NCBI RefSeq assembly: GCF_000497045.1 | Contig: NW_015961959.1 | Location: 1,363,304-1,427,303, forward strand | DNA length: 64,000 nt | Direction: 5' to 3' | From: Kalmanozyma brasiliensis GHG001 | Lineage: Eukaryota > Basidiomycota > Ustilaginomycetes > Ustilaginales | Shown here: positions 1-64,000 of the stretch, piece after piece | How the letters are laid out: each line of letters begins with the position of its first letter | Numbering within the stretch: position 1 is the first letter of the stretch | Notes under the pieces: generated by a model | The model's input: the letters and a program-made list of their open reading frames with translations, nothing else | What the model was told of the DNA's origin: nothing | Databases searched by the model: none | Made by a program: the position numbers and the translations under genes

Positions 1-33
1 AAGAGGACACGAGCCCGAGACTTACGGATAGCA

Positions 34-597
34 TCAGAGCAAATAGCCCAGTAGCTCGTCCAAGAAGTATGTCACCCCGGCCAACAGCGCGAAGCCCGTA
101 AAAAGCAGTAGACCAATGTTGTACTTTGCGATGGCGACGGCTACGGCGGGTGGACTATTGTTCTGCCCTGCATTGGTTTGTCTTGGTGCTTCAGTCGTTG
201 CACTTGCAGCTCCTGCGTTCGTTGTTGTGGATGCGCTGGTCGCGCTCGCCGCGCTTGTTGTCGTGGTCGAGGAAGCGGAGGAGACGGAGGCGGTGGAGGA
301 GGGTTCGAAGATGGTGACGATACCCGAGGGTGGCAGCGTCTGGGCGTTAACACTGCTCGTCGCGTGTGGTTGAAGCGTCATCGACATGCACGCCGATTGC
401 GGGGTGAGCGGGCCGATGCCGTGCCCACCATCCGTGTTGAGCGAGCACAGCAGCGTGCTGAGCACCACCGGGTCGTCGGAGTAGCTCTGCACCGGCAGCG
501 TCGGCTGTGGTTGCGAGATTGACTGCCCTTGCGCCAATGTCAAAAGCAGCGCCAAGGTTAGCAGGAACAGCGTGCGCATGGTTGCTCTCGTTGCCAT
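34..597 (-). CDS. Secreted or GPI-anchored Ser/Thr-rich protein
   Basis: 187 aa, ATG start, single exon. The N-terminus (about residues 8-24) is a hydrophobic Leu/Thr run ending in an Ala-Gln-Gly-Gln signal-peptidase-like site. Residues 95-145 are almost pure Ser/Thr/Ala, as in O-mannosylated wall proteins. A C-terminal hydrophobic stretch (about 155-185) could be a GPI-attachment signal or a transmembrane anchor. Two cysteines (near residues 51 and 70) lie in the short non-repetitive part. I do not recognise a catalytic family. The likely location is plasma membrane or cell wall; this is inferred from composition only. It is the leftmost gene and is complete in the window. Confidence 0.7.
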   Translation of the reverse strand: MATRATMRTLFLLTLALLLTLAQGQSISQPQPTLPVQSYSDDPVVLSTLLCSLNTDGGHGIGPLTPQSACMSMTLQPHATSSVNAQTLPPSGIVTIFEPSSTASVSSASSTTTTSAASATSASTTTNAGAASATTEAPRQTNAGQNNSPPAVAVAIAKYNIGLLLFTGFALLAGVTYFLDELLGYLL

Positions 598-882
598 GAT
601 GGAGCGTGGTGATGGTGATTGGAAGCAGTGGCGACGCCAAACGCGTGAGCGCTTTCACAGCTCGGCGGCGTCTGCTCTATCCGAAAGCTCTAATTTTGAA
701 GGGCCAAAAATCAAAGCTTAAAATGAAGGTCGCAAAAAAAGAAAGCTCATAACCCCGCACTTCCGCTGGAAAGATAGGACGGAGCAGGGTCCACCGACCT
801 TTTCCCGCCGCACCTTCCAACCCCACCATCGCAGCATTCTCTCCACCATCTTCGTCAACTTCACCCTAGCAAGACCTTCGCA

Positions 883-1182
883 ATGGAACACTGCATCGGC
901 ATCCTCATCGAGCCCCTCATCGGGCTGTTCACCATGTGCACCGAGGTGGCTGCCATCTGCCTCGACGGGTGCCTCCAGACGTGCCGCGAGTCGTGTCGTT
1001 GCACTGCATGCTGCGGTTCCTGCAGCGGCCGATACGACGAGGAGGGGGATGAAGAGGCGAGGCCGATTCTGCAGCGGACTCAGCCTGGAGCGAGGGAGAG
1101 ACCGACGATGGGTGCGCAAGAGGCTCAGGTGCGACGATGGAGCTCGGTGAGCGCGCTGCGGGGCGAGGAGGGACGGTCGTAG
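883..1182 (+). CDS. Small cysteine-rich protein, unknown function
   Basis: 99 aa with strongly C-ending codons, which supports real coding. Residues 4-50 hold ten cysteines, including a CRCTACCGSC-type cluster, inside a hydrophobic and amphipathic N-terminal half. There is no cleavable signal peptide. The second half is acidic, then Arg/Gln-rich and probably disordered. Clustered cysteines next to hydrophobic residues suggest palmitoylation or membrane association rather than a secreted disulfide fold, but that is inference. It is convergent with the HEAT-repeat gene, whose stop lies 80 bp away. No family recognised. Confidence 0.55.
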   Translation: MEHCIGILIEPLIGLFTMCTEVAAICLDGCLQTCRESCRCTACCGSCSGRYDEEGDEEARPILQRTQPGARERPTMGAQEAQVRRWSSVSALRGEEGRS

Positions 1183-1262
1183 ATATGTGCGCAGACGGGT
1201 ATTCTCACTCGAGAGACTCGGAATGTCAGAGGTCATGATTGAGATGGGTATAGATGGATGGT

Positions 1263-4103
1263 CTAGACTGGAATGGTGTCAACAACAGTGCCGAGCAGAC
1301 GTTTCAGCTCATCGACGTACAGCGCAGCCTCTTTGGATGTCGCTGGCTCTCCAAGCTCAGCCAGTCTAGCCATCGCGACGGTTCGGATCTTTCTGGCGCG
1401 CTGCTCGCCCAGCATTTCGAGGCGAAGGCTGCTGGAAGTCTGCGATGGAGTCTTGTCCGCATCAAGACAGAGCGAGACCAGAGCATTGGCTGCGCTGACC
1501 CGGATCTTGAACACCTTTGCGGTCAAGCTACCACACAGCGAATCGACGATTTTGTCGACAAGTCCATCTGCAGAAGCAGAGGATCCGAGGGAATGCGTCA
1601 TGACGACGCTGGAGGCCAACGCACGGTCAAGTGCAGAGGCAGCGTTCCACTTTGACTTGGGCGGCTTCGACGTCGTGCCCAACACCCTACAGAGCTGCTC
1701 CAACAGCGATCGTCCTAGCGAGAAGCAACCTTCCTTCGATGCAAATGCAAGGTCCAGCAGCGCCAAAAGGGTCCCAGAGGTGCGGTACGCGGAGACGGCC
1801 ACGCCTTCAATGTCCTTGGCAGCTGCCAAGCAGTAGCGAGCATACTTCGTCCAGTCTGCCTCGATGAGAGGAGCTTTCGCGCGAAGTCGTGCTTCCATCG
1901 CATTCGAGAAGGCCCATGATGCGCGTTGGCGGACGAGGCTCGAGCTGTCGTGCAAGGCTCCACCGCTGACCTTGTCCGGGTTGCCCCACAGCACATCGTC
2001 CAGGACATCGCAGATCTGCTGTTGATGCGTGTCGATGTGAGCGCTGTCCGCCGGAAGCACGAGCAAGCCGAGCACGCGCACGCCTGCAGCGCGGATCGCC
2101 TCGTCAGAGTCGGCGCAGTGACGCTTGACATAGTCCAAGATCGAGGTCGACCTCTCCGCGTCCAGAACACCGCTCCTCGAAAGCGCTCCGCGCAGGTCTG
2201 CGACTGTGCCGAGCATCATAGACACCAACTCGGGCGTCTGCATCGGCTGGTCGATCGTGCGCTGGCATATTTTCCAGAGCCGTGTCCACTCGTCGCCTTC
2301 AAGAACGAGGCCAGACGCATTGCCGAGCTTCTTGACAAAGAGGGCTAAGGCTGGCGTTTGGTCTGCTGATTTGGCGTCAGCTTCAAGCGCAGCTAGTACG
2401 AGCTCGCATACCTCCGGTGTGAGCTCGGCGTCATCCGCGAGGAGGTGCAGTATGTCGACTACGGAATTGTCCGCTTGGCCTGCGGGTCGCGCTGTAGCAA
2501 TCGTTTTGGCTCCAGACGTGGCTGTACCGGCAGTCGACGACGGTATCGATTCTGTTCGTCTACTCGCGCTCGAAGCGACCGCTGGTGGTGTTCGTGCTGT
2601 CATTGAAGCGACGACTTGTTTCGCCGTTGCTTGCACTTGTGGGTCGCTATGCGAGGCGAACGGCAACATCAGAGGGCCAAGAATACTCTCGTTGGAAGCG
2701 ACAAGCCTCGCTTTCGATGTACTAAGAACGAACGTGCGTGTCAGCTGCAGCAAGGCTATCGTCAAAGATGAAGGGTAGCCCGCGATGGCTCCGTTCCCTT
2801 CGCTGCTGGTTGATGCACGCGGTGCAGTCGCGGCCCGTTGCAACGCCACGACCAGATACGATCGAATATTGACGATCCAGCTCGCCAACTGTGATGACAG
2901 AGATGTGAAAGAGAGCGCTCGTTGAGCTCGTTCCTGCGCTAGAGACAACTGCAATGTGCCATGCGATAGAATTGATTCCAACGTCGACATGGCCGCGAGT
3001 CGCACCGACGTCGAAGGGTCCTGTGCCAAGAGTGTGCAGAGGGAGAAGGATGCTCGTGAGCTGATCGACGCGGAAAAGCGCGGAGTCGTGGACGAAGCTT
3101 TGGCTGTGGCGTCCGATGGGCGTGTCGGAGCAGGTTCGTCGGGTAAGAGATCACTCCAACGGCTGATCAATGCTCGCGACTCGCGCCTGGTGAGCTCAAT
3201 GAGGCAATGAAGAGCATTTTGGCGAACGAGCTTCGCCGTTGTCTCCTGCTGTCGTGATTCGTCTTTGCGTGATCTAGACGAATTCGCGGCCGTCGAGGCA
3301 GTGGAAAAGTCGCTCCGCTCGCTCTCGCTTTTGTCGCTCTTGCGGTCGGTCTCGTCTGCTGAAGAGTCAATGCGATAGCTCTCAGCATGCAAGCTGATGT
3401 TCCCATTGGAAAGCGTTGAGGTGCTAACGGAAGATCCAAGCGGTGATGGGTTGCCTTGAGCGGCAAGATTGCGAGATGACCTCGGCTGATTTGACCAGGA
3501 GAAGGCGCCTGCTTGAAGGTTCGAGCTAGAACGTGGCAACGCTGACTGACGAGGCCTTCCGAGCTGCAGCCCCACCGACAAGCAGGGCAATAGAATGTCG
3601 AAGAGGGCAAGCAAATTTGTGCTTCTTCCGGCTGCTGCAGCAGGCAGAGCAGCTGTCGTTGCTTTCTTCGGTGATATTGGAATGAGCGCGTGGAGTGTCT
3701 TGAGCGCAGCAGCGATGGCTCGCAGCACAGAGGTGGACAATGTCGAGACGTTAGAGGTGATGTGGGATGAAGTAGCGGAAGATCTTGAGTTCTGGATCTT
3801 GAGAGTCGTCCTCAGAAATGATTCGGTGACAGCGATGAGATCGTCGACGCCGGCTTGGGCACTTTGTTCCTGAGCATCCTTAGCGAATTGCGTATCGAAA
3901 TGATGTGACAGCGTCTGGAACGCAATACGACGTGTATCATTGGGACCATCTTGGATCGCTGTCTTGGCGAAAGGGAAGAGCACGTCCGAGTCCAAGGTCT
4001 CGAGCGCCTTGCGGAGAGCATCGAGGGCTGTGCGTCGCTCCTCGGACGAGAGACGAGATTCGCGAAGCCTGGCTAGAAGCGCTCCAACCTCCTGCGACTG
4101 CAT
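1263..4103 (-). CDS. HEAT-repeat protein, HEATR6-like
   Basis: 946 aa from the ATG at 4103; the open frame runs further upstream but only from a TTG codon, and that sequence looks like 5' UTR. The protein is an alpha-helical HEAT/ARM solenoid broken by a low-complexity Ser-rich insert (about residues 230-320). The C-terminal third has repeat signatures such as RQRASWAFSNAME, KSKWNAASALDRAL and KIRVSAANALVSL, which match the C-terminal repeats of the HEATR6 family. It is probably a scaffold; no biochemical role is established for this family in fungi. It is divergent from the pterin dehydratase gene across 286 bp. Family assignment moderate, HEAT fold confident. Confidence 0.75.
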   Translation of the reverse strand: MQSQEVGALLARLRESRLSSEERRTALDALRKALETLDSDVLFPFAKTAIQDGPNDTRRIAFQTLSHHFDTQFAKDAQEQSAQAGVDDLIAVTESFLRTTLKIQNSRSSATSSHITSNVSTLSTSVLRAIAAALKTLHALIPISPKKATTAALPAAAAGRSTNLLALFDILLPCLSVGLQLGRPRQSALPRSSSNLQAGAFSWSNQPRSSRNLAAQGNPSPLGSSVSTSTLSNGNISLHAESYRIDSSADETDRKSDKSESERSDFSTASTAANSSRSRKDESRQQETTAKLVRQNALHCLIELTRRESRALISRWSDLLPDEPAPTRPSDATAKASSTTPRFSASISSRASFSLCTLLAQDPSTSVRLAAMSTLESILSHGTLQLSLAQERAQRALSFTSLSSQLASWIVNIRSYLVVALQRAATAPRASTSSEGNGAIAGYPSSLTIALLQLTRTFVLSTSKARLVASNESILGPLMLPFASHSDPQVQATAKQVVASMTARTPPAVASSASRRTESIPSSTAGTATSGAKTIATARPAGQADNSVVDILHLLADDAELTPEVCELVLAALEADAKSADQTPALALFVKKLGNASGLVLEGDEWTRLWKICQRTIDQPMQTPELVSMMLGTVADLRGALSRSGVLDAERSTSILDYVKRHCADSDEAIRAAGVRVLGLLVLPADSAHIDTHQQQICDVLDDVLWGNPDKVSGGALHDSSSLVRQRASWAFSNAMEARLRAKAPLIEADWTKYARYCLAAAKDIEGVAVSAYRTSGTLLALLDLAFASKEGCFSLGRSLLEQLCRVLGTTSKPPKSKWNAASALDRALASSVVMTHSLGSSASADGLVDKIVDSLCGSLTAKVFKIRVSAANALVSLCLDADKTPSQTSSSLRLEMLGEQRARKIRTVAMARLAELGEPATSKEAALYVDELKRLLGTVVDTIPV

Positions 4104-4389
4104 CGTCGCTTCCTTGGGGTTAGTCAGCGCTCGAATGCGATCAGCATCATGCTGGACAGGCGACGACGTATAGCTCAGCCCGGGAGATTGTTGAATGTGA
4201 GTGGAAGGTTGAAGTGAAAGAAAGGAAGCCAACAATTCAGGGTCCAAAACTTGAGAAGGCGACCTGCTGCTCGGAAGTCGGCTTGAGCTCGCTGCTCCAC
4301 TTGGCTAAGCCCAACCCTTCCACCTGTCCAAGCCTTCTTGTCCATCCTGCACAATCACCTCTGACACCAGGACGAACGGCGGACTCGGT

Positions 4390-4981
4390 ATGCTGCATCA
4401 AGCAATACGAATCGCTCGTATCCCTCACGCAACAAGTTTGACAGCACAGCACAGAATATCACGCCAACTGCTCTCCATCTCTATTCGCGCCATGTCATCT
4501 CAACCGCTCACAGCGCAAAAGTGCGAGCCATGCACCAAGGACCTTCCAGCAATGTCGCAGGACGAGGCGCGGAAGCTGCTCTCAGATCTCGCTGGAAAGT
4601 GGTCGCTATCGCCGCAGCCGAAGACGCTGCTTTCGTCTAAAGCAACTCACCCCGACGCCTTGCATCGGACGTACAAGTTCAAGGACTTCACTTCGGCGCA
4701 GGCTTTCGCGAACGATCTCGGTGCGCTAGCGGAACGAGAAGGGCATCATCCCGCCATCATGGTCGAGTGGGGCCGCGTGACCGTGTGGTGGTGGAGTCAT
4801 GCTATCAACGGGGTAAGTGACGACAGCATGCTTTGTGTCATTGCAGAGGCAGCTGACCCGAATCTTGATCTCATTGACCGTCTACGAACAGCTTCACAAG
4901 AACGACTTTGTCATGGCAGCCAAGACGGAAGAGCTGGTGCATCAAGCAGAGGGATACACACCTCCAAAGCCCAAGGCTTGA
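4390..4981 (+). CDS. Pterin-4a-carbinolamine dehydratase (PCD/DCoH family)
   Basis: Two exons, 4390-4812 and 4892-4981. The intron 4813-4891 has a GTAAGT donor and an ACAG acceptor in phase 0. The spliced product is 170 aa, or 136 aa from the second ATG at 4492. The family core is visible: a helix with FKDFTSAQAFANDL, then [29 protein letters not shown], which carries the catalytic-type histidine pair and the aromatic strand. The enzyme dehydrates 4a-hydroxy-tetrahydropterin. The 34 residues before the second ATG have Arg/Ser/Leu bias and no acidic residues, like a mitochondrial presequence, so two isoforms are possible. Without splicing the reading frame diverges from the family after the Asn-Gly pair, so the intron is well supported. 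Confidence 0.9.
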
Positions 4982-5051
4982 AGTCATGCGAATGCAAGAA
5001 GATGCGATTGCCCACTGCGGTTGTGTCGCGATTGAAGACGTATGTGGTATT

Positions 5052-6398
5052 TCAGGCTCGATCGAGATGCCTGACGTACGCCTTCCACATGCTGCGTGAC
5101 CACTGAACGAGCCAGGAGCTCTCGTCGAGCACCTGTTTGAGCCTGGTTAGCGGCTCATTCACCTTGCTGCCCTGTGACTGAGGTGTGGCTGCCAGTGTCA
5201 ATACGGTATGAATGACGCTGAATGCCAAAGCGTCCAGGGAGGTTGGTTTGCTGGCGCCCAAGAGGAATTGGTTCTCTGTCGATTGCTCCGTCAGCTGCGC
5301 TTTGGTTCGAGCAGCGAGCGCATACAGACCAGCAACAGCATCTGCAATGACTATGTCCTGGTTGACGGATGGACTGGCGAGAGCAGCGCCAGGAGTGTCG
5401 CCTCCTCCGCGCGAATCGAGGTCTGCGGTGGAGAGAGCGGAAGTAGCCGACGCTGTCGTGGCGCCAATCCAACCGAGGAAACCCACTTCCCACCCTGGAA
5501 GACTCGTGGTCGGCTGAGCCGAGGATGTTGCACTGCCTGACGAAGAAGAGGAGGAGGATGCGGAGGAGGCCGACGGATTGAGTGCCGAGATGCGCCGCAA
5601 TTGCTGATCGAAGAAAGAGTTCTGAAGTTGCGCGGATAGGAGCGATGAGAGGTATGGTTGCGAATCCGTCTTGGAGTAGACAGCCGACTGAGGAGAAAGC
5701 AGAACAGCGAGCAAGACGCCAGCCATGATGCGACCTTTGAGCAGATTCTCCCAGGTCCGAGCTTCGAGTTTGGTTGCTTGGTCCGGCCACGACGAATCGC
5801 CCTTCTTCTCAAGCTCCGGTCGAGAAGCCGGGTAGTAGTTGTCCATCAGATGCGGGATTTCGGTAGCGGGCAGCAAGGATGAGGCAGCTTTGTGACGAAA
5901 ATGAGGTGGCAGATGAACAAATGGCATCGACTTGGCCGGGCCCCAGTTATGCGAAGGGTCGATGAAGCGCACGTCAAAGTCGACATAGCGGAACAGTAGC
6001 TCCATCTGCCATCGAAGGGCGATGGGGTCGCTGCTGGACCATCCTGATGGCTGTCGTTTCAGCCGTTGCTCCTTCTCGTACCAAGCGCCCCACCGGTGAT
6101 CTTCGGCATCCGAGTTGGTATCGTGCTCATCGTCATCCGCATGCACCGCAGACAATGTGCCGTCTCGCTTCAAGTGTGGTGCGACGTAGAGGGTTGGCTT
6201 GGAGGGTGGTGCGGGTGTGGTTGGCGAGTGTGCTTTTGCCGCTGGATAGGTATGCAGAGGGAATGTTGAGAAGACGGCAGCTGCCCACTGCGGGACCAGA
6301 TGCGACCGTCGAGAAGCTGCGGACGAAGACATTGAAGAGCGTGGCGGTGCGGGTGGAATGTTCTCGAGCTCCGGATACTCGTGTGCTGCCGACGACAT
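5052..6398 (-). CDS. Metaxin/Sam35-like mitochondrial outer-membrane protein
   Basis: 448 aa from the ATG at 6398; the 57 nt of open frame upstream start with TTG. After a short Ser-rich leader comes a VPQWAAAVFSTFPLHTYP motif, resembling the N-terminal signature of fungal Sam35/metaxin proteins, followed by a thioredoxin-like segment (LYVAPHL... RWQMELLFRYVDFDVRF). A GST-C-like helical half follows with an acidic/Ser insertion. In the family these proteins sit on the cytosolic face of the outer membrane and pass beta-barrel precursors to Sam50. The match rests on motif recall rather than a search. It is convergent with the pterin dehydratase gene, 70 bp apart. Confidence 0.6.
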   Translation of the reverse strand: MSSAAHEYPELENIPPAPPRSSMSSSAASRRSHLVPQWAAAVFSTFPLHTYPAAKAHSPTTPAPPSKPTLYVAPHLKRDGTLSAVHADDDEHDTNSDAEDHRWGAWYEKEQRLKRQPSGWSSSDPIALRWQMELLFRYVDFDVRFIDPSHNWGPAKSMPFVHLPPHFRHKAASSLLPATEIPHLMDNYYPASRPELEKKGDSSWPDQATKLEARTWENLLKGRIMAGVLLAVLLSPQSAVYSKTDSQPYLSSLLSAQLQNSFFDQQLRRISALNPSASSASSSSSSSGSATSSAQPTTSLPGWEVGFLGWIGATTASATSALSTADLDSRGGGDTPGAALASPSVNQDIVIADAVAGLYALAARTKAQLTEQSTENQFLLGASKPTSLDALAFSVIHTVLTLAATPQSQGSKVNEPLTRLKQVLDESSWLVQWSRSMWKAYVRHLDRA

Positions 6399-6879
6399 CT
6401 TTGGCGAGGTCGAGCGAGATCGATCAGCTATTGACGGATGAGCCGCGCGTTGCAAGGGATCCGATGTTCGCAGTGATGGAGGAGAACGGAACGCTTCCGA
6501 AGATGATTGCCAACACCGAAGAAGCGAAAAGTGTGTGAATCGTGCGCTTAAGAAGAATCACAAAGCTCTCATCCTCCACTCTCTTCCGCCATCACAGGAA
6601 AAAAGGCCCCACGCTCGTCCCACCAACGATCCAACACCTTTGCAAAAACAGCGCGTGCGCCGGCCTGTCAAGAGGCTGAGCCAAATCAGCGCAGCTCCAG
6701 GCGACACAACCTTAAACTTCGGCCAAGACGCGCTTGGAGAAACAGGACCCTGAAATCGCTCAAGTCACCTCGGATGGCTGAGTCCGAGCGAGTCCGGTCC
6801 ATTGTCCTTGACGGCACTTCCCTCTGCCACATCATCACGACAGCCAAGACCCTCCTCTGCCAACTGTCGCTCAGCTGAC
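6399..6879. promoter_or_regulatory. Divergent intergenic region
   Basis: 481 bp between the metaxin-like gene (minus) and the F-box gene (plus). It must contain both 5' UTRs and promoters. I see no clear TATA box. The short open frames in it start mostly from non-ATG codons and have no recognisable content. Confidence 0.5.
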
Positions 6880-9549
6880 ATGGCTTCGTCGGGACGGCGG
6901 GCAACCATCAATGACTTGCCCACCGAGATCCTCCGCGAGATCGTCGGCCTAGTCTGGCTCGACTCCATCCCCAAGTCTTCCTTTCGCAACATCGACCCGC
7001 ACGGTCTGCCGTCATCCTATCCCGACGGCCGCAAGATCTCGTCCACTCAAACTGATACCCGCAAGACGCTCTACAATCTCTGCCTCGTCAACAAGGCTTT
7101 CTATCATGAAGCACGGGTGCTGCTCTTCAGGCGCATCCAGATCACACTGCCTCACAGCTTCAACTTGCTCTTGAGGACGCTTGGTGCATCGCACTTGGCG
7201 AGCGCCTACGAGAAGTATGCATCTACAGGAAGCGTCAATGTGGATCCTGCCGACCCGGCATCCTTCGTCAATATGGTGGCAGCCGCAGGATTCGCACATG
7301 CTCTCGGACAGAAGCTCGTCGTCGGAGGCGGATCAGCATCGACACCACCCGTCAGCCGCGGTGAGAGTCCAGGTCCGTCGAAAGCGGCAGCTCCGTCTCT
7401 CGAACGCTCTGCCTCCTTAACTCGGAGCGGCTCTATTCGCAATGCTGTTCGTATCAACGCAGACGAGGACGGCGAAGTCGAGCTAATCTGGACGGAGGAC
7501 GCGACGTCGACACCAGACAACCCGGTCTACCACGTCACACTTCGCGAGGAAAACGACGAGGAGGATGCCCCCCTTCACAAATGGGTGCGACTCATTGACT
7601 TTTCCAACTTCCGCACCCAAGGCATGCGGCGCACGATCGGCGAAGGAATCGACCGACGCTTTGTCACACCAGCGAGGCTTCTCGCCCTCGTCACTGCAGC
7701 AGAGGGGTTGGTCGCCTTTGGAGCCAGCGAAACCATGGACTCGGCACTATCGAACGACGTACTTGAAGCACTATTGTTCCGAGACGGCGAGTACAGCAAG
7801 CCCAGCCGAATGCGAGGCGTCTCGGTGGAGCGCAACAGCGGTCGCTCCAACAAGATGCTGCAAAGCTTGGATCTCTGCGAGTGCGTGTCTCCACGCTTTC
7901 ATGACGCCATGAAGGAGTTTGTTGAGACACATCTCAAAAAGTTCAGCGGGAGGATGACCGACACCGTTGCAGAGGAGACCGAGTCGAGCCATGACGAGGA
8001 CAACAGCATGGACGTCGATGAAGAAGAGGAGCGTGGCCGTGGAAGAAGCACATCAACGAGGTCGCAGACCAAGAGTCTCAGTCGATCCGTGTCCACACGC
8101 CGCCGAGACGGAGATGGACCCAGTCGTCATCCTGCGAGGCCGACTGCTTTCCCATCCTTGAACCGACTCGGCTTGTCGGGTGTGACGCTCGACAATGACC
8201 TCCTCAATCCGTTCGTGCTCGCCTTCCCTCGCCTCACACATCTCGATTTGTCGAGAACGAAGGCAGATGCCGCGCTCCTCAATGCATTGAGTAGCTCGCA
8301 CCAGCTGCAGCTCGAGAGTCTGTCTCTCGCATTCTGCAAGCGCATCACGTCGGAGTCCGTCACCGAGCTGCTCGTCGATGCACCCTGCACGCAAGGGCTC
8401 GTCGAGCTGAGTCTAGCAGGAACGCTCATCTTCCCCACCGCCATCGACTCGGAAGACCTCAAGGTCATCATCACGCAGGCCCCCTGCTTCCGCTCTGGCA
8501 AGATGCGATACCTCGATCTGGGCGGATGCGCCCTTACCGACGAGCTTCTCGGCTTGATCGGTCCTCAACCTTCGCTGTTGGACCTGGGCCTCTCGCACTG
8601 TCCCGACATCAAGCTCGAAGCCGTCAGCAAGCTGCTTCGGGAACGTGCACCTAACGTCCAGATCCTCGAGCTGTCCGACTCGTGCACCTCTCGCTCCTCC
8701 AACGAGGGTCTCGCCACCAACATCCCGGGTTATGACAGCCACGACTCTAGCGCCATCAACGCGGTACATCTGCAGAGCATCCTGGTTGGACCGTGTGCCA
8801 AGACGCCGCCCATCCCGATCTCAGTCCAGCTCGCCATGATGGGCTTCAAGTCTGGCTCCGAGACCCCGCCGAGCTTGCCGGCGAACGTCAGAGCCGCGAC
8901 CAACCTGAGGGTCGTCGGACTCAACTCGGCTTCACTGCAGAGTGTCAGAGGCGGCTTTGGTACGTGGAAGGTCATCCGAGGAGCAGGCAGGAGAGGATGG
9001 GTGGTGGACACGGCAGCAGGACCCAATCCGGAAGCGAGCGACGAGGCTTTGGTGGAAGACGTAGGAGCCGTCGCCGGTTCTGCGCTTCCAACAAGCGCCG
9101 ACGCAGAAGACCACAGCCCTTCGGGCGGCGAACCCATGCGAAGAGGCCGATCCGTTCGGTACGACGAATCGTCGCTCGAACCCGGCTCGCAACTTCGCGT
9201 TCCTCCTTCCACCCACTCCCCCTCCGCCACCCGCCCAACCATCCCCTCCATCCGACGGGCACACTCGGTCGGCGGCGGAGGCGGCTCCACCTCGCGCTCT
9301 CGCTCGCGCCACATCATCGCAGCCTCTTACGCCCTTCCTTCGGATGCAAAGCTGACGCCGCGAGACGAGGTGGTCCGCGATCTGCCCGCTGACCACCCGC
9401 GCCGGCGGACACTGCAGCACCTCGCCGACTGCAACGGCCACGTCACGGGCGATATCGGGTGGCACAGTCGAAAGATGGAGGTGCTGCTCGGGTTCGGCTT
9501 TTTGGGTCGAGAGACGGGATTGTATGCTCTACCGTCGTTTCAGGTGTAA
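6880..9549 (+). CDS. F-box / leucine-rich-repeat protein
   Basis: 889 aa, single exon, from the ATG at 6880 (the frame is open further 5' but begins with TTG). An F-box-like helix starts at residue 13 (LPTEILREIVGLV). A second conserved-looking patch, LYNLCLVNKAFYHEARVLLFRRI, is the typical continuation in fungal F-box proteins. A Ser/Arg/Asp-rich disordered insert (about residues 365-420) precedes repeated LRR units such as LTHLDLSRTKADAALLNAL, LESLSLAFCKRITSESV and LLDLGLSHCPDI (about 430-620). The C-terminal quarter is low-complexity but ends in an ordered-looking segment. Expected role: substrate adaptor of an SCF ubiquitin ligase; the substrate is unknown. Its stop is 33 bp from that of the convergent hydrolase gene. 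Confidence 0.8.
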   Translation: MASSGRRATINDLPTEILREIVGLVWLDSIPKSSFRNIDPHGLPSSYPDGRKISSTQTDTRKTLYNLCLVNKAFYHEARVLLFRRIQITLPHSFNLLLRTLGASHLASAYEKYASTGSVNVDPADPASFVNMVAAAGFAHALGQKLVVGGGSASTPPVSRGESPGPSKAAAPSLERSASLTRSGSIRNAVRINADEDGEVELIWTEDATSTPDNPVYHVTLREENDEEDAPLHKWVRLIDFSNFRTQGMRRTIGEGIDRRFVTPARLLALVTAAEGLVAFGASETMDSALSNDVLEALLFRDGEYSKPSRMRGVSVERNSGRSNKMLQSLDLCECVSPRFHDAMKEFVETHLKKFSGRMTDTVAEETESSHDEDNSMDVDEEEERGRGRSTSTRSQTKSLSRSVSTRRRDGDGPSRHPARPTAFPSLNRLGLSGVTLDNDLLNPFVLAFPRLTHLDLSRTKADAALLNALSSSHQLQLESLSLAFCKRITSESVTELLVDAPCTQGLVELSLAGTLIFPTAIDSEDLKVIITQAPCFRSGKMRYLDLGGCALTDELLGLIGPQPSLLDLGLSHCPDIKLEAVSKLLRERAPNVQILELSDSCTSRSSNEGLATNIPGYDSHDSSAINAVHLQSILVGPCAKTPPIPISVQLAMMGFKSGSETPPSLPANVRAATNLRVVGLNSASLQSVRGGFGTWKVIRGAGRRGWVVDTAAGPNPEASDEALVEDVGAVAGSALPTSADAEDHSPSGGEPMRRGRSVRYDESSLEPGSQLRVPPSTHSPSATRPTIPSIRRAHSVGGGGGSTSRSRSRHIIAASYALPSDAKLTPRDEVVRDLPADHPRRRTLQHLADCNGHVTGDIGWHSRKMEVLLGFGFLGRETGLYALPSFQV

Positions 9550-9582
9550 GCCGCTCGAGAGAAAAGCAATGGGAATTCGGTT

Positions 9583-10704
9583 CTATGAGGAATGCGGGGA
9601 GGGGAGTCGGAGGGCGAGTCGAACGAGGTCGAGTGCGCCCTCTGTAAGCTGGTTGTGTCCGCCATGGAGGGTCTCTATGAGCGTCACTTTGTGGAAGCGT
9701 TTGACGTGGGCGTAGTCACGAATGGTTCTCTCCTGCACACTCGCCGGGGTTGAATCGAGGAGAGTGTCGAACAGACGTCGGGAGTGGTCTATAGGGATGA
9801 CAGGATCGTCCCTCGCATGGAGCAGGACGATGGATGTGCGTCTGGAGCTCTTTGCGTCCGTGAGGGTGGGTAAGGCGGCAAGCGTGTTCAACTGGGTCTG
9901 TAGGAATCGGTCCAGGAGGCGGTTGTGGAACGGGATCGCTCCGATGGGTTTGAGCAGTGGAAGGAATCCACCTAGGCGAAAGTCTTTGACCAGACTCTTG
10001 AGGTTCGTGTATGGTGCCATCAGCACAAGTCCATCCACTGGCGTGGCTTGATGTTCGAGTTTGACAGCGAGCAGTGCGCCCACGCCGGTACCTAGGCTCT
10101 GACCGAAGATCGTCACTCCCTGTTGCGCACCCCGCTGTTGCGCGCGGATCCATCGATACGCCGTCTCTGCATCCTCTACCAGCCCTTCCTCGCTAGGTGT
10201 GCCACTGCTGTCTCCAAACCCACGATAGTCGATCGCAACCACGTTGACGTCCATCCGAGCGGTCAGCGCCGAGTAGGCAGCAATGCGAAACGGGGCCGCG
10301 CGATTCATGCTATTCCCATGCAGGTAGAGCACCGTTGGGTATTCGCGCATCGCCAACTCGTACACGTCCTCCCCCCAACCCTCGTCCGAAGAGGAGAGGC
10401 GGGTCTGGTAGAACGATTCGGGGAGGATATGCCATGCCCCGATGCGCTCGTTGTCTGCGGTGGTCAGGTGCAAGGGTCGCGTTTTGAAGGGTGCTAGGCC
10501 ATACCGGGAGGGTTGGTGGTAAGTGGGGAAGAAGGGGAAGGAGATGGCGTGCAGGAAGATGAAGTGCCGTTGAAAAGGAGGTGTCAGGAGGAGGAGGAAG
10601 AAGGATAGGTAGAGGGAACAGAGGGTGAGGGGGGTGGTGAGGGTGCGACGGAGCAGGGTGGACGATGAGGAGGGTGATATTGAGGATGGCGGTTTGGTGG
10701 ACAT
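9583..10704 (-). CDS. Alpha/beta hydrolase, ABHD12/ABHD13 (BEM46-like) type
   Basis: 373 aa, single exon. One N-terminal membrane anchor (about residues 27-42) precedes the hydrolase domain. The family markers are in order: LYLHGN oxyanion region (127-131), DYRGFGDSSG (159-168), nucleophile elbow GQSLGTG with Ser203, an acid in ARDDP (Asp299/300) and the catalytic histidine in HGGHNQ (His350). This layout fits membrane-anchored serine hydrolases of the ABHD12/ABHD13/BEM46 group that act on lysophospholipids or acylglycerols. The substrate cannot be read from sequence. It is convergent with the F-box gene. Confidence 0.85.
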   Translation of the reverse strand: MSTKPPSSISPSSSSTLLRRTLTTPLTLCSLYLSFFLLLLTPPFQRHFIFLHAISFPFFPTYHQPSRYGLAPFKTRPLHLTTADNERIGAWHILPESFYQTRLSSSDEGWGEDVYELAMREYPTVLYLHGNSMNRAAPFRIAAYSALTARMDVNVVAIDYRGFGDSSGTPSEEGLVEDAETAYRWIRAQQRGAQQGVTIFGQSLGTGVGALLAVKLEHQATPVDGLVLMAPYTNLKSLVKDFRLGGFLPLLKPIGAIPFHNRLLDRFLQTQLNTLAALPTLTDAKSSRRTSIVLLHARDDPVIPIDHSRRLFDTLLDSTPASVQERTIRDYAHVKRFHKVTLIETLHGGHNQLTEGALDLVRLALRLPSPHSS

Positions 10705-11038
10705 CGTAGAAGAGCGGCGTCTATTGGGTGATGAGGAGAGGGCGAATAGGTGAGTTGGAGCCCTGCTATGGTACGTGCATGATGGCGTGGTGGCAGCGGA
10801 TGGTGCGCTAGGAGGGAAGCGTTCCGGCCCAGCACGATGGGAAGCATGTCCACGTTCTCAGAACCTCAAGGTGGAGGTGGAAGAGGCCGAGTTCCGAGCA
10901 TCACCTCAACACCAAGACCAACACCAGCATTAAGATCACACCTTCACCTCTCTCACGACGACGTCCAGATCAACACACCTTGAGCCTCTGAATGTGTGTT
11001 GTAACTGTGGCTGTGATTCGATTCAATGCTAAGGGGCT
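10705..11038. other. Intergenic, upstream of the hydrolase gene
   Basis: 334 bp holding the promoter of the minus-strand hydrolase and the 3' end of the HMG-CoA lyase transcript. No further gene or repeat seen. Confidence 0.5.
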
Positions 11039-12091
11039 TCACAGCCTTTGCTTCCCCTCCTTGGCCGCCTTGTCCGCCTTCAACTTCCTCTGCGCCAGCA
11101 TCGCCCTGCCGGCATTACTCATGTTTCGTCTCCCAATCTCGCCACTGATCCACTCGCCGACGTCTACGAGCTTGTTCAGGTCCGTCCCTGTCTCGTATCC
11201 CTCTGCGTGCAACGCGAACACTACACTCTCCGTATCGATATTCCCAGTCGCACCTGGGCTATACGGACATCCACCGAGCCCACCTACCGCCGCATCGACC
11301 GTCCTAACGCCCAACCTTACCATGTGCAGAACATTTGCCAGACCCGTGTTCATCGTGTCGTGGCAGTGGGCTGCGAAGTACTCTGCTGGGGCGTTTGTGT
11401 GTTTGAGTGAGGCATTGAGGGCTGCTTCGACGACGGATGGGGTACCTGCACCGATGGTGTCGCCCAGGGAGACCTCGTAGCAGCCCATATCCTTGAGCGC
11501 CTTGCTGACCCTCCCAACAGCTTCAGGATCGACAGCGCCTTCGTATGGACAGCCAGCAACGACACTAACGTAGCCACGAACTTTCAACCCCATCGCTTTC
11601 GCCTTAGCCGTAACCTCTTCGAGCCGGGTGAGCGACTCGGCGATGGAACAGTTGGTGTTGGCCTTGCAGAAGGATTCGGAGGCGGCAGTGAAGATAGCGA
11701 TCTCGTCCGTCTGCCCCTTGTGCGTCTCTAGGAGCTTTTGTAACCCCTCCAATCCGCGCATGTTGGGCACGAGAACGGGATAGGATATCGACGGGGAGAC
11801 CGGCATACCGCTTACCACCTGCGGAGTATCGCCCATCTGAGGCACCCACTTTGGAGACACGAACGAGCCCGCTTCGATCACCGGCACACCTGTCTCGGCG
11901 AGCCGTCGAATCAGCTCAATCTTGGTGGCGGTGGGCACGATGGTCTTTTCGTTCTGCAGTCCATCGCGTGGAGAGACCTCGACGATCTTGACAAAGTTGC
12001 CCCGGGTTGCTGCTGTGGCGAGCGTACGGCGCGACGAGACACCGGACAGCGTGGAGCGGGCGAGCGAGCGAAGCGTCGAGATGCGATGCAT
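11039..12091 (-). CDS. Hydroxymethylglutaryl-CoA lyase, mitochondrial
   Basis: 350 aa from the ATG at 12091, which opens a basic Ser/Arg-rich presequence of about 25 residues (RSLARSTLSGVSSRR) consistent with mitochondrial import. The DRE-TIM metallolyase core follows: VEVSPRDGLQNE (metal-binding Asp), GSFVSPKWVPQM, VAGCPYEG, the metal-binding AAHCHDT and the family signature GLGGCPYSPGATGN with the active-site cysteine. The enzyme cleaves HMG-CoA to acetoacetate and acetyl-CoA, the last step of leucine breakdown. Length and motif spacing are normal. The frame extends upstream of the chosen start, but the extra residues do not look like a presequence. Confidence 0.95.
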   Translation of the reverse strand: MHRISTLRSLARSTLSGVSSRRTLATAATRGNFVKIVEVSPRDGLQNEKTIVPTATKIELIRRLAETGVPVIEAGSFVSPKWVPQMGDTPQVVSGMPVSPSISYPVLVPNMRGLEGLQKLLETHKGQTDEIAIFTAASESFCKANTNCSIAESLTRLEEVTAKAKAMGLKVRGYVSVVAGCPYEGAVDPEAVGRVSKALKDMGCYEVSLGDTIGAGTPSVVEAALNASLKHTNAPAEYFAAHCHDTMNTGLANVLHMVRLGVRTVDAAVGGLGGCPYSPGATGNIDTESVVFALHAEGYETGTDLNKLVDVGEWISGEIGRRNMSNAGRAMLAQRKLKADKAAKEGKQRL

Positions 12092-12476
12092 GGTCTCGTG
12101 TATGGTGAATGGGGTGACAGAGCAAGATGCGACGGCGACAAGCAAATGGTAGAAGAAGCCGGTGCTGACGAGCGCCGGCGGTGAAGGGTTGTGCGGGGTA
12201 CGCACCGGCTAAACTGCGCACAGGGCCGCTGGCGGAATTTGTGCGTTTTTTAGCCGCCACGCCCGCCTTGTCCGAACGAGCAACCCCGGAAACATCATGG
12301 CGATGTCAATATGCTCGGTCGTCATCAGCTTTTGGTTCAGAGCTGGATGCGCCTCAGCTTTGTCCTCAATCTCGCTCTCAGAGTGACGCAAGCAAACCAC
12401 ACAGAGCCTGGAAGGGGTATCATATCTTTCCCAAAGGTAACAAACTCTGCCCAGGCGCAGAAACACTACAAATACA
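12092..12476. other. Intergenic between two minus-strand genes
   Basis: 385 bp between HMG-CoA lyase and the RGS gene, holding the lyase promoter and the RGS 3' UTR. Nothing else identified. Confidence 0.5.
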
Positions 12477-15308
12477 CTACGGAATGACCATGACGATGAC
12501 CACCACGACGACGGTCGCGAGCGCATCCAGCGCGGTGATTCGGAGCGCCTTCATCTGCTGAGCCCTTCTGACGCGCGCGTCCAGTACGCGCTCCGTGCCG
12601 ACGGCGAAACCGGTTCCTCTCTGCACCGCGCTCCAGACGCGGCGGTGGAGGGGCATCTTGCTATCGTACGCGCGCTTGGGTCCACGTGGGACGGGGACGG
12701 GGGTGGGTGCGACGGCGGTGGTGCTCGTCGCCGCCGACAGGCGCGATTTGCGATCCGTAGGCAGCGAGAACAGCAGCGGTCGGTCAGTCAGAGGGGCGGG
12801 AGCGGGTGCGGACCAAGGAGCGATGTCGCGCGGATCCAACGCCGCCGGTTCCGGCTCTGGGATGGTCGGCAACGCGAATTCCTCCTTCTCCGCATCGCTC
12901 TCCACCGCCTTGGTCGACGACTTGAACGGCAGCAGCGTGTGCGAGAGGGACTTGCGGCGGGCCATGCCCGGCTGCGGCGAGACCGAGGCGTCCGGCGAAC
13001 CAGGCGCAGCACGAGTGGCCAGTTCTGGATCGAACAGCAGCGCGTCCCGCGTAAATGCCGGCGTCTCCACAGACTCGTCCGCCGCCTCGGCGCCGTTCTT
13101 GGTCATGATGCCGATGCTGAAGTTGAGCAAAGGGACGCGCTTTTGCTTGATCACCGCAGCGCCGGGGGCGAGGGGGCGGTCGACGGAGCCGTCGGATGAG
13201 TTCGGGGCGCGATCCATGCTCGGGCGCACTGGGTGCGAGGTGTGTGCATCCGAAAAGGTCGCTGATGGCCTACCCACGGATTCGGCCACGGCCGGCCTGC
13301 GAGGCGTGTGAAGGATCACAGCCGCGGGCGCTGTCAGCGACTCCTTTTCAAAGTATGGCTGCAGATGAACAGCATTGGACGTATCGCCAAGCTCAAACGA
13401 GTCCTTGTTGGTGAAGCCACTCTCGGTGACTTCAGACTTGGAGCGGTGGCGACCCTCCTCGAGGTTGCGCAGATCACCGCCGCTGCGAGCGGCAGGGAGA
13501 TCTGAGGAAGAACGGTTCTTGCGATGCTTGTCCTTCTTCAGGCCAGTGATGCCCGTGAGGATGTTGGCGATCTCAGGCGCCATCCACCGGTTGGTGTCCT
13601 GTTCGGCAGAGACGTCGCGCTGGTCAGCCGCAGCTTGCAGCTCAGCGAGGTCGAAGCCGATAACGTCTTCACCAGAGATGCGCGATCGGATCTCTTCGCG
13701 CTCGCGCTCCTCCTCTGCGTCCGGTTCGCGGTTGCCTCGCAGCGTAAGCCATACGCAGAGACCAGTAAAGTAGGCCAAAACGTAGCCCAGACCCGCAGCC
13801 CAGATGGGAGCCGTGAGTAGGCGCCACCACCGAGAGATGTCGCCGTTGCCATTGGCGCGCGGCGCAAACGGCGAGGGCTCGATAATAAGCAGGATGCTCA
13901 AGATGAGTGCAATGGTGGACAGAACAATGCCGACCATGAGGCGACCCCGTTTGGTCTTGTTGCCGAGATTGCTCGTCACCGAGATGAAGAAGAAGGGGAC
14001 GACGTGCTGCGACATGTAGGCGTAGACCGCCTCTGCGACGGGCGCGAGCACCTCTGGGTGGGTCGAGAAGTCGCATTCGGCCAGAGCGAGTTGCAAGTCG
14101 CCCTCGGAGATGAGGCCCATGTCGACCATCCAGCGGAGACGCGGCATCTTGTCGTTCTTGGACGAGCCAAGTTGGCGCACTGGCGAGTCGGGTGCGTCGG
14201 CTACGGTGTCGGATGACGAGCTGGAGTAGCGCTTCTTTCGGCCCTTTCGCGAGCTCGGCAGGATGCAGGCACGTCGAGAGCAAAGGTAGCGATGCACCAT
14301 GCGATCGAAGTCGACTCGAAGAGGCTGCGTTTCGGGCTTGAGGCCCAAGTCGGATGGCTTGAGTCGAGCAAGCACTTCCCGCGACATCTCCTCGGGGATG
14401 TCGGAGAGATCATCCGTGGTTTCGGAACCCTGAAGCAAAACATCCATAGCGGTGAGATCGGACGATGCGCGACCCTTGCAGGCCCTTCGCACGTAAGCTC
14501 GGACAGCTGCTTTGCATGTCGCCGGGTCTGGACTCTTGAGGCGGTCTGCACGCGCTTGGTCCCTGAACTTGGTGACGTAGCGCTCGTAGGCTACCAAGAA
14601 GTCCAAAGCATCCACCTCGTCGTAGTGAAGACGCTCTGCGGTTTGCTCCTTTTCCTTCATATACCTTGGCGAGGGTGGCGATGATGTCGACGAGGAAGGC
14701 AGATCAAAGTTGAGGTCCAAGTCGTCGATAGCAGAGCTCTGCATGTCCGATGCTGGGTAATAGGCTGGCAAACGCTTGTGAGGGAGACGCTGAAAATGCA
14801 AAAAGGTGCGCAGATCGAGAAGGCTGATGGGGCGACAGCTACGGCCATGGATGATGTCGATGAGGCTGACGCCTAGACTGCTCTTCTGCTCCTTTTTAGC
14901 AAGATCAGCGATGGTGGTGTTGCCACCAGCTTTGGTGTTGCTGCGTTGCAGGAGCAGGGCGGGTGTGCGTTGTGATGATCCAACAGCGTGGGTGGCGCGA
15001 CGGCTGTACTCGCAGCATTGTGCACCGTAGCCACAGCTGGGGCCACCGCAACTCTGAAGTGTTGATGATGCGGGGGCAGCCGTCTTTTCCTGGTCGGCCG
15101 CACATTCAAGACAGTCGCCGCGCATGAAATTGTTCTTGTTGACGCCTGCGACGGTATCCCACTCGTCGGGTTGGATCCAGCCAAAGATGTCTTCGTCGCG
15201 GTTGTCGGCATAGACATTGTGTTCTGTTGCCGAAGGGAACTGAGCGCTGGGGGCCGCGTCGGTGGCGGCGACGGCGCCTCGTGCTGGTGTTGGTGATGCG
15301 GAGGACAT
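12477..15308 (-). CDS. RGS-domain membrane protein
   Basis: 943 aa, single exon. The N-terminus is disordered with a Cys-rich patch. An RGS-like domain expanded by insertions follows: SLIDIIHGRSCRPISLLDLRTFL, then VDALDFLVAYERYVTKF, VHRYL and a last helix ending VAEAVYAYMSQHVVPFFF. Two or three hydrophobic spans (roughly residues 445-465 and 490-515) sit just after it, so the domain is membrane-tethered. The remaining C-terminal half is Ser/Pro/Arg-rich, and the protein ends in a strongly hydrophobic Val/Ile tail. Proteins of this architecture are predicted GTPase activators for G-alpha subunits in fungal nutrient or pheromone signalling. Which G-alpha is targeted is unknown. Confidence 0.75.
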   Translation of the reverse strand: MSSASPTPARGAVAATDAAPSAQFPSATEHNVYADNRDEDIFGWIQPDEWDTVAGVNKNNFMRGDCLECAADQEKTAAPASSTLQSCGGPSCGYGAQCCEYSRRATHAVGSSQRTPALLLQRSNTKAGGNTTIADLAKKEQKSSLGVSLIDIIHGRSCRPISLLDLRTFLHFQRLPHKRLPAYYPASDMQSSAIDDLDLNFDLPSSSTSSPPSPRYMKEKEQTAERLHYDEVDALDFLVAYERYVTKFRDQARADRLKSPDPATCKAAVRAYVRRACKGRASSDLTAMDVLLQGSETTDDLSDIPEEMSREVLARLKPSDLGLKPETQPLRVDFDRMVHRYLCSRRACILPSSRKGRKKRYSSSSSDTVADAPDSPVRQLGSSKNDKMPRLRWMVDMGLISEGDLQLALAECDFSTHPEVLAPVAEAVYAYMSQHVVPFFFISVTSNLGNKTKRGRLMVGIVLSTIALILSILLIIEPSPFAPRANGNGDISRWWRLLTAPIWAAGLGYVLAYFTGLCVWLTLRGNREPDAEEEREREEIRSRISGEDVIGFDLAELQAAADQRDVSAEQDTNRWMAPEIANILTGITGLKKDKHRKNRSSSDLPAARSGGDLRNLEEGRHRSKSEVTESGFTNKDSFELGDTSNAVHLQPYFEKESLTAPAAVILHTPRRPAVAESVGRPSATFSDAHTSHPVRPSMDRAPNSSDGSVDRPLAPGAAVIKQKRVPLLNFSIGIMTKNGAEAADESVETPAFTRDALLFDPELATRAAPGSPDASVSPQPGMARRKSLSHTLLPFKSSTKAVESDAEKEEFALPTIPEPEPAALDPRDIAPWSAPAPAPLTDRPLLFSLPTDRKSRLSAATSTTAVAPTPVPVPRGPKRAYDSKMPLHRRVWSAVQRGTGFAVGTERVLDARVRRAQQMKALRITALDALATVVVVVIVMVIP

Positions 15309-18300
15309 TATGATGCCTGCTCGCTATGGAGCGACGCTGATGATGGATAGATCAAAGATCGAGATGGCGAAAGGTGTTGACCTAGATGCGCAGCATTCTG
15401 AGGGGGGTTCAGAGACTGGTGACGAGTGTGAACTGAATGGAGCTGAAGTCGATCTCGAAGCAGACGATGGCTGGGAGTTTTGCTGGAGTCGATGGTGGTA
15501 GTGACAAATCGATAGAGCTGCGGTCGAGATCAGGGTACGTGTGCGAAGAAGCTTGGTGCAAGACGGAAAAGACAGTAGCGCGATGCTGTTGTTATACTGA
15601 GGAAAGCGAGAGATGGGAGCGTGGTGGTGATGGTGCGGAGAGCTGCAGCAAGGTTGGTGATCAACCGAAAGGTAGCGAGGCAGCTGAGCTGATGTTGAGA
15701 GAGAAGTTTGTCGGTACAGACGAGGTTTGTATCGTAAGCGAGGACGGTCAACCGAATAGACAGTGTGACGAGGCTAAGCCGGTCTGAGCTTGCGGATGGA
15801 CGGGCCAAAGGTGACTGGGCTGGCGCCAGGCTGAAATCGGATGAGAGAGTGTGTGTATGCGCGGTCTGAGATACGGACGGAGGTCGAAAAGATGTTTGAC
15901 AAGGAGGCTGACGATGGGAGGACGAGAATCCGGAAAGGAATCGACGGCGTAAGGGGACAACGACGAGATGGGACGAGATGCGGCGGAGGAGGCTGCTGCC
16001 CTTGTGAGAAATCGAGTGATGGAGCGGAGTGGCGGTCTGGAACAGCAGAGTGAAATTGTGAATGGTTCGAGGAGAAGGAGGCACTTTGGCAGTGTCAAGT
16101 GAAGCGATGCAGAAGAAGCAAAAGCTTGGCCAGGATCACCCTCGTGGCCGTCTCGGCAAAGCTAGGCGACAGAGCTCTCTTTTGTGCGTGCTTCCCCCAC
16201 CTGTCTCGACATTGTGACCCTTGCATGCGGGACCAAAAAACCCGTCCCCGTTCTGCACCTCAACACATCTCCGTTGCTCCCTTCGTTCCAGAATCAAAGT
16301 GCAGAAAGACAGGCTTGCTAACTAGGTGCCATTCCAGCTCTGAGTCGACGGCCAGGACAGACGAGGGCAATGGCGAGAAGTGACTTGAGAGGCGGTCTTC
16401 AGAGGCTCAAGACCTCGTTGTTTCTGGCCAATTGCGTAGAGAGGGAGGAAAGGCGGGACCGTACAGGTCTCTCAGGGAAAGAGAAGGAGTGGCAGGCCGC
16501 ACAAAAGGAGATTGGGCCGGATTTGAAATCTAGACCATCACGTCGGGGTTCGTAAAAGTGGATTTTGGCAGCTCGATTCCGACGGGTACCGCACTCGATT
16601 GTTTCGACTGTTGCGTTGGCCGGTCGATTGACTTCATTGTTGCTCCGGCCTTGACCTGCAAAGGGTCAAAGCAAGGAGATGGGCCGCTCATAAAAATGAG
16701 TGGAGACTTTGCCAAGCAGAGCAAGCCTCGCACAATGGATCCTGTCCCACATCACCTTGGCATGGTCGACAATTGTCCAAGCGAAATCTCACGGCAAAGC
16801 GACGGCAGAGCAGCATCCTTAGCCACGCGACTCGATTGCAAAAATCTTTCTTTTCAGGCAGCATCAAAAGCCACAGCAGCAAAGCCACCCAAACAGATTT
16901 TCAGCGCTTCGCAGGCACAGGAACAGTGGAGAAACATCTGAATCGACTGTTTTGGCGCGTGGGAATTTCAGATTGACTGATGCTACGCCCTTGCTCGCTC
17001 GCAAGATCAAAATCCAAACTTAGCTAAACACGCCGCCTCTGCCTCACCAAGGAGCGGTCGATCAATTCTCAAACCCTGTTTTGCTCAGAGAGAGACAGTC
17101 GCGACTTGTCTCGACGCGGCTCCCACCCAGGCCACTGGAGCCGATGTGATAGAGTATATCCCAAGACTCGACTCGCGACCAGTTCTTATGATGACGAAGG
17201 CATGGCGTTCGCGTTCCATCCGTCAGAGCTGTTTTGGCTGGGCGCCATCGTGTCAGAGCTGGTTGGCTGCGTCTGCCACCCTTGCATCGTCATTTGTCTC
17301 GTAGCCATCCGTGCCTCGCTATTTGGCCTCAAGGTCAGCTCTCCTTGTCGACGAAAAGTCAATCATCGAGGGTACCACCATTGATGTGTCAACGCCTGTG
17401 GGGCGAGCAGGGACTTCATGCTAGAATCGTCGTTAACAATGCACAGCATGTCTCAGCTCGAGGTAATTTGCATATGAGCCTGCAGCGGGTAAAGCGCAAT
17501 TCGCACAGGCGAGCGGCCCTTTACCACCCTCAGGCGGAGTCTGTACAGATCTCATACGTCGAATGCAGACGACTTGATCACTTCCGTCCAGCTCGCAGGA
17601 ACACGCAACGGAGCGGACTTGGTATGGATTCCAACAGCCGCCCGTGAGGGAACACAGACGTCTTTTCACCAAAATGGCCTGATTCAAGACTAACGTGCCC
17701 TTGGTCAGGCCTGAACGCGGGGACGGCGATTGCAGGTGTTGACAATTGCCCGCTTGGCCTAACGTGGAAGGCACATCTGCTGTCGACAAGGCGTCTGTTT
17801 TTCCCGGGAGAACAGCCTGTCGAACGCCGTCCCGAGGCCGCGCATCTCACATGTCAAGCGACAACACGCTCTCGCTTCTATGCTAGCCCATTCCGGGATC
17901 TCGTCCCCGTGTTTGGATTGTGGTTTGTCCATGCGGCGCTGCACATGGACAAACTTACGCTAAGGAAGAGTCTAGCGTGAATCAGTGTCGAGCGAGATCG
18001 GACGGTCGGACGACCTCCAAACATGCAGCCCGATCGACGAGATTTCCTCGCACCGATCTGTCAGATCAGGCTTGCCCGCGAACTGGGCTTCCGCTTTCGA
18101 GCTTGTCCACTTGCCTCGCGAGGTCTGACGACTCGACCCAGCATGTTTAGCCCCACATGGCTTCGACGTCCGAATCTACTGAAGCATACAAAACCTTATG
18201 GGGTGCTACCATGACTAAGTGATGCTTGAGCTCTGACCCATGTGATCCGCGCGACAGCAAGAACGGAAGATCGGAGCGAAGCCTGATCGGCTCTACCTCA

Positions 18301-18582
18301 CGCTCACAGTCTTGCACGTCAGCTGCGAGACGTGCTGATCAAAGTGGCTGTTCCCTGCCGTCACCGTCAATTGATTGCCAAAGGGAAAGGGTCCGAGAAC
18401 GATTTCCACGGCGCCGCCGGCTGGACTTTGCAGCTCGGCAGGCAGCAAGTCTGCATGTTGCGGCGTTGAAAATCAGACGATTTCTGCAGGGGCCTTCGCC
18501 TCCACACCGACCAAGAAAGCCGTTGCCTCAGACCATCCTTCTCCACCACCATCCCGCCATCCTTCCTCAAAACGTCGCAATC
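15309..18582. other. Long gene-poor divergent intergenic region
   Basis: 3.27 kb between the RGS gene (minus) and the DUF3074 gene (plus). Open frames here are short and lack the C-ending codon pattern of the neighbours, except the weak candidate at 17202. No repeat array, transposon end or tRNA was recognised. The first ~800 bp upstream of the RGS gene is purine-rich on the plus strand and could be a long 5' leader. Confidence 0.5.
17202..17384 (+). CDS. Possible small hydrophobic Cys-containing ORF (weak)
   Basis: 60 codons from an ATG. The first ~45 residues are hydrophobic with several cysteines (LVGCVCHPCIVICL), loosely like the small Cys-rich protein at 883-1182. Codon use is reasonable, but there is no recognised family, no strong start context and no clear 3' exon. 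It may be chance; listed only because the surrounding 3 kb has nothing better. Confidence 0.2.
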   Translation: MAFAFHPSELFWLGAIVSELVGCVCHPCIVICLVAIRASLFGLKVSSPCRRKVNHRGYHH

Positions 18583-19452
18583 ATGACGACCACAAGCGGC
18601 ACCAGTGGTAGCTTTGCCCCCTTTGCAGCCATCGAGATCCCCTTCTCATCCGTCCCACCCTCGGGCACACCCGAATACGCCGAGTTCATCGCGCACTACC
18701 TCTCCTCGGCCTTCGCCTTCATCCGTGCCACGCCCGGGTGGAAGAAGACCAAGCACTTCCACACCGACGTCGGCGGCGATGTGCAGTGCAAGCTGCTGCC
18801 CAGTCCCGTCTCACAGATCGCCAAGAAGGGCTGGCACCTGCGCGAATCCCAACACGCATCCGACTGCGGCTTGACCTACGATGACTTCCGCCGCTATCTG
18901 CGCTTTCAACATTCCACCTACGAGAAGCTGTACATCGAGGACATCCAGGTCACTCAGCGACTGGCAGCGGTGAAAGAAGACGAGGCGGAAGTGTGGCACA
19001 ACGCTTACAAGCTGCCGATCGTCACGGCCGATAGGGACTTTGTGCAGATGCTGTTGACCATCGATCTGCCCCCTCACCCCGAGCCCTTCAGCGAGGCGCA
19101 TGAGGCAGCAACGCTGGAATGGATCAGAAGCGCCGACCGAACAATCGAGCCGCCAGCGGTCGCCGATGGAGCGCATCGTTCCTTTGTCGTGCTTCAATTC
19201 CCAATCGCCCACCCAGACGCCCCAGAGAAGGCGCCCAAGGTCCGCGCCGTCTACTCGTCGTTCGAAGCCGTCTCCGAGGCAGCTGGGGACAAGGTCGACT
19301 GGAAGATGGCCGTGCAATCCGACACACGCGGGAGAATACCTACATTTTTGCAGGAAGGGGCCATGCCCGGAGAGATCGCGCACGACGTCCATGCGTTTAT
19401 TGGGTGGGCCAACAAGTACAAGGCTGAAAACCCGCCTGCTGGCGACCAGTAG
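18583..19452 (+). CDS. DUF3074 (START-like) domain protein
   Basis: 289 aa from the ATG at 18583, with dense C-ending codons throughout. The segment GWHLRESQHASD followed by LTYDDFRRYLRFQHSTYEKLYIEDI resembles the opening of the fungal DUF3074 domain, a START/Bet v 1-like lipid-binding fold. The central part (WHNAYKLPIVTADRDFVQMLLT) and the C-terminal strand/helix (VRAVYSSFEAVSE... VDWKMAVQSDTRGRIPTFLQE... VHAFIGW) complete it. The function is unknown; hydrophobic ligand binding is the usual guess. It is convergent with the arrestin-like gene, 109 bp apart. Confidence 0.75.
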   Translation: MTTTSGTSGSFAPFAAIEIPFSSVPPSGTPEYAEFIAHYLSSAFAFIRATPGWKKTKHFHTDVGGDVQCKLLPSPVSQIAKKGWHLRESQHASDCGLTYDDFRRYLRFQHSTYEKLYIEDIQVTQRLAAVKEDEAEVWHNAYKLPIVTADRDFVQMLLTIDLPPHPEPFSEAHEAATLEWIRSADRTIEPPAVADGAHRSFVVLQFPIAHPDAPEKAPKVRAVYSSFEAVSEAAGDKVDWKMAVQSDTRGRIPTFLQEGAMPGEIAHDVHAFIGWANKYKAENPPAGDQ

Positions 19453-19561
19453 ACCCACTATCAAGCATCTTTCCGTCCCAATCGCATCTTTCTAGCATCG
19501 ACCCGATTGTGGTTGCCAGTGCTTGTGACCAGATACAAATACATGAGCCCGTCTCGCTCGT

Positions 19562-21427
19562 TTAACGCTTCTCGTCCAACCGCATCTCGCTCGCTGACTC
19601 GGCAATCGACTCTGTTGTCGGCGTCTGCGGGCTCGGCGGTCTGCTGTTATGCCGACTGTTGTTGCTGCTCGCCGATCTTTTCTGAAACAACCGCAACGCC
19701 GGATGTGCCGATTGCGACCGTGCTCGCCTCTCGCCTTCCTCCCTCTCCCTCTCCCTCGATACCGACGTGTACTCGTTTCTCGCCTTGTTCCGCCTCTGCC
19801 GCATCTCGTTGAGCCGATCCCATTCGCGCTGGTACTCCTGCTCGCCCAGGTCGAGATCGCGCAGCACTTCGCGCGCTTGCATCTCGAACTCGATCTCGTC
19901 TTCCGCTTCCATGAGGCCGAAGCGGACACCGTCGTCGGCGGTGCCCGAGTTGCTGCGCGAGGGTGCTTGTCGGTTTTGCCGTCCTCGTTCTCTCCCGGAC
20001 GACGATGTGCCTGCGACGGGTGGCGAGGTGAGGTCCTCACTGCTTCCACGCCGGGATGCCATCCGTGATAGGGCTGGTGAGGACGAGGCACTGCGGGCAC
20101 CCGTGCCATTGCGAAGCATCCGCTGTTGCAGACGATGACTGAGCATGTCACGCCAAATAGCGGAGGATGCCTGCACCTCGCTCTCGGACGCTGCTTGCTG
20201 CTCCATCTCGAGAAGGTGTTCGAGATCCTCGCCGCAGACGCACTGGGTGAACGACTCGTGCTCGTTGCGTCCTGCCCAGTAGTCGCGCGAGATGTTGGGC
20301 ACTGGATTGGCGTCTTCCGGTGTGTACGAGGGCAAACGCATGGTTTGCCACCGACACGCACATGCTGGCAGGATGAGACCCCAGTTGGTGCGATAGGTCC
20401 GCACATCAGAGTCGCCAAGCGAAGGGTCGGAGTACTGGATGCTGAGCTCCAGCGCGTGTGCCATTTGAATCGCCGAGTCGCTACCAGGTAGAGTGGAGGC
20501 TCGCGCTTCCGAATCGTTGGGTATGCGCGCCACCCAGTTGCATTGACCAAGAGACGAGTAGTCCGTGGGTCGAGCTGATGAAGAGTCAGAGGCCACATTG
20601 GTCGATCCGCCCTTTTGTTGTTGCTGTTCCTTGGCGAGAGCAAGGAGACCATCAAGACCCTCCTCGCCACCAGGGCCATTTTCGAGGCATTTTCTTAACT
20701 CTGCCGATCCCGCTTCGAAAAAGACGAATCGTTCGGAAGGCGCATACTCGACGTAGTTGCGGCGTACGCGGGACTTGAGCGTTGTCTGCTGTAGTAAAGC
20801 CAGCTTGAGGGAATGCAGCTGCAACGTAGGGCTGGGGCTATCGAGCGAAAACGTGAGCCGGAGGTAGCCTCCCACGGTCAAATGTTGTGTTCGCAGACCC
20901 AGGAAGATGGGACCGAGTCCTTCTTCTGCTGCTCGGTGGACATGGTAGTATGGCAGAAAGCCTTGTGAGGCTACGGTTGCGACGAAGAAGAGGTTCTTCT
21001 CTGCCAACAGCGTCTTCTTTCCGATCAGTCCGGGGAAGGTGGCTTTGACCTGCACCTTCTGATGGTGCCTGCCGTATTTGCATCGTTGATAAGGGGCGGT
21101 GCTGTTGTCGACGCGGAAAGACACCTCGAATTGATAGATAGATCCTGCTTCCAGCTTGAGATCGGTGGCTGAGTCGATCGTCTTTTTGTTGTAGTAGGGC
21201 TGGTTCTGCTCGAAGCCGCCTTTGGGAAAGCCAATCGATTCATAGCCGATTAAGCTGGCGGTAAGATTGAGCAGCTTGGATGGTGGTGTCGTCTTTGCAG
21301 GGATGCTGAGCTGGATAATGATTTGCACGGTGGCGGCTTCCTGCTCTTCGGGGGTCTCGTTCTCGGATCGCACCTGAGGATGGAGAAAGATGTCGTTGAC
21401 GGTGGTGCTGAGGATCTTGAGATCCAT
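19562..21427 (-). CDS. Arrestin-like N-terminal domain protein
   Basis: 621 aa, single exon. Residues 1-400 form a beta-sandwich-like region: a first half with LTASLIGYESIGF and SIYQFEVSFRVDN... YQRCKYGRHHQKVQVKATFPG, then a second half with YLRLTFSLDSPSPTLQLHSLKLALLQQ. These resemble arrestin N and C folds in fungal arrestin-related proteins. The C-terminal 200 residues are Ser/Arg-rich and then charged and helical (EREREEGERRA). No PPxY motif for Rsp5 recruitment was noticed, so a ubiquitin-adaptor role is not supported directly. Likely a trafficking or signalling adaptor; assignment moderate. Confidence 0.6.
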   Translation of the reverse strand: MDLKILSTTVNDIFLHPQVRSENETPEEQEAATVQIIIQLSIPAKTTPPSKLLNLTASLIGYESIGFPKGGFEQNQPYYNKKTIDSATDLKLEAGSIYQFEVSFRVDNSTAPYQRCKYGRHHQKVQVKATFPGLIGKKTLLAEKNLFFVATVASQGFLPYYHVHRAAEEGLGPIFLGLRTQHLTVGGYLRLTFSLDSPSPTLQLHSLKLALLQQTTLKSRVRRNYVEYAPSERFVFFEAGSAELRKCLENGPGGEEGLDGLLALAKEQQQQKGGSTNVASDSSSARPTDYSSLGQCNWVARIPNDSEARASTLPGSDSAIQMAHALELSIQYSDPSLGDSDVRTYRTNWGLILPACACRWQTMRLPSYTPEDANPVPNISRDYWAGRNEHESFTQCVCGEDLEHLLEMEQQAASESEVQASSAIWRDMLSHRLQQRMLRNGTGARSASSSPALSRMASRRGSSEDLTSPPVAGTSSSGRERGRQNRQAPSRSNSGTADDGVRFGLMEAEDEIEFEMQAREVLRDLDLGEQEYQREWDRLNEMRQRRNKARNEYTSVSREREREEGERRARSQSAHPALRLFQKRSASSNNSRHNSRPPSPQTPTTESIAESASEMRLDEKR

Positions 21428-22027
21428 GTTAGCGACGGAGGTGGTTGATTAGATGAGCAAGGCAGGAGACTGACCAATCGTGACGGGTCTCTATATGGAG
21501 TTGATCGAGCGCATCAGCAAAGCTACGCAGGCCAACTAAGCCTTGCTTTCCCTCACAGCAGCCTTGATAACGTGACTAGATGCGATTGTTTGCGATCGAT
21601 GTGATGAACCGAAAGAGGCGTGCGAAGTGTGATGGTTTGAGTTTGTGATGAAGCGTGAGTAGTTTCTTCCTGTGCAACATCACAAATTTTGCGATTATCT
21701 TGAGCTCGGCTGTACCCTTTTTGATGCCCGAAGCGCCGGTTTAGCCACGGCCTGAGCGTGCTGCTGCTGCTGCTGCTGTTGCTGCCTTCGCTCCAAAAAT
21801 CGGCCAATTTCCAGAATGTGAATCAGCCTGCAGCCGGAGCAGCAACTCGGCATTTAAGCCTTCATACCGATGATCAGACCGCCGGCCATCGTGGATAGCG
21901 ACGACCACCATCCACTCGCACTCATCTGACGCACGGTAATCGGAGCACATTCTTTCGTAGAGCCTCTGTGCTCGCTCGTCAGCTGCTAGCTGCTTCTACA
22001 TACTACCGCCAGCAATCACATCCGCAG
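21428..22027. promoter_or_regulatory. Divergent intergenic region with a CTG microsatellite
   Basis: 600 bp between the arrestin-like gene and the small plus-strand gene. It contains a (CTG)n tract at 21761-21786 and otherwise no recognised feature. Confidence 0.5.
21761..21786. repeat. CTG trinucleotide microsatellite
   Basis: Six perfect CTG units followed by TTGCTG. Non-coding in the annotated frames. Confidence 0.9.
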
Positions 22028-22375
22028 ATGTCGTCCAACTCGACCTCGACCTACTTCTTCATCACCGCCCCGCAGTTCTATCCGGCTTGCAACATTGGTA
22101 TGCCTGTCATTCGCTCGCAAGTGTGCAGCGACTTCGAGGTCATCCAGACGACGGTCAAGGGCGGCTACAACGTCACCTGCGCCAAAGAGGCGGGCATGAA
22201 ATGGACCGGCTTCTCCACGCTCAACCACGCAAAGGCGGCCCCAGCGGATCTGTGCAACATCCGTTCGACTACGAGCTCGACGGCGCCGTCCACCCCAAGG
22301 TTCAATCGGCTCGGCGTGATGTACATGCTCCTGCTCATCACAGTAGCACTGTCTCATAATGCAATCCCAACCTGA
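22028..22375 (+). CDS. Small orphan protein with four cysteines and a hydrophobic tail
   Basis: 115 aa from the ATG at 22028; longer readings start with GTG. Codons are very strongly C-ending for the first 75 residues, so this is probably a real gene. Four cysteines (ACNI, QVCSD, VTCAK, LCNI) are evenly spaced, there are two N-glycosylation sequons, a Ser/Thr-rich linker, and a hydrophobic C-terminal segment (LGVMYMLLLITVAL) near the end. This resembles a GPI-anchored or tail-anchored protein, but no N-terminal signal peptide is visible, so an upstream exon may be missing. No family recognised. Confidence 0.5.
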   Translation: MSSNSTSTYFFITAPQFYPACNIGMPVIRSQVCSDFEVIQTTVKGGYNVTCAKEAGMKWTGFSTLNHAKAAPADLCNIRSTTSSTAPSTPRFNRLGVMYMLLLITVALSHNAIPT

Positions 22376-23760
22376 AGGACCCGCTGCCGCTTGTCACTCC
22401 TGCCATCTTGCGGTGCCCGTCAGCTGCAGCGGTCACCAGCGTTCTCAGATCGCCTCAAGACTACCTTTGTCGTCACTAGCATCATCAGGCATTGACGTGT
22501 GAAGCTCGCCTGCCTATACAGAGCAGCTCGTACATTGGTGGTGTGGCTCGGCAAAGGCTCTTCTTCGACCCCGCTCGACACCTTCGGCTCCACACGCCAA
22601 GCTACTCGCCAAGCCGGGCATGTTCGTCGGCCAGCTGTCTTCCGACGGACAACAAGGTTCCGCCGACACCAACGGTCAACTCGCCGGGCGGATATCTCAC
22701 TAGCCTTCATCGACGGAGGGGCTCCTGTAGAGCGGGGTAATACGGGCGCGGTCAGCCCATGTGGTGCGAGCGGATCCGCTGTCATGGACCAATTTTGCGC
22801 CCCGCGCTGTCATCCGGCTGTCATGGCCACAACTCTCTCACAGCGGATGAGCGGACACAACACACCCGCGTCCACGCGTGAAAGTAGTGCACCCTGGAAT
22901 CTCGGCGGTGCCCACCAGCTGCTGGTCGCTTTGCTATTTTGGAACGGGTAATCCATTTCTAGCCTCGCCAAACGCCCAGACGCTGCCCAACCGAGATCGC
23001 GCTTAGCAATTGCTTGCCGACGCTGCTTGGCAGTCAGCGTCAAACTTTGACCTTTCTCGCGATGGGCACTCGCGGCTGTACTCCAATAGCCGAATATGAT
23101 GTCCGAGTGGGATTGCACGTAGCGGGCGGGATAGTCGAGTGCACGATTCTAGCTACATGGCGTGAAGCCGGAGCGCCAGGACCGCAAGAACGTCGATAGG
23201 CGGCGAAAGCAGATCGTGGCTTGCGCCTCATACCATATTCATGCCATGTCAAAGATGAGACTCTTCCTGCATAAGCCGCTTCTATTTGTCATTTCGTTTC
23301 AAGACAAGGCAGGTCGGCGAACCTGGTCGTGCGAGATTCCTCTCGGAGTGATAGGAGGGGGTAACCTCTATTCAAACATAGCCGAAACTGCCTGCGGCTG
23401 TTCGCTTAGCCTTTGTGCGCAACACTTACCCCGCTCCCTCACCACATCCGAGTTCGGAAGAGATCATTCCATATGCGCTAATGCACGAGGTTGTTGGCGA
23501 GGGGCTTGGCTGCCTTGCGCACGCAACTTCATCGTTGCAACATGGAGGCCACGCCTATGTGCAGGTGAAACCTGAGCCCTCCCACGAACAGATCTTGCTT
23601 CGACGATGCCGGCATGAAACTGTCACTTGCAGGGTAATATCCGGTCTTGAGCGAGACATCGAAGAAGATATAAGACGAGGCTCGATTCTGACTAGACAGA
23701 CTGCTCTCAACAAGCAGCCCCTCCTCGTCCCATCACTCGATCCCACAGACACTCTCCAAA
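22376..23760. other. Intergenic region upstream of the secreted protease
   Basis: 1.39 kb. The open frames present have no coding bias. The last 100 bp holds the protease promoter, with a TATA box at 23669. Nothing else identified. Confidence 0.5.
23669..23674 (+). promoter_or_regulatory. TATA box of the secreted protease gene
   Basis: TATAAG, 92 bp before the ATG at 23761 and inside an otherwise mixed sequence. Position and orientation fit a core promoter. Confidence 0.5.
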
Positions 23761-24663
23761 ATGATCGCTCCCTCGTTCAAGTCGCTCGCTGCAGCTCTGA
23801 CCGTCGTTTCGTCGGTGGTGGCCTCGCCCATCGCCGTCAAGCGCGCCCCTACCTTTGCCGACAGGAACACGGCCACCATCCACCCCGGTGTCAACACCAA
23901 CACGGCCGGCAGCTGCACGTCCAACTTCATCTTCTACCAGGGTGACGAGCTGTACATTGGGCAGGCTGCGCACTGTGCCGGCACGGGCGAGTCGACCTCG
24001 ACCGACGGCTGCACCTCTGGCTCTCTCCCCGAGGGTACGCAGGTGACCATCACTGGTGCCTCTCGCCCTGGTGTTCTTGCCTACTCGTCGTGGATCCGCA
24101 TGCAGGCGCGTGGCGAGCAAGACGTCAACGCGTGCGCGTACAACGACTTTGCCCTCGTCCGCATCGACCCTGCGGATTACGACAAGGTCAACCCCACCGT
24201 CCCCACATTCGGCGGTCCGGACGGCCTCCGCTCGTCGGGCCTGTCCAACTTCGAGCAGGTGTACAGCTACGGCAACTCGATCCTCCGCCAAGGCATCACG
24301 CTGCTCAGCCCCAAGTACGGTGTCAACATCCAGGACGAGGGCGAGGGATGGTCGCACAACGTCGCCACTGTTACCCCTGGTGTCCCCGGTGACAGCGGCA
24401 GTGGCTTCTTCGACAAGAACGGCCAGGCTTTCGGCACTTTGAGCACGCTGCAATTTGCTCCTGCTCCTGGATCGAACGGCGTTGGTGATCTTGCAAAGGA
24501 GTTGGCCTACGCAAAGACCTTCTCCGACTTTGCCGGCGTCGAGCTGGCTCTCGGCACCGTCCCCTTCGCTGTCGCCCTCCCAGACCCCTCCTCCGGCCTC
24601 CAGTCTAGCCTCCAGAACGCTCCCAACGCCATCGCCGGCGACCAGGGCCTCCTCGGTCTCTGA
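23761..24663 (+). CDS. Secreted chymotrypsin-fold (S1-like) serine protease
   Basis: 300 aa. Signal peptide about residues 1-21, then a Lys-Arg pair at 27-28 that could be a Kex2 cleavage site. The mature part has the three trypsin-family catalytic blocks in the right order: GQAAHC with His71, NDFALVRID with Asp129 and GDSGSGFF with Ser212. Cys52 and Cys72 flank the His block as in the usual His-loop disulfide, and Cys84/Cys125 may form another. An intact triad argues for an active extracellular endopeptidase. Substrate specificity cannot be read. Such proteases in plant-associated fungi can act on host apoplastic proteins, but that role is speculation here. Confidence 0.8.
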   Translation: MIAPSFKSLAAALTVVSSVVASPIAVKRAPTFADRNTATIHPGVNTNTAGSCTSNFIFYQGDELYIGQAAHCAGTGESTSTDGCTSGSLPEGTQVTITGASRPGVLAYSSWIRMQARGEQDVNACAYNDFALVRIDPADYDKVNPTVPTFGGPDGLRSSGLSNFEQVYSYGNSILRQGITLLSPKYGVNIQDEGEGWSHNVATVTPGVPGDSGSGFFDKNGQAFGTLSTLQFAPAPGSNGVGDLAKELAYAKTFSDFAGVELALGTVPFAVALPDPSSGLQSSLQNAPNAIAGDQGLLGL

Positions 24664-24814
24664 GTGGAATGCTGTTTGAATTTAAGGAAATGATTACAAT
24701 TGTCCATTGCAGAATGCCCATCGAGTATTGATGAATGCTGATGATAAGAAGTCCATATGTTCCAGTATGATCATAGAGAGGATGAGCGGCTTGAATCGGT
24801 CGAACCCCGTGTGT

Positions 24815-25396
24815 TTAGGCCTTGTCATTGAGGCTGACGAGGTACTCCTGCAGCAAGGACAGCGCCTTGTACCTGTGCGAGAGCGTGTTCTTGTACTTGG
24901 GGTCCATCTCTGCGTACGTCTGCCCCGTTCCCTTGACCTCGAGAATGGGATCCCAGCCAAAGGCTGTTGGCCCACGAGCGGGAACGATGACGCCTTCCGT
25001 CTTGCCCTCAAACAGCTGTACCGGCTGATCTGGCCCTGGGCAGTAGGCAAACGTGCAAATCGCCGAGGCAGACCGGTCCTCGAAGCCGTTTAGCATCTTG
25101 TTGAGCCCATCGTGCCCAATCGTCTTCATGAAGTCCTTGATGTAAGGTCCTGGCAGGCCGCCGAGAGCATGAAAGCCAAGCGCAGTGTCTTCGGTGATGC
25201 AAGGACCGCCTAGCGCCTTGGCTGCTGCGGAACACTTGGCTTGGGCGACATCGCGTGTGGTACCCTGGATCTCCGGCAGGTCGAGATCCTTGTTGGTCAG
25301 CTCGTAGGGAAAGTTGGGCGAGAGCGCAAAGATCTGCTGCACCTCGCGCAGCTTGTTGGCGTTGCCGGTGACGAATGTGAGGGTCGGTTTGGACAT
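24815..25396 (-). CDS. HAM1: Inosine triphosphate pyrophosphatase (ITPA/HAM1)
   Basis: 193 aa from the ATG at 25396. It starts with the family hallmark [13 protein letters not shown] (the SHR/TGN nucleotide-binding loop). [36 protein letters not shown], the aromatic-rich [20 protein letters not shown] and the C-terminal AFGWDPIL... [19 protein letters not shown] follow. All catalytic and dimer regions are present at normal length. The enzyme hydrolyses ITP, dITP and XTP to monophosphates and so keeps deaminated purines out of nucleic acids. It shares a 231 bp divergent promoter with the Zn2Cys6 gene. Confidence 0.96.
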
Positions 25397-25627
25397 GCTG
25401 CGGCTTCTATGGCTGTGAATGGTGAAGGTGTTCAATAGAAAGGAAGAAGGCTGCGTTGTTCGACTCAGCCCTGCAAGCTGAGCTCTAAATTTCTTCTTGA
25501 CGTTCCGAAATCCGGCTAGCTCTTCGTGTGGTCCTACCACATTCCGAGGCCCAATGCTGCAACGTCAACACCTCCGGCACACCTCAAAAGCAGTGACATC
25601 CGCTTCTTACGACCTCATCGAACCTTG
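25397..25627. promoter_or_regulatory. Short bidirectional promoter (ITPA / Zn2Cys6 factor)
   Basis: 231 bp separate two divergent ATGs, so both promoters and 5' UTRs must fit here. No clear TATA box. Confidence 0.5.
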
Positions 25628-28216
25628 ATGCTGCCCAAGAAGCGTCCTCTGGCAAAACGGAGCTGCCTCCGGTGCCGCGAGAAGAAAGCACGATGTGAGC
25701 TTCCAGACATCTACGTTGACAGCACCAAGATTCCCCTGCCGAGCGACAAACAATGCCACCGATGCAACGTCCTAGGCATTGACTGCATCGTCTGGGACGG
25801 TGACCGCAAGCGCAAGCCGAAACTGGACCCCCAAGGCGATCCGGCATCGGGTGTGGAACCGTCGGGGTCTTCCAGCAACGTGGGCGGAGCCTCGTCGAGA
25901 GAAGCCAGCGCCAGCAGACATCACCACCAGGACCATCGAGCAGTCAGCAAGCAAGTCAATTCGAGCTCGAGTCGTCATCGCCGAAACAGCAAGAGCAATT
26001 CAGACTCGTCGCAAAACGAGCAGTTGGCGGCTGCCGAGATCGATCATGCTCAGCACCTCCTGCTGAGTCGGCCCAAGGTTTGGAAAGCTTTGTCAAGGAC
26101 ACTCCACGCTTTGATAGATCGTCTGCAACACGAACGCAGGTACACCAAGTATCTGCAGCTGCGGATCGACGCTCCATCTTCCACGCCAGACGTGATGTCG
26201 TTCTTGCCGCTCGATCGAACGAGGCAATTGGACCTGCAGCTGCAAGACTACCTTGTTGGGCATCCGTACTTGCCATCTTTTGCGGCTCTTCACGAGGAGC
26301 AAGCGAAGAGCGCAACACGGCCTCGGTCCCTTCTGATCGCTACCATGACTCTGCTTGGCTTGAAGGGCATCGAGGACGAGCTGGAATCGTCGGACGTCCG
26401 CACTCTTTCAAGCTACATCGATCGGCTTGGCACCCAGCTCCTCTTCTCAACACCGCGAGACATTCATCTGGTGATGGCCTTTGAGCTGCTCCTAGCCCAC
26501 GAGCCTGGACTCATCGGAACCGGCGCCTCTCAGTTTGAACCAGAAGGGCGCGGCTTTGGTCTTGCCTCCGAGAACCTCTTCACCTGCGCCGTCAAGATCG
26601 CCAGGGAGCTCCGGTTGGACGAAGCATTGACGCAGACGGGAGGCACTTCAACGACACGACTGGCCAACATTAGCCTATGGTGCTGCCTGCGAACATGGGA
26701 AGGCGTCTATGCGTTCCTAGGTGAAAAGATCACGGCGCCGCAAGACCTCAACCGGCAATTTGCCTCGACCATACGTAAGGAACTGTACTGCATCGATGAC
26801 GACGGGAGATCACTGCCGTCTGCACCTCGCCTTCAGGATGCCGGCGGACCCACTGCTCAGTCGTTCCACGAGATGCGTGAGTTCTGCTCGAGTCTCGAGA
26901 CCCAGCTCGGTAGGGACGGCATCTTGCGCTCGGCGGGGCGTTCGGTGCTTTGTTTGCGTCTCGAATCGACTTGCACTCTGTTCAGCTGCCTGCAAGAGCT
27001 ACAAGATACGCTCTCAAATCTAAGCCTGTCGCCGGAGGAGAAGTGGGAACGCATCTCTGTCATCTCCCGAACGGCACATGACGATATCATGATGGTGAGG
27101 CACAAGTCGAAGGAAGATTTGGGTAAGTTTGACAGCAACGGACCACCAGTGGCAAGAAGAAGCATCGCGGCTGACTCGAGACTTTTGGCTCACGGTGACG
27201 CAGGCATCTTTGCGGGACAACGACTTGTACGTGCTTGGGAGCAGCTCGTCCATGCCGAATGCTGCTTCGCCAGTCTGCTCTATGCAAGCTATGCGACTTC
27301 GGCACTCCTCTCGGGCAAGATGGACGCAGCTCTCGAGACCGCCCCGCTAGTACGCTTGATCTGTCAACAAGTAGATCCTCATAAGCACATTGGCGAGGTG
27401 GGATTGAGAGGCCACGAGGTGTGTCGTACTCTACTGGCCACCATACAGCAGATGGATCGTCAACCTTCTCGGCGACGACATGCCGACTCTAGGCACGAGA
27501 CATCTTTCCGCTATCTGCATCGACTTCCTACCCTACTGATTTGTGCCATGACGGTGTACGCAGCTCGCCGATCACTCGAGACGATTGCCTTTAGTCTCGT
27601 CGCATTCGCCCACTCGCCCCCCGAGTCTCTGCTGTCTGTGACGCTCATGGAAGCGGCAGCTCAAGCCGTTCGACGCTTCTCTCCGGCTTGCTCGATTGAC
27701 AGTGTCGACACTGTTGCTCAAGTCTCGGCGGACTACATCGAGGAGATGGTCGAGACCGCGCACCTGTGGGAGATCTACTATCGTGTGTACCGCCCTGTGC
27801 CTAATATCCAGACGAGCTGGAGCTCGCAACTGGCAAACGCTGGCAAGGGTGCAGGTCAAGATCCACAAAACAAAGCAGTGCCCGACGATCTTCCTGCGCC
27901 GCAGTCAGCTAGCGCTATGGACTTCCTTGCCGACGCCGCCACGGCTCGGTCGCACGCTTCCACTGGGAATGGAACCATCGGCATAGACCCGCTCATCAGC
28001 CCGCAAGCATCGAGAGAGACTCGATCATCTTTTGCAAGCACGGGTTCTCTGGATGCTACGTGGACTGGACGCAGCAACGATCCACCGTCGTCCCACATGA
28101 CCGCGGCTACCACGCCGATGGCGAGCTCAGCTGGACTTCTCAACGCCAGCATCTTTGATGCGAACATGCCTTTTGACCTGGAAGCTTTCCTGCGAGATGT
28201 AGACCAGCTCTTCTGA
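25628..28216 (+). CDS. Zn2Cys6 fungal transcription factor
   Basis: 862 aa from the ATG at 25628. The binuclear zinc cluster is at the N-terminus: cysteines at 13, 16, 23, 43, 46 and 53, preceded by basic residues (KKRPLAKRSCLRCREKKARC). The loop between the third and fourth cysteines is 19 residues, longer than the common 5-12. A Ser/His-rich linker follows, then a long helical region of the fungal-specific middle-homology type (about residues 130-740). The C-terminus is acidic and ends FDANMPFDLEAFLRDVDQLF, probably a transactivation motif. Target genes are unknown. A degenerate copy of the C-terminal ~32 codons occurs at 58171-58299. Confidence 0.9.
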   Translation: MLPKKRPLAKRSCLRCREKKARCELPDIYVDSTKIPLPSDKQCHRCNVLGIDCIVWDGDRKRKPKLDPQGDPASGVEPSGSSSNVGGASSREASASRHHHQDHRAVSKQVNSSSSRHRRNSKSNSDSSQNEQLAAAEIDHAQHLLLSRPKVWKALSRTLHALIDRLQHERRYTKYLQLRIDAPSSTPDVMSFLPLDRTRQLDLQLQDYLVGHPYLPSFAALHEEQAKSATRPRSLLIATMTLLGLKGIEDELESSDVRTLSSYIDRLGTQLLFSTPRDIHLVMAFELLLAHEPGLIGTGASQFEPEGRGFGLASENLFTCAVKIARELRLDEALTQTGGTSTTRLANISLWCCLRTWEGVYAFLGEKITAPQDLNRQFASTIRKELYCIDDDGRSLPSAPRLQDAGGPTAQSFHEMREFCSSLETQLGRDGILRSAGRSVLCLRLESTCTLFSCLQELQDTLSNLSLSPEEKWERISVISRTAHDDIMMVRHKSKEDLGKFDSNGPPVARRSIAADSRLLAHGDAGIFAGQRLVRAWEQLVHAECCFASLLYASYATSALLSGKMDAALETAPLVRLICQQVDPHKHIGEVGLRGHEVCRTLLATIQQMDRQPSRRRHADSRHETSFRYLHRLPTLLICAMTVYAARRSLETIAFSLVAFAHSPPESLLSVTLMEAAAQAVRRFSPACSIDSVDTVAQVSADYIEEMVETAHLWEIYYRVYRPVPNIQTSWSSQLANAGKGAGQDPQNKAVPDDLPAPQSASAMDFLADAATARSHASTGNGTIGIDPLISPQASRETRSSFASTGSLDATWTGRSNDPPSSHMTAATTPMASSAGLLNASIFDANMPFDLEAFLRDVDQLF

Positions 28217-28291
28217 CTAGGCAATCCTTACTTCTGATCCGAACGTCTTGACCCCTGCCTGACCTGCTTTGTTATTCTGTAGCCAGGTTTC

Positions 28292-28317
28292 CGAATGCCT
28301 ACCGCGGTAGGCATTCG
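28292..28317. repeat. Perfect 26 bp palindrome
   Basis: CGAATGCCTACCG followed directly by its exact reverse complement, without a loop. It lies 76 bp downstream of the Zn2Cys6 stop. It could be a dimeric protein-binding site, part of a 3' processing hairpin, or chance. Confidence 0.8.
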
Positions 28318-29317
28318 CGGTTGCAAACGTTTTGTTTGATCTCCTTCCAGCAACAGAAGCGACGCAAGGGGCAAGGTCTCTCTACGGTAGTTCATCCACT
28401 CCAAGTTGAGCCGCGGACTGTTGTGAACGCCCCGCTCGTGGACCGGCACTTCGGAACACGCGACAAGAATTTCATGCTGTGCTGTGCACCGAGGCATCTC
28501 CGCCTTGGCACAGCGCACGCGGCTCTCGGGCACCACAAGCTCTGTGCCCGCGGTCCACGTTTTCGCGGGTGAATTAATGCGAAATTCATCCGCCGGGTTT
28601 CGCCCGTTGCCCGCGCTGAACCCATCTGGCCCAAACCCCGCCGGACATGCCGAACCACAAACTCGCACGAAACAGTCCTCCCTTGTAGCTTTGTATGCTT
28701 GCTGAAGCTTGCCCTTGGGTTGCGCCGGTCAGAGATAGTGCTTCCGGATGAAGACTGGCTTAGGCGTTCCCACAGACGCAATGGTCACGCTTAGTCGGCG
28801 ATGAAGCTCAGATCGCACGTCGACTCGATCGCGAAGGCAGAAAGCGAAGAATTTTTGTGACGGCGTGCAGGCCTGCAACCCTGAAATCGTCCGGCCAGGC
28901 TGGTCCGCTACACGGAAGGCGTTGTTTAGCACAGCAAGACCTTTCAAACATGCTGCTTCTCTTGAGGCTCTTACTATCGATCTCGAAGGTGTAAAGTTTG
29001 AGAGGCTAGCCGAGCCATCAGAACATGAAAAGAAGGACCATGCATGTTCTCCTCGTCGCTCGGATGCGTTGTAGGCAGATGTCTGAGCGACAAGCACGAT
29101 CTAATTTAAGTCCGCGGTCTTGCCACGCCTGCCAGGGTCCTCGCTGTTTTCTCCCCGCGTTCGACAGGGCCAAACGACGCCACGCATGCATCTTGGCAAA
29201 ACTTCCCTTGCGCCATCCGAGCTTGTACCGTTGCAAAGGTTTCACTATTGTTTTGAACTCCCGGCTCATGTTGGACAGCACAATGGCAGCTGTCACAACC
29301 GCGTGTGCTCGTGTACG

Positions 29318-29325
29318 TATATAAG
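29318..29325 (+). promoter_or_regulatory. TATA box of the RTA1-like gene
   Basis: TATATAAG, 117 bp upstream of the ATG at 29442, followed by a CT-rich leader. Confidence 0.55.
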
Positions 29326-29441
29326 ATCACCTGTCTCCTTGGTTTGGACTTTCCGCATCTGTACCCAGCCACCTCGCCTTCTTCTCCCTCCTCTCCCTAC
29401 TCCTGCATTGTCTGATCCTCTGCCCCCGTCTTACGATCACA

Positions 29442-30446
29442 ATGTCGGCTACAAAGACCATCTTGGCAGCTGCAGCGGAAAGCTCGCCCACCGGAATCCT
29501 CAAATATGTCCCAAGTCAGGGAGGCAACTACTTCGTTGGTGGAGCCTACGCGCTGTTCAGCGCGCTCACCTTCTTCTACGTCTTCCGTCGCAAAGACTTT
29601 TGGGCACTCTGCTTGCCGATTGGCTGTCTCTGCTCGGCCGTTGGCTTCATTGTGCGACCCTCCATCGATCCGTACAACGTCAGCCTGGGTCTCTACATCA
29701 TCCAGAGCATGTTCGTCGTCATTTCGCCCGCCGCCTTCCTCGCCTTCAACTATCTCCTGTACGGACGCATGATCCTTGCCGTCGACAAGGATTTTGGTAG
29801 CTCGAACGTCGATGCACAATCGCTTGAAAGCCAGCCGCTGACCGCAACGCAAAGGATCACCATGATGAAGAAAGCCGGAGGACCCAAGACGGAAAAGTCG
29901 CGCTTCTCCTTCATCCCCCCTCGCATCGTCGGAACCGTGTTCGTCTGGAGCGATGTCATCACGTTTGTGGTCCAGATCGCGGCGGGTGGTCTCCAGGCTA
30001 CCGGCGCTCTCAACCTCGTCGATGTCGGAGACAAGATGTTTTTGACCGGTGTCAGCCTGCAAGGTGCCTCGTACATCTTCTTCACGCTCCTCCTGACCTA
30101 CGCCACCGTCCTCATCATTCGCGAAGGCGCCCGCAATAACGCTGGCTACATCAAGTCGGACTTGATCATGGGTCTCGAGAAGCCCGTGTTTGCCCTCGTC
30201 GCTGGTCTCTACCTCTCGTCGATCTTTATTATTATTAGGTCCATCTACCGTATCATCGAATTCTCTCAAGGCTACGGCGGCTACCTCGTGTCGCACGAGA
30301 TCTACCTCTTCGTCCTCGACGCTGCTCCTCTGCTCGTCGCTGTCGGCATTTGGGCTGTCATGTGGCCCTCGTCACTCCTCGAAAGCATCTTCGAGAAGCG
30401 ATACTCCGGCTACGGACACTACCCCCTTACCAAGTCGAGCTCGTAA
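29442..30446 (+). CDS. RTA1-like seven-transmembrane protein
   Basis: 334 aa with seven hydrophobic spans. RTA1-family landmarks: FALNYLLYGR-like motif (here FLAFNYLLYGRMI), RIVGTVFVWSDVITFVVQ in the fourth span, QIAAGGLQATG, and the sixth-seventh span segment SIYRIIEFSQGYGGYLVSHEIYLFVLDAAPLL. The family is fungal-specific and plasma-membrane or ER located. Yeast members (Rta1, Rsb1) are linked to sterol-drug resistance and sphingoid-base export. The substrate here is unknown. It has its own TATA box and is convergent with the MFS gene. Confidence 0.9.
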   Translation: MSATKTILAAAAESSPTGILKYVPSQGGNYFVGGAYALFSALTFFYVFRRKDFWALCLPIGCLCSAVGFIVRPSIDPYNVSLGLYIIQSMFVVISPAAFLAFNYLLYGRMILAVDKDFGSSNVDAQSLESQPLTATQRITMMKKAGGPKTEKSRFSFIPPRIVGTVFVWSDVITFVVQIAAGGLQATGALNLVDVGDKMFLTGVSLQGASYIFFTLLLTYATVLIIREGARNNAGYIKSDLIMGLEKPVFALVAGLYLSSIFIIIRSIYRIIEFSQGYGGYLVSHEIYLFVLDAAPLLVAVGIWAVMWPSSLLESIFEKRYSGYGHYPLTKSSS

Positions 30447-30592
30447 GCGAGGAAAAGCGTCTTCTCAGATGGCAAGCAATTTTGGACACTACACTATAGA
30501 TGGGTTTCGGATCGTGACAATTGACAATTGCATAACAAAGTACAGCGTGGCGGCCTGTGTACAAAACAAGTCCCTTGATGAATGGTACGAGA

Positions 30593-32230
30593 TCAGAGCA
30601 TGTACTCAAACTCGGGGTGCTGGTCACCGAGGTACTCTCGGATCTTGGCATCGCCCCAGCCGAATTCCTTGAGCTTGTTGACGCGGTGGTCGCGCTTGCC
30701 CGCCTTGCGTGCCCGGTTCTCCCAAATCATGTACAGCTCGGCGAGCGTGACGAGCACGATGGCAGCACAGTTGAGGCAGAGGTTGACGAGGAAGCCACGC
30801 TTGAAGCGAGGTGCCTCGTTGTTGTAGAAAAGCCAGGTCGAGGTGATGCCGCCGCTGTTAGTGAAGACAATGTAAAGGGCGATGGCGGTAGCGCGCTTGT
30901 AGAGACCGGCGGTGTTGTTGAGCATCCAGCTGATTCCGAGAGGCGGGATCGAGTAGGTACCGCAGGAGAGGATGATGATACCGCCGTAACGCTGGGCGGC
31001 CACGTTCGAGGCGTACGCGAGAGCAATCCCAATGATCGACAGGATGATCAGAAGAACGACCGAGATCCATCGCCACCTGTACCTGTCCGAGAGGAACGCC
31101 GACGTGACCGACACAAAGAAGGCGGCGAACGTGGGCGGTACCGTGAGCAGCTGAGATTCCGCGGTCGATCTGGCGATGCCGAGCGACCTGATGATGGTAG
31201 GACTGAAGAAGGCGTTCGAGTAGAGCAAGGTAGCGTAGGCGTATCCGGACGCAGCAAAGAGCAAGACGAGCGGATCGGTGAAGGTGCGCCACACTTCACG
31301 CAGAACAAATTTGCCAGTGTACTCGAGCGAGGCTTCGTCGGCAACGGCAGCAACGCGCTTCTCGGCTGTGGCGGGCACGTCGGTGACAGCCTCAGAGTCG
31401 GTGGTGGTCTTCTTGGTGACGGGAGGAGCCATGCGGGCGTATGCTAGCTTACGCTCTTGGGGAGTCACCCACCACAGCTTCGAGATGTCGTTGGGCAAGA
31501 TAAAGTAGCAAGCGATGCCAAAGAAGACGGTGAAGATGCCTTCAATGATGAAAATCCAAGCCCATCCTCCGGGATGACGTTTGATGAGACCGATGGCAGT
31601 GGCGAGGAGACCACCGAAAGTGCCGGAGAGCGAGGCGCCCGAAAAGTAGAGGGCCTGTCGGAGACCGAGCTCTTCGCGCTTGTAGAAAAAGGTCAGGTAA
31701 AGAGCAAGTGCTGGCAGGATACCGGCCTCAGTGAGACCGAGGAAAGCGCGGTTGATGTACAGTCCAGTCTTGTTAGATACAAGGCCTTGAAGGGTGGACA
31801 CGAGACCCCAAGAGACGACGAGGAGGGGAATCCAGCGAGCTGGACCGACCTTCTTGACGAGCAGATTGGAGGGGATCTCGAAGACGATGTAGGGAACGTA
31901 GAGCACAGTGAGGGCAATGCGGTAGTCCCTGCCATCCCTGCTCATGCGCAGATCCTGTTCGAGACCGTTGAGTCGAGCTTGTCCAATGTTGGTACGGTCA
32001 AGGAAAGATAGCAGGTAGAGCATCAAGCACAACGGCACGATCTGCCAATCGAGCTTCTTCTTGAGCGACTTTTCGAGAGCGGCGTGCTCTTCGGCGGAGA
32101 GGTTGTCGATGTCATCGTCGGCTCGGTTGGCGGTCTGAAGCTGGCTGCCCTTGGTGTCGTGGACGCTGTCCGATGGGGAGGATGGTTCGGGCTGGTGTGG
32201 CAGCTCTGAGGCGGGAGCTTGGGCGGACAT
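30593..32230 (-). CDS. MFS transporter, anion:cation symporter (Dal5/Tna1-like) family
   Basis: 545 aa from the ATG at 32230; the apparent upstream start is TTG. It has the twelve-span layout of a major-facilitator protein: DRTNIGQARLNGLEQDL after the first span, then ALTVLYVPYIVFEIPSNLLVKKVGPARWIP and RAFLGLTEAGILPALALYLTFFYKREELGLRQAL, which are characteristic of the anion:cation symporter family (allantoate, nicotinate, tartrate, vitamin transporters). A cytosolic acidic N-tail and a central loop are as expected. The substrate cannot be assigned. A TATA box lies about 100 bp upstream on the minus strand. Confidence 0.9.
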   Translation of the reverse strand: MSAQAPASELPHQPEPSSPSDSVHDTKGSQLQTANRADDDIDNLSAEEHAALEKSLKKKLDWQIVPLCLMLYLLSFLDRTNIGQARLNGLEQDLRMSRDGRDYRIALTVLYVPYIVFEIPSNLLVKKVGPARWIPLLVVSWGLVSTLQGLVSNKTGLYINRAFLGLTEAGILPALALYLTFFYKREELGLRQALYFSGASLSGTFGGLLATAIGLIKRHPGGWAWIFIIEGIFTVFFGIACYFILPNDISKLWWVTPQERKLAYARMAPPVTKKTTTDSEAVTDVPATAEKRVAAVADEASLEYTGKFVLREVWRTFTDPLVLLFAASGYAYATLLYSNAFFSPTIIRSLGIARSTAESQLLTVPPTFAAFFVSVTSAFLSDRYRWRWISVVLLIILSIIGIALAYASNVAAQRYGGIIILSCGTYSIPPLGISWMLNNTAGLYKRATAIALYIVFTNSGGITSTWLFYNNEAPRFKRGFLVNLCLNCAAIVLVTLAELYMIWENRARKAGKRDHRVNKLKEFGWGDAKIREYLGDQHPEFEYML

Positions 32231-32325
32231 GCTGAGCAACGTTCCGCGTTGGGGATGGAGATGGAGAGAGGAAGCAAGGGAGAGGTACGAAGGGTCGATC
32301 TCAGATCAGCACGATCTCGAGACTT

Positions 32326-32331
32326 CTTATA
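32326..32331 (-). promoter_or_regulatory. TATA box of the MFS transporter gene
   Basis: TATAAG read on the minus strand, 96 bp upstream of the ATG at 32230. Confidence 0.5.
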
Positions 32332-33974
32332 GTAAAGTTCGAGCGAGAGCTAAGCAACGCGACGAGATGCGTGGGCACATGTGCGATCAAAGTGGCGGAG
32401 GGACCGCTCGGATATAAATGGACTGAACGATATTCTTGGCGCCCACCTCAATGGTCCCGCCCTGCATGGGAAGCAAAGCAGCTGCACGAGCGGAAGTGGC
32501 AAGCGAGGTTGACATTGGTGCGAGTCGAGTCAGGTATGCAGTCGGCTTCAATAAGGGTCGAACGGCAACAATGGCAAAAATTTGTGCCGGAGGAGAGCGA
32601 GAGCGGATCGCGCCAATCATCGAGCAGCGGTTGTCGAAATGAGGCGGTTAAGCGAGCGTCGAAGGCGAACTCGAGCTCAAAATTGGCCCGGTGCGACCTT
32701 GAACCCGTCCAACAGGGCGCTTGCACCACAGTGTCCAAAGCCGATGTTTAGCCGCGCAGCTGGGCTCCTTCTCCGGGTTGAGAAGAAGCGTCTGAGTTCA
32801 AACCCTGTCAGCCACCACGCATCCCCCGCGTCGATCCCTTGCCCGTGTCCCGCTCCTCGGAATGTCTTGCTCGTGTGCAAATTGCTGCTCCCTCTCTACT
32901 GTAGTTTTTCCTTTGCGCTCGGGTGGGAGCATGACGTCGGCTCCCTTGTCGACTGTCCGCGTCTAGCGGTCTCTCGACGGCGGAATGAGACGACCTTTGA
33001 CGGCTAGTGGGAAGCGTGATTCAAGGCGCTGCGGTCGATGTGTGGGCGGGCTTTGAAAGCGAAAGGGGCTCAGCCACGTCGAACGACCCTCGGTTTGTGA
33101 TCTCCGCGGAAAGAGGTCAACGATGTGTGCTTCTTTTCTGCCGCTCCGGCTGCGACGAATGCCGGAAGCTTTTTGTTCTCGTGTTGTCAATCCCAGTGGC
33201 TTGCTTTCCCCACACTGAAAACCCGCAGGGCCTCGTTCTTGGCGTTCCTCAGACCACACGTTGGTCCCCTTGTTTGATAGCCGAGGTCAGTGTGGACATG
33301 CCCTGTGCCTCGTGTCTCGTTGCTGATCTTATCCCCATCTTCCCCGCGCCTCGGCTTCGTCGACCCCGCAAAAGCCACACGAGATCGCTGCGCACGCGAG
33401 CAACGGCTTTGACGGTGGAGCTGACGCCGTTGAAGCCGACTCCGCTGCGGCCAACCTCCTTGAAGACATCGACGCCATTGATCTGCAGCAAGACGCCCAC
33501 GTTGCTGAGCTACGTTATCGGAAAGGTCCGTTATGCGGGATAGCTGTGGACTTCCTCCGACCATGCATTGCCTCGAGAGACAATGGAGAATGTGGAATGG
33601 CCTCGGCGGTGCCTGGGTCTTTGGTTTGCACCTGCCTGACCTCGGTGGCTGATGTGACAACACGACGAGGCGCTTCGAAGATGGCCCAATCGGGGCTGCT
33701 TGAGATCGATTCGATCGCTCTGACTGGCAGGAACTATCTCGACCTAACAATCACAAATCCTAAATTTGTTAGCCGGCGGATCCTCGGTCATGACGGTTTG
33801 CAGGTCGAAAAAAAGTGCACTTTGCGAAAGGGTCTTTGCGAAGAAGTGACGCTGATCACCGGCCAAAAAAAAAAGTGACTCGGTGACCATGGAGAGGAGA
33901 GATTTTTGGGCCAGGCTCAGCTCCACCATATCATCTCTCTCGCCCTTCGCCATCGATCATTCTCGGCAGCGAAC
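32332..33974. other. Divergent intergenic region (MFS / DAHP synthase)
   Basis: 1.64 kb. A plus-strand TATAAA-like site occurs near 32413 and an A-tract near 33865. Open frames here begin at non-ATG codons and show no bias. No gene supported. Confidence 0.5.
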
Positions 33975-35732
33975 ATGTCGTCGACATCCACTGCAGCAGG
34001 CGCTTCGGCGTCAACGCGAAGCTACCATGCTAACCCCACCTGGAAGTCCAAGAAGGAGGCACAGCAAGTCGACTACCCATCCAAGGAAGCCTTCCAATCG
34101 GTCATGGACAGGATCGAGCGTCTGCCGGGCCTCGTCTCACCCAACGAGATCGACCGTCTCCGATCGCAGCTAGCCTCTGTCGCAGAGGGCAACGCCTTCC
34201 TACTCCAGACCGGCGACTGCGCAGAGCTCTTTGACTACTGCAATCCGGAACAGATCCAAGCCAAGCTCAAACTCTCGCTACTCATGAGTCTCATTCTCAT
34301 CTGGGGCGCTCGCAAGCCAGTCGTTCGTATCGGTCGTATTGCTGGTCAGTACGCCAAGCCGCGCTCCAAGCCTACCGAGATCATCACCAAGGTCGACCCT
34401 GCTACGGGCGAGACGTCCAAACACGAGATCATCTCGTTCCGCGGCGACAACATCAACGCTTTTAGCCCAGAGCCGGCAAGTGGACGCATTCCAGATCCTG
34501 AACGCCTGCTCCAGGCCTACTTCCACTCCGCAGCTACACTCAATCATATCCGCTCCGAATTGGCCAGCGGTCTGGCCGACCTCCACGCTCCCCGACAGTG
34601 GTCCTTCCAACACGTCCAGTCCAGCGCACTCCAAGCCGAGTTCGAATCGGTCGTCGACTCGCTGACGGACGCACTCGACTTTATGAAAACGATTGGAGCG
34701 GATCCCAGCACCTTTGCCTCTAGCAGCGTACTCAACTCGGTCGACTACTTTATCAGCCACGAAGGTCTCTCGCTTGCCTACGAGGAAGCCCTGACGAGGC
34801 TGGTACGTAAGCCGACAACAGCCAATCCTCACGCAGCTCGCAACGTCCACCCCTCGGACGTGCCCGATATCAAAGACGACTTCGAGCGATACGATTTGTC
34901 GGCGCATACTATTTGGCTCGGTGACAGGACAAGACAGCTTGATGGCGCACACGTCGACTTCTTCTCCTCCATTCGCAACCCAGTTGGCATCAAGGTCGGT
35001 CCGTCCATGAAGCCGGAGGAGCTGATCCAGATCCTGGATGTCCTCAACCCGGATGTCGCCATTCCCGCATCTGCTTCGTCTGGCCGTGCGAGTGGCTGGT
35101 CGACGCCCAGCGGTGCATCGAACGTCGTCTACGGCAAGGAGAAAGGTCGCGTTATGGTCATCATCCGTCTCGGTGCCGGCAAGGTCGCTTCGCATCTGCC
35201 ACCATTGCTCGAGGCCATCGCAGCCAGCAACCACAAAGACTCGATCATTCTCCTTTGCGATCCTATGCATGGCAACACACAGACCAGCCCTTACCCGCCT
35301 GCGTCCTCCGATCCCAATGCGCAGCCGCTCAAGACTCGCTCGTTTGGCGACATCATCTCCGAGATCCTCTCCTTCCTTCAGATCATCTCGTCCGACTTCC
35401 CGACTCTCCACCTCGGCGGTGTTCATCTCGAGTTGACAGGCGACAAGGACGTCACCGAGTGCTTCGGAGGCTCGATGCGCTTGGAGCCAAAAGATCTCGA
35501 GCGCGGCTACAAGAGTCACTGCGACCCTAGGCTCAACTTTGAACAGTCGCTCGATGTCGCTTTCCTGCTTTCGCACTACTTCCGCAACCAGCGTCTGGTC
35601 GGTAAGGCGAGAGGAGGCGCGAGGACTGAGGAGGAGATCCAGAAGCAGCAGGCTATCATTGCGTCTGGCTCGGGCGACGAGCTGCTGGCTGAGCTGATCT
35701 GTGGGATCACCAACCGTCCTCAGTCGTCGTGA
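33975..35732 (+). CDS. Class II (plant-type) DAHP synthase
   Basis: 585 aa from the ATG at 33975. The class II 3-deoxy-D-arabino-heptulosonate 7-phosphate synthase motifs are all present: LLQTGDCAELF (metal-binding Cys), KPVVRIGRIAGQYAKPRS, FRGDNIN, SHEGLSLAYEEALTR, HTIWLGDRTRQLDGAH, NPVGIKVGPS, LCDPMHGNT, the metal-ligand GGVHLELTG with Glu, and SHCDPRLN. The enzyme condenses phosphoenolpyruvate and erythrose 4-phosphate, the first step of the shikimate pathway to aromatic amino acids. Length is complete. The frame is open 69 nt upstream from another ATG-like start, but that part reads as leader. Confidence 0.96.
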   Translation: MSSTSTAAGASASTRSYHANPTWKSKKEAQQVDYPSKEAFQSVMDRIERLPGLVSPNEIDRLRSQLASVAEGNAFLLQTGDCAELFDYCNPEQIQAKLKLSLLMSLILIWGARKPVVRIGRIAGQYAKPRSKPTEIITKVDPATGETSKHEIISFRGDNINAFSPEPASGRIPDPERLLQAYFHSAATLNHIRSELASGLADLHAPRQWSFQHVQSSALQAEFESVVDSLTDALDFMKTIGADPSTFASSSVLNSVDYFISHEGLSLAYEEALTRLVRKPTTANPHAARNVHPSDVPDIKDDFERYDLSAHTIWLGDRTRQLDGAHVDFFSSIRNPVGIKVGPSMKPEELIQILDVLNPDVAIPASASSGRASGWSTPSGASNVVYGKEKGRVMVIIRLGAGKVASHLPPLLEAIAASNHKDSIILLCDPMHGNTQTSPYPPASSDPNAQPLKTRSFGDIISEILSFLQIISSDFPTLHLGGVHLELTGDKDVTECFGGSMRLEPKDLERGYKSHCDPRLNFEQSLDVAFLLSHYFRNQRLVGKARGGARTEEEIQKQQAIIASGSGDELLAELICGITNRPQSS

Positions 35733-35964
35733 TTGAGTCATTTGCTCTGTCTGCATCAATTCTAAGGCGAGGTTCTTCACGCAAACGCCCGGTTGCTGAA
35801 TGAAGAGCATGTGAATTGTGAAGGAATGACATGAGGCCATGAGGCAGGCAAGTGGACTGTCAGAAAGAATAAGACCAACGTCGACGAACAACGAGTGAGT
35901 CAGAGAAGCACGGTGATTTCGGCCAGCCGAGTCGACCGCGAACCGCATCGCATCACCCGCACGA

Positions 35965-38091
35965 CTATCGTGGCGATGGCCCATCGCGGGACTCTTGGGT
36001 CGTTGACTCGCGCGACGTCTCAAACGACGGTAGACGCTGTAGCCTGTGTCTTCCCTTCTGCACTGAGCCCTTCGAGGAGTGTGCCAGCCGATAACGACGA
36101 AACACCAGCCCGGGCGAGCTGCGTGGATCTGTGGGGTCGAAGTCCGGATTCGGTTCTTCTTTGATCGACAAGGACGGCTTGAAGCCTCGCAGGTGCGGCG
36201 AGGTGAGCTCCGTATGCTCGGTTGCGGTCGGGAAGAGGAAGCTCTGCACGCGCTTCAAGGTGGGTTGGAGCTTAGGAGGGCGCTTGCGCTTTTTGGCAGG
36301 GACATCGGACGAGGTGGTTTCGTCGATGTGGGAGGGCGGCTCGACGTCGGCAGCAGCAGGAGCAGATGGAGGAGCAGAGGCTCCGCTCGACGGAGAGACG
36401 TCCTTCATCTCCTCGTCCTTGCGCAGATCGCGTTCGATGCTTTGAGGTGCGTTCGCGGTCCCTTCCGCACCTTGACGAGATTCCCTGCCAGAGCCGTCTT
36501 CTTCGCTCTTGTGCGTCTCGCTTTCGATGGACGGCGTCACGGTACCTGACCGCATCTCCTGGTCCCTCAGCGGATACACTTTGGCGGCCGATATCTTGGC
36601 ATGTCTGAACGGATCCGGGTGGTAGATGGCATAGTCGACGTCGTTCCACTGCGCAGCCTCTTGTGCATTGCGCTGGGCTTCTGGCGATGGTTGACCGGCG
36701 TACCAGCCCACACTGGCGCTCGAGCTACTTTTTGGCCCGAACGTCGTCGCCGGAGCGACGCTCGGTCTTGCATGTTCGTGGCTCAGCTGCTCCTGTTCCA
36801 GTCGGGCGCGCGCAGCTTGTAGCTGCTCGGCATAGTCAACAGGTAGCCTGAACATGGACAGTGGAGTGTGGCCGCCTGTCCCTGGTTGCGAATGAGGAGT
36901 CATAGCACCAGGCGTGGAGACGCGTGGAGATGGATCGCCACCCAAAGGAGTACGCAGCTCTGGCGAGCGCGCCCATCCTGGGCTCATTCGAGCGTGCTCT
37001 GGCGTAAAGGATCCTGGCGTGCTGAGGTCAGGTGTGATGGGGTTCGAGACATCTGCATCCGCTTCTGCGGGATCGCCGACATGCTTGTGACTCTGTTCTG
37101 GCGTCGGAGCTTGTACAGGGGCTGACCGAGAGGGCATCGAGCCGCCGTCCTGCTGTCCTGACGGGATGTGCTCTGGATGACCAGAGTAGCGCATCGCTGC
37201 CTTTCGTATCTGTTCCTCTTGAAAGTTCTGCAGTGTTCTGTACCTATCCCCCATACCGACAAAGGCGTTGCTCAAAGGCTCCACGATCCTCGCCTGCCCA
37301 GCGCTCTGTTGGTCTAGCGAAGGTTGTCGATCGCCATCGCTCGGGCGACGACTCTCGGCCGTGCTTTGGGATCCACCGGCCCAGGGAAGGTGTGCCGAGT
37401 CGTCAGACTCGATCTCAGGCACTGGATGACGAGGAGGGCCAAGGTCCTGCCCTGGTACCTGACGGAACGGATTGAACCCGGGCTGGCGCTCGAACCGACG
37501 AGTGCGTGGTCTTCTGCCAGGTCTGCGAGACCCGCTCGGAACCGACATCTCGTCGTCATGCTCTGTTCCACCTGAAAGGCCAGCTTTCGACTGTGCAGCT
37601 TCATCACCTTGCTCTTCAGCCATCTCTGGCAGATGCGGTTTGGCAACCGTCTGCAGACCAAGATCTTCATCGGTACCCTTGATGAACCCGGTGAGCTCCT
37701 TCTTGTACCGAAAAGGACCGTCTTGGAGTATGAGCGGCACACGCAGCACTCTCGGTAGGAAGTAATGTCGCCGCAGATCAGGCTCGTACCTCCACTCCTT
37801 CTTGATGCCTTTGGCGAACGAATAGGGCTCTTTGATCTTGTCGATGTAGCGAAGAGCGGATGCGTACTTGCTGCGAACGCCTTCGCGGATGGGATTGCCA
37901 TCCTGGAAGATTTGCCAGTCCTTGAGCTTGTCGGGCAGCTCCGCTTTGAGCAGGCGCTTCTCTACCAGGACAGCATGCCTGTCGTGGTCTCGCAAGTGGT
38001 GATCAGATGAGTGCTGCGTCAAGCGCGACGATTCGGATGGCGGCGTGATGAGCAGCAAAAGGAGGAGGAGTCGAGGAAGAGGAACGTGCAT
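35965..38091 (-). CDS. Large cysteine-free putative secreted protein
   Basis: 708 aa, single exon. It begins with a short basic/hydrophobic leader containing seven consecutive leucines, which is a good signal-peptide core, with possible cleavage near residue 20. A Lys-Arg pair near residue 45 could be a Kex2 site. Residues 45-150 look ordered and contain aromatic/basic segments (KLKDWQIFQDGNPIREGV, KKEWRYEPDLRRHYFLPRVLRVPLILQDGPFRYKKEL). The rest is Ser/Pro/Gly/Glu-rich and probably disordered. A run PAKKRKRPPK near residue 600 looks like a nuclear-localisation signal. I counted no cysteine. Unknown function; a secreted effector or a false signal-peptide prediction on a nuclear protein are both possible. 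Confidence 0.65.
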   Translation of the reverse strand: MHVPLPRLLLLLLLITPPSESSRLTQHSSDHHLRDHDRHAVLVEKRLLKAELPDKLKDWQIFQDGNPIREGVRSKYASALRYIDKIKEPYSFAKGIKKEWRYEPDLRRHYFLPRVLRVPLILQDGPFRYKKELTGFIKGTDEDLGLQTVAKPHLPEMAEEQGDEAAQSKAGLSGGTEHDDEMSVPSGSRRPGRRPRTRRFERQPGFNPFRQVPGQDLGPPRHPVPEIESDDSAHLPWAGGSQSTAESRRPSDGDRQPSLDQQSAGQARIVEPLSNAFVGMGDRYRTLQNFQEEQIRKAAMRYSGHPEHIPSGQQDGGSMPSRSAPVQAPTPEQSHKHVGDPAEADADVSNPITPDLSTPGSFTPEHARMSPGWARSPELRTPLGGDPSPRVSTPGAMTPHSQPGTGGHTPLSMFRLPVDYAEQLQAARARLEQEQLSHEHARPSVAPATTFGPKSSSSASVGWYAGQPSPEAQRNAQEAAQWNDVDYAIYHPDPFRHAKISAAKVYPLRDQEMRSGTVTPSIESETHKSEEDGSGRESRQGAEGTANAPQSIERDLRKDEEMKDVSPSSGASAPPSAPAAADVEPPSHIDETTSSDVPAKKRKRPPKLQPTLKRVQSFLFPTATEHTELTSPHLRGFKPSLSIKEEPNPDFDPTDPRSSPGLVFRRYRLAHSSKGSVQKGRHRLQRLPSFETSRESTTQESRDGPSPR

Positions 38092-39316
38092 GATGCCGAG
38101 TGTATCCGAAAGCAGCCACTGCTGCTCATCGTACAGCTACGGTTCGCTGTGTAGTGAGTGTGCTCCGTCTAGTGTTTCATGAAGGAACGATCGAGGCGAG
38201 AACGTGCGTGTAACGGATGCGAGTTGCGGATATGACCGGCTGGCCACGCGGATGCTCGTTGCCTTTGGTGATCGACGAATCAGCTGCAGGCAACACTCGG
38301 CATGACCGTGAGTTCCAGCGTGACGGTAGACAAGTGCTCGCTTGCAACAGATGAAGTCGAGACCGCGGCCCCTAAAAGACACCTACTGGTAGATGAAAGG
38401 AAGTGGGATCTGCGTGGCTTCAAGGCCAGTGGGAGCGCCTTCATCTGACCGGACCGGGTGAGGAGCCGGGAAGCTCAGGGCTCCCGTCCCGATCGTCCCA
38501 GTGCCAGCAACTTTGGTGGCCATGATAGGGTTTACTAAAAGTAGCATCTGTCGCGATTCATTCAGACATCAACGGGAACGATGAATAGGGTTTAGGGCCG
38601 GTAAAGGTCTCCTTGTTGCAGCTTGACCTGACACAAGCTGACCGGTCATGGAAGGAGCTACATGCAGCTCCTGGCTTGCTTAGACCGACGCTGTGTCAGA
38701 TGGTCCGGCGTCTTCAGACGTCGTCGTCATCATTCTACGCGGCTGCAACCCACGCAGCCACACGATCAAGCGTCACCGCCCACCACCCACACCATATTTG
38801 GATATGTGTTAAGGCTAAACATGGATTGCCGCTTTTCCACGTGCAAAATTGAAAGCGTGCTCTGCTCCACCTGCCAAGGCTGACTTCGAAGTCACTCGCG
38901 CAGCAGCAGCAGCTGTTCTCAAAGAGTAAAGTCGAGGGCGCAAGAGATTGCGGGGAAGACGCAGCCAAATTGGCCGACTTGTCTCGAGGCCACATGGCCA
39001 GCTGATGCAATCCGGACCAGTTTTGGATCGTCGGCGTACAGCACAGTGTGCAGCCATCGTTGGAATTGCCAGCGTCTCTTCCATCCACATCTCCATTGTT
39101 TCGCCAGCTCCCACCCACCACTCTTCTTCACCCACCATCCACCCTCGAGGAGCGCCAGTTCGCGCCATCCGCTGCAACAAGAATGGCCTGATTATCATGG
39201 AATAGACGGATTCCCTTCCATCCCGGACAAGCCCGAACCCCACCCCGTCTTCGTCCTCCGAGGAAAGCGCAAGTCCATTCGGCCGACCCCTTGATCGGCA
39301 CAGCCCATCTCGCACG
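38092..39316. promoter_or_regulatory. Divergent intergenic region
   Basis: 1.2 kb between the cysteine-free protein gene (minus) and the GRAM-domain gene (plus). Only short frames without coding bias; no repeats or RNA genes seen. Confidence 0.5.
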
Positions 39317-42278
39317 ATGAGTCCGCTTCGGATTCCCGGCTCATCCGAGCCTTATAGTGTCGACGCCGCAGCTGACAGATCACCACCCATAGACTCGGAC
39401 GAAGAGCGTCGTCTCAACGCCGTGCCAGACTACCCTCAGGTTCAGCGCAAATCAGCCAACAGCAACGCCAGCACTCCATCCAGAAGTCAGTCCTCACCCA
39501 CCAGTCCCGCCGTCGCAGGACCATCAAGGTCCGGTTCTGGAAACAATGAGACACCAACACCAGGCCATTCAAAGAAGAAGTCGATCGGATCCAAGCTGAT
39601 CTCCAAGTTCAAGTCGTCATCCACAGACGACAAGGCGGAGCCATCTAGCAGTCCTCATTCCCAAGCCAGCAGCGGCTCACGCACGCCCGCCAAATTTCAG
39701 CGAGATGATGGTAGCGACTCGGAGGTGAAAGCCCATCAGCTTCAGCAGGCACTCTTCAAAGAGCAGCAGAAGCGCGCAAAGCAGAAGCAAGCTTCGTTTG
39801 GCAGCATGGATGGCCTTCGACATCGAGGTTTCTTCGGCAAGAAACCAAAACAGGCCCATCAGGGTGGCGACGTAGAGGAACATGATCTTCGCCGCGACTC
39901 TGAAGAGACAACTCGATACTTCCCAGAACAGACTACCGACCGAGACAGGTCACATAGCGATGCCACGCGGCACTTTCCTGGAGGTCTGTACAACACCGAA
40001 GACGCCAGAACCGATGCGCGACTCATTCGCGAAAGAGATGCCTCCCAGCGTTCACACGGCCAGCTGCCCAGACAGTCCGAAAGCAAACTACATCATGAAG
40101 CGGACATCTTCGCCGGCGAAGGCGACCAGAACGAAGACCTCTTCGGTGTTGGTTACGACCACGAGTACGACTCGGACGATTCCGACGATACCATTGCACA
40201 TCTCATCCGAGAGGCTGATGGCTATGACAGCTTAAGAAACAACACCAATGGTGATTTCTCCGCTGGAATCAGCTTCGACACGCTTCAAGCTGTTCGCGAG
40301 CGATCGCACTCCCTCAGCCAAAACAAGGATGCCCAGAGCCTCCACAGTGCCTACTCAGGAGGCGCCTCCAAGGCTCTCAGCCAGCCGCTGTTGGAGCTCG
40401 AAGATATCGAGCTCGAGACTTTTATGCAGAGCTTCGCTCGCCACACAAAAGAAATCACCGTCACCCGTCCTACCGGCCAGCAAAAGTATCGGATGCCAAG
40501 GTGGGACGATTTCCGTGTCTCGCCAGAGGACAACGCAGCCGCGGACCCGGACAAGAAGCGGCCGTCCATGCTGTCCAGGGTCGACCGTGGTCTTCAGCAT
40601 CTGTCGAACAATTTGTCACCGAACGGAGCACAGGATCGAAGCAAAGCAGACACAACGGACGGGTCAAAGTCTCGTTCCACCGAGGAAGAGGGAGTCACTG
40701 AGTCTGCTTCCGACACGAATGCTCTCAATTCAACGCCACAGACGCCGTCCAAGAAGAAGTCGAAAGACAAGACAAAGAAGAAAAGCGCTTCGAAACAAGG
40801 CGGGGCAGCCAACGATCTGGATGAGGATTGGGACCTTATCGTTCCCTCCTCCGGCAACCCCGACCGCTTCGAGGCCATCTCGGCCCACGACGAGCTTCGT
40901 GTCAATGCAGAGGACGAAGGCATCGATAGTGTCGCCTTCTGCATCGCCTACATCCTCGCCCTGGTCGAGCGTCTGGCCCCGGAAGAGATTGAGCATCACC
41001 CCGTCACACGGTATCGCGAAGGTTTGATCCGCTCTCATCTCGAGCGCCTCTACACCATCGCCCCCTTCTGGGAGCAGCTCGGCCGCCGAACCCGTCGGCT
41101 GTACCGGTGGGAGGAGCCCAGGACGACCGCTGCAGCCGCCATGATCTACTTTGTGCTCTGGTACACCAACATGATCCCCACCGCCTTCATCCTCATGCTC
41201 ATGTTCTACATTATGCGATTCAAGTACTTCCCTCCCTCCGAGAGTTATCTTCATGATAAGGTCAAGATGCGCATGGCGCGTGGGCAGGCCGCCAACACGC
41301 TCTCCGAGAAGCTGCGCCGACGTAGTCGACTCGACATCCTCAACATCTATCGGCGATGGATCATCACATTTGGTGCACCTACACAGGAAGGCATGGGGTA
41401 TGTCGCCGATTTCCACGAGAAAGTCAAGAACCTCATCCTGTGGCGTAACCCTGCTGCGAGTCGACGCACCATGATCCTGTTTGGCGTGCTCAACCTGTTT
41501 GTCACCTTTGCGCCCTCGCATTACATCTCTAAGACGGTGTTCTTCTTTCTGGGAATCACGTTCTTCTGCCTCCTGCCGCTGCAGAGCTACTTCCCATCGC
41601 ATCGCAAAGCACTCTCGCCATTCTGGTGGGGCACATTCGGAGCGCCAACCGATGCGCAGTTCGCTGTGCAGCTGCTGCGTAAGCGCCATCTGGACGTCGA
41701 CCGCTTTGCAGGGCAGCTGAACACCGCCGACGATGTCCGTCGCGCAGTGCAATCATCTAAAAGCAACTCCAAGATCAAACCTCGCCCAGACCGGCGCGAA
41801 GAGGGCATCGCCTACGACCAGATCGACGATCCCTCGCGCGCTAGTGTCGACTACGTCGAGATGAGCAAGGATTCGACGCTCAAGCCGCGCAAGCTCGGCA
41901 GCTTCTTCTGCCAGTACAAGGGCTTGCCCGGTCGCCTGCATGTCAACACCAAGTACCTCTACTTTACACCGCTCCACTCGCCGTCGCAGAAGAGGGGCCG
42001 TACGCCCGTCGAGGCCATCGAGTCGATCATCAAGACCAAGAGCATCCGGCTGATGGTATGGAGCTCGTTGGGGTTGAAGATTGTGAGGAACAATGGAAAG
42101 GCGCCGCTGCTGCTGGCAAACCTGCCGAACAGAAACGAGGCGTTCAACTTGATCCTTGCCGTCACCGCGAATGGTGAGTAGACATGCGACGCAGAAGTGT
42201 ATGATTCGAGCTTGAAGCTGACCTTTCTCTTGCCCTTTTTCGATCCGCTCGACAGCCGGTGCCAAAGCGTACTCGTGA
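39317..42278 (+). CDS. GRAM-domain membrane protein, GRAMD4-like
   Basis: Two exons, 39317-42173 and 42256-42278, giving 959 aa. The 82 nt intron has a GTGAGT donor and a GACAG acceptor; if retained, translation stops two codons into it, six residues shorter. The N-terminal 500 residues are disordered and charged. The next part has a helical region and several membrane spans (about residues 610-640 and 715-755), with FAPSHYISKTVFFFLGITFFCLLPLQSYFPSHRK, then a C-terminal GRAM domain (KLGSFFCQYKGLPGRLHVNTKYLYF... IRLMVWSSLGLKIV). The layout matches GRAMD4-type proteins, which bind lipids at ER or mitochondrial contacts. Confidence 0.85.
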
Positions 42279-42344
42279 GACAACCGATTGTTTCGGACTC
42301 TGTATACCCGCTGCTCTCGAATGCCACTTGAACAGCTGCTCTGG

Positions 42345-42781
42345 TCACTGCCTGAGTCTGCGAGACACTTCTGCTGCCGTCTCGACAATACGAATGAATT
42401 GGCTCCTCTTGAGTGCTGCACTGGCGCGTTGGACAGCCGCTGTATGACCCTGATCCTCCTCCTCGTCGCTTCCCTGATTGCTGTCGTCCTCTTCGTCCAT
42501 GATCGTGGCGTAGAGCGCGAGGTACATCCTTTGGCGACGGCGATAGTATGCAGACTGTCTCATCCGATAGTCTGGCAGCAGTATCCTGTAGAGGAGGGCC
42601 AGCTCCGCTGGCGTATATCCGCTCGCCTCGGGTTGAGGGTCGGCGCCAGAGCGAGGGGGTGGAGCGGGTGTCGTCGTTGTGGTTGCTCACTGACCTCAGG
42701 GGTGACCGGGGCACGCTTGCTCAAGCGCTTCGACGGGGAGATGGACCTGCGTCGAGCTTGCTCGCGTATTTGCACGGGCAT
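42345..42781 (-). CDS. Small spliced gene, acidic/Arg-rich helical protein, unknown
   Basis: The minus strand from 42686 to 42345 is open and reads as a convincing protein: YTPAELALLYRILLPDYR, then an Arg/Tyr-rich helix, an Asp/Glu cluster and a helical end VETAAEVSRRLRQ. No ATG lies at the front of that frame. Joining it to the ATG at 42781 needs an intron at 42627-42694 (68 nt, GTCAGT donor, CTCAAC branch-like site, GAG acceptor), which gives 122 aa in frame. The splice model is my inference; the C-terminal exon is better supported. It is convergent with the GRAM gene and divergent from the P-loop kinase gene. No family recognised. Confidence 0.45.
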
Positions 42782-42844
42782 CTAGGCACAAAGCTGTTGT
42801 ACCCGAGGCACCTCCTGATGAGGAGCTGCACAGCTACCTGGTCA

Positions 42845-42862
42845 ACCCCCTGATCAGGGGGT
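42845..42862. repeat. Perfect 18 bp palindrome in a divergent promoter
   Basis: ACCCCCTGA and its exact reverse complement, abutting, with a central TGATCA. It lies between the starts of the small minus-strand gene and the kinase gene (42782-43056). Candidate binding site for a dimeric regulator, for example of the zinc-cluster type that reads CGG/CCG-like half sites; not demonstrated. Confidence 0.7.
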
Positions 42863-43056
42863 GCTGGTGCGACTCATCCTCCGCGTGCTTTTTGTGGCCT
42901 CAATTTTTGTCGGTGAATTCTTCGCTGATCCCTGAAAGTGACCGATAACTTTACGAGAATCTTCTTGGACCGTGCGACACTTTACTCCACCACTCTCCCG
43001 TCATCATCATCATCGACGATAGAGCCTGCCTCGAATCTGTGAGGTGGCGTACACTC

Positions 43057-43795
43057 ATGCAGGGCCAGGTGGCTGCTCTCGTGCAGGAGCTGCTCGCCAA
43101 AGTGCAGACGTAAGTACCGCTTGCGATCAGGATCAGAGACCACACGAGCTGACCTTGATTTGTCGAACAGGCTCGACCCCTCCGAACGGCTGCTGGTGGG
43201 CGTCTCTGGCATACCAGGCTCGGGGAAGTCGAGTCTCGCTGTGCGTCTGGTCTCTGATCTCAACGCCACGCAACCCTCTCTGGCCATCTGCGTCGGCATG
43301 GACGGGTGGCATTATCCCCGCTCCACACTCTCGACCTTCCCCAACCCACAAGAAGCTTTCGACCGTCGCGGGGCAGAATGGACCTTCGACGCCAAACGCT
43401 TCGCCGACTTTGTCCTTCTCGTCAAGAGCAATACTTCAAAAACACACACAGCACCCAGCTTCGATCACGCAAAGAAGGATCCACTCGAGAACGATGTTGC
43501 CGTGCTACCAGAGCACCGCGTGGTGGTGTTCGAGGGGCTCTATTGCAATTGTGAAGAAGGCGAGTGGGCCAGAGCGGCGAGGGGATTCGATAGACGGCTG
43601 GTGTTCGAGATGGACAAGGATGAGGCGAGAAGAAGGCTCGTTGTGCGGCACGTCAAGACAGGGGTGGCCAAAGACGAGGAAGAAGCGATGTGGAGAGCCG
43701 ATAACAACGATCTTCCCAACGGCGACTGGCTCATGTCCCATCTGCTCGAGCCGTACACCGTCGTCCGGAGCATAGCCGATCCTTCGTGGCGCTGA
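43057..43795 (+). CDS. P-loop kinase, uridine kinase/phosphoribulokinase superfamily (YFH7-like)
   Basis: Two exons, 43057-43109 and 43171-43795; the 61 nt intron runs from GTAAGT to AACAG. Spliced length 225 aa. The Walker A motif GIPGSGKSS sits at about residue 30, after a short amphipathic helix supplied by exon 1. MDGWHYPRS and RRGAEWTFDAKRF are the typical acceptor-side segments of the FrcK/YFH7/PanK-like branch, and VVVFEGLYCN is the Walker B-like strand, with RRLVVRHVKTG in the lid. The phosphate acceptor is unknown. Its stop lies 53 bp from that of the convergent methyltransferase gene. Confidence 0.85.
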
Positions 43796-43848
43796 GAGTT
43801 TGCACATAGCACGAACATCACAAGACAAGTGCATCAGGCAGAACGACT

Positions 43849-45180
43849 CTATATTGACAAAGCGACCTTACGAAGAGCAGCACTGCGGATGATCCTTCCG
43901 TCCTCTATCGGCTCGAGCACATCGCTTTCGATGATCCATTTGCTGCTCGTGCCCACGTCCTGGTTCCATGTCTGGACGAGGCGCTCGACCTCGCCGGGTT
44001 GGATACGCCCTTCGTGCGGCGGCGAGTCGTAATCGGCCGTCGCCTCCGGGTGCTCCTGTCTCGCTGCTGAGCGTTCACTCTCCGAGAGAGTGACAAAGTG
44101 GCTTAGCAGGACCACGCCTCCAGTGCGGACGAGTGCCGACAAGCGAGGTAAGAGAGCACGAGGATGGAAGCGAATGCAAAGGACTAAGTCGAATTGCGCA
44201 TCTTCTCCAGCCTCGATGTCCTGTTTGGCGGCACCGCTCGATGCCGGGAGAAGTGGCGCGAGGCCAAGCTGACGAAAGTCATCCCAGATCTCCGGATGAT
44301 CCTCAGCGTTCTGTATCGCTTTGCCCTTTCCTGAGCCAGTAAGCGGCTGAAGGTGTCCGTCATCAGTACACGTTGCCCATAGCAAATTTTCGCAGCGCGG
44401 AGCGAATAAAGTTTCTTTTGCCTCGTGCAGCGAGCTTGAGGTCAGGTAGAGATCATCCATGAGCTGCTGAGCGCGATTAAGAGCTGCTTTCCAGTTGTCG
44501 ACGCCGACACCGGTCCAGGTGCATGAAGACGGGCGTGTTCGCGAGCCGTGCAGGATCCATGCTAGGTCGCGCGCAGCTCCACAGCCCAGATCGAGTACCC
44601 TCAGCGAGGCATACTGATGCGGCCGCTCATCGAGTGAGAGCACTGTCCTCCGCACTGCATGTGATGGGCGGAAGAGAAGCTCCGGGATGTCTTCCTCTAC
44701 GTCCTTCGCGTCACTTCTCATAATGCGCTGCTGGTGGGATTGCGAGCTGCGTGCGAGACCGAAGCGGAAAGCTACATCGAAGAAGCGTGCTGAAGTTGCA
44801 ATGGAGTCAACGCCTCCGGTTGCTGATGATTCTGCGATGTCGGCGCCCGCAACTGTGAGGAAGACCAGCCTAGCCGAAGGAGTCGATGCAAATGCCTCGG
44901 CGACCTCGTTTCGCTGGGCAGAGTCGGCCAGCACAAGAAAGGGGACGTTTCGTGGCGGAAGATAGCTGTATCGAGACCTGAGTGCTGGGATGGGCGAGAT
45001 GTGGTATGACCCGACCAGATGAGCTTGATGAAAGGCTGAATCGGATCGCAGGTCGAGCACAAGCCGAGGTTCTTCCAGCGAGAGGTACGGCGCTAGGACC
45101 TCGCCATCGGTGCTGCTCCCGACAATTTTGGCCACTCCGGGTCTGGCATCGGTAGCGACCTGCGCATCGTCAGCAGACAT
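43849..45180 (-). CDS. Rhodanese-like / SAM-dependent methyltransferase fusion
   Basis: 443 aa, single exon. Residues 25-120 read as a rhodanese-like domain (LVLDLRSDSAFHQAHLVGSYHI... VPFLVLADSAQRNEVAEAF), but the loop that should carry the catalytic cysteine reads ADSAQR, so sulfur transfer is unlikely. Residues 190-430 are a class I methyltransferase: motif I VLDLGCGAARDLAWIL, motif II-like GVGVDNWKAALNRA, and FDLVLCIRFHPRALLPRLSALVRTGGVVLLSHF. The substrate is unknown. The architecture suggests a degenerate rhodanese used for regulation or binding. It shares a 351 bp divergent promoter region with the uridine kinase gene. Confidence 0.8.
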   Translation of the reverse strand: MSADDAQVATDARPGVAKIVGSSTDGEVLAPYLSLEEPRLVLDLRSDSAFHQAHLVGSYHISPIPALRSRYSYLPPRNVPFLVLADSAQRNEVAEAFASTPSARLVFLTVAGADIAESSATGGVDSIATSARFFDVAFRFGLARSSQSHQQRIMRSDAKDVEEDIPELLFRPSHAVRRTVLSLDERPHQYASLRVLDLGCGAARDLAWILHGSRTRPSSCTWTGVGVDNWKAALNRAQQLMDDLYLTSSSLHEAKETLFAPRCENLLWATCTDDGHLQPLTGSGKGKAIQNAEDHPEIWDDFRQLGLAPLLPASSGAAKQDIEAGEDAQFDLVLCIRFHPRALLPRLSALVRTGGVVLLSHFVTLSESERSAARQEHPEATADYDSPPHEGRIQPGEVERLVQTWNQDVGTSSKWIIESDVLEPIEDGRIIRSAALRKVALSI

Positions 45181-45531
45181 TCGGTCGTCCCCACGGGTGT
45201 GGCGACAGGTGTGCGATCAAGTCGTGTAATGTTGCTAACAGGCGACCGCAGTCGGATGCGCAGTTGTGGGTCTTGAGCTGGACCCTGAAAAGCTCTTTGC
45301 CTGAGCGCAAGAAAATTTAAGGTTGATGATCCTTCGGGTGGCCCGTTCCTCCTGCCTTGGCGTGGGTCTTCGGAGCTGCCGCCGATTTTTTTCCCACGAT
45401 GAAATGGCATGCACGGATGCCTTCCGACTTCACTTTGTCACCAACGTCGGACAGCTTCCGAACCGATCTACTTCGCTTCCGTCACAACAGTCACCTCGTT
45501 GGTTGTTACGAGGCGTGGGAATACTTCGACC
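45181..45531. promoter_or_regulatory. Divergent intergenic region
   Basis: 351 bp between the methyltransferase fusion and the uridine kinase gene. The frame in front of the kinase ATG is open, but its upstream part does not resemble the family. No TATA box seen. Confidence 0.5.
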
Positions 45532-47607
45532 ATGCAGGCTGGCAAGATCGTACAGCGGCCGTCTGGCAACGGAACACCCATCTTGCAGCCCGTGACACCT
45601 GTAGACAAGCCCTCGGAAGGATCTCCTCACAGCATTCTCGCCTCTGCGGCAGCAGCTGTTTCACTAGACCACGCACAGAGCTCGTCATCCTCAACTTCCG
45701 CAGCGTCGAAAGGAAAACCTGCTACATCAAATCCGACCGCATCGACTCGCTCAAAGACCATCGTCCTCACCGATGCAGGCCGTGCGCCGTGGTACAATTC
45801 AGTCGGCGAACCCGTCCCTGCCTACGTCGTTGGCATCGCAGGTGGATCCGCCAGTGGAAAGACCTCGGTAGCAAGAGAGATCCTCAAGAAGCTGCCCAAT
45901 GTGCCTTGGGTCGCCATCGTCAGTCAAGATGCGTATTACAAGTCGCTAACCCCTGAGCAACACAAGCTCGCCCACCAGGAACAGTATGATTTCGATCACC
46001 CGGACGCTTTCGACTACGACATCCTCAAGCAGTGCATCAAGGATTTGCGAGGCGGCAAGTCGGTCGAGATCCCCGTTTACAGCTTCGTACAGCACCAGAG
46101 GACTTCAGAGACAAACTACCTCTATGGCCCAGCAGTGCTGATCGTGGAAGGCATCTTTGTGCTTCACGATCCCGAGATTCGCGAGCTGCTCGATCTCAAG
46201 GTGTATGTTCAAGCCGACTCCGACTTGATGCTGGCGAGAAGGATCAAAAGGGACATTGTCGAGAGGGGCCGATCCGTCAACTCAGTTCTGGATCAGTATC
46301 TGCGCTACGTCAAACCTGCTTTCGACACTTTTGTCTCGGCTACTGCAAGGCATGCAGACATGATCGTGCCCGGCTCGCACAACGAGGTCGCCATCGAGGT
46401 CATCAGTCAGCACATGGAGAAGCAGCTCCGCAATCGATCGAGAAAGCTGCGTGCAGAGTTCTACAAGACGCCGGCGACACAGATTGCCACTTCAGCCGCC
46501 AAAGACGCGCATGTGGCTCCGATGAGCCCATACGAGGGCCTCGGCTCGCCCAACGAACGTCGAACGAGCTTTGCCAATATCAAGCCAAGCCTCAAACGCG
46601 ATCAGTCGTTCGGCTTGTCAGCGCCATACTCTACCTCCAGCACATCTGCAGCTGACGAAGCAGGACTGCCACCGAACGTCATCCTCCTCGCTCAGACACC
46701 ACAACTGCAAAGCTTGCTCACTATCCTCCACGACCGATCCACGCCCACGTCGGAATTCACATTCGCCTGCAAGCGGGTCGGCACGCTCGTCGTTGAGCTC
46801 GCCACCACACTGCTGCCCTACAAGGAGAAGGAAGTCACTATTCACGGCGGACGCAAACACATCGGCCACGAAATCAACGTCTCCACCCTGTGCTCTGTCT
46901 CGATCCTTCGCTCGGGTGCCGTACTCGAACCCTCGCTGCGCCGCGCCTTCCCAGCCATGTCGCTCGGCAGCCTTCTCATCCAGTCGAACGAGGAAGACGG
47001 CGAGCCCCATCTCTACGACGTTTCTCTGCCGTCTTTCATTCGTCGCCGCGAAACAGCCGAAAAGTCATGGGTCTTCTTGCTAGATGCTCAGATCGGAACG
47101 GGCGCTGCGGCATTCATGGCCATTCGCGTGCTTCTGGACCACTCGGTCCCGGAGGACCAAATCATCTTTGTCACCCTTCTGGCAAGCTCGCAGGGTGGCA
47201 TTCATGCCCTGAACCGTGCTTTCCCGCGTGTTCGAATCGTCGTGGCGGGCGTCGATCCGGGGCTGCAGAAGCTGCGGATTCCTTGGCAGACAGCAACTTC
47301 CAGCGGCGCATCTGCAAACAAGCAAGATCGAGACGTGTCCTCAGAGTCATTGCACAACGCTGCAGTGGACGAAGATGACCTCTCCCCAGGATTCAATCGG
47401 AATGACAACCTGCACATGCTGGCTTCGCCTCCGCTGCTCAGCATCGATCGTCGGTTCGTAAGCAATGACGAGGCCAAGCAACGTTCGCAGGCTCAAAGGC
47501 AGGGCAGCGTGGGCCAATCGCCTGCGAAGGGCAGCCGCGTCGTGTTTGCCATCACGCCGGGCTGCGGCTCCATTGGCGACCGCTTCTGGGGCACCGGATC
47601 GCGTTGA
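45532..47607 (+). CDS. Uridine/cytidine kinase fused to a UPRT-like domain (Urk1-type)
   Basis: 691 aa from the ATG at 45532. The N-terminal kinase has Walker A GIAGGSASGKTS near residue 100, then VSQDAYYKSLTPEQ, YDFDHPDAFDYDIL, PVYSFVQHQR and the lid RRIKRDIVERGRS, all diagnostic of uridine-cytidine kinases. A Ser-rich linker leads to a C-terminal uracil phosphoribosyltransferase-like domain (CSVSILRSGAVLEPSLRRAFP, LLDAQIGTGAAAFMAIRVLLDH, FVTLLASSQGGIHALNRAFP, and the end GCGSIGDRFWGT). The enzyme salvages uridine and cytidine to UMP and CMP. The UPRT half departs from active enzymes in its PRPP region, as in other fused eukaryotic members, so it may be regulatory. Confidence 0.95.
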   Translation: MQAGKIVQRPSGNGTPILQPVTPVDKPSEGSPHSILASAAAAVSLDHAQSSSSSTSAASKGKPATSNPTASTRSKTIVLTDAGRAPWYNSVGEPVPAYVVGIAGGSASGKTSVAREILKKLPNVPWVAIVSQDAYYKSLTPEQHKLAHQEQYDFDHPDAFDYDILKQCIKDLRGGKSVEIPVYSFVQHQRTSETNYLYGPAVLIVEGIFVLHDPEIRELLDLKVYVQADSDLMLARRIKRDIVERGRSVNSVLDQYLRYVKPAFDTFVSATARHADMIVPGSHNEVAIEVISQHMEKQLRNRSRKLRAEFYKTPATQIATSAAKDAHVAPMSPYEGLGSPNERRTSFANIKPSLKRDQSFGLSAPYSTSSTSAADEAGLPPNVILLAQTPQLQSLLTILHDRSTPTSEFTFACKRVGTLVVELATTLLPYKEKEVTIHGGRKHIGHEINVSTLCSVSILRSGAVLEPSLRRAFPAMSLGSLLIQSNEEDGEPHLYDVSLPSFIRRRETAEKSWVFLLDAQIGTGAAAFMAIRVLLDHSVPEDQIIFVTLLASSQGGIHALNRAFPRVRIVVAGVDPGLQKLRIPWQTATSSGASANKQDRDVSSESLHNAAVDEDDLSPGFNRNDNLHMLASPPLLSIDRRFVSNDEAKQRSQAQRQGSVGQSPAKGSRVVFAITPGCGSIGDRFWGTGSR

Positions 47608-47763
47608 GTCGATGTCCTGCACCATTCGCATCGTCCACGTCGCGAACCTTTGTGACCCTGTAAGTCTTTCTCTCTCTCGCTCTTCTGCAATGCATCGCAA
47701 TTGGGACTCGATGACGTTCAAGATGGTTGTTTTCACGTTTCATGATTGCGTGCAGGCTTGGGT

Positions 47764-48440
47764 TCACGCCTCGTTTTCGTCAATGAGCTCGCCAACGATG
47801 CCATACTTGCCCGTGAAGTGTGCCTGCCACTCCTTCATGTTTTTGCTATTCGAGTCAAGAGCACATCGATGTCAGCTTACTTTGCCACTATCACTTGATC
47901 CGGCAGCGTTCACACTTACACTTCGCTCGGAGTCAGATCCTCCAACGCGTCAATCGGCCTGTCCAGAGGCGTTAGCATGTCGAGATCAAAGCTCTGCTTG
48001 GCCATACCTCTGCTTGCGTCCCTTCCCGCAAAGTTGCCATACGGCCCGCCGGGACCGTAGAAGTTCTTGCCCTTGGTCACGTCGAACACCTTGCGGTTGA
48101 TGGCGAGCAGGATGCGTTCGCCGTCTTGGGTTGTGCCTGTGCCATCGTAGACGGCGAGCGTGCGCGGCGTGTACTTTGTCCTCTCGATCACGTCGGGGTG
48201 GTGCGGGGGCAGGTAGGTGTATCGATCGGACGGAGCGGCGAGGTGAGAGCGCGCTTCGGCTAGCGATGGTGTCCAGCGCGAGGAGAGCGGTGATGATGGC
48301 GAGACGAGCGGCAAGAGGATGTAGAGGATTAGGCCGAGGAGCAAGAGGTTCAGAGGGTTGGTGTAGATGGATTCGGCAAACTTGTGCAGGACAGACAGCA
48401 ATTCGGACTGCTCGCCGAGGGACTGCTTGAGCTGATTCAT
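47764..48440 (-). CDS. Cytochrome b5-like heme-binding protein of the MAPR/Dap1 family
   Basis: Two exons on the minus strand, 47920-48440 and 47764-47845, with a 74 nt intron (GTAAGT donor, AATAG acceptor); 200 aa. An N-terminal membrane anchor (about residues 27-47, PLNLLLLGLILYILLPLV) is followed by the domain: TPRTLAVYDGTG, ERILLAINRKVFDVTKGKNFYGPGGPYGNFAGRDASRGMAKQSF with the heme-ligand tyrosine, and the second exon gives WQAHFTGKYGIVGEL. In yeast Dap1 binds heme and supports P450 Erg11. The second exon restores the conserved end, so the splice is well supported. Confidence 0.93.
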
Positions 48441-48715
48441 GCTGTGCGAAGCCGAATGCCCTGTGAGTCTGTGTACATAGACCGAGATTGTGCGGTGTTG
48501 CTGGTGGTCATGAGGATCAGGGACGAAGACTGCGCTCTTCGACCTCGAACAAGCAGGCGCCAGAAAGTCGGAAGGAGCTTCGGCCCTTCGTCTCCGACTG
48601 CCGAAAATGCCATCTGCAATGCTCCACTTTTTCACCCATGTGTCGATGCTTCTGCCGACCTTCCCTCTCGGCAACAGCCTCGCTCAAAGCTTCCAGCTCT
48701 CATCGACATGTGCTG

Positions 48716-49528
48716 ATGGCGTCCGAGCACGCTCCATGCTCGCTGTTCGGAAGCGTAGTGCAACCAGAGGCGGTGAGCCTTTTCTCGTCCACTTCTTCAG
48801 ACCCTTTCGCACTGTGGGCATTTCATCAAGATGTTGCACTGCCGGAGGACTCAGGCATCCGTCTCTTGATCGACGAGACCGACGAGACGGCTTCAAATGA
48901 CCCCGAGATCACCCACCCCAGCTTTGTGCTGTGATCAGAACAGACGACTCGTGGCTCGAGCTCGGACCCGGTGTTGCACATCCAATCTCCGGCGATCCGG
49001 GACACGTTCGTTCGATGCCCACCTAACGAGAGTGCGGAGCTTGGCATTGAGCTGCCGCTTGTGACGTTTCAGCTCAGAGCTATCAGAAGCTCAAGACCGT
49101 TTGTCTTCGCGGTCGGCATCAGGGACGGAGCTGGACGGCGAGCTGCGATCCGCGTGAGCAGCTTTCAATCGGAGCCGAAGCTTTACCTGAGTCCCACCAA
49201 GCGAATTGCGGGACAGGATGGGGACGGAGAGTCCAGAAACGGCGTCGAAGCACTGCTGCATCTTTCTCTGTCCATGGCCGCTAAGCCAGACCAAGACGAA
49301 ACGTCTCTGACAGCTTGGCAGGTGTTCACGCTTCCACTTGACCGACTGGCCAAGCACCTGTCGGATACCTCGCTCATCGACGCTGGCGCAATACGCAGCG
49401 ATGCAAACTTTGGCCGCTTTCACAGCATTTCGTTTGTCAAAGTCTACGCAAATGTCCGCCTCAGACGGATATGGTGCTCGCGGCGCTTGCCTGATCATGA
49501 CCTCCCAGAATTCCAGCTCTTCTCATGA
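48716..49528 (+). CDS. CFA20/BUG22 (DUF667) domain protein
   Basis: The C-terminal ~190 residues follow the CFA20 domain: VLHIQSPAIRDTFVRCPPNESAELGIELP, an Arg/Ser/Gln strand (AAIRVSSFQSEPKLYLSP), a Trp-containing LTAWQVFTLPLDRLAKH and the end VKVYANVRLRRIWCSRRL... LPEFQLF. The N-terminus (SLFSSTSSDPFALW) matches the domain start. An in-frame TGA at 48932 interrupts the frame. A 78 nt intron at 48861-48938 (GTCTCT donor, ATCAG acceptor) removes it and restores the expected spacing, giving 244 aa; the donor is weak, so this is a model. Known members are ciliary or centriolar proteins, with some in non-ciliated plants. Confidence 0.65.
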
Positions 49529-49724
49529 CACGCCCTCTCAAATTGCGTGGTGGTGTTGTTCTCGAGAATGAAATGTGGAGTGTGAGAGGTGTGGTTAGGG
49601 GTCCTGCATGACATTTCTCCGGATGCGACCGTGCATCCTTTCTGCACACCAACACGATCATCCTCGTTCGTCCAACACGTTCTCATTGACGCGCTTGACC
49701 CCAGCAGGGGCATTACACAGCGTC

Positions 49725-51071
49725 ATGGCGGACGTCGATACCTCACCTCCAGCGGACACGTCCTCCAAGATCGCTACGGCAGTCGCACCCGCCGCTGCCG
49801 CTCCATCACCCACCTCGGTCCCCGCTCCGCGCTTCCTCCTCCACGAAAAGACCCTCGACCTGGCCTTCAACGACATCTGGGCGAACAATGCCAACGCTAT
49901 CTCGCACTGCTACTCCAACACAGATGCACTCAAGGTGGACTTTACCCGCACCGGCAAACGAAGCTGGCTGGGGATGATCAATGATGCGACCAACAGCGTC
50001 TACCGCATGGTCCAAGGCGCAGTGACCGACTTCTTCCGGCAGACCGTGCTTGACTTCACCTACGGCTCCATCGGGCTGCATGGGCTGGAGAAGTACTATG
50101 ACGATCTGAACAGTCGAGACCCGAGCGAGTCGGTGCGTTTGGCGAGGGTCAGGGCGAGCGCGATCGAGAGCTGCACGCGCGAAGTCGTACCGGAAACCGA
50201 AGAGGTGGTCGGAGGATGGACACTGTGTTCTCCACTGCAGAAGGACACAGTGCAGGCGCTGAAGCTGGAAGAGAAAGTGGTGCTGCTGACGGCGAAAGCG
50301 CTCTACGTCTGCAGCTACGATTTCGGCAGCGAGAAGCTCAACGAGTTCACAAAGGTCCTCGTCGGCGACATCGTCGGCATCCAAGAAGGTACGTTTCGAT
50401 CCACTTCCAGCTGTTTTGACTCCCCATCATGCTTGCTGACCACAGCTCATCTTTCGACACCAATACTCGTCTGACTTCACAATAGGCCTCTATGTCATCT
50501 CGCCGAACGACTCGTCCCATCCGGACGATAATTGGGGGCTGGTAGTGATATACCTCAACAGCATCTCGCGCACCAACACCGCTGCCTCGATGAAAAACAT
50601 CAACCTCGACGCCGCCTCGGCTGCTGCTGCTGAGTCCACTCACATCTTTGCATTCCGCGCAATCACCGACGAGCTGGGCGACACGGTCGTTCCCGACATT
50701 CACGCAGGAGCACGCTCGCGGCATCTCCACCACACCGTCAAAGCCACGTCACGCGGCGAGGCCGAGGAGGACGACGAGGATGGCTGCATCACATCCAAGC
50801 AGAAGGTGCGGCGCATCGTCGAGCACCTCCGCGTGGCCTGCAGCGACGCAGGCGTGTTCGACATCGACGACGAGACTTCCGAGGGCAAGACGCAGTTTGT
50901 CACCCACGAGACGATTCAGAGGTATGCTTTTTCCGTCGTTCTTCAGCACTGGAGTGGAAGCTGATCCGATCTTTGCTTTGGTTTGGTTTGGACAGCCTGG
51001 ATGAGGCTAAGGCCATGATGCCGTACTTTGGCGAGCTGATTGAGGGGCTGAAACGCCGTCTCTGGCTGTGA
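49725..51071 (+). CDS. C-terminal half of a SAC2/INPP5F-like phosphoinositide phosphatase
   Basis: Three exons, 49725-50388, 50486-50921 and 50996-51071, with introns GTACGT...AATAG and GTATGC...GACAG; 391 aa. After an Ala/Ser/Pro leader of about 40 residues, the protein enters directly at the part of the SAC catalytic domain that normally follows the CX5R helix: IWANNANAISHCYSNTDALKVDFTRTGKRSW, then DATNSVYRMV and DFFRQTVLDF. An hSac2-type PH-like region follows (GGWTLCSP... VVLLTAKALYVCSYDFGSEKLNEFTKVLVGDIVGIQEG). The first part of a SAC domain and the active site are absent. They are encoded on the opposite strand at 51304-53607, with the two stops 232 bp apart. Confidence 0.85.
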
Positions 51072-51303
51072 TTTATTCGATACGATCTTGTTCGCCACCG
51101 ACTTTGCTCGATAGTATACCCTGCCATTGACTCACAGATCTGGCAATGGCAATTCCCTTGAATGCACCTGTCACTTGCACGGAGTGGCCTGCTGAGGAGA
51201 GCCCATCAATTTGGATGCAACTTTGATCCTGAACGGATGTATTCGACGATCTGGGTATATGAGGTCGATGTAGACGCGAAACGAAAGGACGATATCGACA
51301 CGA

Positions 51304-53607
51304 CTAGGTGCTGGCAGACCCGACCATGATTCCCAGCTTTGCCAACTGACCCGTCAGCACGTGTCTCGCAAACGCCGATTGCACGACGTTGGTCCGATCC
51401 AAGCAGTCCAGACATGACACCCTGAAGACGCCCGTCTGCCTACGCACCACGTCCACCTTCCTCTCGCCCGCTGTTCGATGATGGTAGTAACCCATCTCGC
51501 CGAGCGTCTCCTCCATCGACCCAATGAGCTTGGCGACGTTCTCGAACCGCATCCCTGAACACTCCTTGTGAAAGTCAAAGTCGACATAATGCAGCTTGCC
51601 CCTGTCCCACCCATCCTGCGATGCTTCTCCACGAAGGTTCTCTGCAGCCTCACGGTAGGCCTTGGAGATCTGCCCTTCCTTGCCACCCTGCTCGGCGAGG
51701 TTGATGCACGTGATATCGCCGTATCTTTCTACTTGAACTGCAAAATGCTTACGACATGCTGCAGTGTTTTCCACCTCGGTCCGCTCGAGCACCGGCGGCG
51801 GCTTGAGCGAGAACGGACTTTGCGACCAGTACAGCGGGATGCTTCCGCGAATCTGGACGAACGACAGCACGTCGCCGATCAGATCGGCCGCAGATGCGGA
51901 GGACGGCGGCCCACGAAGAACGTAGAGGATTTGCTCGGTCTCGACAAAGTTGGCGACTTGGCCAGACTCGTTGATTCCACGACGCTGGTACCGCAGCCCA
52001 GCACGCTCCTTGGACCGACGCGAGATGACCATCAGCTGACAGCGCAGCACTGCATCCGCCTTCTCGTTAGCGTCAGCAATCGGCTGGATGGGCAAACTGA
52101 CCGTCTGCAGGTAGCCTTGCATCACAGGAAGGATGTAGGCGTGCAGTCCAGCGTGAATGAGGTCCTTGGACATGTGCTCGTTGTGCCAGAACCGCCGATC
52201 GGCTCGCCTCCACAGTGGCAGGCCGGGATACGGCTCGGCAAGCAGGGGAAAGGCGGGTGTCCGTTGCGCATCCTGAGTGCTCGTCGTGGAACTTCGGGCC
52301 TGATGCAACTGCTGCGAAGCTAGCTGCGGGCTGACGTTCGCGTTGGGCTTCGGATTGCCCTCGAGCGCACGCCGCTTGTTCTGCAGCGACGTGGTGAGAT
52401 CAAAGTCGTAGCTGAACCAGAACTCGCCTCGCGCCCAGTACTTTGCTGTCTCACGCACTGCTTTTTCTTCCAGCTCGGCTTGCTTGGCTGCGTGCCACTG
52501 CTGATCGGCCGTTGCAGGCGCGGCTCCAAAGGGTTCCTCAGGCGAGCCAGGCTGTGGCACTTCAACGACGTCATTGGCGGGTTGTGCAGCGTCCGCGAGC
52601 TGAGACTGCGTGGCTGCATCTTCAGAGACGGTGTCGATTCGACCAGCGGAGACAGAACGAGCAGCGCGGGTGAGCCAAGGCCTCGATTTGGGCATGCGGA
52701 GCGTGTCGGCATGTCGCGAGATGGACGAGAAGAACGGTTCTCTGGGAATCGCAGCTGGCGTCTGTACGTCGTCGTAGTCTGACTCGTCACTATCTGAGTC
52801 GCTCTCGGAGGAATCACTTTGATCTGTTGAGGATGCCGCTGGATGTGCCTCAGGAGCCGCACCGCTGCCCTTCGCAGCTTGCGAGCGAATCGCTTGCGTC
52901 GCCTCGTCTTTCAGCAGCGGAATTGCAAGCACACCCGTGCAGCAGTAGATGGGCCGTGTGTCGTGGAAGTAGTGTCCAATCAGCTTGGAGCTGGTGATGA
53001 CGAAAAGATAGCCGCTGTTGAAGAAGCGCGAAAGTCCAACGATACCAGAGCATTCCATTGATGCAGATTCGGCTGTCGAACTGTCGACCAGCGGCTTCCA
53101 ATCAGACGGTGGCAGAGGTGTGATCTTGGCGTCTTTGCTCCAGTCGATCAGGAAGCCGACGTCGAGCGAGGTGATGGAAGGTGGAGCCCCGGCAGCAGCT
53201 GCTTTGGACGTCCCGATGGTTGCGACCTTGAATCCGTCCCCGGAGCCCAGTGCACGAGCGCCAGCCGTGCTGGTTGGCACTATTGTGCTCGCTTTTGTAT
53301 GATGTGGTGATCGCGCGTGTTGGTGATGTGCGTCTAACGAGCTTCGTGGATACACTAGAAGACCCTGGTCCGTAGGTAGGATGCCGATGCGACGTTCGGG
53401 CAAGGGATGCGGGAAAGGAGGCACTGTCCAGGCTGCCATGGCTGAGCTCGAGCCGCGTGACGGCAGAGAAGGACTCGAAGGCATGCTTGGCGACGATGAT
53501 GGGATCTTTGTGCGAGTCTTGGGAGAAGACGGTGTCGCCGTGATCTTGTTGGTCCCCGCTGCTGGCTGCTTGGAGCTGTTGGATGGAGAGAAGATGGCTT
53601 TGAACAT
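51304..53607 (-). CDS. N-terminal half of a SAC phosphoinositide phosphatase, with active site
   Basis: 767 aa from the ATG at 53607 (the TTG further up is not used). SAC landmarks in order: GIVGLSRFFNSGYLFVITSSKLIGH, EFWFSYDFDLTTSLQ, RRFWHNEHMSKDLIHAGL, LMVISRRSKERAGLRYQRRGINESG, FVQIRGSIPLYWSQ, GKLHYVDFDFHKECSGM, and the catalytic CX5R(T/S) element SCLDCLDRTNVVQ with Cys732. The protein ends only 36 residues after that cysteine begins, at LAKLGIM plus six residues. The rest of the catalytic fold is missing here and lies on the opposite strand at 49725-51071. Long disordered insertions occupy residues 230-400. Confidence 0.88.
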   Translation of the reverse strand: MFKAIFSPSNSSKQPAAGTNKITATPSSPKTRTKIPSSSPSMPSSPSLPSRGSSSAMAAWTVPPFPHPLPERRIGILPTDQGLLVYPRSSLDAHHQHARSPHHTKASTIVPTSTAGARALGSGDGFKVATIGTSKAAAAGAPPSITSLDVGFLIDWSKDAKITPLPPSDWKPLVDSSTAESASMECSGIVGLSRFFNSGYLFVITSSKLIGHYFHDTRPIYCCTGVLAIPLLKDEATQAIRSQAAKGSGAAPEAHPAASSTDQSDSSESDSDSDESDYDDVQTPAAIPREPFFSSISRHADTLRMPKSRPWLTRAARSVSAGRIDTVSEDAATQSQLADAAQPANDVVEVPQPGSPEEPFGAAPATADQQWHAAKQAELEEKAVRETAKYWARGEFWFSYDFDLTTSLQNKRRALEGNPKPNANVSPQLASQQLHQARSSTTSTQDAQRTPAFPLLAEPYPGLPLWRRADRRFWHNEHMSKDLIHAGLHAYILPVMQGYLQTVSLPIQPIADANEKADAVLRCQLMVISRRSKERAGLRYQRRGINESGQVANFVETEQILYVLRGPPSSASAADLIGDVLSFVQIRGSIPLYWSQSPFSLKPPPVLERTEVENTAACRKHFAVQVERYGDITCINLAEQGGKEGQISKAYREAAENLRGEASQDGWDRGKLHYVDFDFHKECSGMRFENVAKLIGSMEETLGEMGYYHHRTAGERKVDVVRRQTGVFRVSCLDCLDRTNVVQSAFARHVLTGQLAKLGIMVGSAST

Positions 53608-54196
53608 GGTCGACAAATGTTGGGCCGGGATGCGCTGAGGTTGACAGCGGTCCGAGCGTCAGTGCAGTGAGGATGGACGAGACAGGGAAGACCCGGCAGT
53701 CCCGGCGATGTTGGTGGTCGCCTGCGGAGGAGCGAGACTCTTCAGGGGCTCTCCACAACATGCAGGTCGCCAATCCCTCATTCATCACCGTGCATGGACC
53801 TCGAGCTGCCAAAAATTGTCAAGATGTCAGATTTCGTGCGCACCGGTTCAGCTTTCACACCGCGACGTCGACACTGTTCCCCTTGTCACGGCTAGTCAGA
53901 TCACGCTGAAAGCAGCAATGAGGCCTATGCACAAACAGACGATGCGGGCCGGATGAGTCGTGGTCATGTCACGGCGGAAGATTGCCTGATCTTTGAATTG
54001 CCAAAATGGAAGCACTGACGATGCACAGCAGCGTATCAAGGGGCACAGCCCGCTCGGCCACGGAGCATGCATACATCAAAACCAAGAGGGAGTACGTGCG
54101 AGGGGCAAAATCGAAGCGAAGGGTAGTGTCCATGAGTCGGATCGCAACAAGCATCCAGATGGGAGCGAGTTTGACTGTTCATAAATAGCATCCGCT
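53608..54196. other. Intergenic between two minus-strand genes
   Basis: 589 bp with the SAC N-half promoter and the chitin deacetylase 3' region. Frames here are short and unbiased. Confidence 0.5.
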
Positions 54197-55651
54197 TTAA
54201 GCAAGGAGACCGAAGAAGAGCATCACAGCGCCGAGCACGGCGGTGGGAAGCACAAAGGTAGGCAGCGACGAGAGAGAGGCAGCCGAGAAGTTGCGGCCGC
54301 CCGTGCTGGAGCCGGCGCTGCCTGCGGCACCGCTGCCCGTAGAAAGAGCGGGAGCAGCAGCTCGGCTCGAGGTGATGGTGTGGGTACCCGTGGTGCCGAC
54401 CTCGTTGGGAAGAGCGCCCGAGCTGTTAGAGTAGGTCTCGACGTAGGCATCCGAGGCAGGCTTCTTGAGGCATTGGACAATGGGCATGAGGCTCTGAGCG
54501 GGGCTCATCTGCCTAGCAGCGGGGAGCACGACGTTGACGGCAATGTCGACGGCCTGCTGGTACAGGTCGTGGGCGAGCACAATGTAACCGGTGGAGAGCG
54601 ACGAGGCATTCTTTATGATCGACTCGAAGTTGTATACCACCTCAGCAGGCGAGACGACACCGGCAGCGATACGCCAGTCATTGGTGTCGTAGGGTGCGCG
54701 TCCGGGGGGCGTGGTCCAGATGATAGGAGTGAGACCCATCTGGAGCGAGATGGCACGAACACGATCATCGATGTCGCCGTAAGGAGGACGCATGGTGTTG
54801 GGGGTGACGCCAATCACGGAGCGGATGACCTCCTTGGACCAGCCAAGTTCAGCGACAATCTGTTCATTGGTGAGCGTGGTGAGGGCGTGGTGCGACCAGG
54901 TGTGGACTGAAATCTGGTGACCTTGCTGGAATTCAGTCTGAAGCATCTGAGGACGCGAGATGACACGCGAGCCGACCACGAAGAAGGTAGACTTGATGTT
55001 GTTCTGGTTGAGGTACTGCAGCAGAGTCGGGGTGTAGGGCGAAGGGCCGTCATCGTACGAGAGGCCCCAGGTGTTTTGGTCGGGACAGGTGGTGATGTCG
55101 GTGGAACGGGTGCATTGACCGCACGTCCACCAGCAATTTCCGCTAGCACCAGCTTGTGCGAGGTTGGTGGGGTTGCCACTGCACGAGGCGGAGTCTACAG
55201 TGGTGGTGACGTTGGGAACCTGGGAGAAGTCGATCTGAGACATCCACTGCTGCACCTGAGCCGAGTCGGTGGGAGGGACGACATCGAGCGCAGGGAAGTT
55301 GGAAGGAAGGATCGAGTTGAGGTTGGGCAGACCAGGAGCGCCGGTGACCTGCGGGTTGCTGGCACCAGCAGGATAGGTGGTGAAGAGCGAGGTGGTGGAG
55401 GTGGTGTCGCCGAAACCGGAAGAGATGCCGGCAATGATGGACGAGACGGAAGCAGGAAGAGTTCCGGTGAAGGTCGAGGTGGGGGCGGCCGAAGCGCCAC
55501 CGGTGGCAGCAGAAGAAGAGGCCCCCGAACCCGTTCGGGTCGCGGAGCCAGACGAGCCGGAGCCCGAAGCTTGACGCTTCTCAAAGTCAGGCTTGGCCGA
55601 AGCGATGGCGGCGAGTGCGAGAGGCACAGCGGCGATGGTGAGTTTGACCAT
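54197..55651 (-). CDS. GPI-anchored chitin deacetylase (CE4 polysaccharide deacetylase)
   Basis: 484 aa. Signal peptide about 1-19, with a Kex2-like KR at 25-26, then a Ser/Ala-rich region. A Cys-rich patch at 157-190 precedes the CE4 domain. Its motifs are intact: YDDGP (Asp200, Asp201), HTWSHH (metal ligands His250 and His254), RPPYGD (288-292), a Trp at 312 and IVLAHD with His361. The end is a Ser/Ala/Gly-rich stalk and a hydrophobic GPI-attachment tail. The enzyme converts cell-wall chitin to chitosan at the plasma membrane or wall, which in plant-colonising fungi helps avoid chitin-triggered recognition. Confidence 0.95.
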   Translation of the reverse strand: MVKLTIAAVPLALAAIASAKPDFEKRQASGSGSSGSATRTGSGASSSAATGGASAAPTSTFTGTLPASVSSIIAGISSGFGDTTSTTSLFTTYPAGASNPQVTGAPGLPNLNSILPSNFPALDVVPPTDSAQVQQWMSQIDFSQVPNVTTTVDSASCSGNPTNLAQAGASGNCWWTCGQCTRSTDITTCPDQNTWGLSYDDGPSPYTPTLLQYLNQNNIKSTFFVVGSRVISRPQMLQTEFQQGHQISVHTWSHHALTTLTNEQIVAELGWSKEVIRSVIGVTPNTMRPPYGDIDDRVRAISLQMGLTPIIWTTPPGRAPYDTNDWRIAAGVVSPAEVVYNFESIIKNASSLSTGYIVLAHDLYQQAVDIAVNVVLPAARQMSPAQSLMPIVQCLKKPASDAYVETYSNSSGALPNEVGTTGTHTITSSRAAAPALSTGSGAAGSAGSSTGGRNFSAASLSSLPTFVLPTAVLGAVMLFFGLLA

Positions 55652-57209
55652 GGTGATCCGTTCCGTCTATACTGGGCGTGCAACGAGGGATGGAAAGATC
55701 CGCGTTCTGAAGGGTACGAAGGAGGTGGTGGTGGTCGTGACGAAGGAACCCCGGTGAATGCAGATGCATAAGAACAATGAAGTGAAGCTGCGCCCACCGC
55801 CTCGTGTTCACAGAACACACAGAACGGACGGAGGAGCATCCAAGTCCGAGCGAGGAGAGGGCGGAAAGAGCTGCAGAGTTGGACACCGAGCAGAGCCACC
55901 AGCAAGCAGCCAGCGAGAACACAAAGGAAACCCTGTTCTCTCAGCTCGGAGAAGAACGTCTCAGACAGGGTTTCAGGGGTTCAAAAATAAACGCTTTGTT
56001 GTTGTTGCTCTTGGGGTCTATCGGCACAGCATTACAAACGCGAAACCCAACTCAATACAAATCACAGTTTTGGAAAGGATGTCGCGCGAGTTCGAGAGTA
56101 CTTATCCTGAATTGTCTGTCCAGACGCGCTGCACAGCCCTCCTGCGAGCCCTTTCATCCTTCAGGCTTCGGCACGCAAGACGATCGCAGCAAGCAGCTCG
56201 CTGCCGGCGATTCGAATCGACCTCATTCCATACGAAGCTTATGTAGTGACCGCAGCAACAATGAAAGTTGGCGCGAGCTCTGCATGCTGAGTATGCTCAA
56301 GACGATCCTCGGCTGAGGCAGCACGCGCAACACGGAAAAGTGCATCGAGCTCCAATGCTGAAGTGAAAGAAGTTTGTGCCTCTGCTGTCGAAATGAAGAA
56401 GCAAGCAACGCTTTGGCAATGAGTCCTACCGACAAGTTGCTCTATTCTCTGCCTTTGCGAAATACGTTGCCAAGCTATACCGTCGCTTGCCAAGCTTGGC
56501 GTGTAGGGCTTGGTGTCCCGCCGTCCAGTCGAGCTTGGCCATCTCGGGACAAAATCCTCCGACTCGGCAAGTGACTTTTGCAAGCGAGGTTTCAAGGCGG
56601 TGTAGAAAGATCTGCAGAGAGCAGCAGCTTCGCATCTCGGTCCTGCGAGCCGGCCACCGCAAAAGAAGCGCTGCCAGCGAAGCGCCTTTTCCACCCGAAC
56701 GGCGGCACAATCGAGCCTCGACTTTTGTTCCGCCACCCCCTTTTGGTCGCGCCAGCCCAGCACGGCGTTCAACCCCTTCATTACCGTGCCTTGATCATGC
56801 ACGCCTTGATGCACATTGGCATTGACCTTCACGCCGCGGCGTCTTTCCGTCATGCAGATCGCTTATGCCGAAGAGACGAACGTCGAGCGAGTTGATACAT
56901 ATTATGCCGGCGACCATGCCAGTCGACAAGCCGGGCACTGTCAGCCATGCAGAAGCTTTCGAGATCAGCTGCTTCAGTGAGTGGGTTCGACGGGTTGGAT
57001 CGGGCTACAATCGTCCCGATAGGAAGTCGCCTCGGAACCCGGCGCCAGGTCGAGCTGCTCGCGCCAAATTTTGTTTTCTGTGCAACAGGAAGTTCTCAGG
57101 GTCCGACCTCTTCGCCGTTTTCCAGCCATCCTATAACGGTGTCCAGCCGTCATCCAGCCCCACTCCTTCCACCTGCAACAAACCTTCTCGTAGATTCTAC
57201 ACCGCCAAA
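55652..57209. promoter_or_regulatory. Divergent intergenic region (chitin deacetylase / TMA16)
   Basis: 1.56 kb. A 204-codon minus-strand frame and several plus-strand frames are present, but none has protein-like composition or the local codon bias. No RNA gene or repeat seen. Confidence 0.5.
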
Positions 57210-57995
57210 ATGGGTGGCAAGAAGATCTCGGAACGCTCGATCAAGAAAAAGTCGGGCCCAACCCATCCGTACTCGAGGAGAGCGACCCAGCTGGCCAGAG
57301 TCGCCCATCGCAAGGACAAGCTCAACCAGGCCAAGTCCGTCCGGAGTCGCTCTTCCAACGCCAAAGTCGACCGCCTCTCCACTCTCATTCTCATGCTGCC
57401 CGACGACATCGATGCACTGCCAGATCTCGCAGCTGTACACGCTTTCGTGAAAGACAACTTCCTCACACGGCACCACGACGAGCTGGAAGAGCTCAGAGCA
57501 GATAGGAGACCTGGTCGACCTCCTCACAAGCGCGAGGTCGAGCTCAAGGAAGTCATCGCCAAAGAGCTTCAAGAATACAACGAAGGCTTAGAGATTCCAG
57601 ACTTCACCAATGCAACCAATGTCAAGCTGCTCCGCGAATGGCAGGGTGACCCGCAAGCACTCCCCCTCTTCCGAATGGTTCGCATCAGCGGCAACGATCC
57701 GTAAGTTCCACCCCCATCTTTCCCTCTCGACGCATGTCAAAGGCGTCAGAATGCGACCGCAAGATCTACGGCCATCTCCTAGAGAAAGAGGCGTCCAGCT
57801 GACATCCCAGACATCTGCACTATCAACAGCGACCAATGCAAGCTGATGCACACTGGCACCCACAAGCTGCTCACGCTCGAGCTAGAGCAGCAACAAAAGT
57901 CGAACGCAGAGACCGAGATGGACACGACTGATATCGCCGCAGATGCCAACGCCTCGGAGTTCCAGCGCGTCGGCGAGTTTGCGCAGATGGGTTGA
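57210..57995 (+). CDS. TMA16: Translation machinery-associated protein 16 (TMA16)-like
   Basis: Two exons, 57210-57700 and 57830-57995, with a 129 nt intron (GTAAGT donor, CAACAG acceptor); 218 aa. The basic start with KKSGPTHPYSRRATQLARVAHRKDKL is typical of TMA16, followed by the acidic/aromatic helix DDIDALPDLAAVHAFVKDNFLTRHHDELEELRADRRPGRPP and IPDFTNATNVKLLREWQGDPQALPLFRMVRIS, which end the conserved domain. Exon 2 adds a short conserved-looking stretch and an acidic tail. In yeast the protein associates with nuclear pre-60S particles. Confidence 0.9.
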
Positions 57996-58170
57996 TCTGC
58001 TTCCTTCGTGTCGACAGATAAGCCTTTTGCAGCGCCGCCTTGACAAACAGCGACCTCCAACCCACGTCCCACGCATCGTGTTCTGCAATTGTACCACTAG
58101 CATTCTCAATACCATAAAGATCAGATGTAGAAGCCTTCGTGCGTCTCGATATGCCTGGCCCTCTCTCTGA

Positions 58171-58299
58171 GGACCCGGGCGAACACGATCAAAGGCATCC
58201 ATGCTGAGCCGCACCGGCCCTTTGGGTATCAACGTCTTTGATGCGAGCATGCCGCTTAATTACGAAGCTCTCTTGCGAAAGGTGAAGAAGCTCAAATGA
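58171..58299 (+). pseudogene. Relic of a Zn2Cys6 transcription-factor C-terminus
   Basis: A 42-codon open stretch, preceded by a stop. Its last 32 codons align without gaps to the last 32 of the Zn2Cys6 factor ending at 28216. I count 15 identities, including FDA.MP, EA.LR.V and the L near the end. The nucleotide match is clear around CTTTGATGCGA and GAAGCT, and both end at the same point. There is no zinc cluster or middle region nearby, so this is probably the decayed 3' end of a paralogous gene, or a 3' fragment duplicated into the region downstream of TMA16. Confidence 0.6.
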
Positions 58300-58426
58300 G
58301 TGCTTCGACAATTGATTGCAGATGACCGCCGAACACGACGAGCGCACACCGCACAGAATGCCAAATTGGAGCGGCGTGCTTTTGAACAACGTCATAATTG
58401 TAGTGGTGTCAAGCTCTGTCATCCAC

Positions 58427-58535
58427 GGTTGTATGGAGTAGTTGGTTAACTTAGGAGATTCTGACTTGGCGCGGTTCTAACAGGCTGCGATAGTACGAAT
58501 TTCTCTTGCCCTGGGTTCGAATCCCAGTACGACCT
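58427..58535 (+). tRNA. tRNA-Gln (CTG anticodon) with an intron
   Basis: The acceptor stem pairs GGTTGTA with TACGACC (one G-U pair). D-arm GAGT/ACTT with a GG-containing loop; anticodon stem GGAGA/TCTCT; loop TTCTGAT; T-arm CTGGG/CCCAG with loop TTCGAAT. The mature parts are 58427-58464 and 58501-58535 (73 nt). The 36 nt intron (58465-58500) follows the base 3' of the anticodon, the canonical position, and contains an AACAGG that can pair with the anticodon. The B box is at 58514-58524. Confidence 0.9.
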
Positions 58536-58537
58536 CA

Positions 58538-58544
58538 TTTTTTT
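58538..58544 (+). terminator. RNA polymerase III terminator of the tRNA gene
   Basis: Seven consecutive T residues, two bases after the tRNA discriminator base. Confidence 0.85.
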
Positions 58545-59654
58545 CCCTCCGTCAGTTGAGCAACGTCGAGCTCTGACTTTTTGTCCTTTCGATGGCTATC
58601 CTTCCGGTACAGTGATCCGCATGCTACAAGGGGGATGCGTTGCTGTCTGCAGCACTTTCATGGAGGCCTGCATGGAAGAGCTTGACCGTGTGAATGTTTG
58701 AGTCTTGCGGCTGGGGGTCTCCATTCCGCGGCTCAGGGCATGTTTGGTTGAGTGAGTGGGGGGCATTCCACGCATTTCACGCGCGTGCCTGGATGCAAAC
58801 TCTTCGTCGCCAGCACCCGACCCGCCATTTTGAGCCGGGATCTTCTCTGGGTTACCGCCAAGCGAGCCCACTCACGGAAGTCGCTCGCATAAGCGAACCC
58901 CGGGCCAGGTCTTCCACCATCAACCTAAGCTTAGACCCCTCCTCGCCACCGAAGCGTCGCATGAGGATGCATGATCGTCGATACGTGGGGTCAAACGCTA
59001 TCCACTCTTCAGCTCGCAAGAACAGTGTCACGTCTTCACTGTGACATTGTAGTCGGATGAAGGCTTTCAGAGTGTATCTTCCAAGCGCCAATGCCGTGTA
59101 GCGCTTGGATGCACAACCCCACGATGCTGACGCTGAGTCTTCCAACTCCGACTGGCTCTTGCACCCGGGGAAGGTTGAACACATGCAAACGATTACGAGA
59201 GTGATTGACGTTTGGGTGCTTGGCTTGCGTCTTAGTGAGGTGCACCCTTCGGCTGGCCTTGCAGGAGACAGCCGCTCCAAACGCGGTTACCGCCCTCGCT
59301 CGCACAAGCTTGTTGCCATCCACACGCTCTCTGTCTCAACCGACGCTTTCCCCGCATCTCTAATTGTTCCTGCCACTCGTTGCGCGCACGAAGCAGCTTG
59401 GAGCCAGTCCTTCCGAACCCACCTCTTTTCTTGAGGCAACCCTGCCGCCACTGCGCACCGTTGTACAAAGACCTCGCTGCCCCACCCCTTCTCGACTTCT
59501 CCAACTCCTTGCCGTTGCATCCCTCTCCTATCCTTACTTTCCTTTCCATCACCCTTACCTCTGATCGTGACGCCCTCGAAATCGATCACCTTTTTCATAT
59601 CTCACGTCTTCTCCTACTCCTCGGTCACTATCGTTACGACAAGTGCGTCCCATC
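58545..59654. promoter_or_regulatory. Intergenic region upstream of the alcohol oxidase
   Basis: 1.1 kb. The last ~200 bp (59440-59650) is strikingly pyrimidine-rich on the coding strand, a common feature of fungal promoters and leaders of strongly expressed genes. No gene seen. Confidence 0.5.
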
Positions 59655-61970
59655 ATGTCGGTCGAAACCAAGGGGACCATCCCTATGCCCAAGATCATGA
59701 AGGCGGAGGAGTACTGGAACGCTGCTCAGAGGGAGGCCTTCCTCGCCTTTGCCGATGCCATCGTGCCTGAACTCGACGGCGCCGACGCCGCAGATGTTCT
59801 CTCTCATCTGCCCGTCGAAGCCACCGACCGTCAGCGAGAACTGGCACCTCGCTTCGCCCGTGAAGGCTTCAAGTCGACGCCCCGTCTGCTCGACTGCGCC
59901 GCTCAGCAGTGCCACGCCTCTCTCTCCTCCAAGGTCGCGGGCGACATCAACCTCTTCCTCACCCTTCTCTCCACTCGCCCCGGTACCATGGCCCTCTCCG
60001 GCTATGTTGGCCCGTTCACCCAGCTCGACCGTGCCACCCGAGAGAAGATCATCTTCGGTTGGTTCACCTCGCGCCTCACCCTCTTCCGCAAGGCATCTGC
60101 AGGTCTCCGAGGCATCATCCTTCTTGTCTACTACCGCAACCACCAGCCGGCATGGGAGGCTATCGGCTACCCGGATGGCCGACCCGATGACTGGACTCGT
60201 CCAACCCAAGGTGGCGAGGCTGCACCTGCCACTCCTGTCTACGACTACAAGTTCGAGAACGAAAAGATCGCCGCTCAGCCCTCTGGCTCCGAGATCGTCG
60301 TCGACACAGAAGTGCTCGTCATCGGCTCGGGATCCGGCGGTGGTGTTGCCGGTAGCTACTTGGCTCAGCGCGGCGTTCGCACCCTGATTGTCGACAAGGG
60401 CATCTACCTTCACCCCGACAAGGTTGTCGGTCGTGAGGACCAGGGCTACGGTCTGCTCTACGAGGGTGAAGGTATTCTTCCCTCCGAAGACGGCTCGATC
60501 AACATTCTCGCCGGCGCCACCTTTGGTGGAGGCTCTTCGATCAACTGGTCCGCCTCGCTCAAGCCTCGTCATTTTGTTCGCCGACGATGGGCTGAGGAGT
60601 TTGGCGTGCCATACTACAACTCTCCCTTCTTCACCTCCGACCTCAACGCTGTCTGCACTCGCATGGGCGTTGCAGTCGCTCCCATCCGTCACAACATCGG
60701 CAACTCGCTTCTTGCGCTTGGCGGACAGCGCGCCGGTCACCCCGTCGAGCCCGTTCCGCAGAACAGCGGCGGTCACACCCACTACTGTGGCAAGTGTCAG
60801 CTGGGTTGTGTCTCCGGCCACAAGCAGGGCGGTGTGGTGTCGTGGCTCAAGGATGCCGCTGAGGCAGGTGCCGCCTTCATGACCAACTGCTACGTCGAGC
60901 GCATCCTTTTCGACAAGAACAAGCGTGCCATCGGGGCCCTGGCTACCGTCGACGGTCGCAAGATCAAGATTCTCGCTGCCAAGGGTGTCGTTGTCTCGTC
61001 GGGCTCTCTCCAGACTCCTGCCCTGCTCATGCGCTCGCCTGAGCTCAAGACCAACAAGATGATTGGCCAGACGCTCCGACTTCACCCCGCAACGATCGTT
61101 ACGGGCTACTACAACTTCCCCGTCAAGCCGTGGGAGGGTGGACTGCTGACCATGGTCGACAACTCAGCCGAGCTGGTCGACAAGGAGGGATGGGGCTGCA
61201 AGATCGAAGTAATAGCATCGTCGCCCTCCATCCACGCCGCCTTCAACAACTTCTCCAGCGCCAAAGAGCACAAGCAGAACATGCTCAAGTACAGCCACAG
61301 CTACACCATGGTCATCATCTGCCGCGACCGCGACAGCGGCCGCATCGTTCTCGACGAGAACGGACACACGCGCATCGAGTACACCATCTCCAAGTTTGAC
61401 CAGCGCTCTCTGCTCCAGGGCATCCTCCGTGGCGCCGACGCGCACCTGATGGCGGGTGCCGAGACTATTGGCACCGCGCAGGCTGCTGTGCCCACCTTTG
61501 TCGCAAGCCAGCTCAGCCACGGCAACCCCAGCACCAAGGGCTCGCCCGTCGCACCCCTGCCCCCCGTTGACAACATCTACACCGAGACCACGCAGGTGCC
61601 CGCTACCTTCACCCCCGTCGAGACCGTGCCCCGCGATCTCAACGACCCCGCCTACAAGGAGTGGCAGAAGAAGGTCGCATCCGCAGGCGCTGCGCCCTAC
61701 ATCCTCGGCATTGGCTCTGCGCACCAGATGGCCTCGTGTCGCATGGGAGGTAGCCCCAAGGTGGGCGCCTGTGATCCCGAGGGCCGCGTCTGGGGCGCCA
61801 AGAACCTCTGGGTCGCTGACGCCTCGGCCATGTGCGAGTCGAGCGGTGTCAACCCCATGATCACCACCATGGCCACCGCGCGTGGTGTCGCTCGCAACGT
61901 CGCCCGCGATATCGGCGCCACCGCCCCCGTCAACCTTCACGAGCAGATCGGCGACCAGGCTCGTCTGTAG
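59655..61970 (+). CDS. Long-chain (fatty) alcohol oxidase, GMC family
   Basis: 771 aa from the ATG at 59655. After an N-terminal helical region, the FAD-binding Rossmann motif VIGSGSGGGVAGSYLAQRGVRTLIVDKG starts near residue 220. GGGSSINWSASLKPRHFVRRRWAEEFG is the glucose-methanol-choline signature, and GSLQTPALLMRSPELK the second. The C-terminal active-site region reads GSAHQMASCRMGGSPK, then NPMITTMATARGVARNVA. The family oxidises long-chain alcohols to aldehydes with O2, yielding H2O2. The last three residues, Ala-Arg-Leu, fit a peroxisomal PTS1 signal. Typical for growth on alkanes or in wax and lipid turnover. Confidence 0.93.
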   Translation: MSVETKGTIPMPKIMKAEEYWNAAQREAFLAFADAIVPELDGADAADVLSHLPVEATDRQRELAPRFAREGFKSTPRLLDCAAQQCHASLSSKVAGDINLFLTLLSTRPGTMALSGYVGPFTQLDRATREKIIFGWFTSRLTLFRKASAGLRGIILLVYYRNHQPAWEAIGYPDGRPDDWTRPTQGGEAAPATPVYDYKFENEKIAAQPSGSEIVVDTEVLVIGSGSGGGVAGSYLAQRGVRTLIVDKGIYLHPDKVVGREDQGYGLLYEGEGILPSEDGSINILAGATFGGGSSINWSASLKPRHFVRRRWAEEFGVPYYNSPFFTSDLNAVCTRMGVAVAPIRHNIGNSLLALGGQRAGHPVEPVPQNSGGHTHYCGKCQLGCVSGHKQGGVVSWLKDAAEAGAAFMTNCYVERILFDKNKRAIGALATVDGRKIKILAAKGVVVSSGSLQTPALLMRSPELKTNKMIGQTLRLHPATIVTGYYNFPVKPWEGGLLTMVDNSAELVDKEGWGCKIEVIASSPSIHAAFNNFSSAKEHKQNMLKYSHSYTMVIICRDRDSGRIVLDENGHTRIEYTISKFDQRSLLQGILRGADAHLMAGAETIGTAQAAVPTFVASQLSHGNPSTKGSPVAPLPPVDNIYTETTQVPATFTPVETVPRDLNDPAYKEWQKKVASAGAAPYILGIGSAHQMASCRMGGSPKVGACDPEGRVWGAKNLWVADASAMCESSGVNPMITTMATARGVARNVARDIGATAPVNLHEQIGDQARL

Positions 61971-62541
61971 ATACCATTTGTTAGATGTTTTGAATGCATG
62001 TCTTTCCTTTCTCGAAGCTCGTCGTGGATCGCTCGCTTACTCTCTTTACATAGCCTGTTGTGACCATGCTCAGACCATCTTGTCGCCAGATCACAACGAA
62101 GATACAGGCCAATTTTTCCGACCATCTTTTCGAGCTGCTACACTACGCGCCGAAAGTGATCAATTACAGTGCGTTCGGAAACTGTCAAAATAAAAATCGC
62201 ATCACCACAAATCACCATACTTTGCCATGATGCTCCCAATCAATCATACCATCGCCTTATATCGTCTGAAAGCCCTTTGTCTCAGCTTTGCAATGGTGTA
62301 CTCTCTTTTTGGATTGATTTTGCTTGCCGCACCATGTCAATCTTGCTCTTCATATGTGGCACCCACAATGACACCAGGTCTACCTCGCTCTTGCGCCAAA
62401 TCAAGTTGGCTTGCGCACCAGAGCAATCTCGCTCTTTTTGACTTCATATTGCTATACCATCTAAGCATCACCAGAAACATCCTCATCGCCCTCGCTCATG
62501 TTGTAATGATGCTCTCTTCCCAGCACCTCGCCATTAACCGA
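61971..62541. other. AT-richer subtelomeric flank
   Basis: 571 bp downstream of the alcohol oxidase, with visibly more A/T than the rest. The plus-strand frame at 62227 is low-complexity and not supported. Start of the subtelomeric zone. Confidence 0.5.
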
Positions 62542-63080
62542 TCAAATGAGATTCCTGTTCACCTCCCTGATCCACCTGGTTGCCATCTCGCTTGTGACAG
62601 TATTGGCGCTGCTCCTGATCGCTGCAAACAGGCTTGTTGTATCTTTGTACTGCTCCTTTGAGAGATGTGGCTTGATGTAACCAAACAGCCAATCTGCAAT
62701 GTTGAGGAACAGCAAATAGGGCGGAAGAAACTTCTGCTGGTGGCTGCTTTTGGCAAATGCCTGCTTGACGTCGGCTGTCTTGTGGATTGAGGCGTTATGT
62801 TAAGCGCCAAGGGTCTGAGGACCTCTCTTGGAACTAAGGTGGTGAGGCTTGGCGTAGGCGAGATGTCGTGGACGTATTGGTAATGCCACAATGTTGCCAG
62901 GACGTATTGGGAGTCTCGCTCGATGACAAGAACGGTCTGATTCCACCTACAGTGTGTGTAAGATAAAATACAATCCGGTTCCATAGGGTGCGGGAATCCA
63001 CTTTTGAAGAATTTGGCCCCGGACAGCTTGATGAGCTTCCCTTGCTGCTTGACGCGCTGGGTGCTGGGCGCTGAATTCAT
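62542..63080 (-). pseudogene. Subtelomeric gene or gene remnant, frame-interrupted
   Basis: Two minus-strand frames look coding. The first (from the ATG at 63080 to about 62790) reads APSTQRVKQQGKLIKLSG, then VIERDSQYVLATLWHYQYV. The second (62799-62542, 85 codons, no ATG at its front) reads KQAFAKSSHQQKFLPPYLLF, IADWLFGYIKPHLSKEQYKD and EMATRWIREVNRNLI before the stop. They are in different frames, so either a short intron lies between about 62840 and 62770 (a CTTAAC branch-like site and AAG acceptors are there) or the gene is frameshifted. No family recognised. Subtelomeric recombinases, helicases and similar mobile genes are possibilities but are not shown. Confidence 0.45.
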
Positions 63081-63177
63081 TGAAAATTGGCGGCAGCAGA
63101 CCCTGAGAGCCACACCGCCCTCTGACCTGCTGGCACGACTTGAAAATAGATGCTTTTTGTTGTATTCACGCGCCGCC

Positions 63178-63780
63178 TTTTTTTGAAATCCCCCCTTCGT
63201 CAGCAAATTCCCCCTTCCTCAGCAGGGAAATACAAATTAAATTCCCGCTCCAACGCAAGGGGAGATACAAAATGTTTATTTCTTCTTTCGGCCATTTCAA
63301 CTTGCCTTGCCTTTTTGCAAATCCCCCTTTCTCAGCAGGGAAATACAAATTAAATTCCTGCTGCAACGCAAGGGGAGATACAAAATGTTTCTTCTCTTTC
63401 CGTCCAGTTTAGACTGGTGCTGGCTTTTTTGGAAATCCCCCCTCATCAGCAGGAAAATACAGTCTTAGATCCAGCAACCGTCCAGTTATTTCTGCTTTGA
63501 CGCAAAGGGAGGTACAAAATGGTTTTTCTTTTTCAATCCGCTCGTCTTTTTGAAATTACCCCCTCCATCAGGAGGGAAATACAAATTTAAATCCAGCAAC
63601 CGTCCGGTCGTTCCCACTGAGATGCAAAGGGCGATACAAAGTGTTGGTTTTTTCATTTGTGCTGTCTTTTTGACCCCTTTCGTCAGAAGGAAGTACAAAT
63701 TGAATTCAGCGAGGGACCAGTGAAGCCCGCTGCAACAGCACAGGAGTACCAAGTGTTTATTCTTGCGTCAGTCCAGTTCA
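63178..63780. repeat. Degenerate subtelomeric tandem repeat, ~113-123 bp unit
   Basis: About five units, each containing a CCCCC(T)TCATCAGCAGGGAAATAC-like core, an AATT(T)AAAT segment, GCAACGCAAGG-like and GATACAAAATGTTT. Core anchors (GGGAAATACA or variants) fall near 63225, 63338, 63451, 63574 and 63689. Units decay towards the telomere. Confidence 0.85.
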
Positions 63781-63862
63781 CTGGAGGGGCGTGTGGATAA
63801 ATAATTTGTGCTTCCTTGCCGTTGCAGCGGGCTTCACTGGACCCTTGCTGTGTTCAATTTGT
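63695..63862. repeat. 42 bp inverted repeat near the telomere
   Basis: Arms 63695-63736 and 63821-63862 are reverse complements at 38 of 42 positions, separated by 84 bp. The left arm overlaps the last tandem unit. Confidence 0.85.
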
Positions 63863-63910
63863 AATCTCATCTTGCCCTATGGCGTTCATGAGACCGACGC
63901 AGAAACAAAC

Positions 63911-64000
63911 TTAGGGTTAGGGTTAGGGTTAGGGTTAGGGTTAGGGTTAGGGTTAGGGTTAGGGTTAGGGTTAGGGTTAGGGTTAGGGTTAGGGTTAGGG
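63911..64000 (+). repeat. Telomeric repeat (TTAGGG)15
   Basis: Fifteen perfect TTAGGG units running to the window end, in the orientation expected for a right chromosome end. Confidence 0.99.

Follow-up and report, generated by a model that had tools for sequence, protein, structure and literature searches.

A lipid-phosphatase gene that is contiguous in related fungi is maintained as two genes, probably for two chains of one enzyme, in Kalmanozyma brasiliensis and its smut relatives

In the smut fungus Kalmanozyma brasiliensis GHG001, the one-piece lipid-phosphatase gene of related fungi is, as judged from sequence, two maintained genes, as it is in its relatives, and the two halves are probably two chains of one enzyme. 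The locus lies in a window of 64,000 nucleotides (contig NW_015961959.1, positions 1,363,304 to 1,427,303) and comprises two convergent genes, here called the N-chain gene (minus strand) and the C-chain gene (plus strand). We consider it likely that an old gene fission has produced a two-chain Sac2/INPP5F-type phosphatase, the chains of which would bind each other and be active.

The N-chain gene (51304–53607, minus strand) is a single exon of 767 codons, with its ATG at 53607 and its stop codon at 51306–51304, both exact in the sequence. Its product contains SacN and the catalytic core, including a complete Pfam SAC (Syja_N) profile (positions 2–305 of 305, E 1.3e-80) and the CX5R(T/S) motif CLDCLDRTN at residues 732–740 (51388–51414). 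The translation ends in SCLDCLDRTNVVQSAFARHVLTGQLAKLGIMVGSAST, and the tail VGSAST between LGIM and the stop (51304–51324) marks the N-side break point. The C-chain gene (49725–51071, plus strand) encodes 391 residues in three exons (49725–50388, 50486–50921 and 50996–51071) from an ATG at 49725, and its product is 100% identical to P0033, a database protein that carries the name K. brasiliensis GHG001. A new N-terminal leader (approximately residues 1–42, 49725–49850) is partly conserved in the split species, and is followed by the detached SAC segment, residues 45–115 (AFND-WANNANAIS...DFTRTGKR..., 49857–50069), which corresponds to yeast Sac1 from residue 435 onward. The hSac2 domain (Pfam match to residues 136–244, PF12456, E 2.2e-28) occupies 50130–50553, interrupted by the first intron. 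By these E-values, chance is excluded as the source of the domain matches. The initial annotation had proposed a SAC phosphatase split into two convergent genes, and this is what we find: Syja_N and CX5R are on the minus strand, while WANN...FTRTGKR, which comes after CX5R in SAC enzymes, sits with hSac2 on the C-chain rather than the N-chain. Its description of a C-half with its own ATG leader and clean introns also holds, as the leader is partly conserved and both introns (97 nt, 50389–50485; 74 nt, 50922–50995) are GT-AG. A spacer of 232 bp (51072–51303) separates the two convergent stop codons. The opposite strands were read in the K. brasiliensis genome only, and for other species the data give adjacency alone. 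Directly upstream of the C-chain gene is a CFAP20-domain reading frame (48935–49528, plus strand); on a Moesziomyces-like contig such a frame likewise neighbours the C-chain.

Alignment with yeast Sac1 locates the break closely. The N-chain aligns up to residue 420–421 by sequence and 431–432 by structure, and the C-chain alignment starts at 435–436. A paper on human SAC1 puts the catalytic domain at residues 187–462 with reference to the yeast structure (PMC3731292), and the break therefore falls inside it, the detached part comprising the last portion of the structural catalytic domain and a conserved segment beyond. The earlier proposal of a split within the catalytic domain thus stands for the structural domain, with the refinement that the N-chain retains the Pfam Syja_N domain complete. 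The break falls in a loop behind the CX5R helix, where conservation is poor. When the contiguous Violaceomyces protein P0075 is compared with the K. brasiliensis genome, residues 2–501 match the minus strand and residues 512–691 the plus strand of the same locus, whereas in each of the three other SAC genes of this genome a single P0075 match spans the break point on one strand. Between them, the two reading frames account for the ancestral protein, which close outgroups still have in one piece, and no conserved part is missing where they meet.

N-only and C-only proteins with the identical break recur across the Ustilaginales and in Thecaphora frezii, the one species representing the Urocystidales, with consecutive locus tags for the N- and C-proteins in four cases; in Violaceomyces and other Basidiomycota the protein is contiguous (120 of the 1441 matches were listed in the homologue search behind these intact outgroups). 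The CX5R(T/S) motif is carried by 21 of 22 N-only matches, and the remaining model, P0016, stops before it. In the homologue search, counts by regular expression miss motif variants in 21 of 111 new homologues, and the listed Pfam domains were relied on there. N-chain identity to relatives is 63–74%, falling to 52% in Testicularia and 41% in Thecaphora, and C-chain identity is 62–75% among the longer models, with 57% in Pseudozyma flocculosa and Thecaphora. Among the matches listed, the protein searches returned no N-chain of P. flocculosa and, for either chain, nothing labelled Ustilago maydis; each search scored approximately 8000 candidates sharing most words, and 90% clusters can hide names. 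Pattern scans of genome and viral contigs for the DNA of other split loci gave 20 and 38 matches, none of which was confirmed. A complete Sac2 gene elsewhere in the K. brasiliensis genome, which would have recast the two genes as fragments, was not found, and the genome gave one hSac2 locus. Both chains are orthologous to one-piece fungal Sac2-type genes. In trees that included 16 one-piece proteins and in which long outgroup branches were flagged, the split has one origin and contiguous Violaceomyces is sister for both chains, with support of only 84/76 in the C-chain tree. The N tree held the K. brasiliensis chain and 13 of the 21 other N-only matches, and the C tree the K. brasiliensis chain and 10 C-chain matches (nine among the 18 remaining leader-bearing ones, plus partial model P0049). 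On the proteins compared, the split is old and common to two orders.

Neither chain has a 71-residue stretch more conserved than the detached SAC segment, although on a 35-residue scale the N-chain stretch 526–560 is almost as conserved (4.3% versus 2.4%). In the 0.28–0.36 divergence bin, the segment differs by 0.047 between split pairs (n=22) and by 0.153 between one-piece pairs (n=135). We considered stronger conservation after the split as a sign of a new interface and dropped the idea: Violaceomyces-split pairs in the same bin are likewise close (0.038, n=11). Since against contiguous Violaceomyces the segment shows the same conservation (3.0–6.0%, 12 pairs), its extra conservation is not creditable to the split. 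Relative to Violaceomyces, the split species lie 1.1–1.3 times as far from six outgroups for the N-core and 1.0–1.1 times for the C-core, a slight loosening that mainly concerns the N-chain.

From these data we infer, and favour, a two-chain enzyme over new roles for the halves. Both chains would be translated and bound to each other, the N-chain providing the SacN fold together with a catalytic core that contains the CX5R loop, and the first helices of the C-chain (AFND-WANN...) docking onto this core to complete the catalytic domain. The C-chain would also bring two further parts, the conserved TRTGKR segment and the PH-like hSac2 domain; in animal Sac2 this domain has a role in dimerisation and localisation. 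The product would be an obligate two-chain 4-phosphatase, its substrate assigned by analogy, the active state of which requires expression of both genes. It is unlikely that the functions have instead parted, with an N-chain phosphatase active alone and a C-chain acting as a separate hSac2-type adaptor without restoring the SAC fold, even though the N-chain has the Pfam domain in full as well as CX5R, folding it alone gives a confident model of its SAC region, and standalone hSac2-domain proteins (the TPRG1 family) exist in animals. Part of the detached segment overlaps region 462–521 of Sac1, called unstructured in PMC3731292, so the N-chain might manage without the segment. However, relaxed conservation of the SAC segment would be expected of a free adaptor, and the C-chain retains the segment, together with the preceding helix, as its most conserved part, which argues against parted functions, as does the low confidence of the segment when folded alone (predicted pLDDT 53–78), though this may also reflect the modest alignment of 78 rows. 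Trans-splicing of the two transcripts into one full-length protein could draw on a junction without loss of conserved parts and on a VG pair, hence a GT, which 18 of 21 N-chains have after the break, but N-chains stop within a few codons, C-chains begin with an ATG leader of their own that contains conserved residues, and K. brasiliensis has GTCGGG after the break, not a GT[AG]NG donor; we regard it as very improbable.

That the arrangement is an assembly error or gene-model artefact is barely credible. The locus lies 10–14 kb from a telomere, a setting in which assembly can fail, and its orientation comes from one assembly, but the error would have to recur in other Ustilaginales and one Urocystidales species, whose proteins are indeed divided in two at the same break. 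We give equally little credence to decaying remnants of a dispensable gene: the N-core is slightly faster, but the frames are open, the introns spliceable, the catalytic motif residues invariant, and identity to relatives is 63–74% (N) and 62–75% (C), apart from the lower values given above. Because the same break recurs and locus tags are consecutive, the separation is neither assembly error nor decay, and the earlier view that both halves are maintained agrees with their retention as separate genes across the Ustilaginales and T. frezii. In the two-chain reading, a one-piece ancestral Sac2/INPP5F-type gene would have split on the line to Urocystidales and Ustilaginales, later than the branching of Violaceomyces. 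The initial annotation described the layout as what an in-place inversion of the 3' half would leave. Inversion fits, but the proposal goes further than the data, as an inverted duplication with opposite losses leaves the same picture. No exact direct or inverted matches of 10, 11, 12 or 14 nt exist between 51072–51340 and 49451–49840, and hence no inversion scar at a stringency of at least 10 nt between the presumed breakpoints. Inverted tail-to-tail duplication of the whole gene, after which the copies lost opposite halves, with the final function unchanged, has in our view somewhat less than an even chance; it would give the same convergent layout with both copies working meanwhile, but genome searches with the C-chain and a one-piece relative revealed no trace of the lost halves, although such traces would have vanished.

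Sac2/INPP5F-type proteins (Violaceomyces P0075; human Sac2, hSac2 structure 4xuu) share the same domains, CX5R, WANN...FTRTGKR and hSac2 fold; here, by contrast, there are two predicted polypeptides from two genes and a new C-chain leader. Because the two domains lie on opposite strands and not in one polypeptide, we file the pair as a split derivative rather than an ordinary member of this type. Yeast Sac1 is one chain with C-terminal transmembrane helices (PMC10550967); compared with its structures (3LWT, 4TU3, 8C81), the C-chain match ends after the detached segment, and the hSac2 part matches 4xuu instead. The closest precedent is split-Doa10 of Kluyveromyces, likewise a clade-wide fission of a fungal nuclear gene with close relatives intact, with reported expression of the C part alone, reassembly, and a 508-bp intervening sequence between the ORFs that holds a promoter (PMC3464245). 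In Doa10 the cut separates transmembrane helices 2 and 3 of a membrane protein, whereas the present one runs through a globular catalytic domain; here the genes lie on opposite strands (in this genome), the split spans two orders, and reassembly is what we infer. A literature search covering titles and the starts of abstracts, with most subscription journals outside it, turned up no account of a SAC gene split in smuts.

Natural gene fissions that cut through a globular catalytic domain, both halves then persisting across a large group of eukaryotes, have to our knowledge rarely been documented. We put at even odds the fuller proposal of an obligate heterodimeric SAC phosphatase in smuts, in which convergent, separately regulated genes for a catalytic chain and a completing or targeting chain would make phosphoinositide turnover depend on assembly, probably for more than 100 million years and in two orders. 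With Violaceomyces intact and Thecaphora and the Ustilaginales split, these fungi offer a before-and-after series of how a cut folded enzyme survives, and the conserved post-CX5R segment, isolated on its own chain, has a role that is testable by omitting one subunit.

The N-chain, which carries the SAC (Syja_N) domain and the CX5R loop, is encoded on the minus strand by a single exon (53607-51304, 767 residues), and the C-chain on the plus strand by three exons (49725-51071, 391 residues), its two introns (97 and 74 nt) having GT-AG borders; the two stop codons are 232 bp apart. The pair lies ~10-14 kb from (TTAGGG)n telomere repeats (63911-64000) that end contig C12, of which the window forms the terminal 64 kb (genome of 17.27 Mb, 26 contigs). 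At 63150-63800, ahead of the telomere repeats, similar units (CAGCAGGGAAATACAAATT..CAACGCAAGGGGAGATACAAAATG), judged by eye, are repeated. Directly upstream of the C-chain gene on the same strand is a frame with a CFAP20 domain (48935-49528; PF05018, E 1.5e-12), the model of which lacks its upstream exon(s); the fungal group of K. brasiliensis has no flagella. The remaining Pfam-assigned neighbours are ordinary: a uridine kinase/UPRT fusion (45403-47604, plus strand), a cytochrome b5-like protein (47916-48680, minus) and a polysaccharide deacetylase (54197-55651, minus). The database protein P0033 (K. brasiliensis GHG001) is identical to the C-chain. Database protein P0014 (463 residues), identical to the N-chain product of 51307-53607 (minus), begins at an internal Met and lacks ~300 N-terminal residues, homologues of which are present in many relatives.

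The N-chain covers positions 2-305 of the 305 in the Syja_N Pfam profile (E 1.3e-80), and the C-chain matches the hSac2 profile (E 2.2e-28). In sequence alignments with yeast Sac1, for which structures are solved, the N-chain match runs to Sac1 residue 420-421 and that of the C-chain starts at 435-436. A human SAC1 paper citing the yeast structure gives SacN as 1-186, the catalytic domain as 187-462 and an unstructured region as 462-521, in what may be human-protein numbering (PMC3731292); set against these limits, the alignment ends of both chains place the break inside the structural catalytic domain, in agreement with the initial annotation, and the C-chain has the last part of that domain plus the conserved segment after it. 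A six-frame search of the genome with the one-piece Violaceomyces palustris protein P0075 (a 717-residue model with both ends missing) serves as a clean control: at the split locus its residues 2-501 align to the minus strand and 512-691 to the plus strand, 10 query residues apart. At the remaining three SAC loci (C1, C22 and C21) the break point is in each case spanned by one single-strand match; genome-wide there are four Syja_N matches and one hSac2 match.

The split state recurs in other smuts. Among 32 N-chain matches, 21 (P0014 included) have a short tail after CX5R and no later segment, 10 have both motifs in one chain and one (P0016, Melanopsichium) breaks off ahead of CX5R. Among the names that the 21 bear are Ustilago, Sporisorium, Pseudozyma, Moesziomyces, Testicularia and Thecaphora frezii. 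The C-chain gave 31 matches, 19 of which (P0033 included) join a leader to the detached segment (C-chain residues 45-115), with eight partial or odd models and four with both motifs, namely P0055, which is a fragment of a contiguous gene, and P0061-P0063, with PF02383 only and Sac1-like in appearance. Both halves carry consecutive locus tags, and therefore adjoin each other, in U. tritici (NDA13_002529/002528), U. loliicola (NDA16_001531/001532), T. frezii (ACQY0O_008290/008291) and, within a Cichorium record, a smut contig (L1887_56518/56517). A shared contig is suggested by equal contig sizes for P0010/P0038, P0012/P0049, P0013/P0054 and P0021/P0043; these listings carry no strand. P0019 and P0056, filed under Cichorium endivia (38,015-bp contig), belong to a smut; P0019 and Moesziomyces aphidis P0008 have almost the same sequence, model gap aside, and the plant record therefore contains a smut contig.

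In one-piece proteins LG(V/I/F) and (F)AFND-WANN are joined by a short, variable linker, much longer in P0031 and Tilletia; the break lies in this poorly conserved loop. N-chains keep LG-I-x or similar before a short tail (VG first in 18 of 21), leader-bearing C-chains retain a helix like TEK-LD-AFND-WANN, and no conserved part was lost at the split. The leader with its own ATG, also anticipated, is partly conserved across split species (most rows of Ustilaginaceae type have T-EKIATAVAP, Testicularia has MATDKHETAVAP and P. flocculosa MTADKAATAVAP, while Thecaphora has only MATDKA in common), which points to independent translation of the C-chain.

Whether the gene is contiguous elsewhere has a divided answer: it is one-piece in Violaceomyces and other listed groups, and split in named Ustilaginales and Thecaphora frezii. 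Among the best 120 of 1441 matches to the one-piece query, 108 of 111 newly listed proteins had both Pfam domains and 3 of 111 both motifs in one chain. They include V. palustris (Violaceomycetales, placed by NCBI in Ustilaginomycetes) and, by name, members of Exobasidiomycetes, Agaricomycetes and Pucciniomycotina; no contiguous form from Ustilaginales or Urocystidales was among the named entries listed for the N-chain and one-piece queries. In trees built from subsets of the sequences, 14 split rows form one N clade (100/94) and 11 one C clade, with moderate support (84/76, 82% of bootstrap trees), Violaceomyces being sister to each (joint clades 100/98 and 100/100). Riess et al. (PMC4738420) put the divergence between Uleiellales/Violaceomycetales and Urocystidales/Ustilaginales at ~209 (137-285) million years, and place the main diversifications of the orders at ~250-145 million years; the fission came after the former divergence (~209 million years) and before that of Urocystidales and Ustilaginales.

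The in-place inversion first proposed fits the convergent layout, and so does a tail-to-tail duplication that lost opposite halves. Since P0056 fuses a homologue of the CFAP20 frame (65% over 92 residues) to the C-chain in one model, this frame, not the N-chain, precedes the C-chain on the smut contig too, an order consistent with rearrangement, P0056 itself giving no strand for the N-chain.

Judged from sequence, selection on the protein maintains both halves. Among split-species pairs the detached segment differs by 4.3-4.6% on average, against 15% for the best 71-residue N-chain window (20% with matched species) and 22-23% for the rest of the C core (116-250); the best such C-chain window begins at residue 47. 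With 35-residue windows, N-chain 526-560 comes close (4.3% versus 2.4%). The segment differs from Violaceomyces by 6.4%, or by 3.0-6.0% over a second column set. When divergence is matched, pairs of split species resemble each other more closely in it than one-piece pairs do, as do Violaceomyces-split pairs, and the extra conservation is therefore a lineage property older than the split. At C-chain residues 55-73 the split species have in common with Violaceomyces an altered signature, NANAISHCYSNTDALKVDF, where one-piece relatives have e.g. NGDMISQIYAGTRALKGDF; this signature, too, is older than the split. The distances of the split cores to six outgroups are 1.1-1.3 times (N) and 1.0-1.1 times (C) the Violaceomyces values, which amounts to mild loosening only.

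We infer that the chains bind each other and that the joint enzyme is active. The N-chain would supply the catalytic core, onto which the first helices of the C-chain would dock, completing the catalytic domain; the C-chain would bring the TRTGKR segment close to the active site or membrane, together with the hSac2 domain. In animal Sac2 this domain is described as important for dimerisation and localisation, and the SAC domain as selective for PI(4)P (PMC6829663).

Searches of the literature returned, at the level of search results, no description of a SAC gene being split in smuts. Nuclear gene fission with working halves is already known from split-Doa10, as reported in PMC3464245, and the SAC pair would be another fission of this kind.
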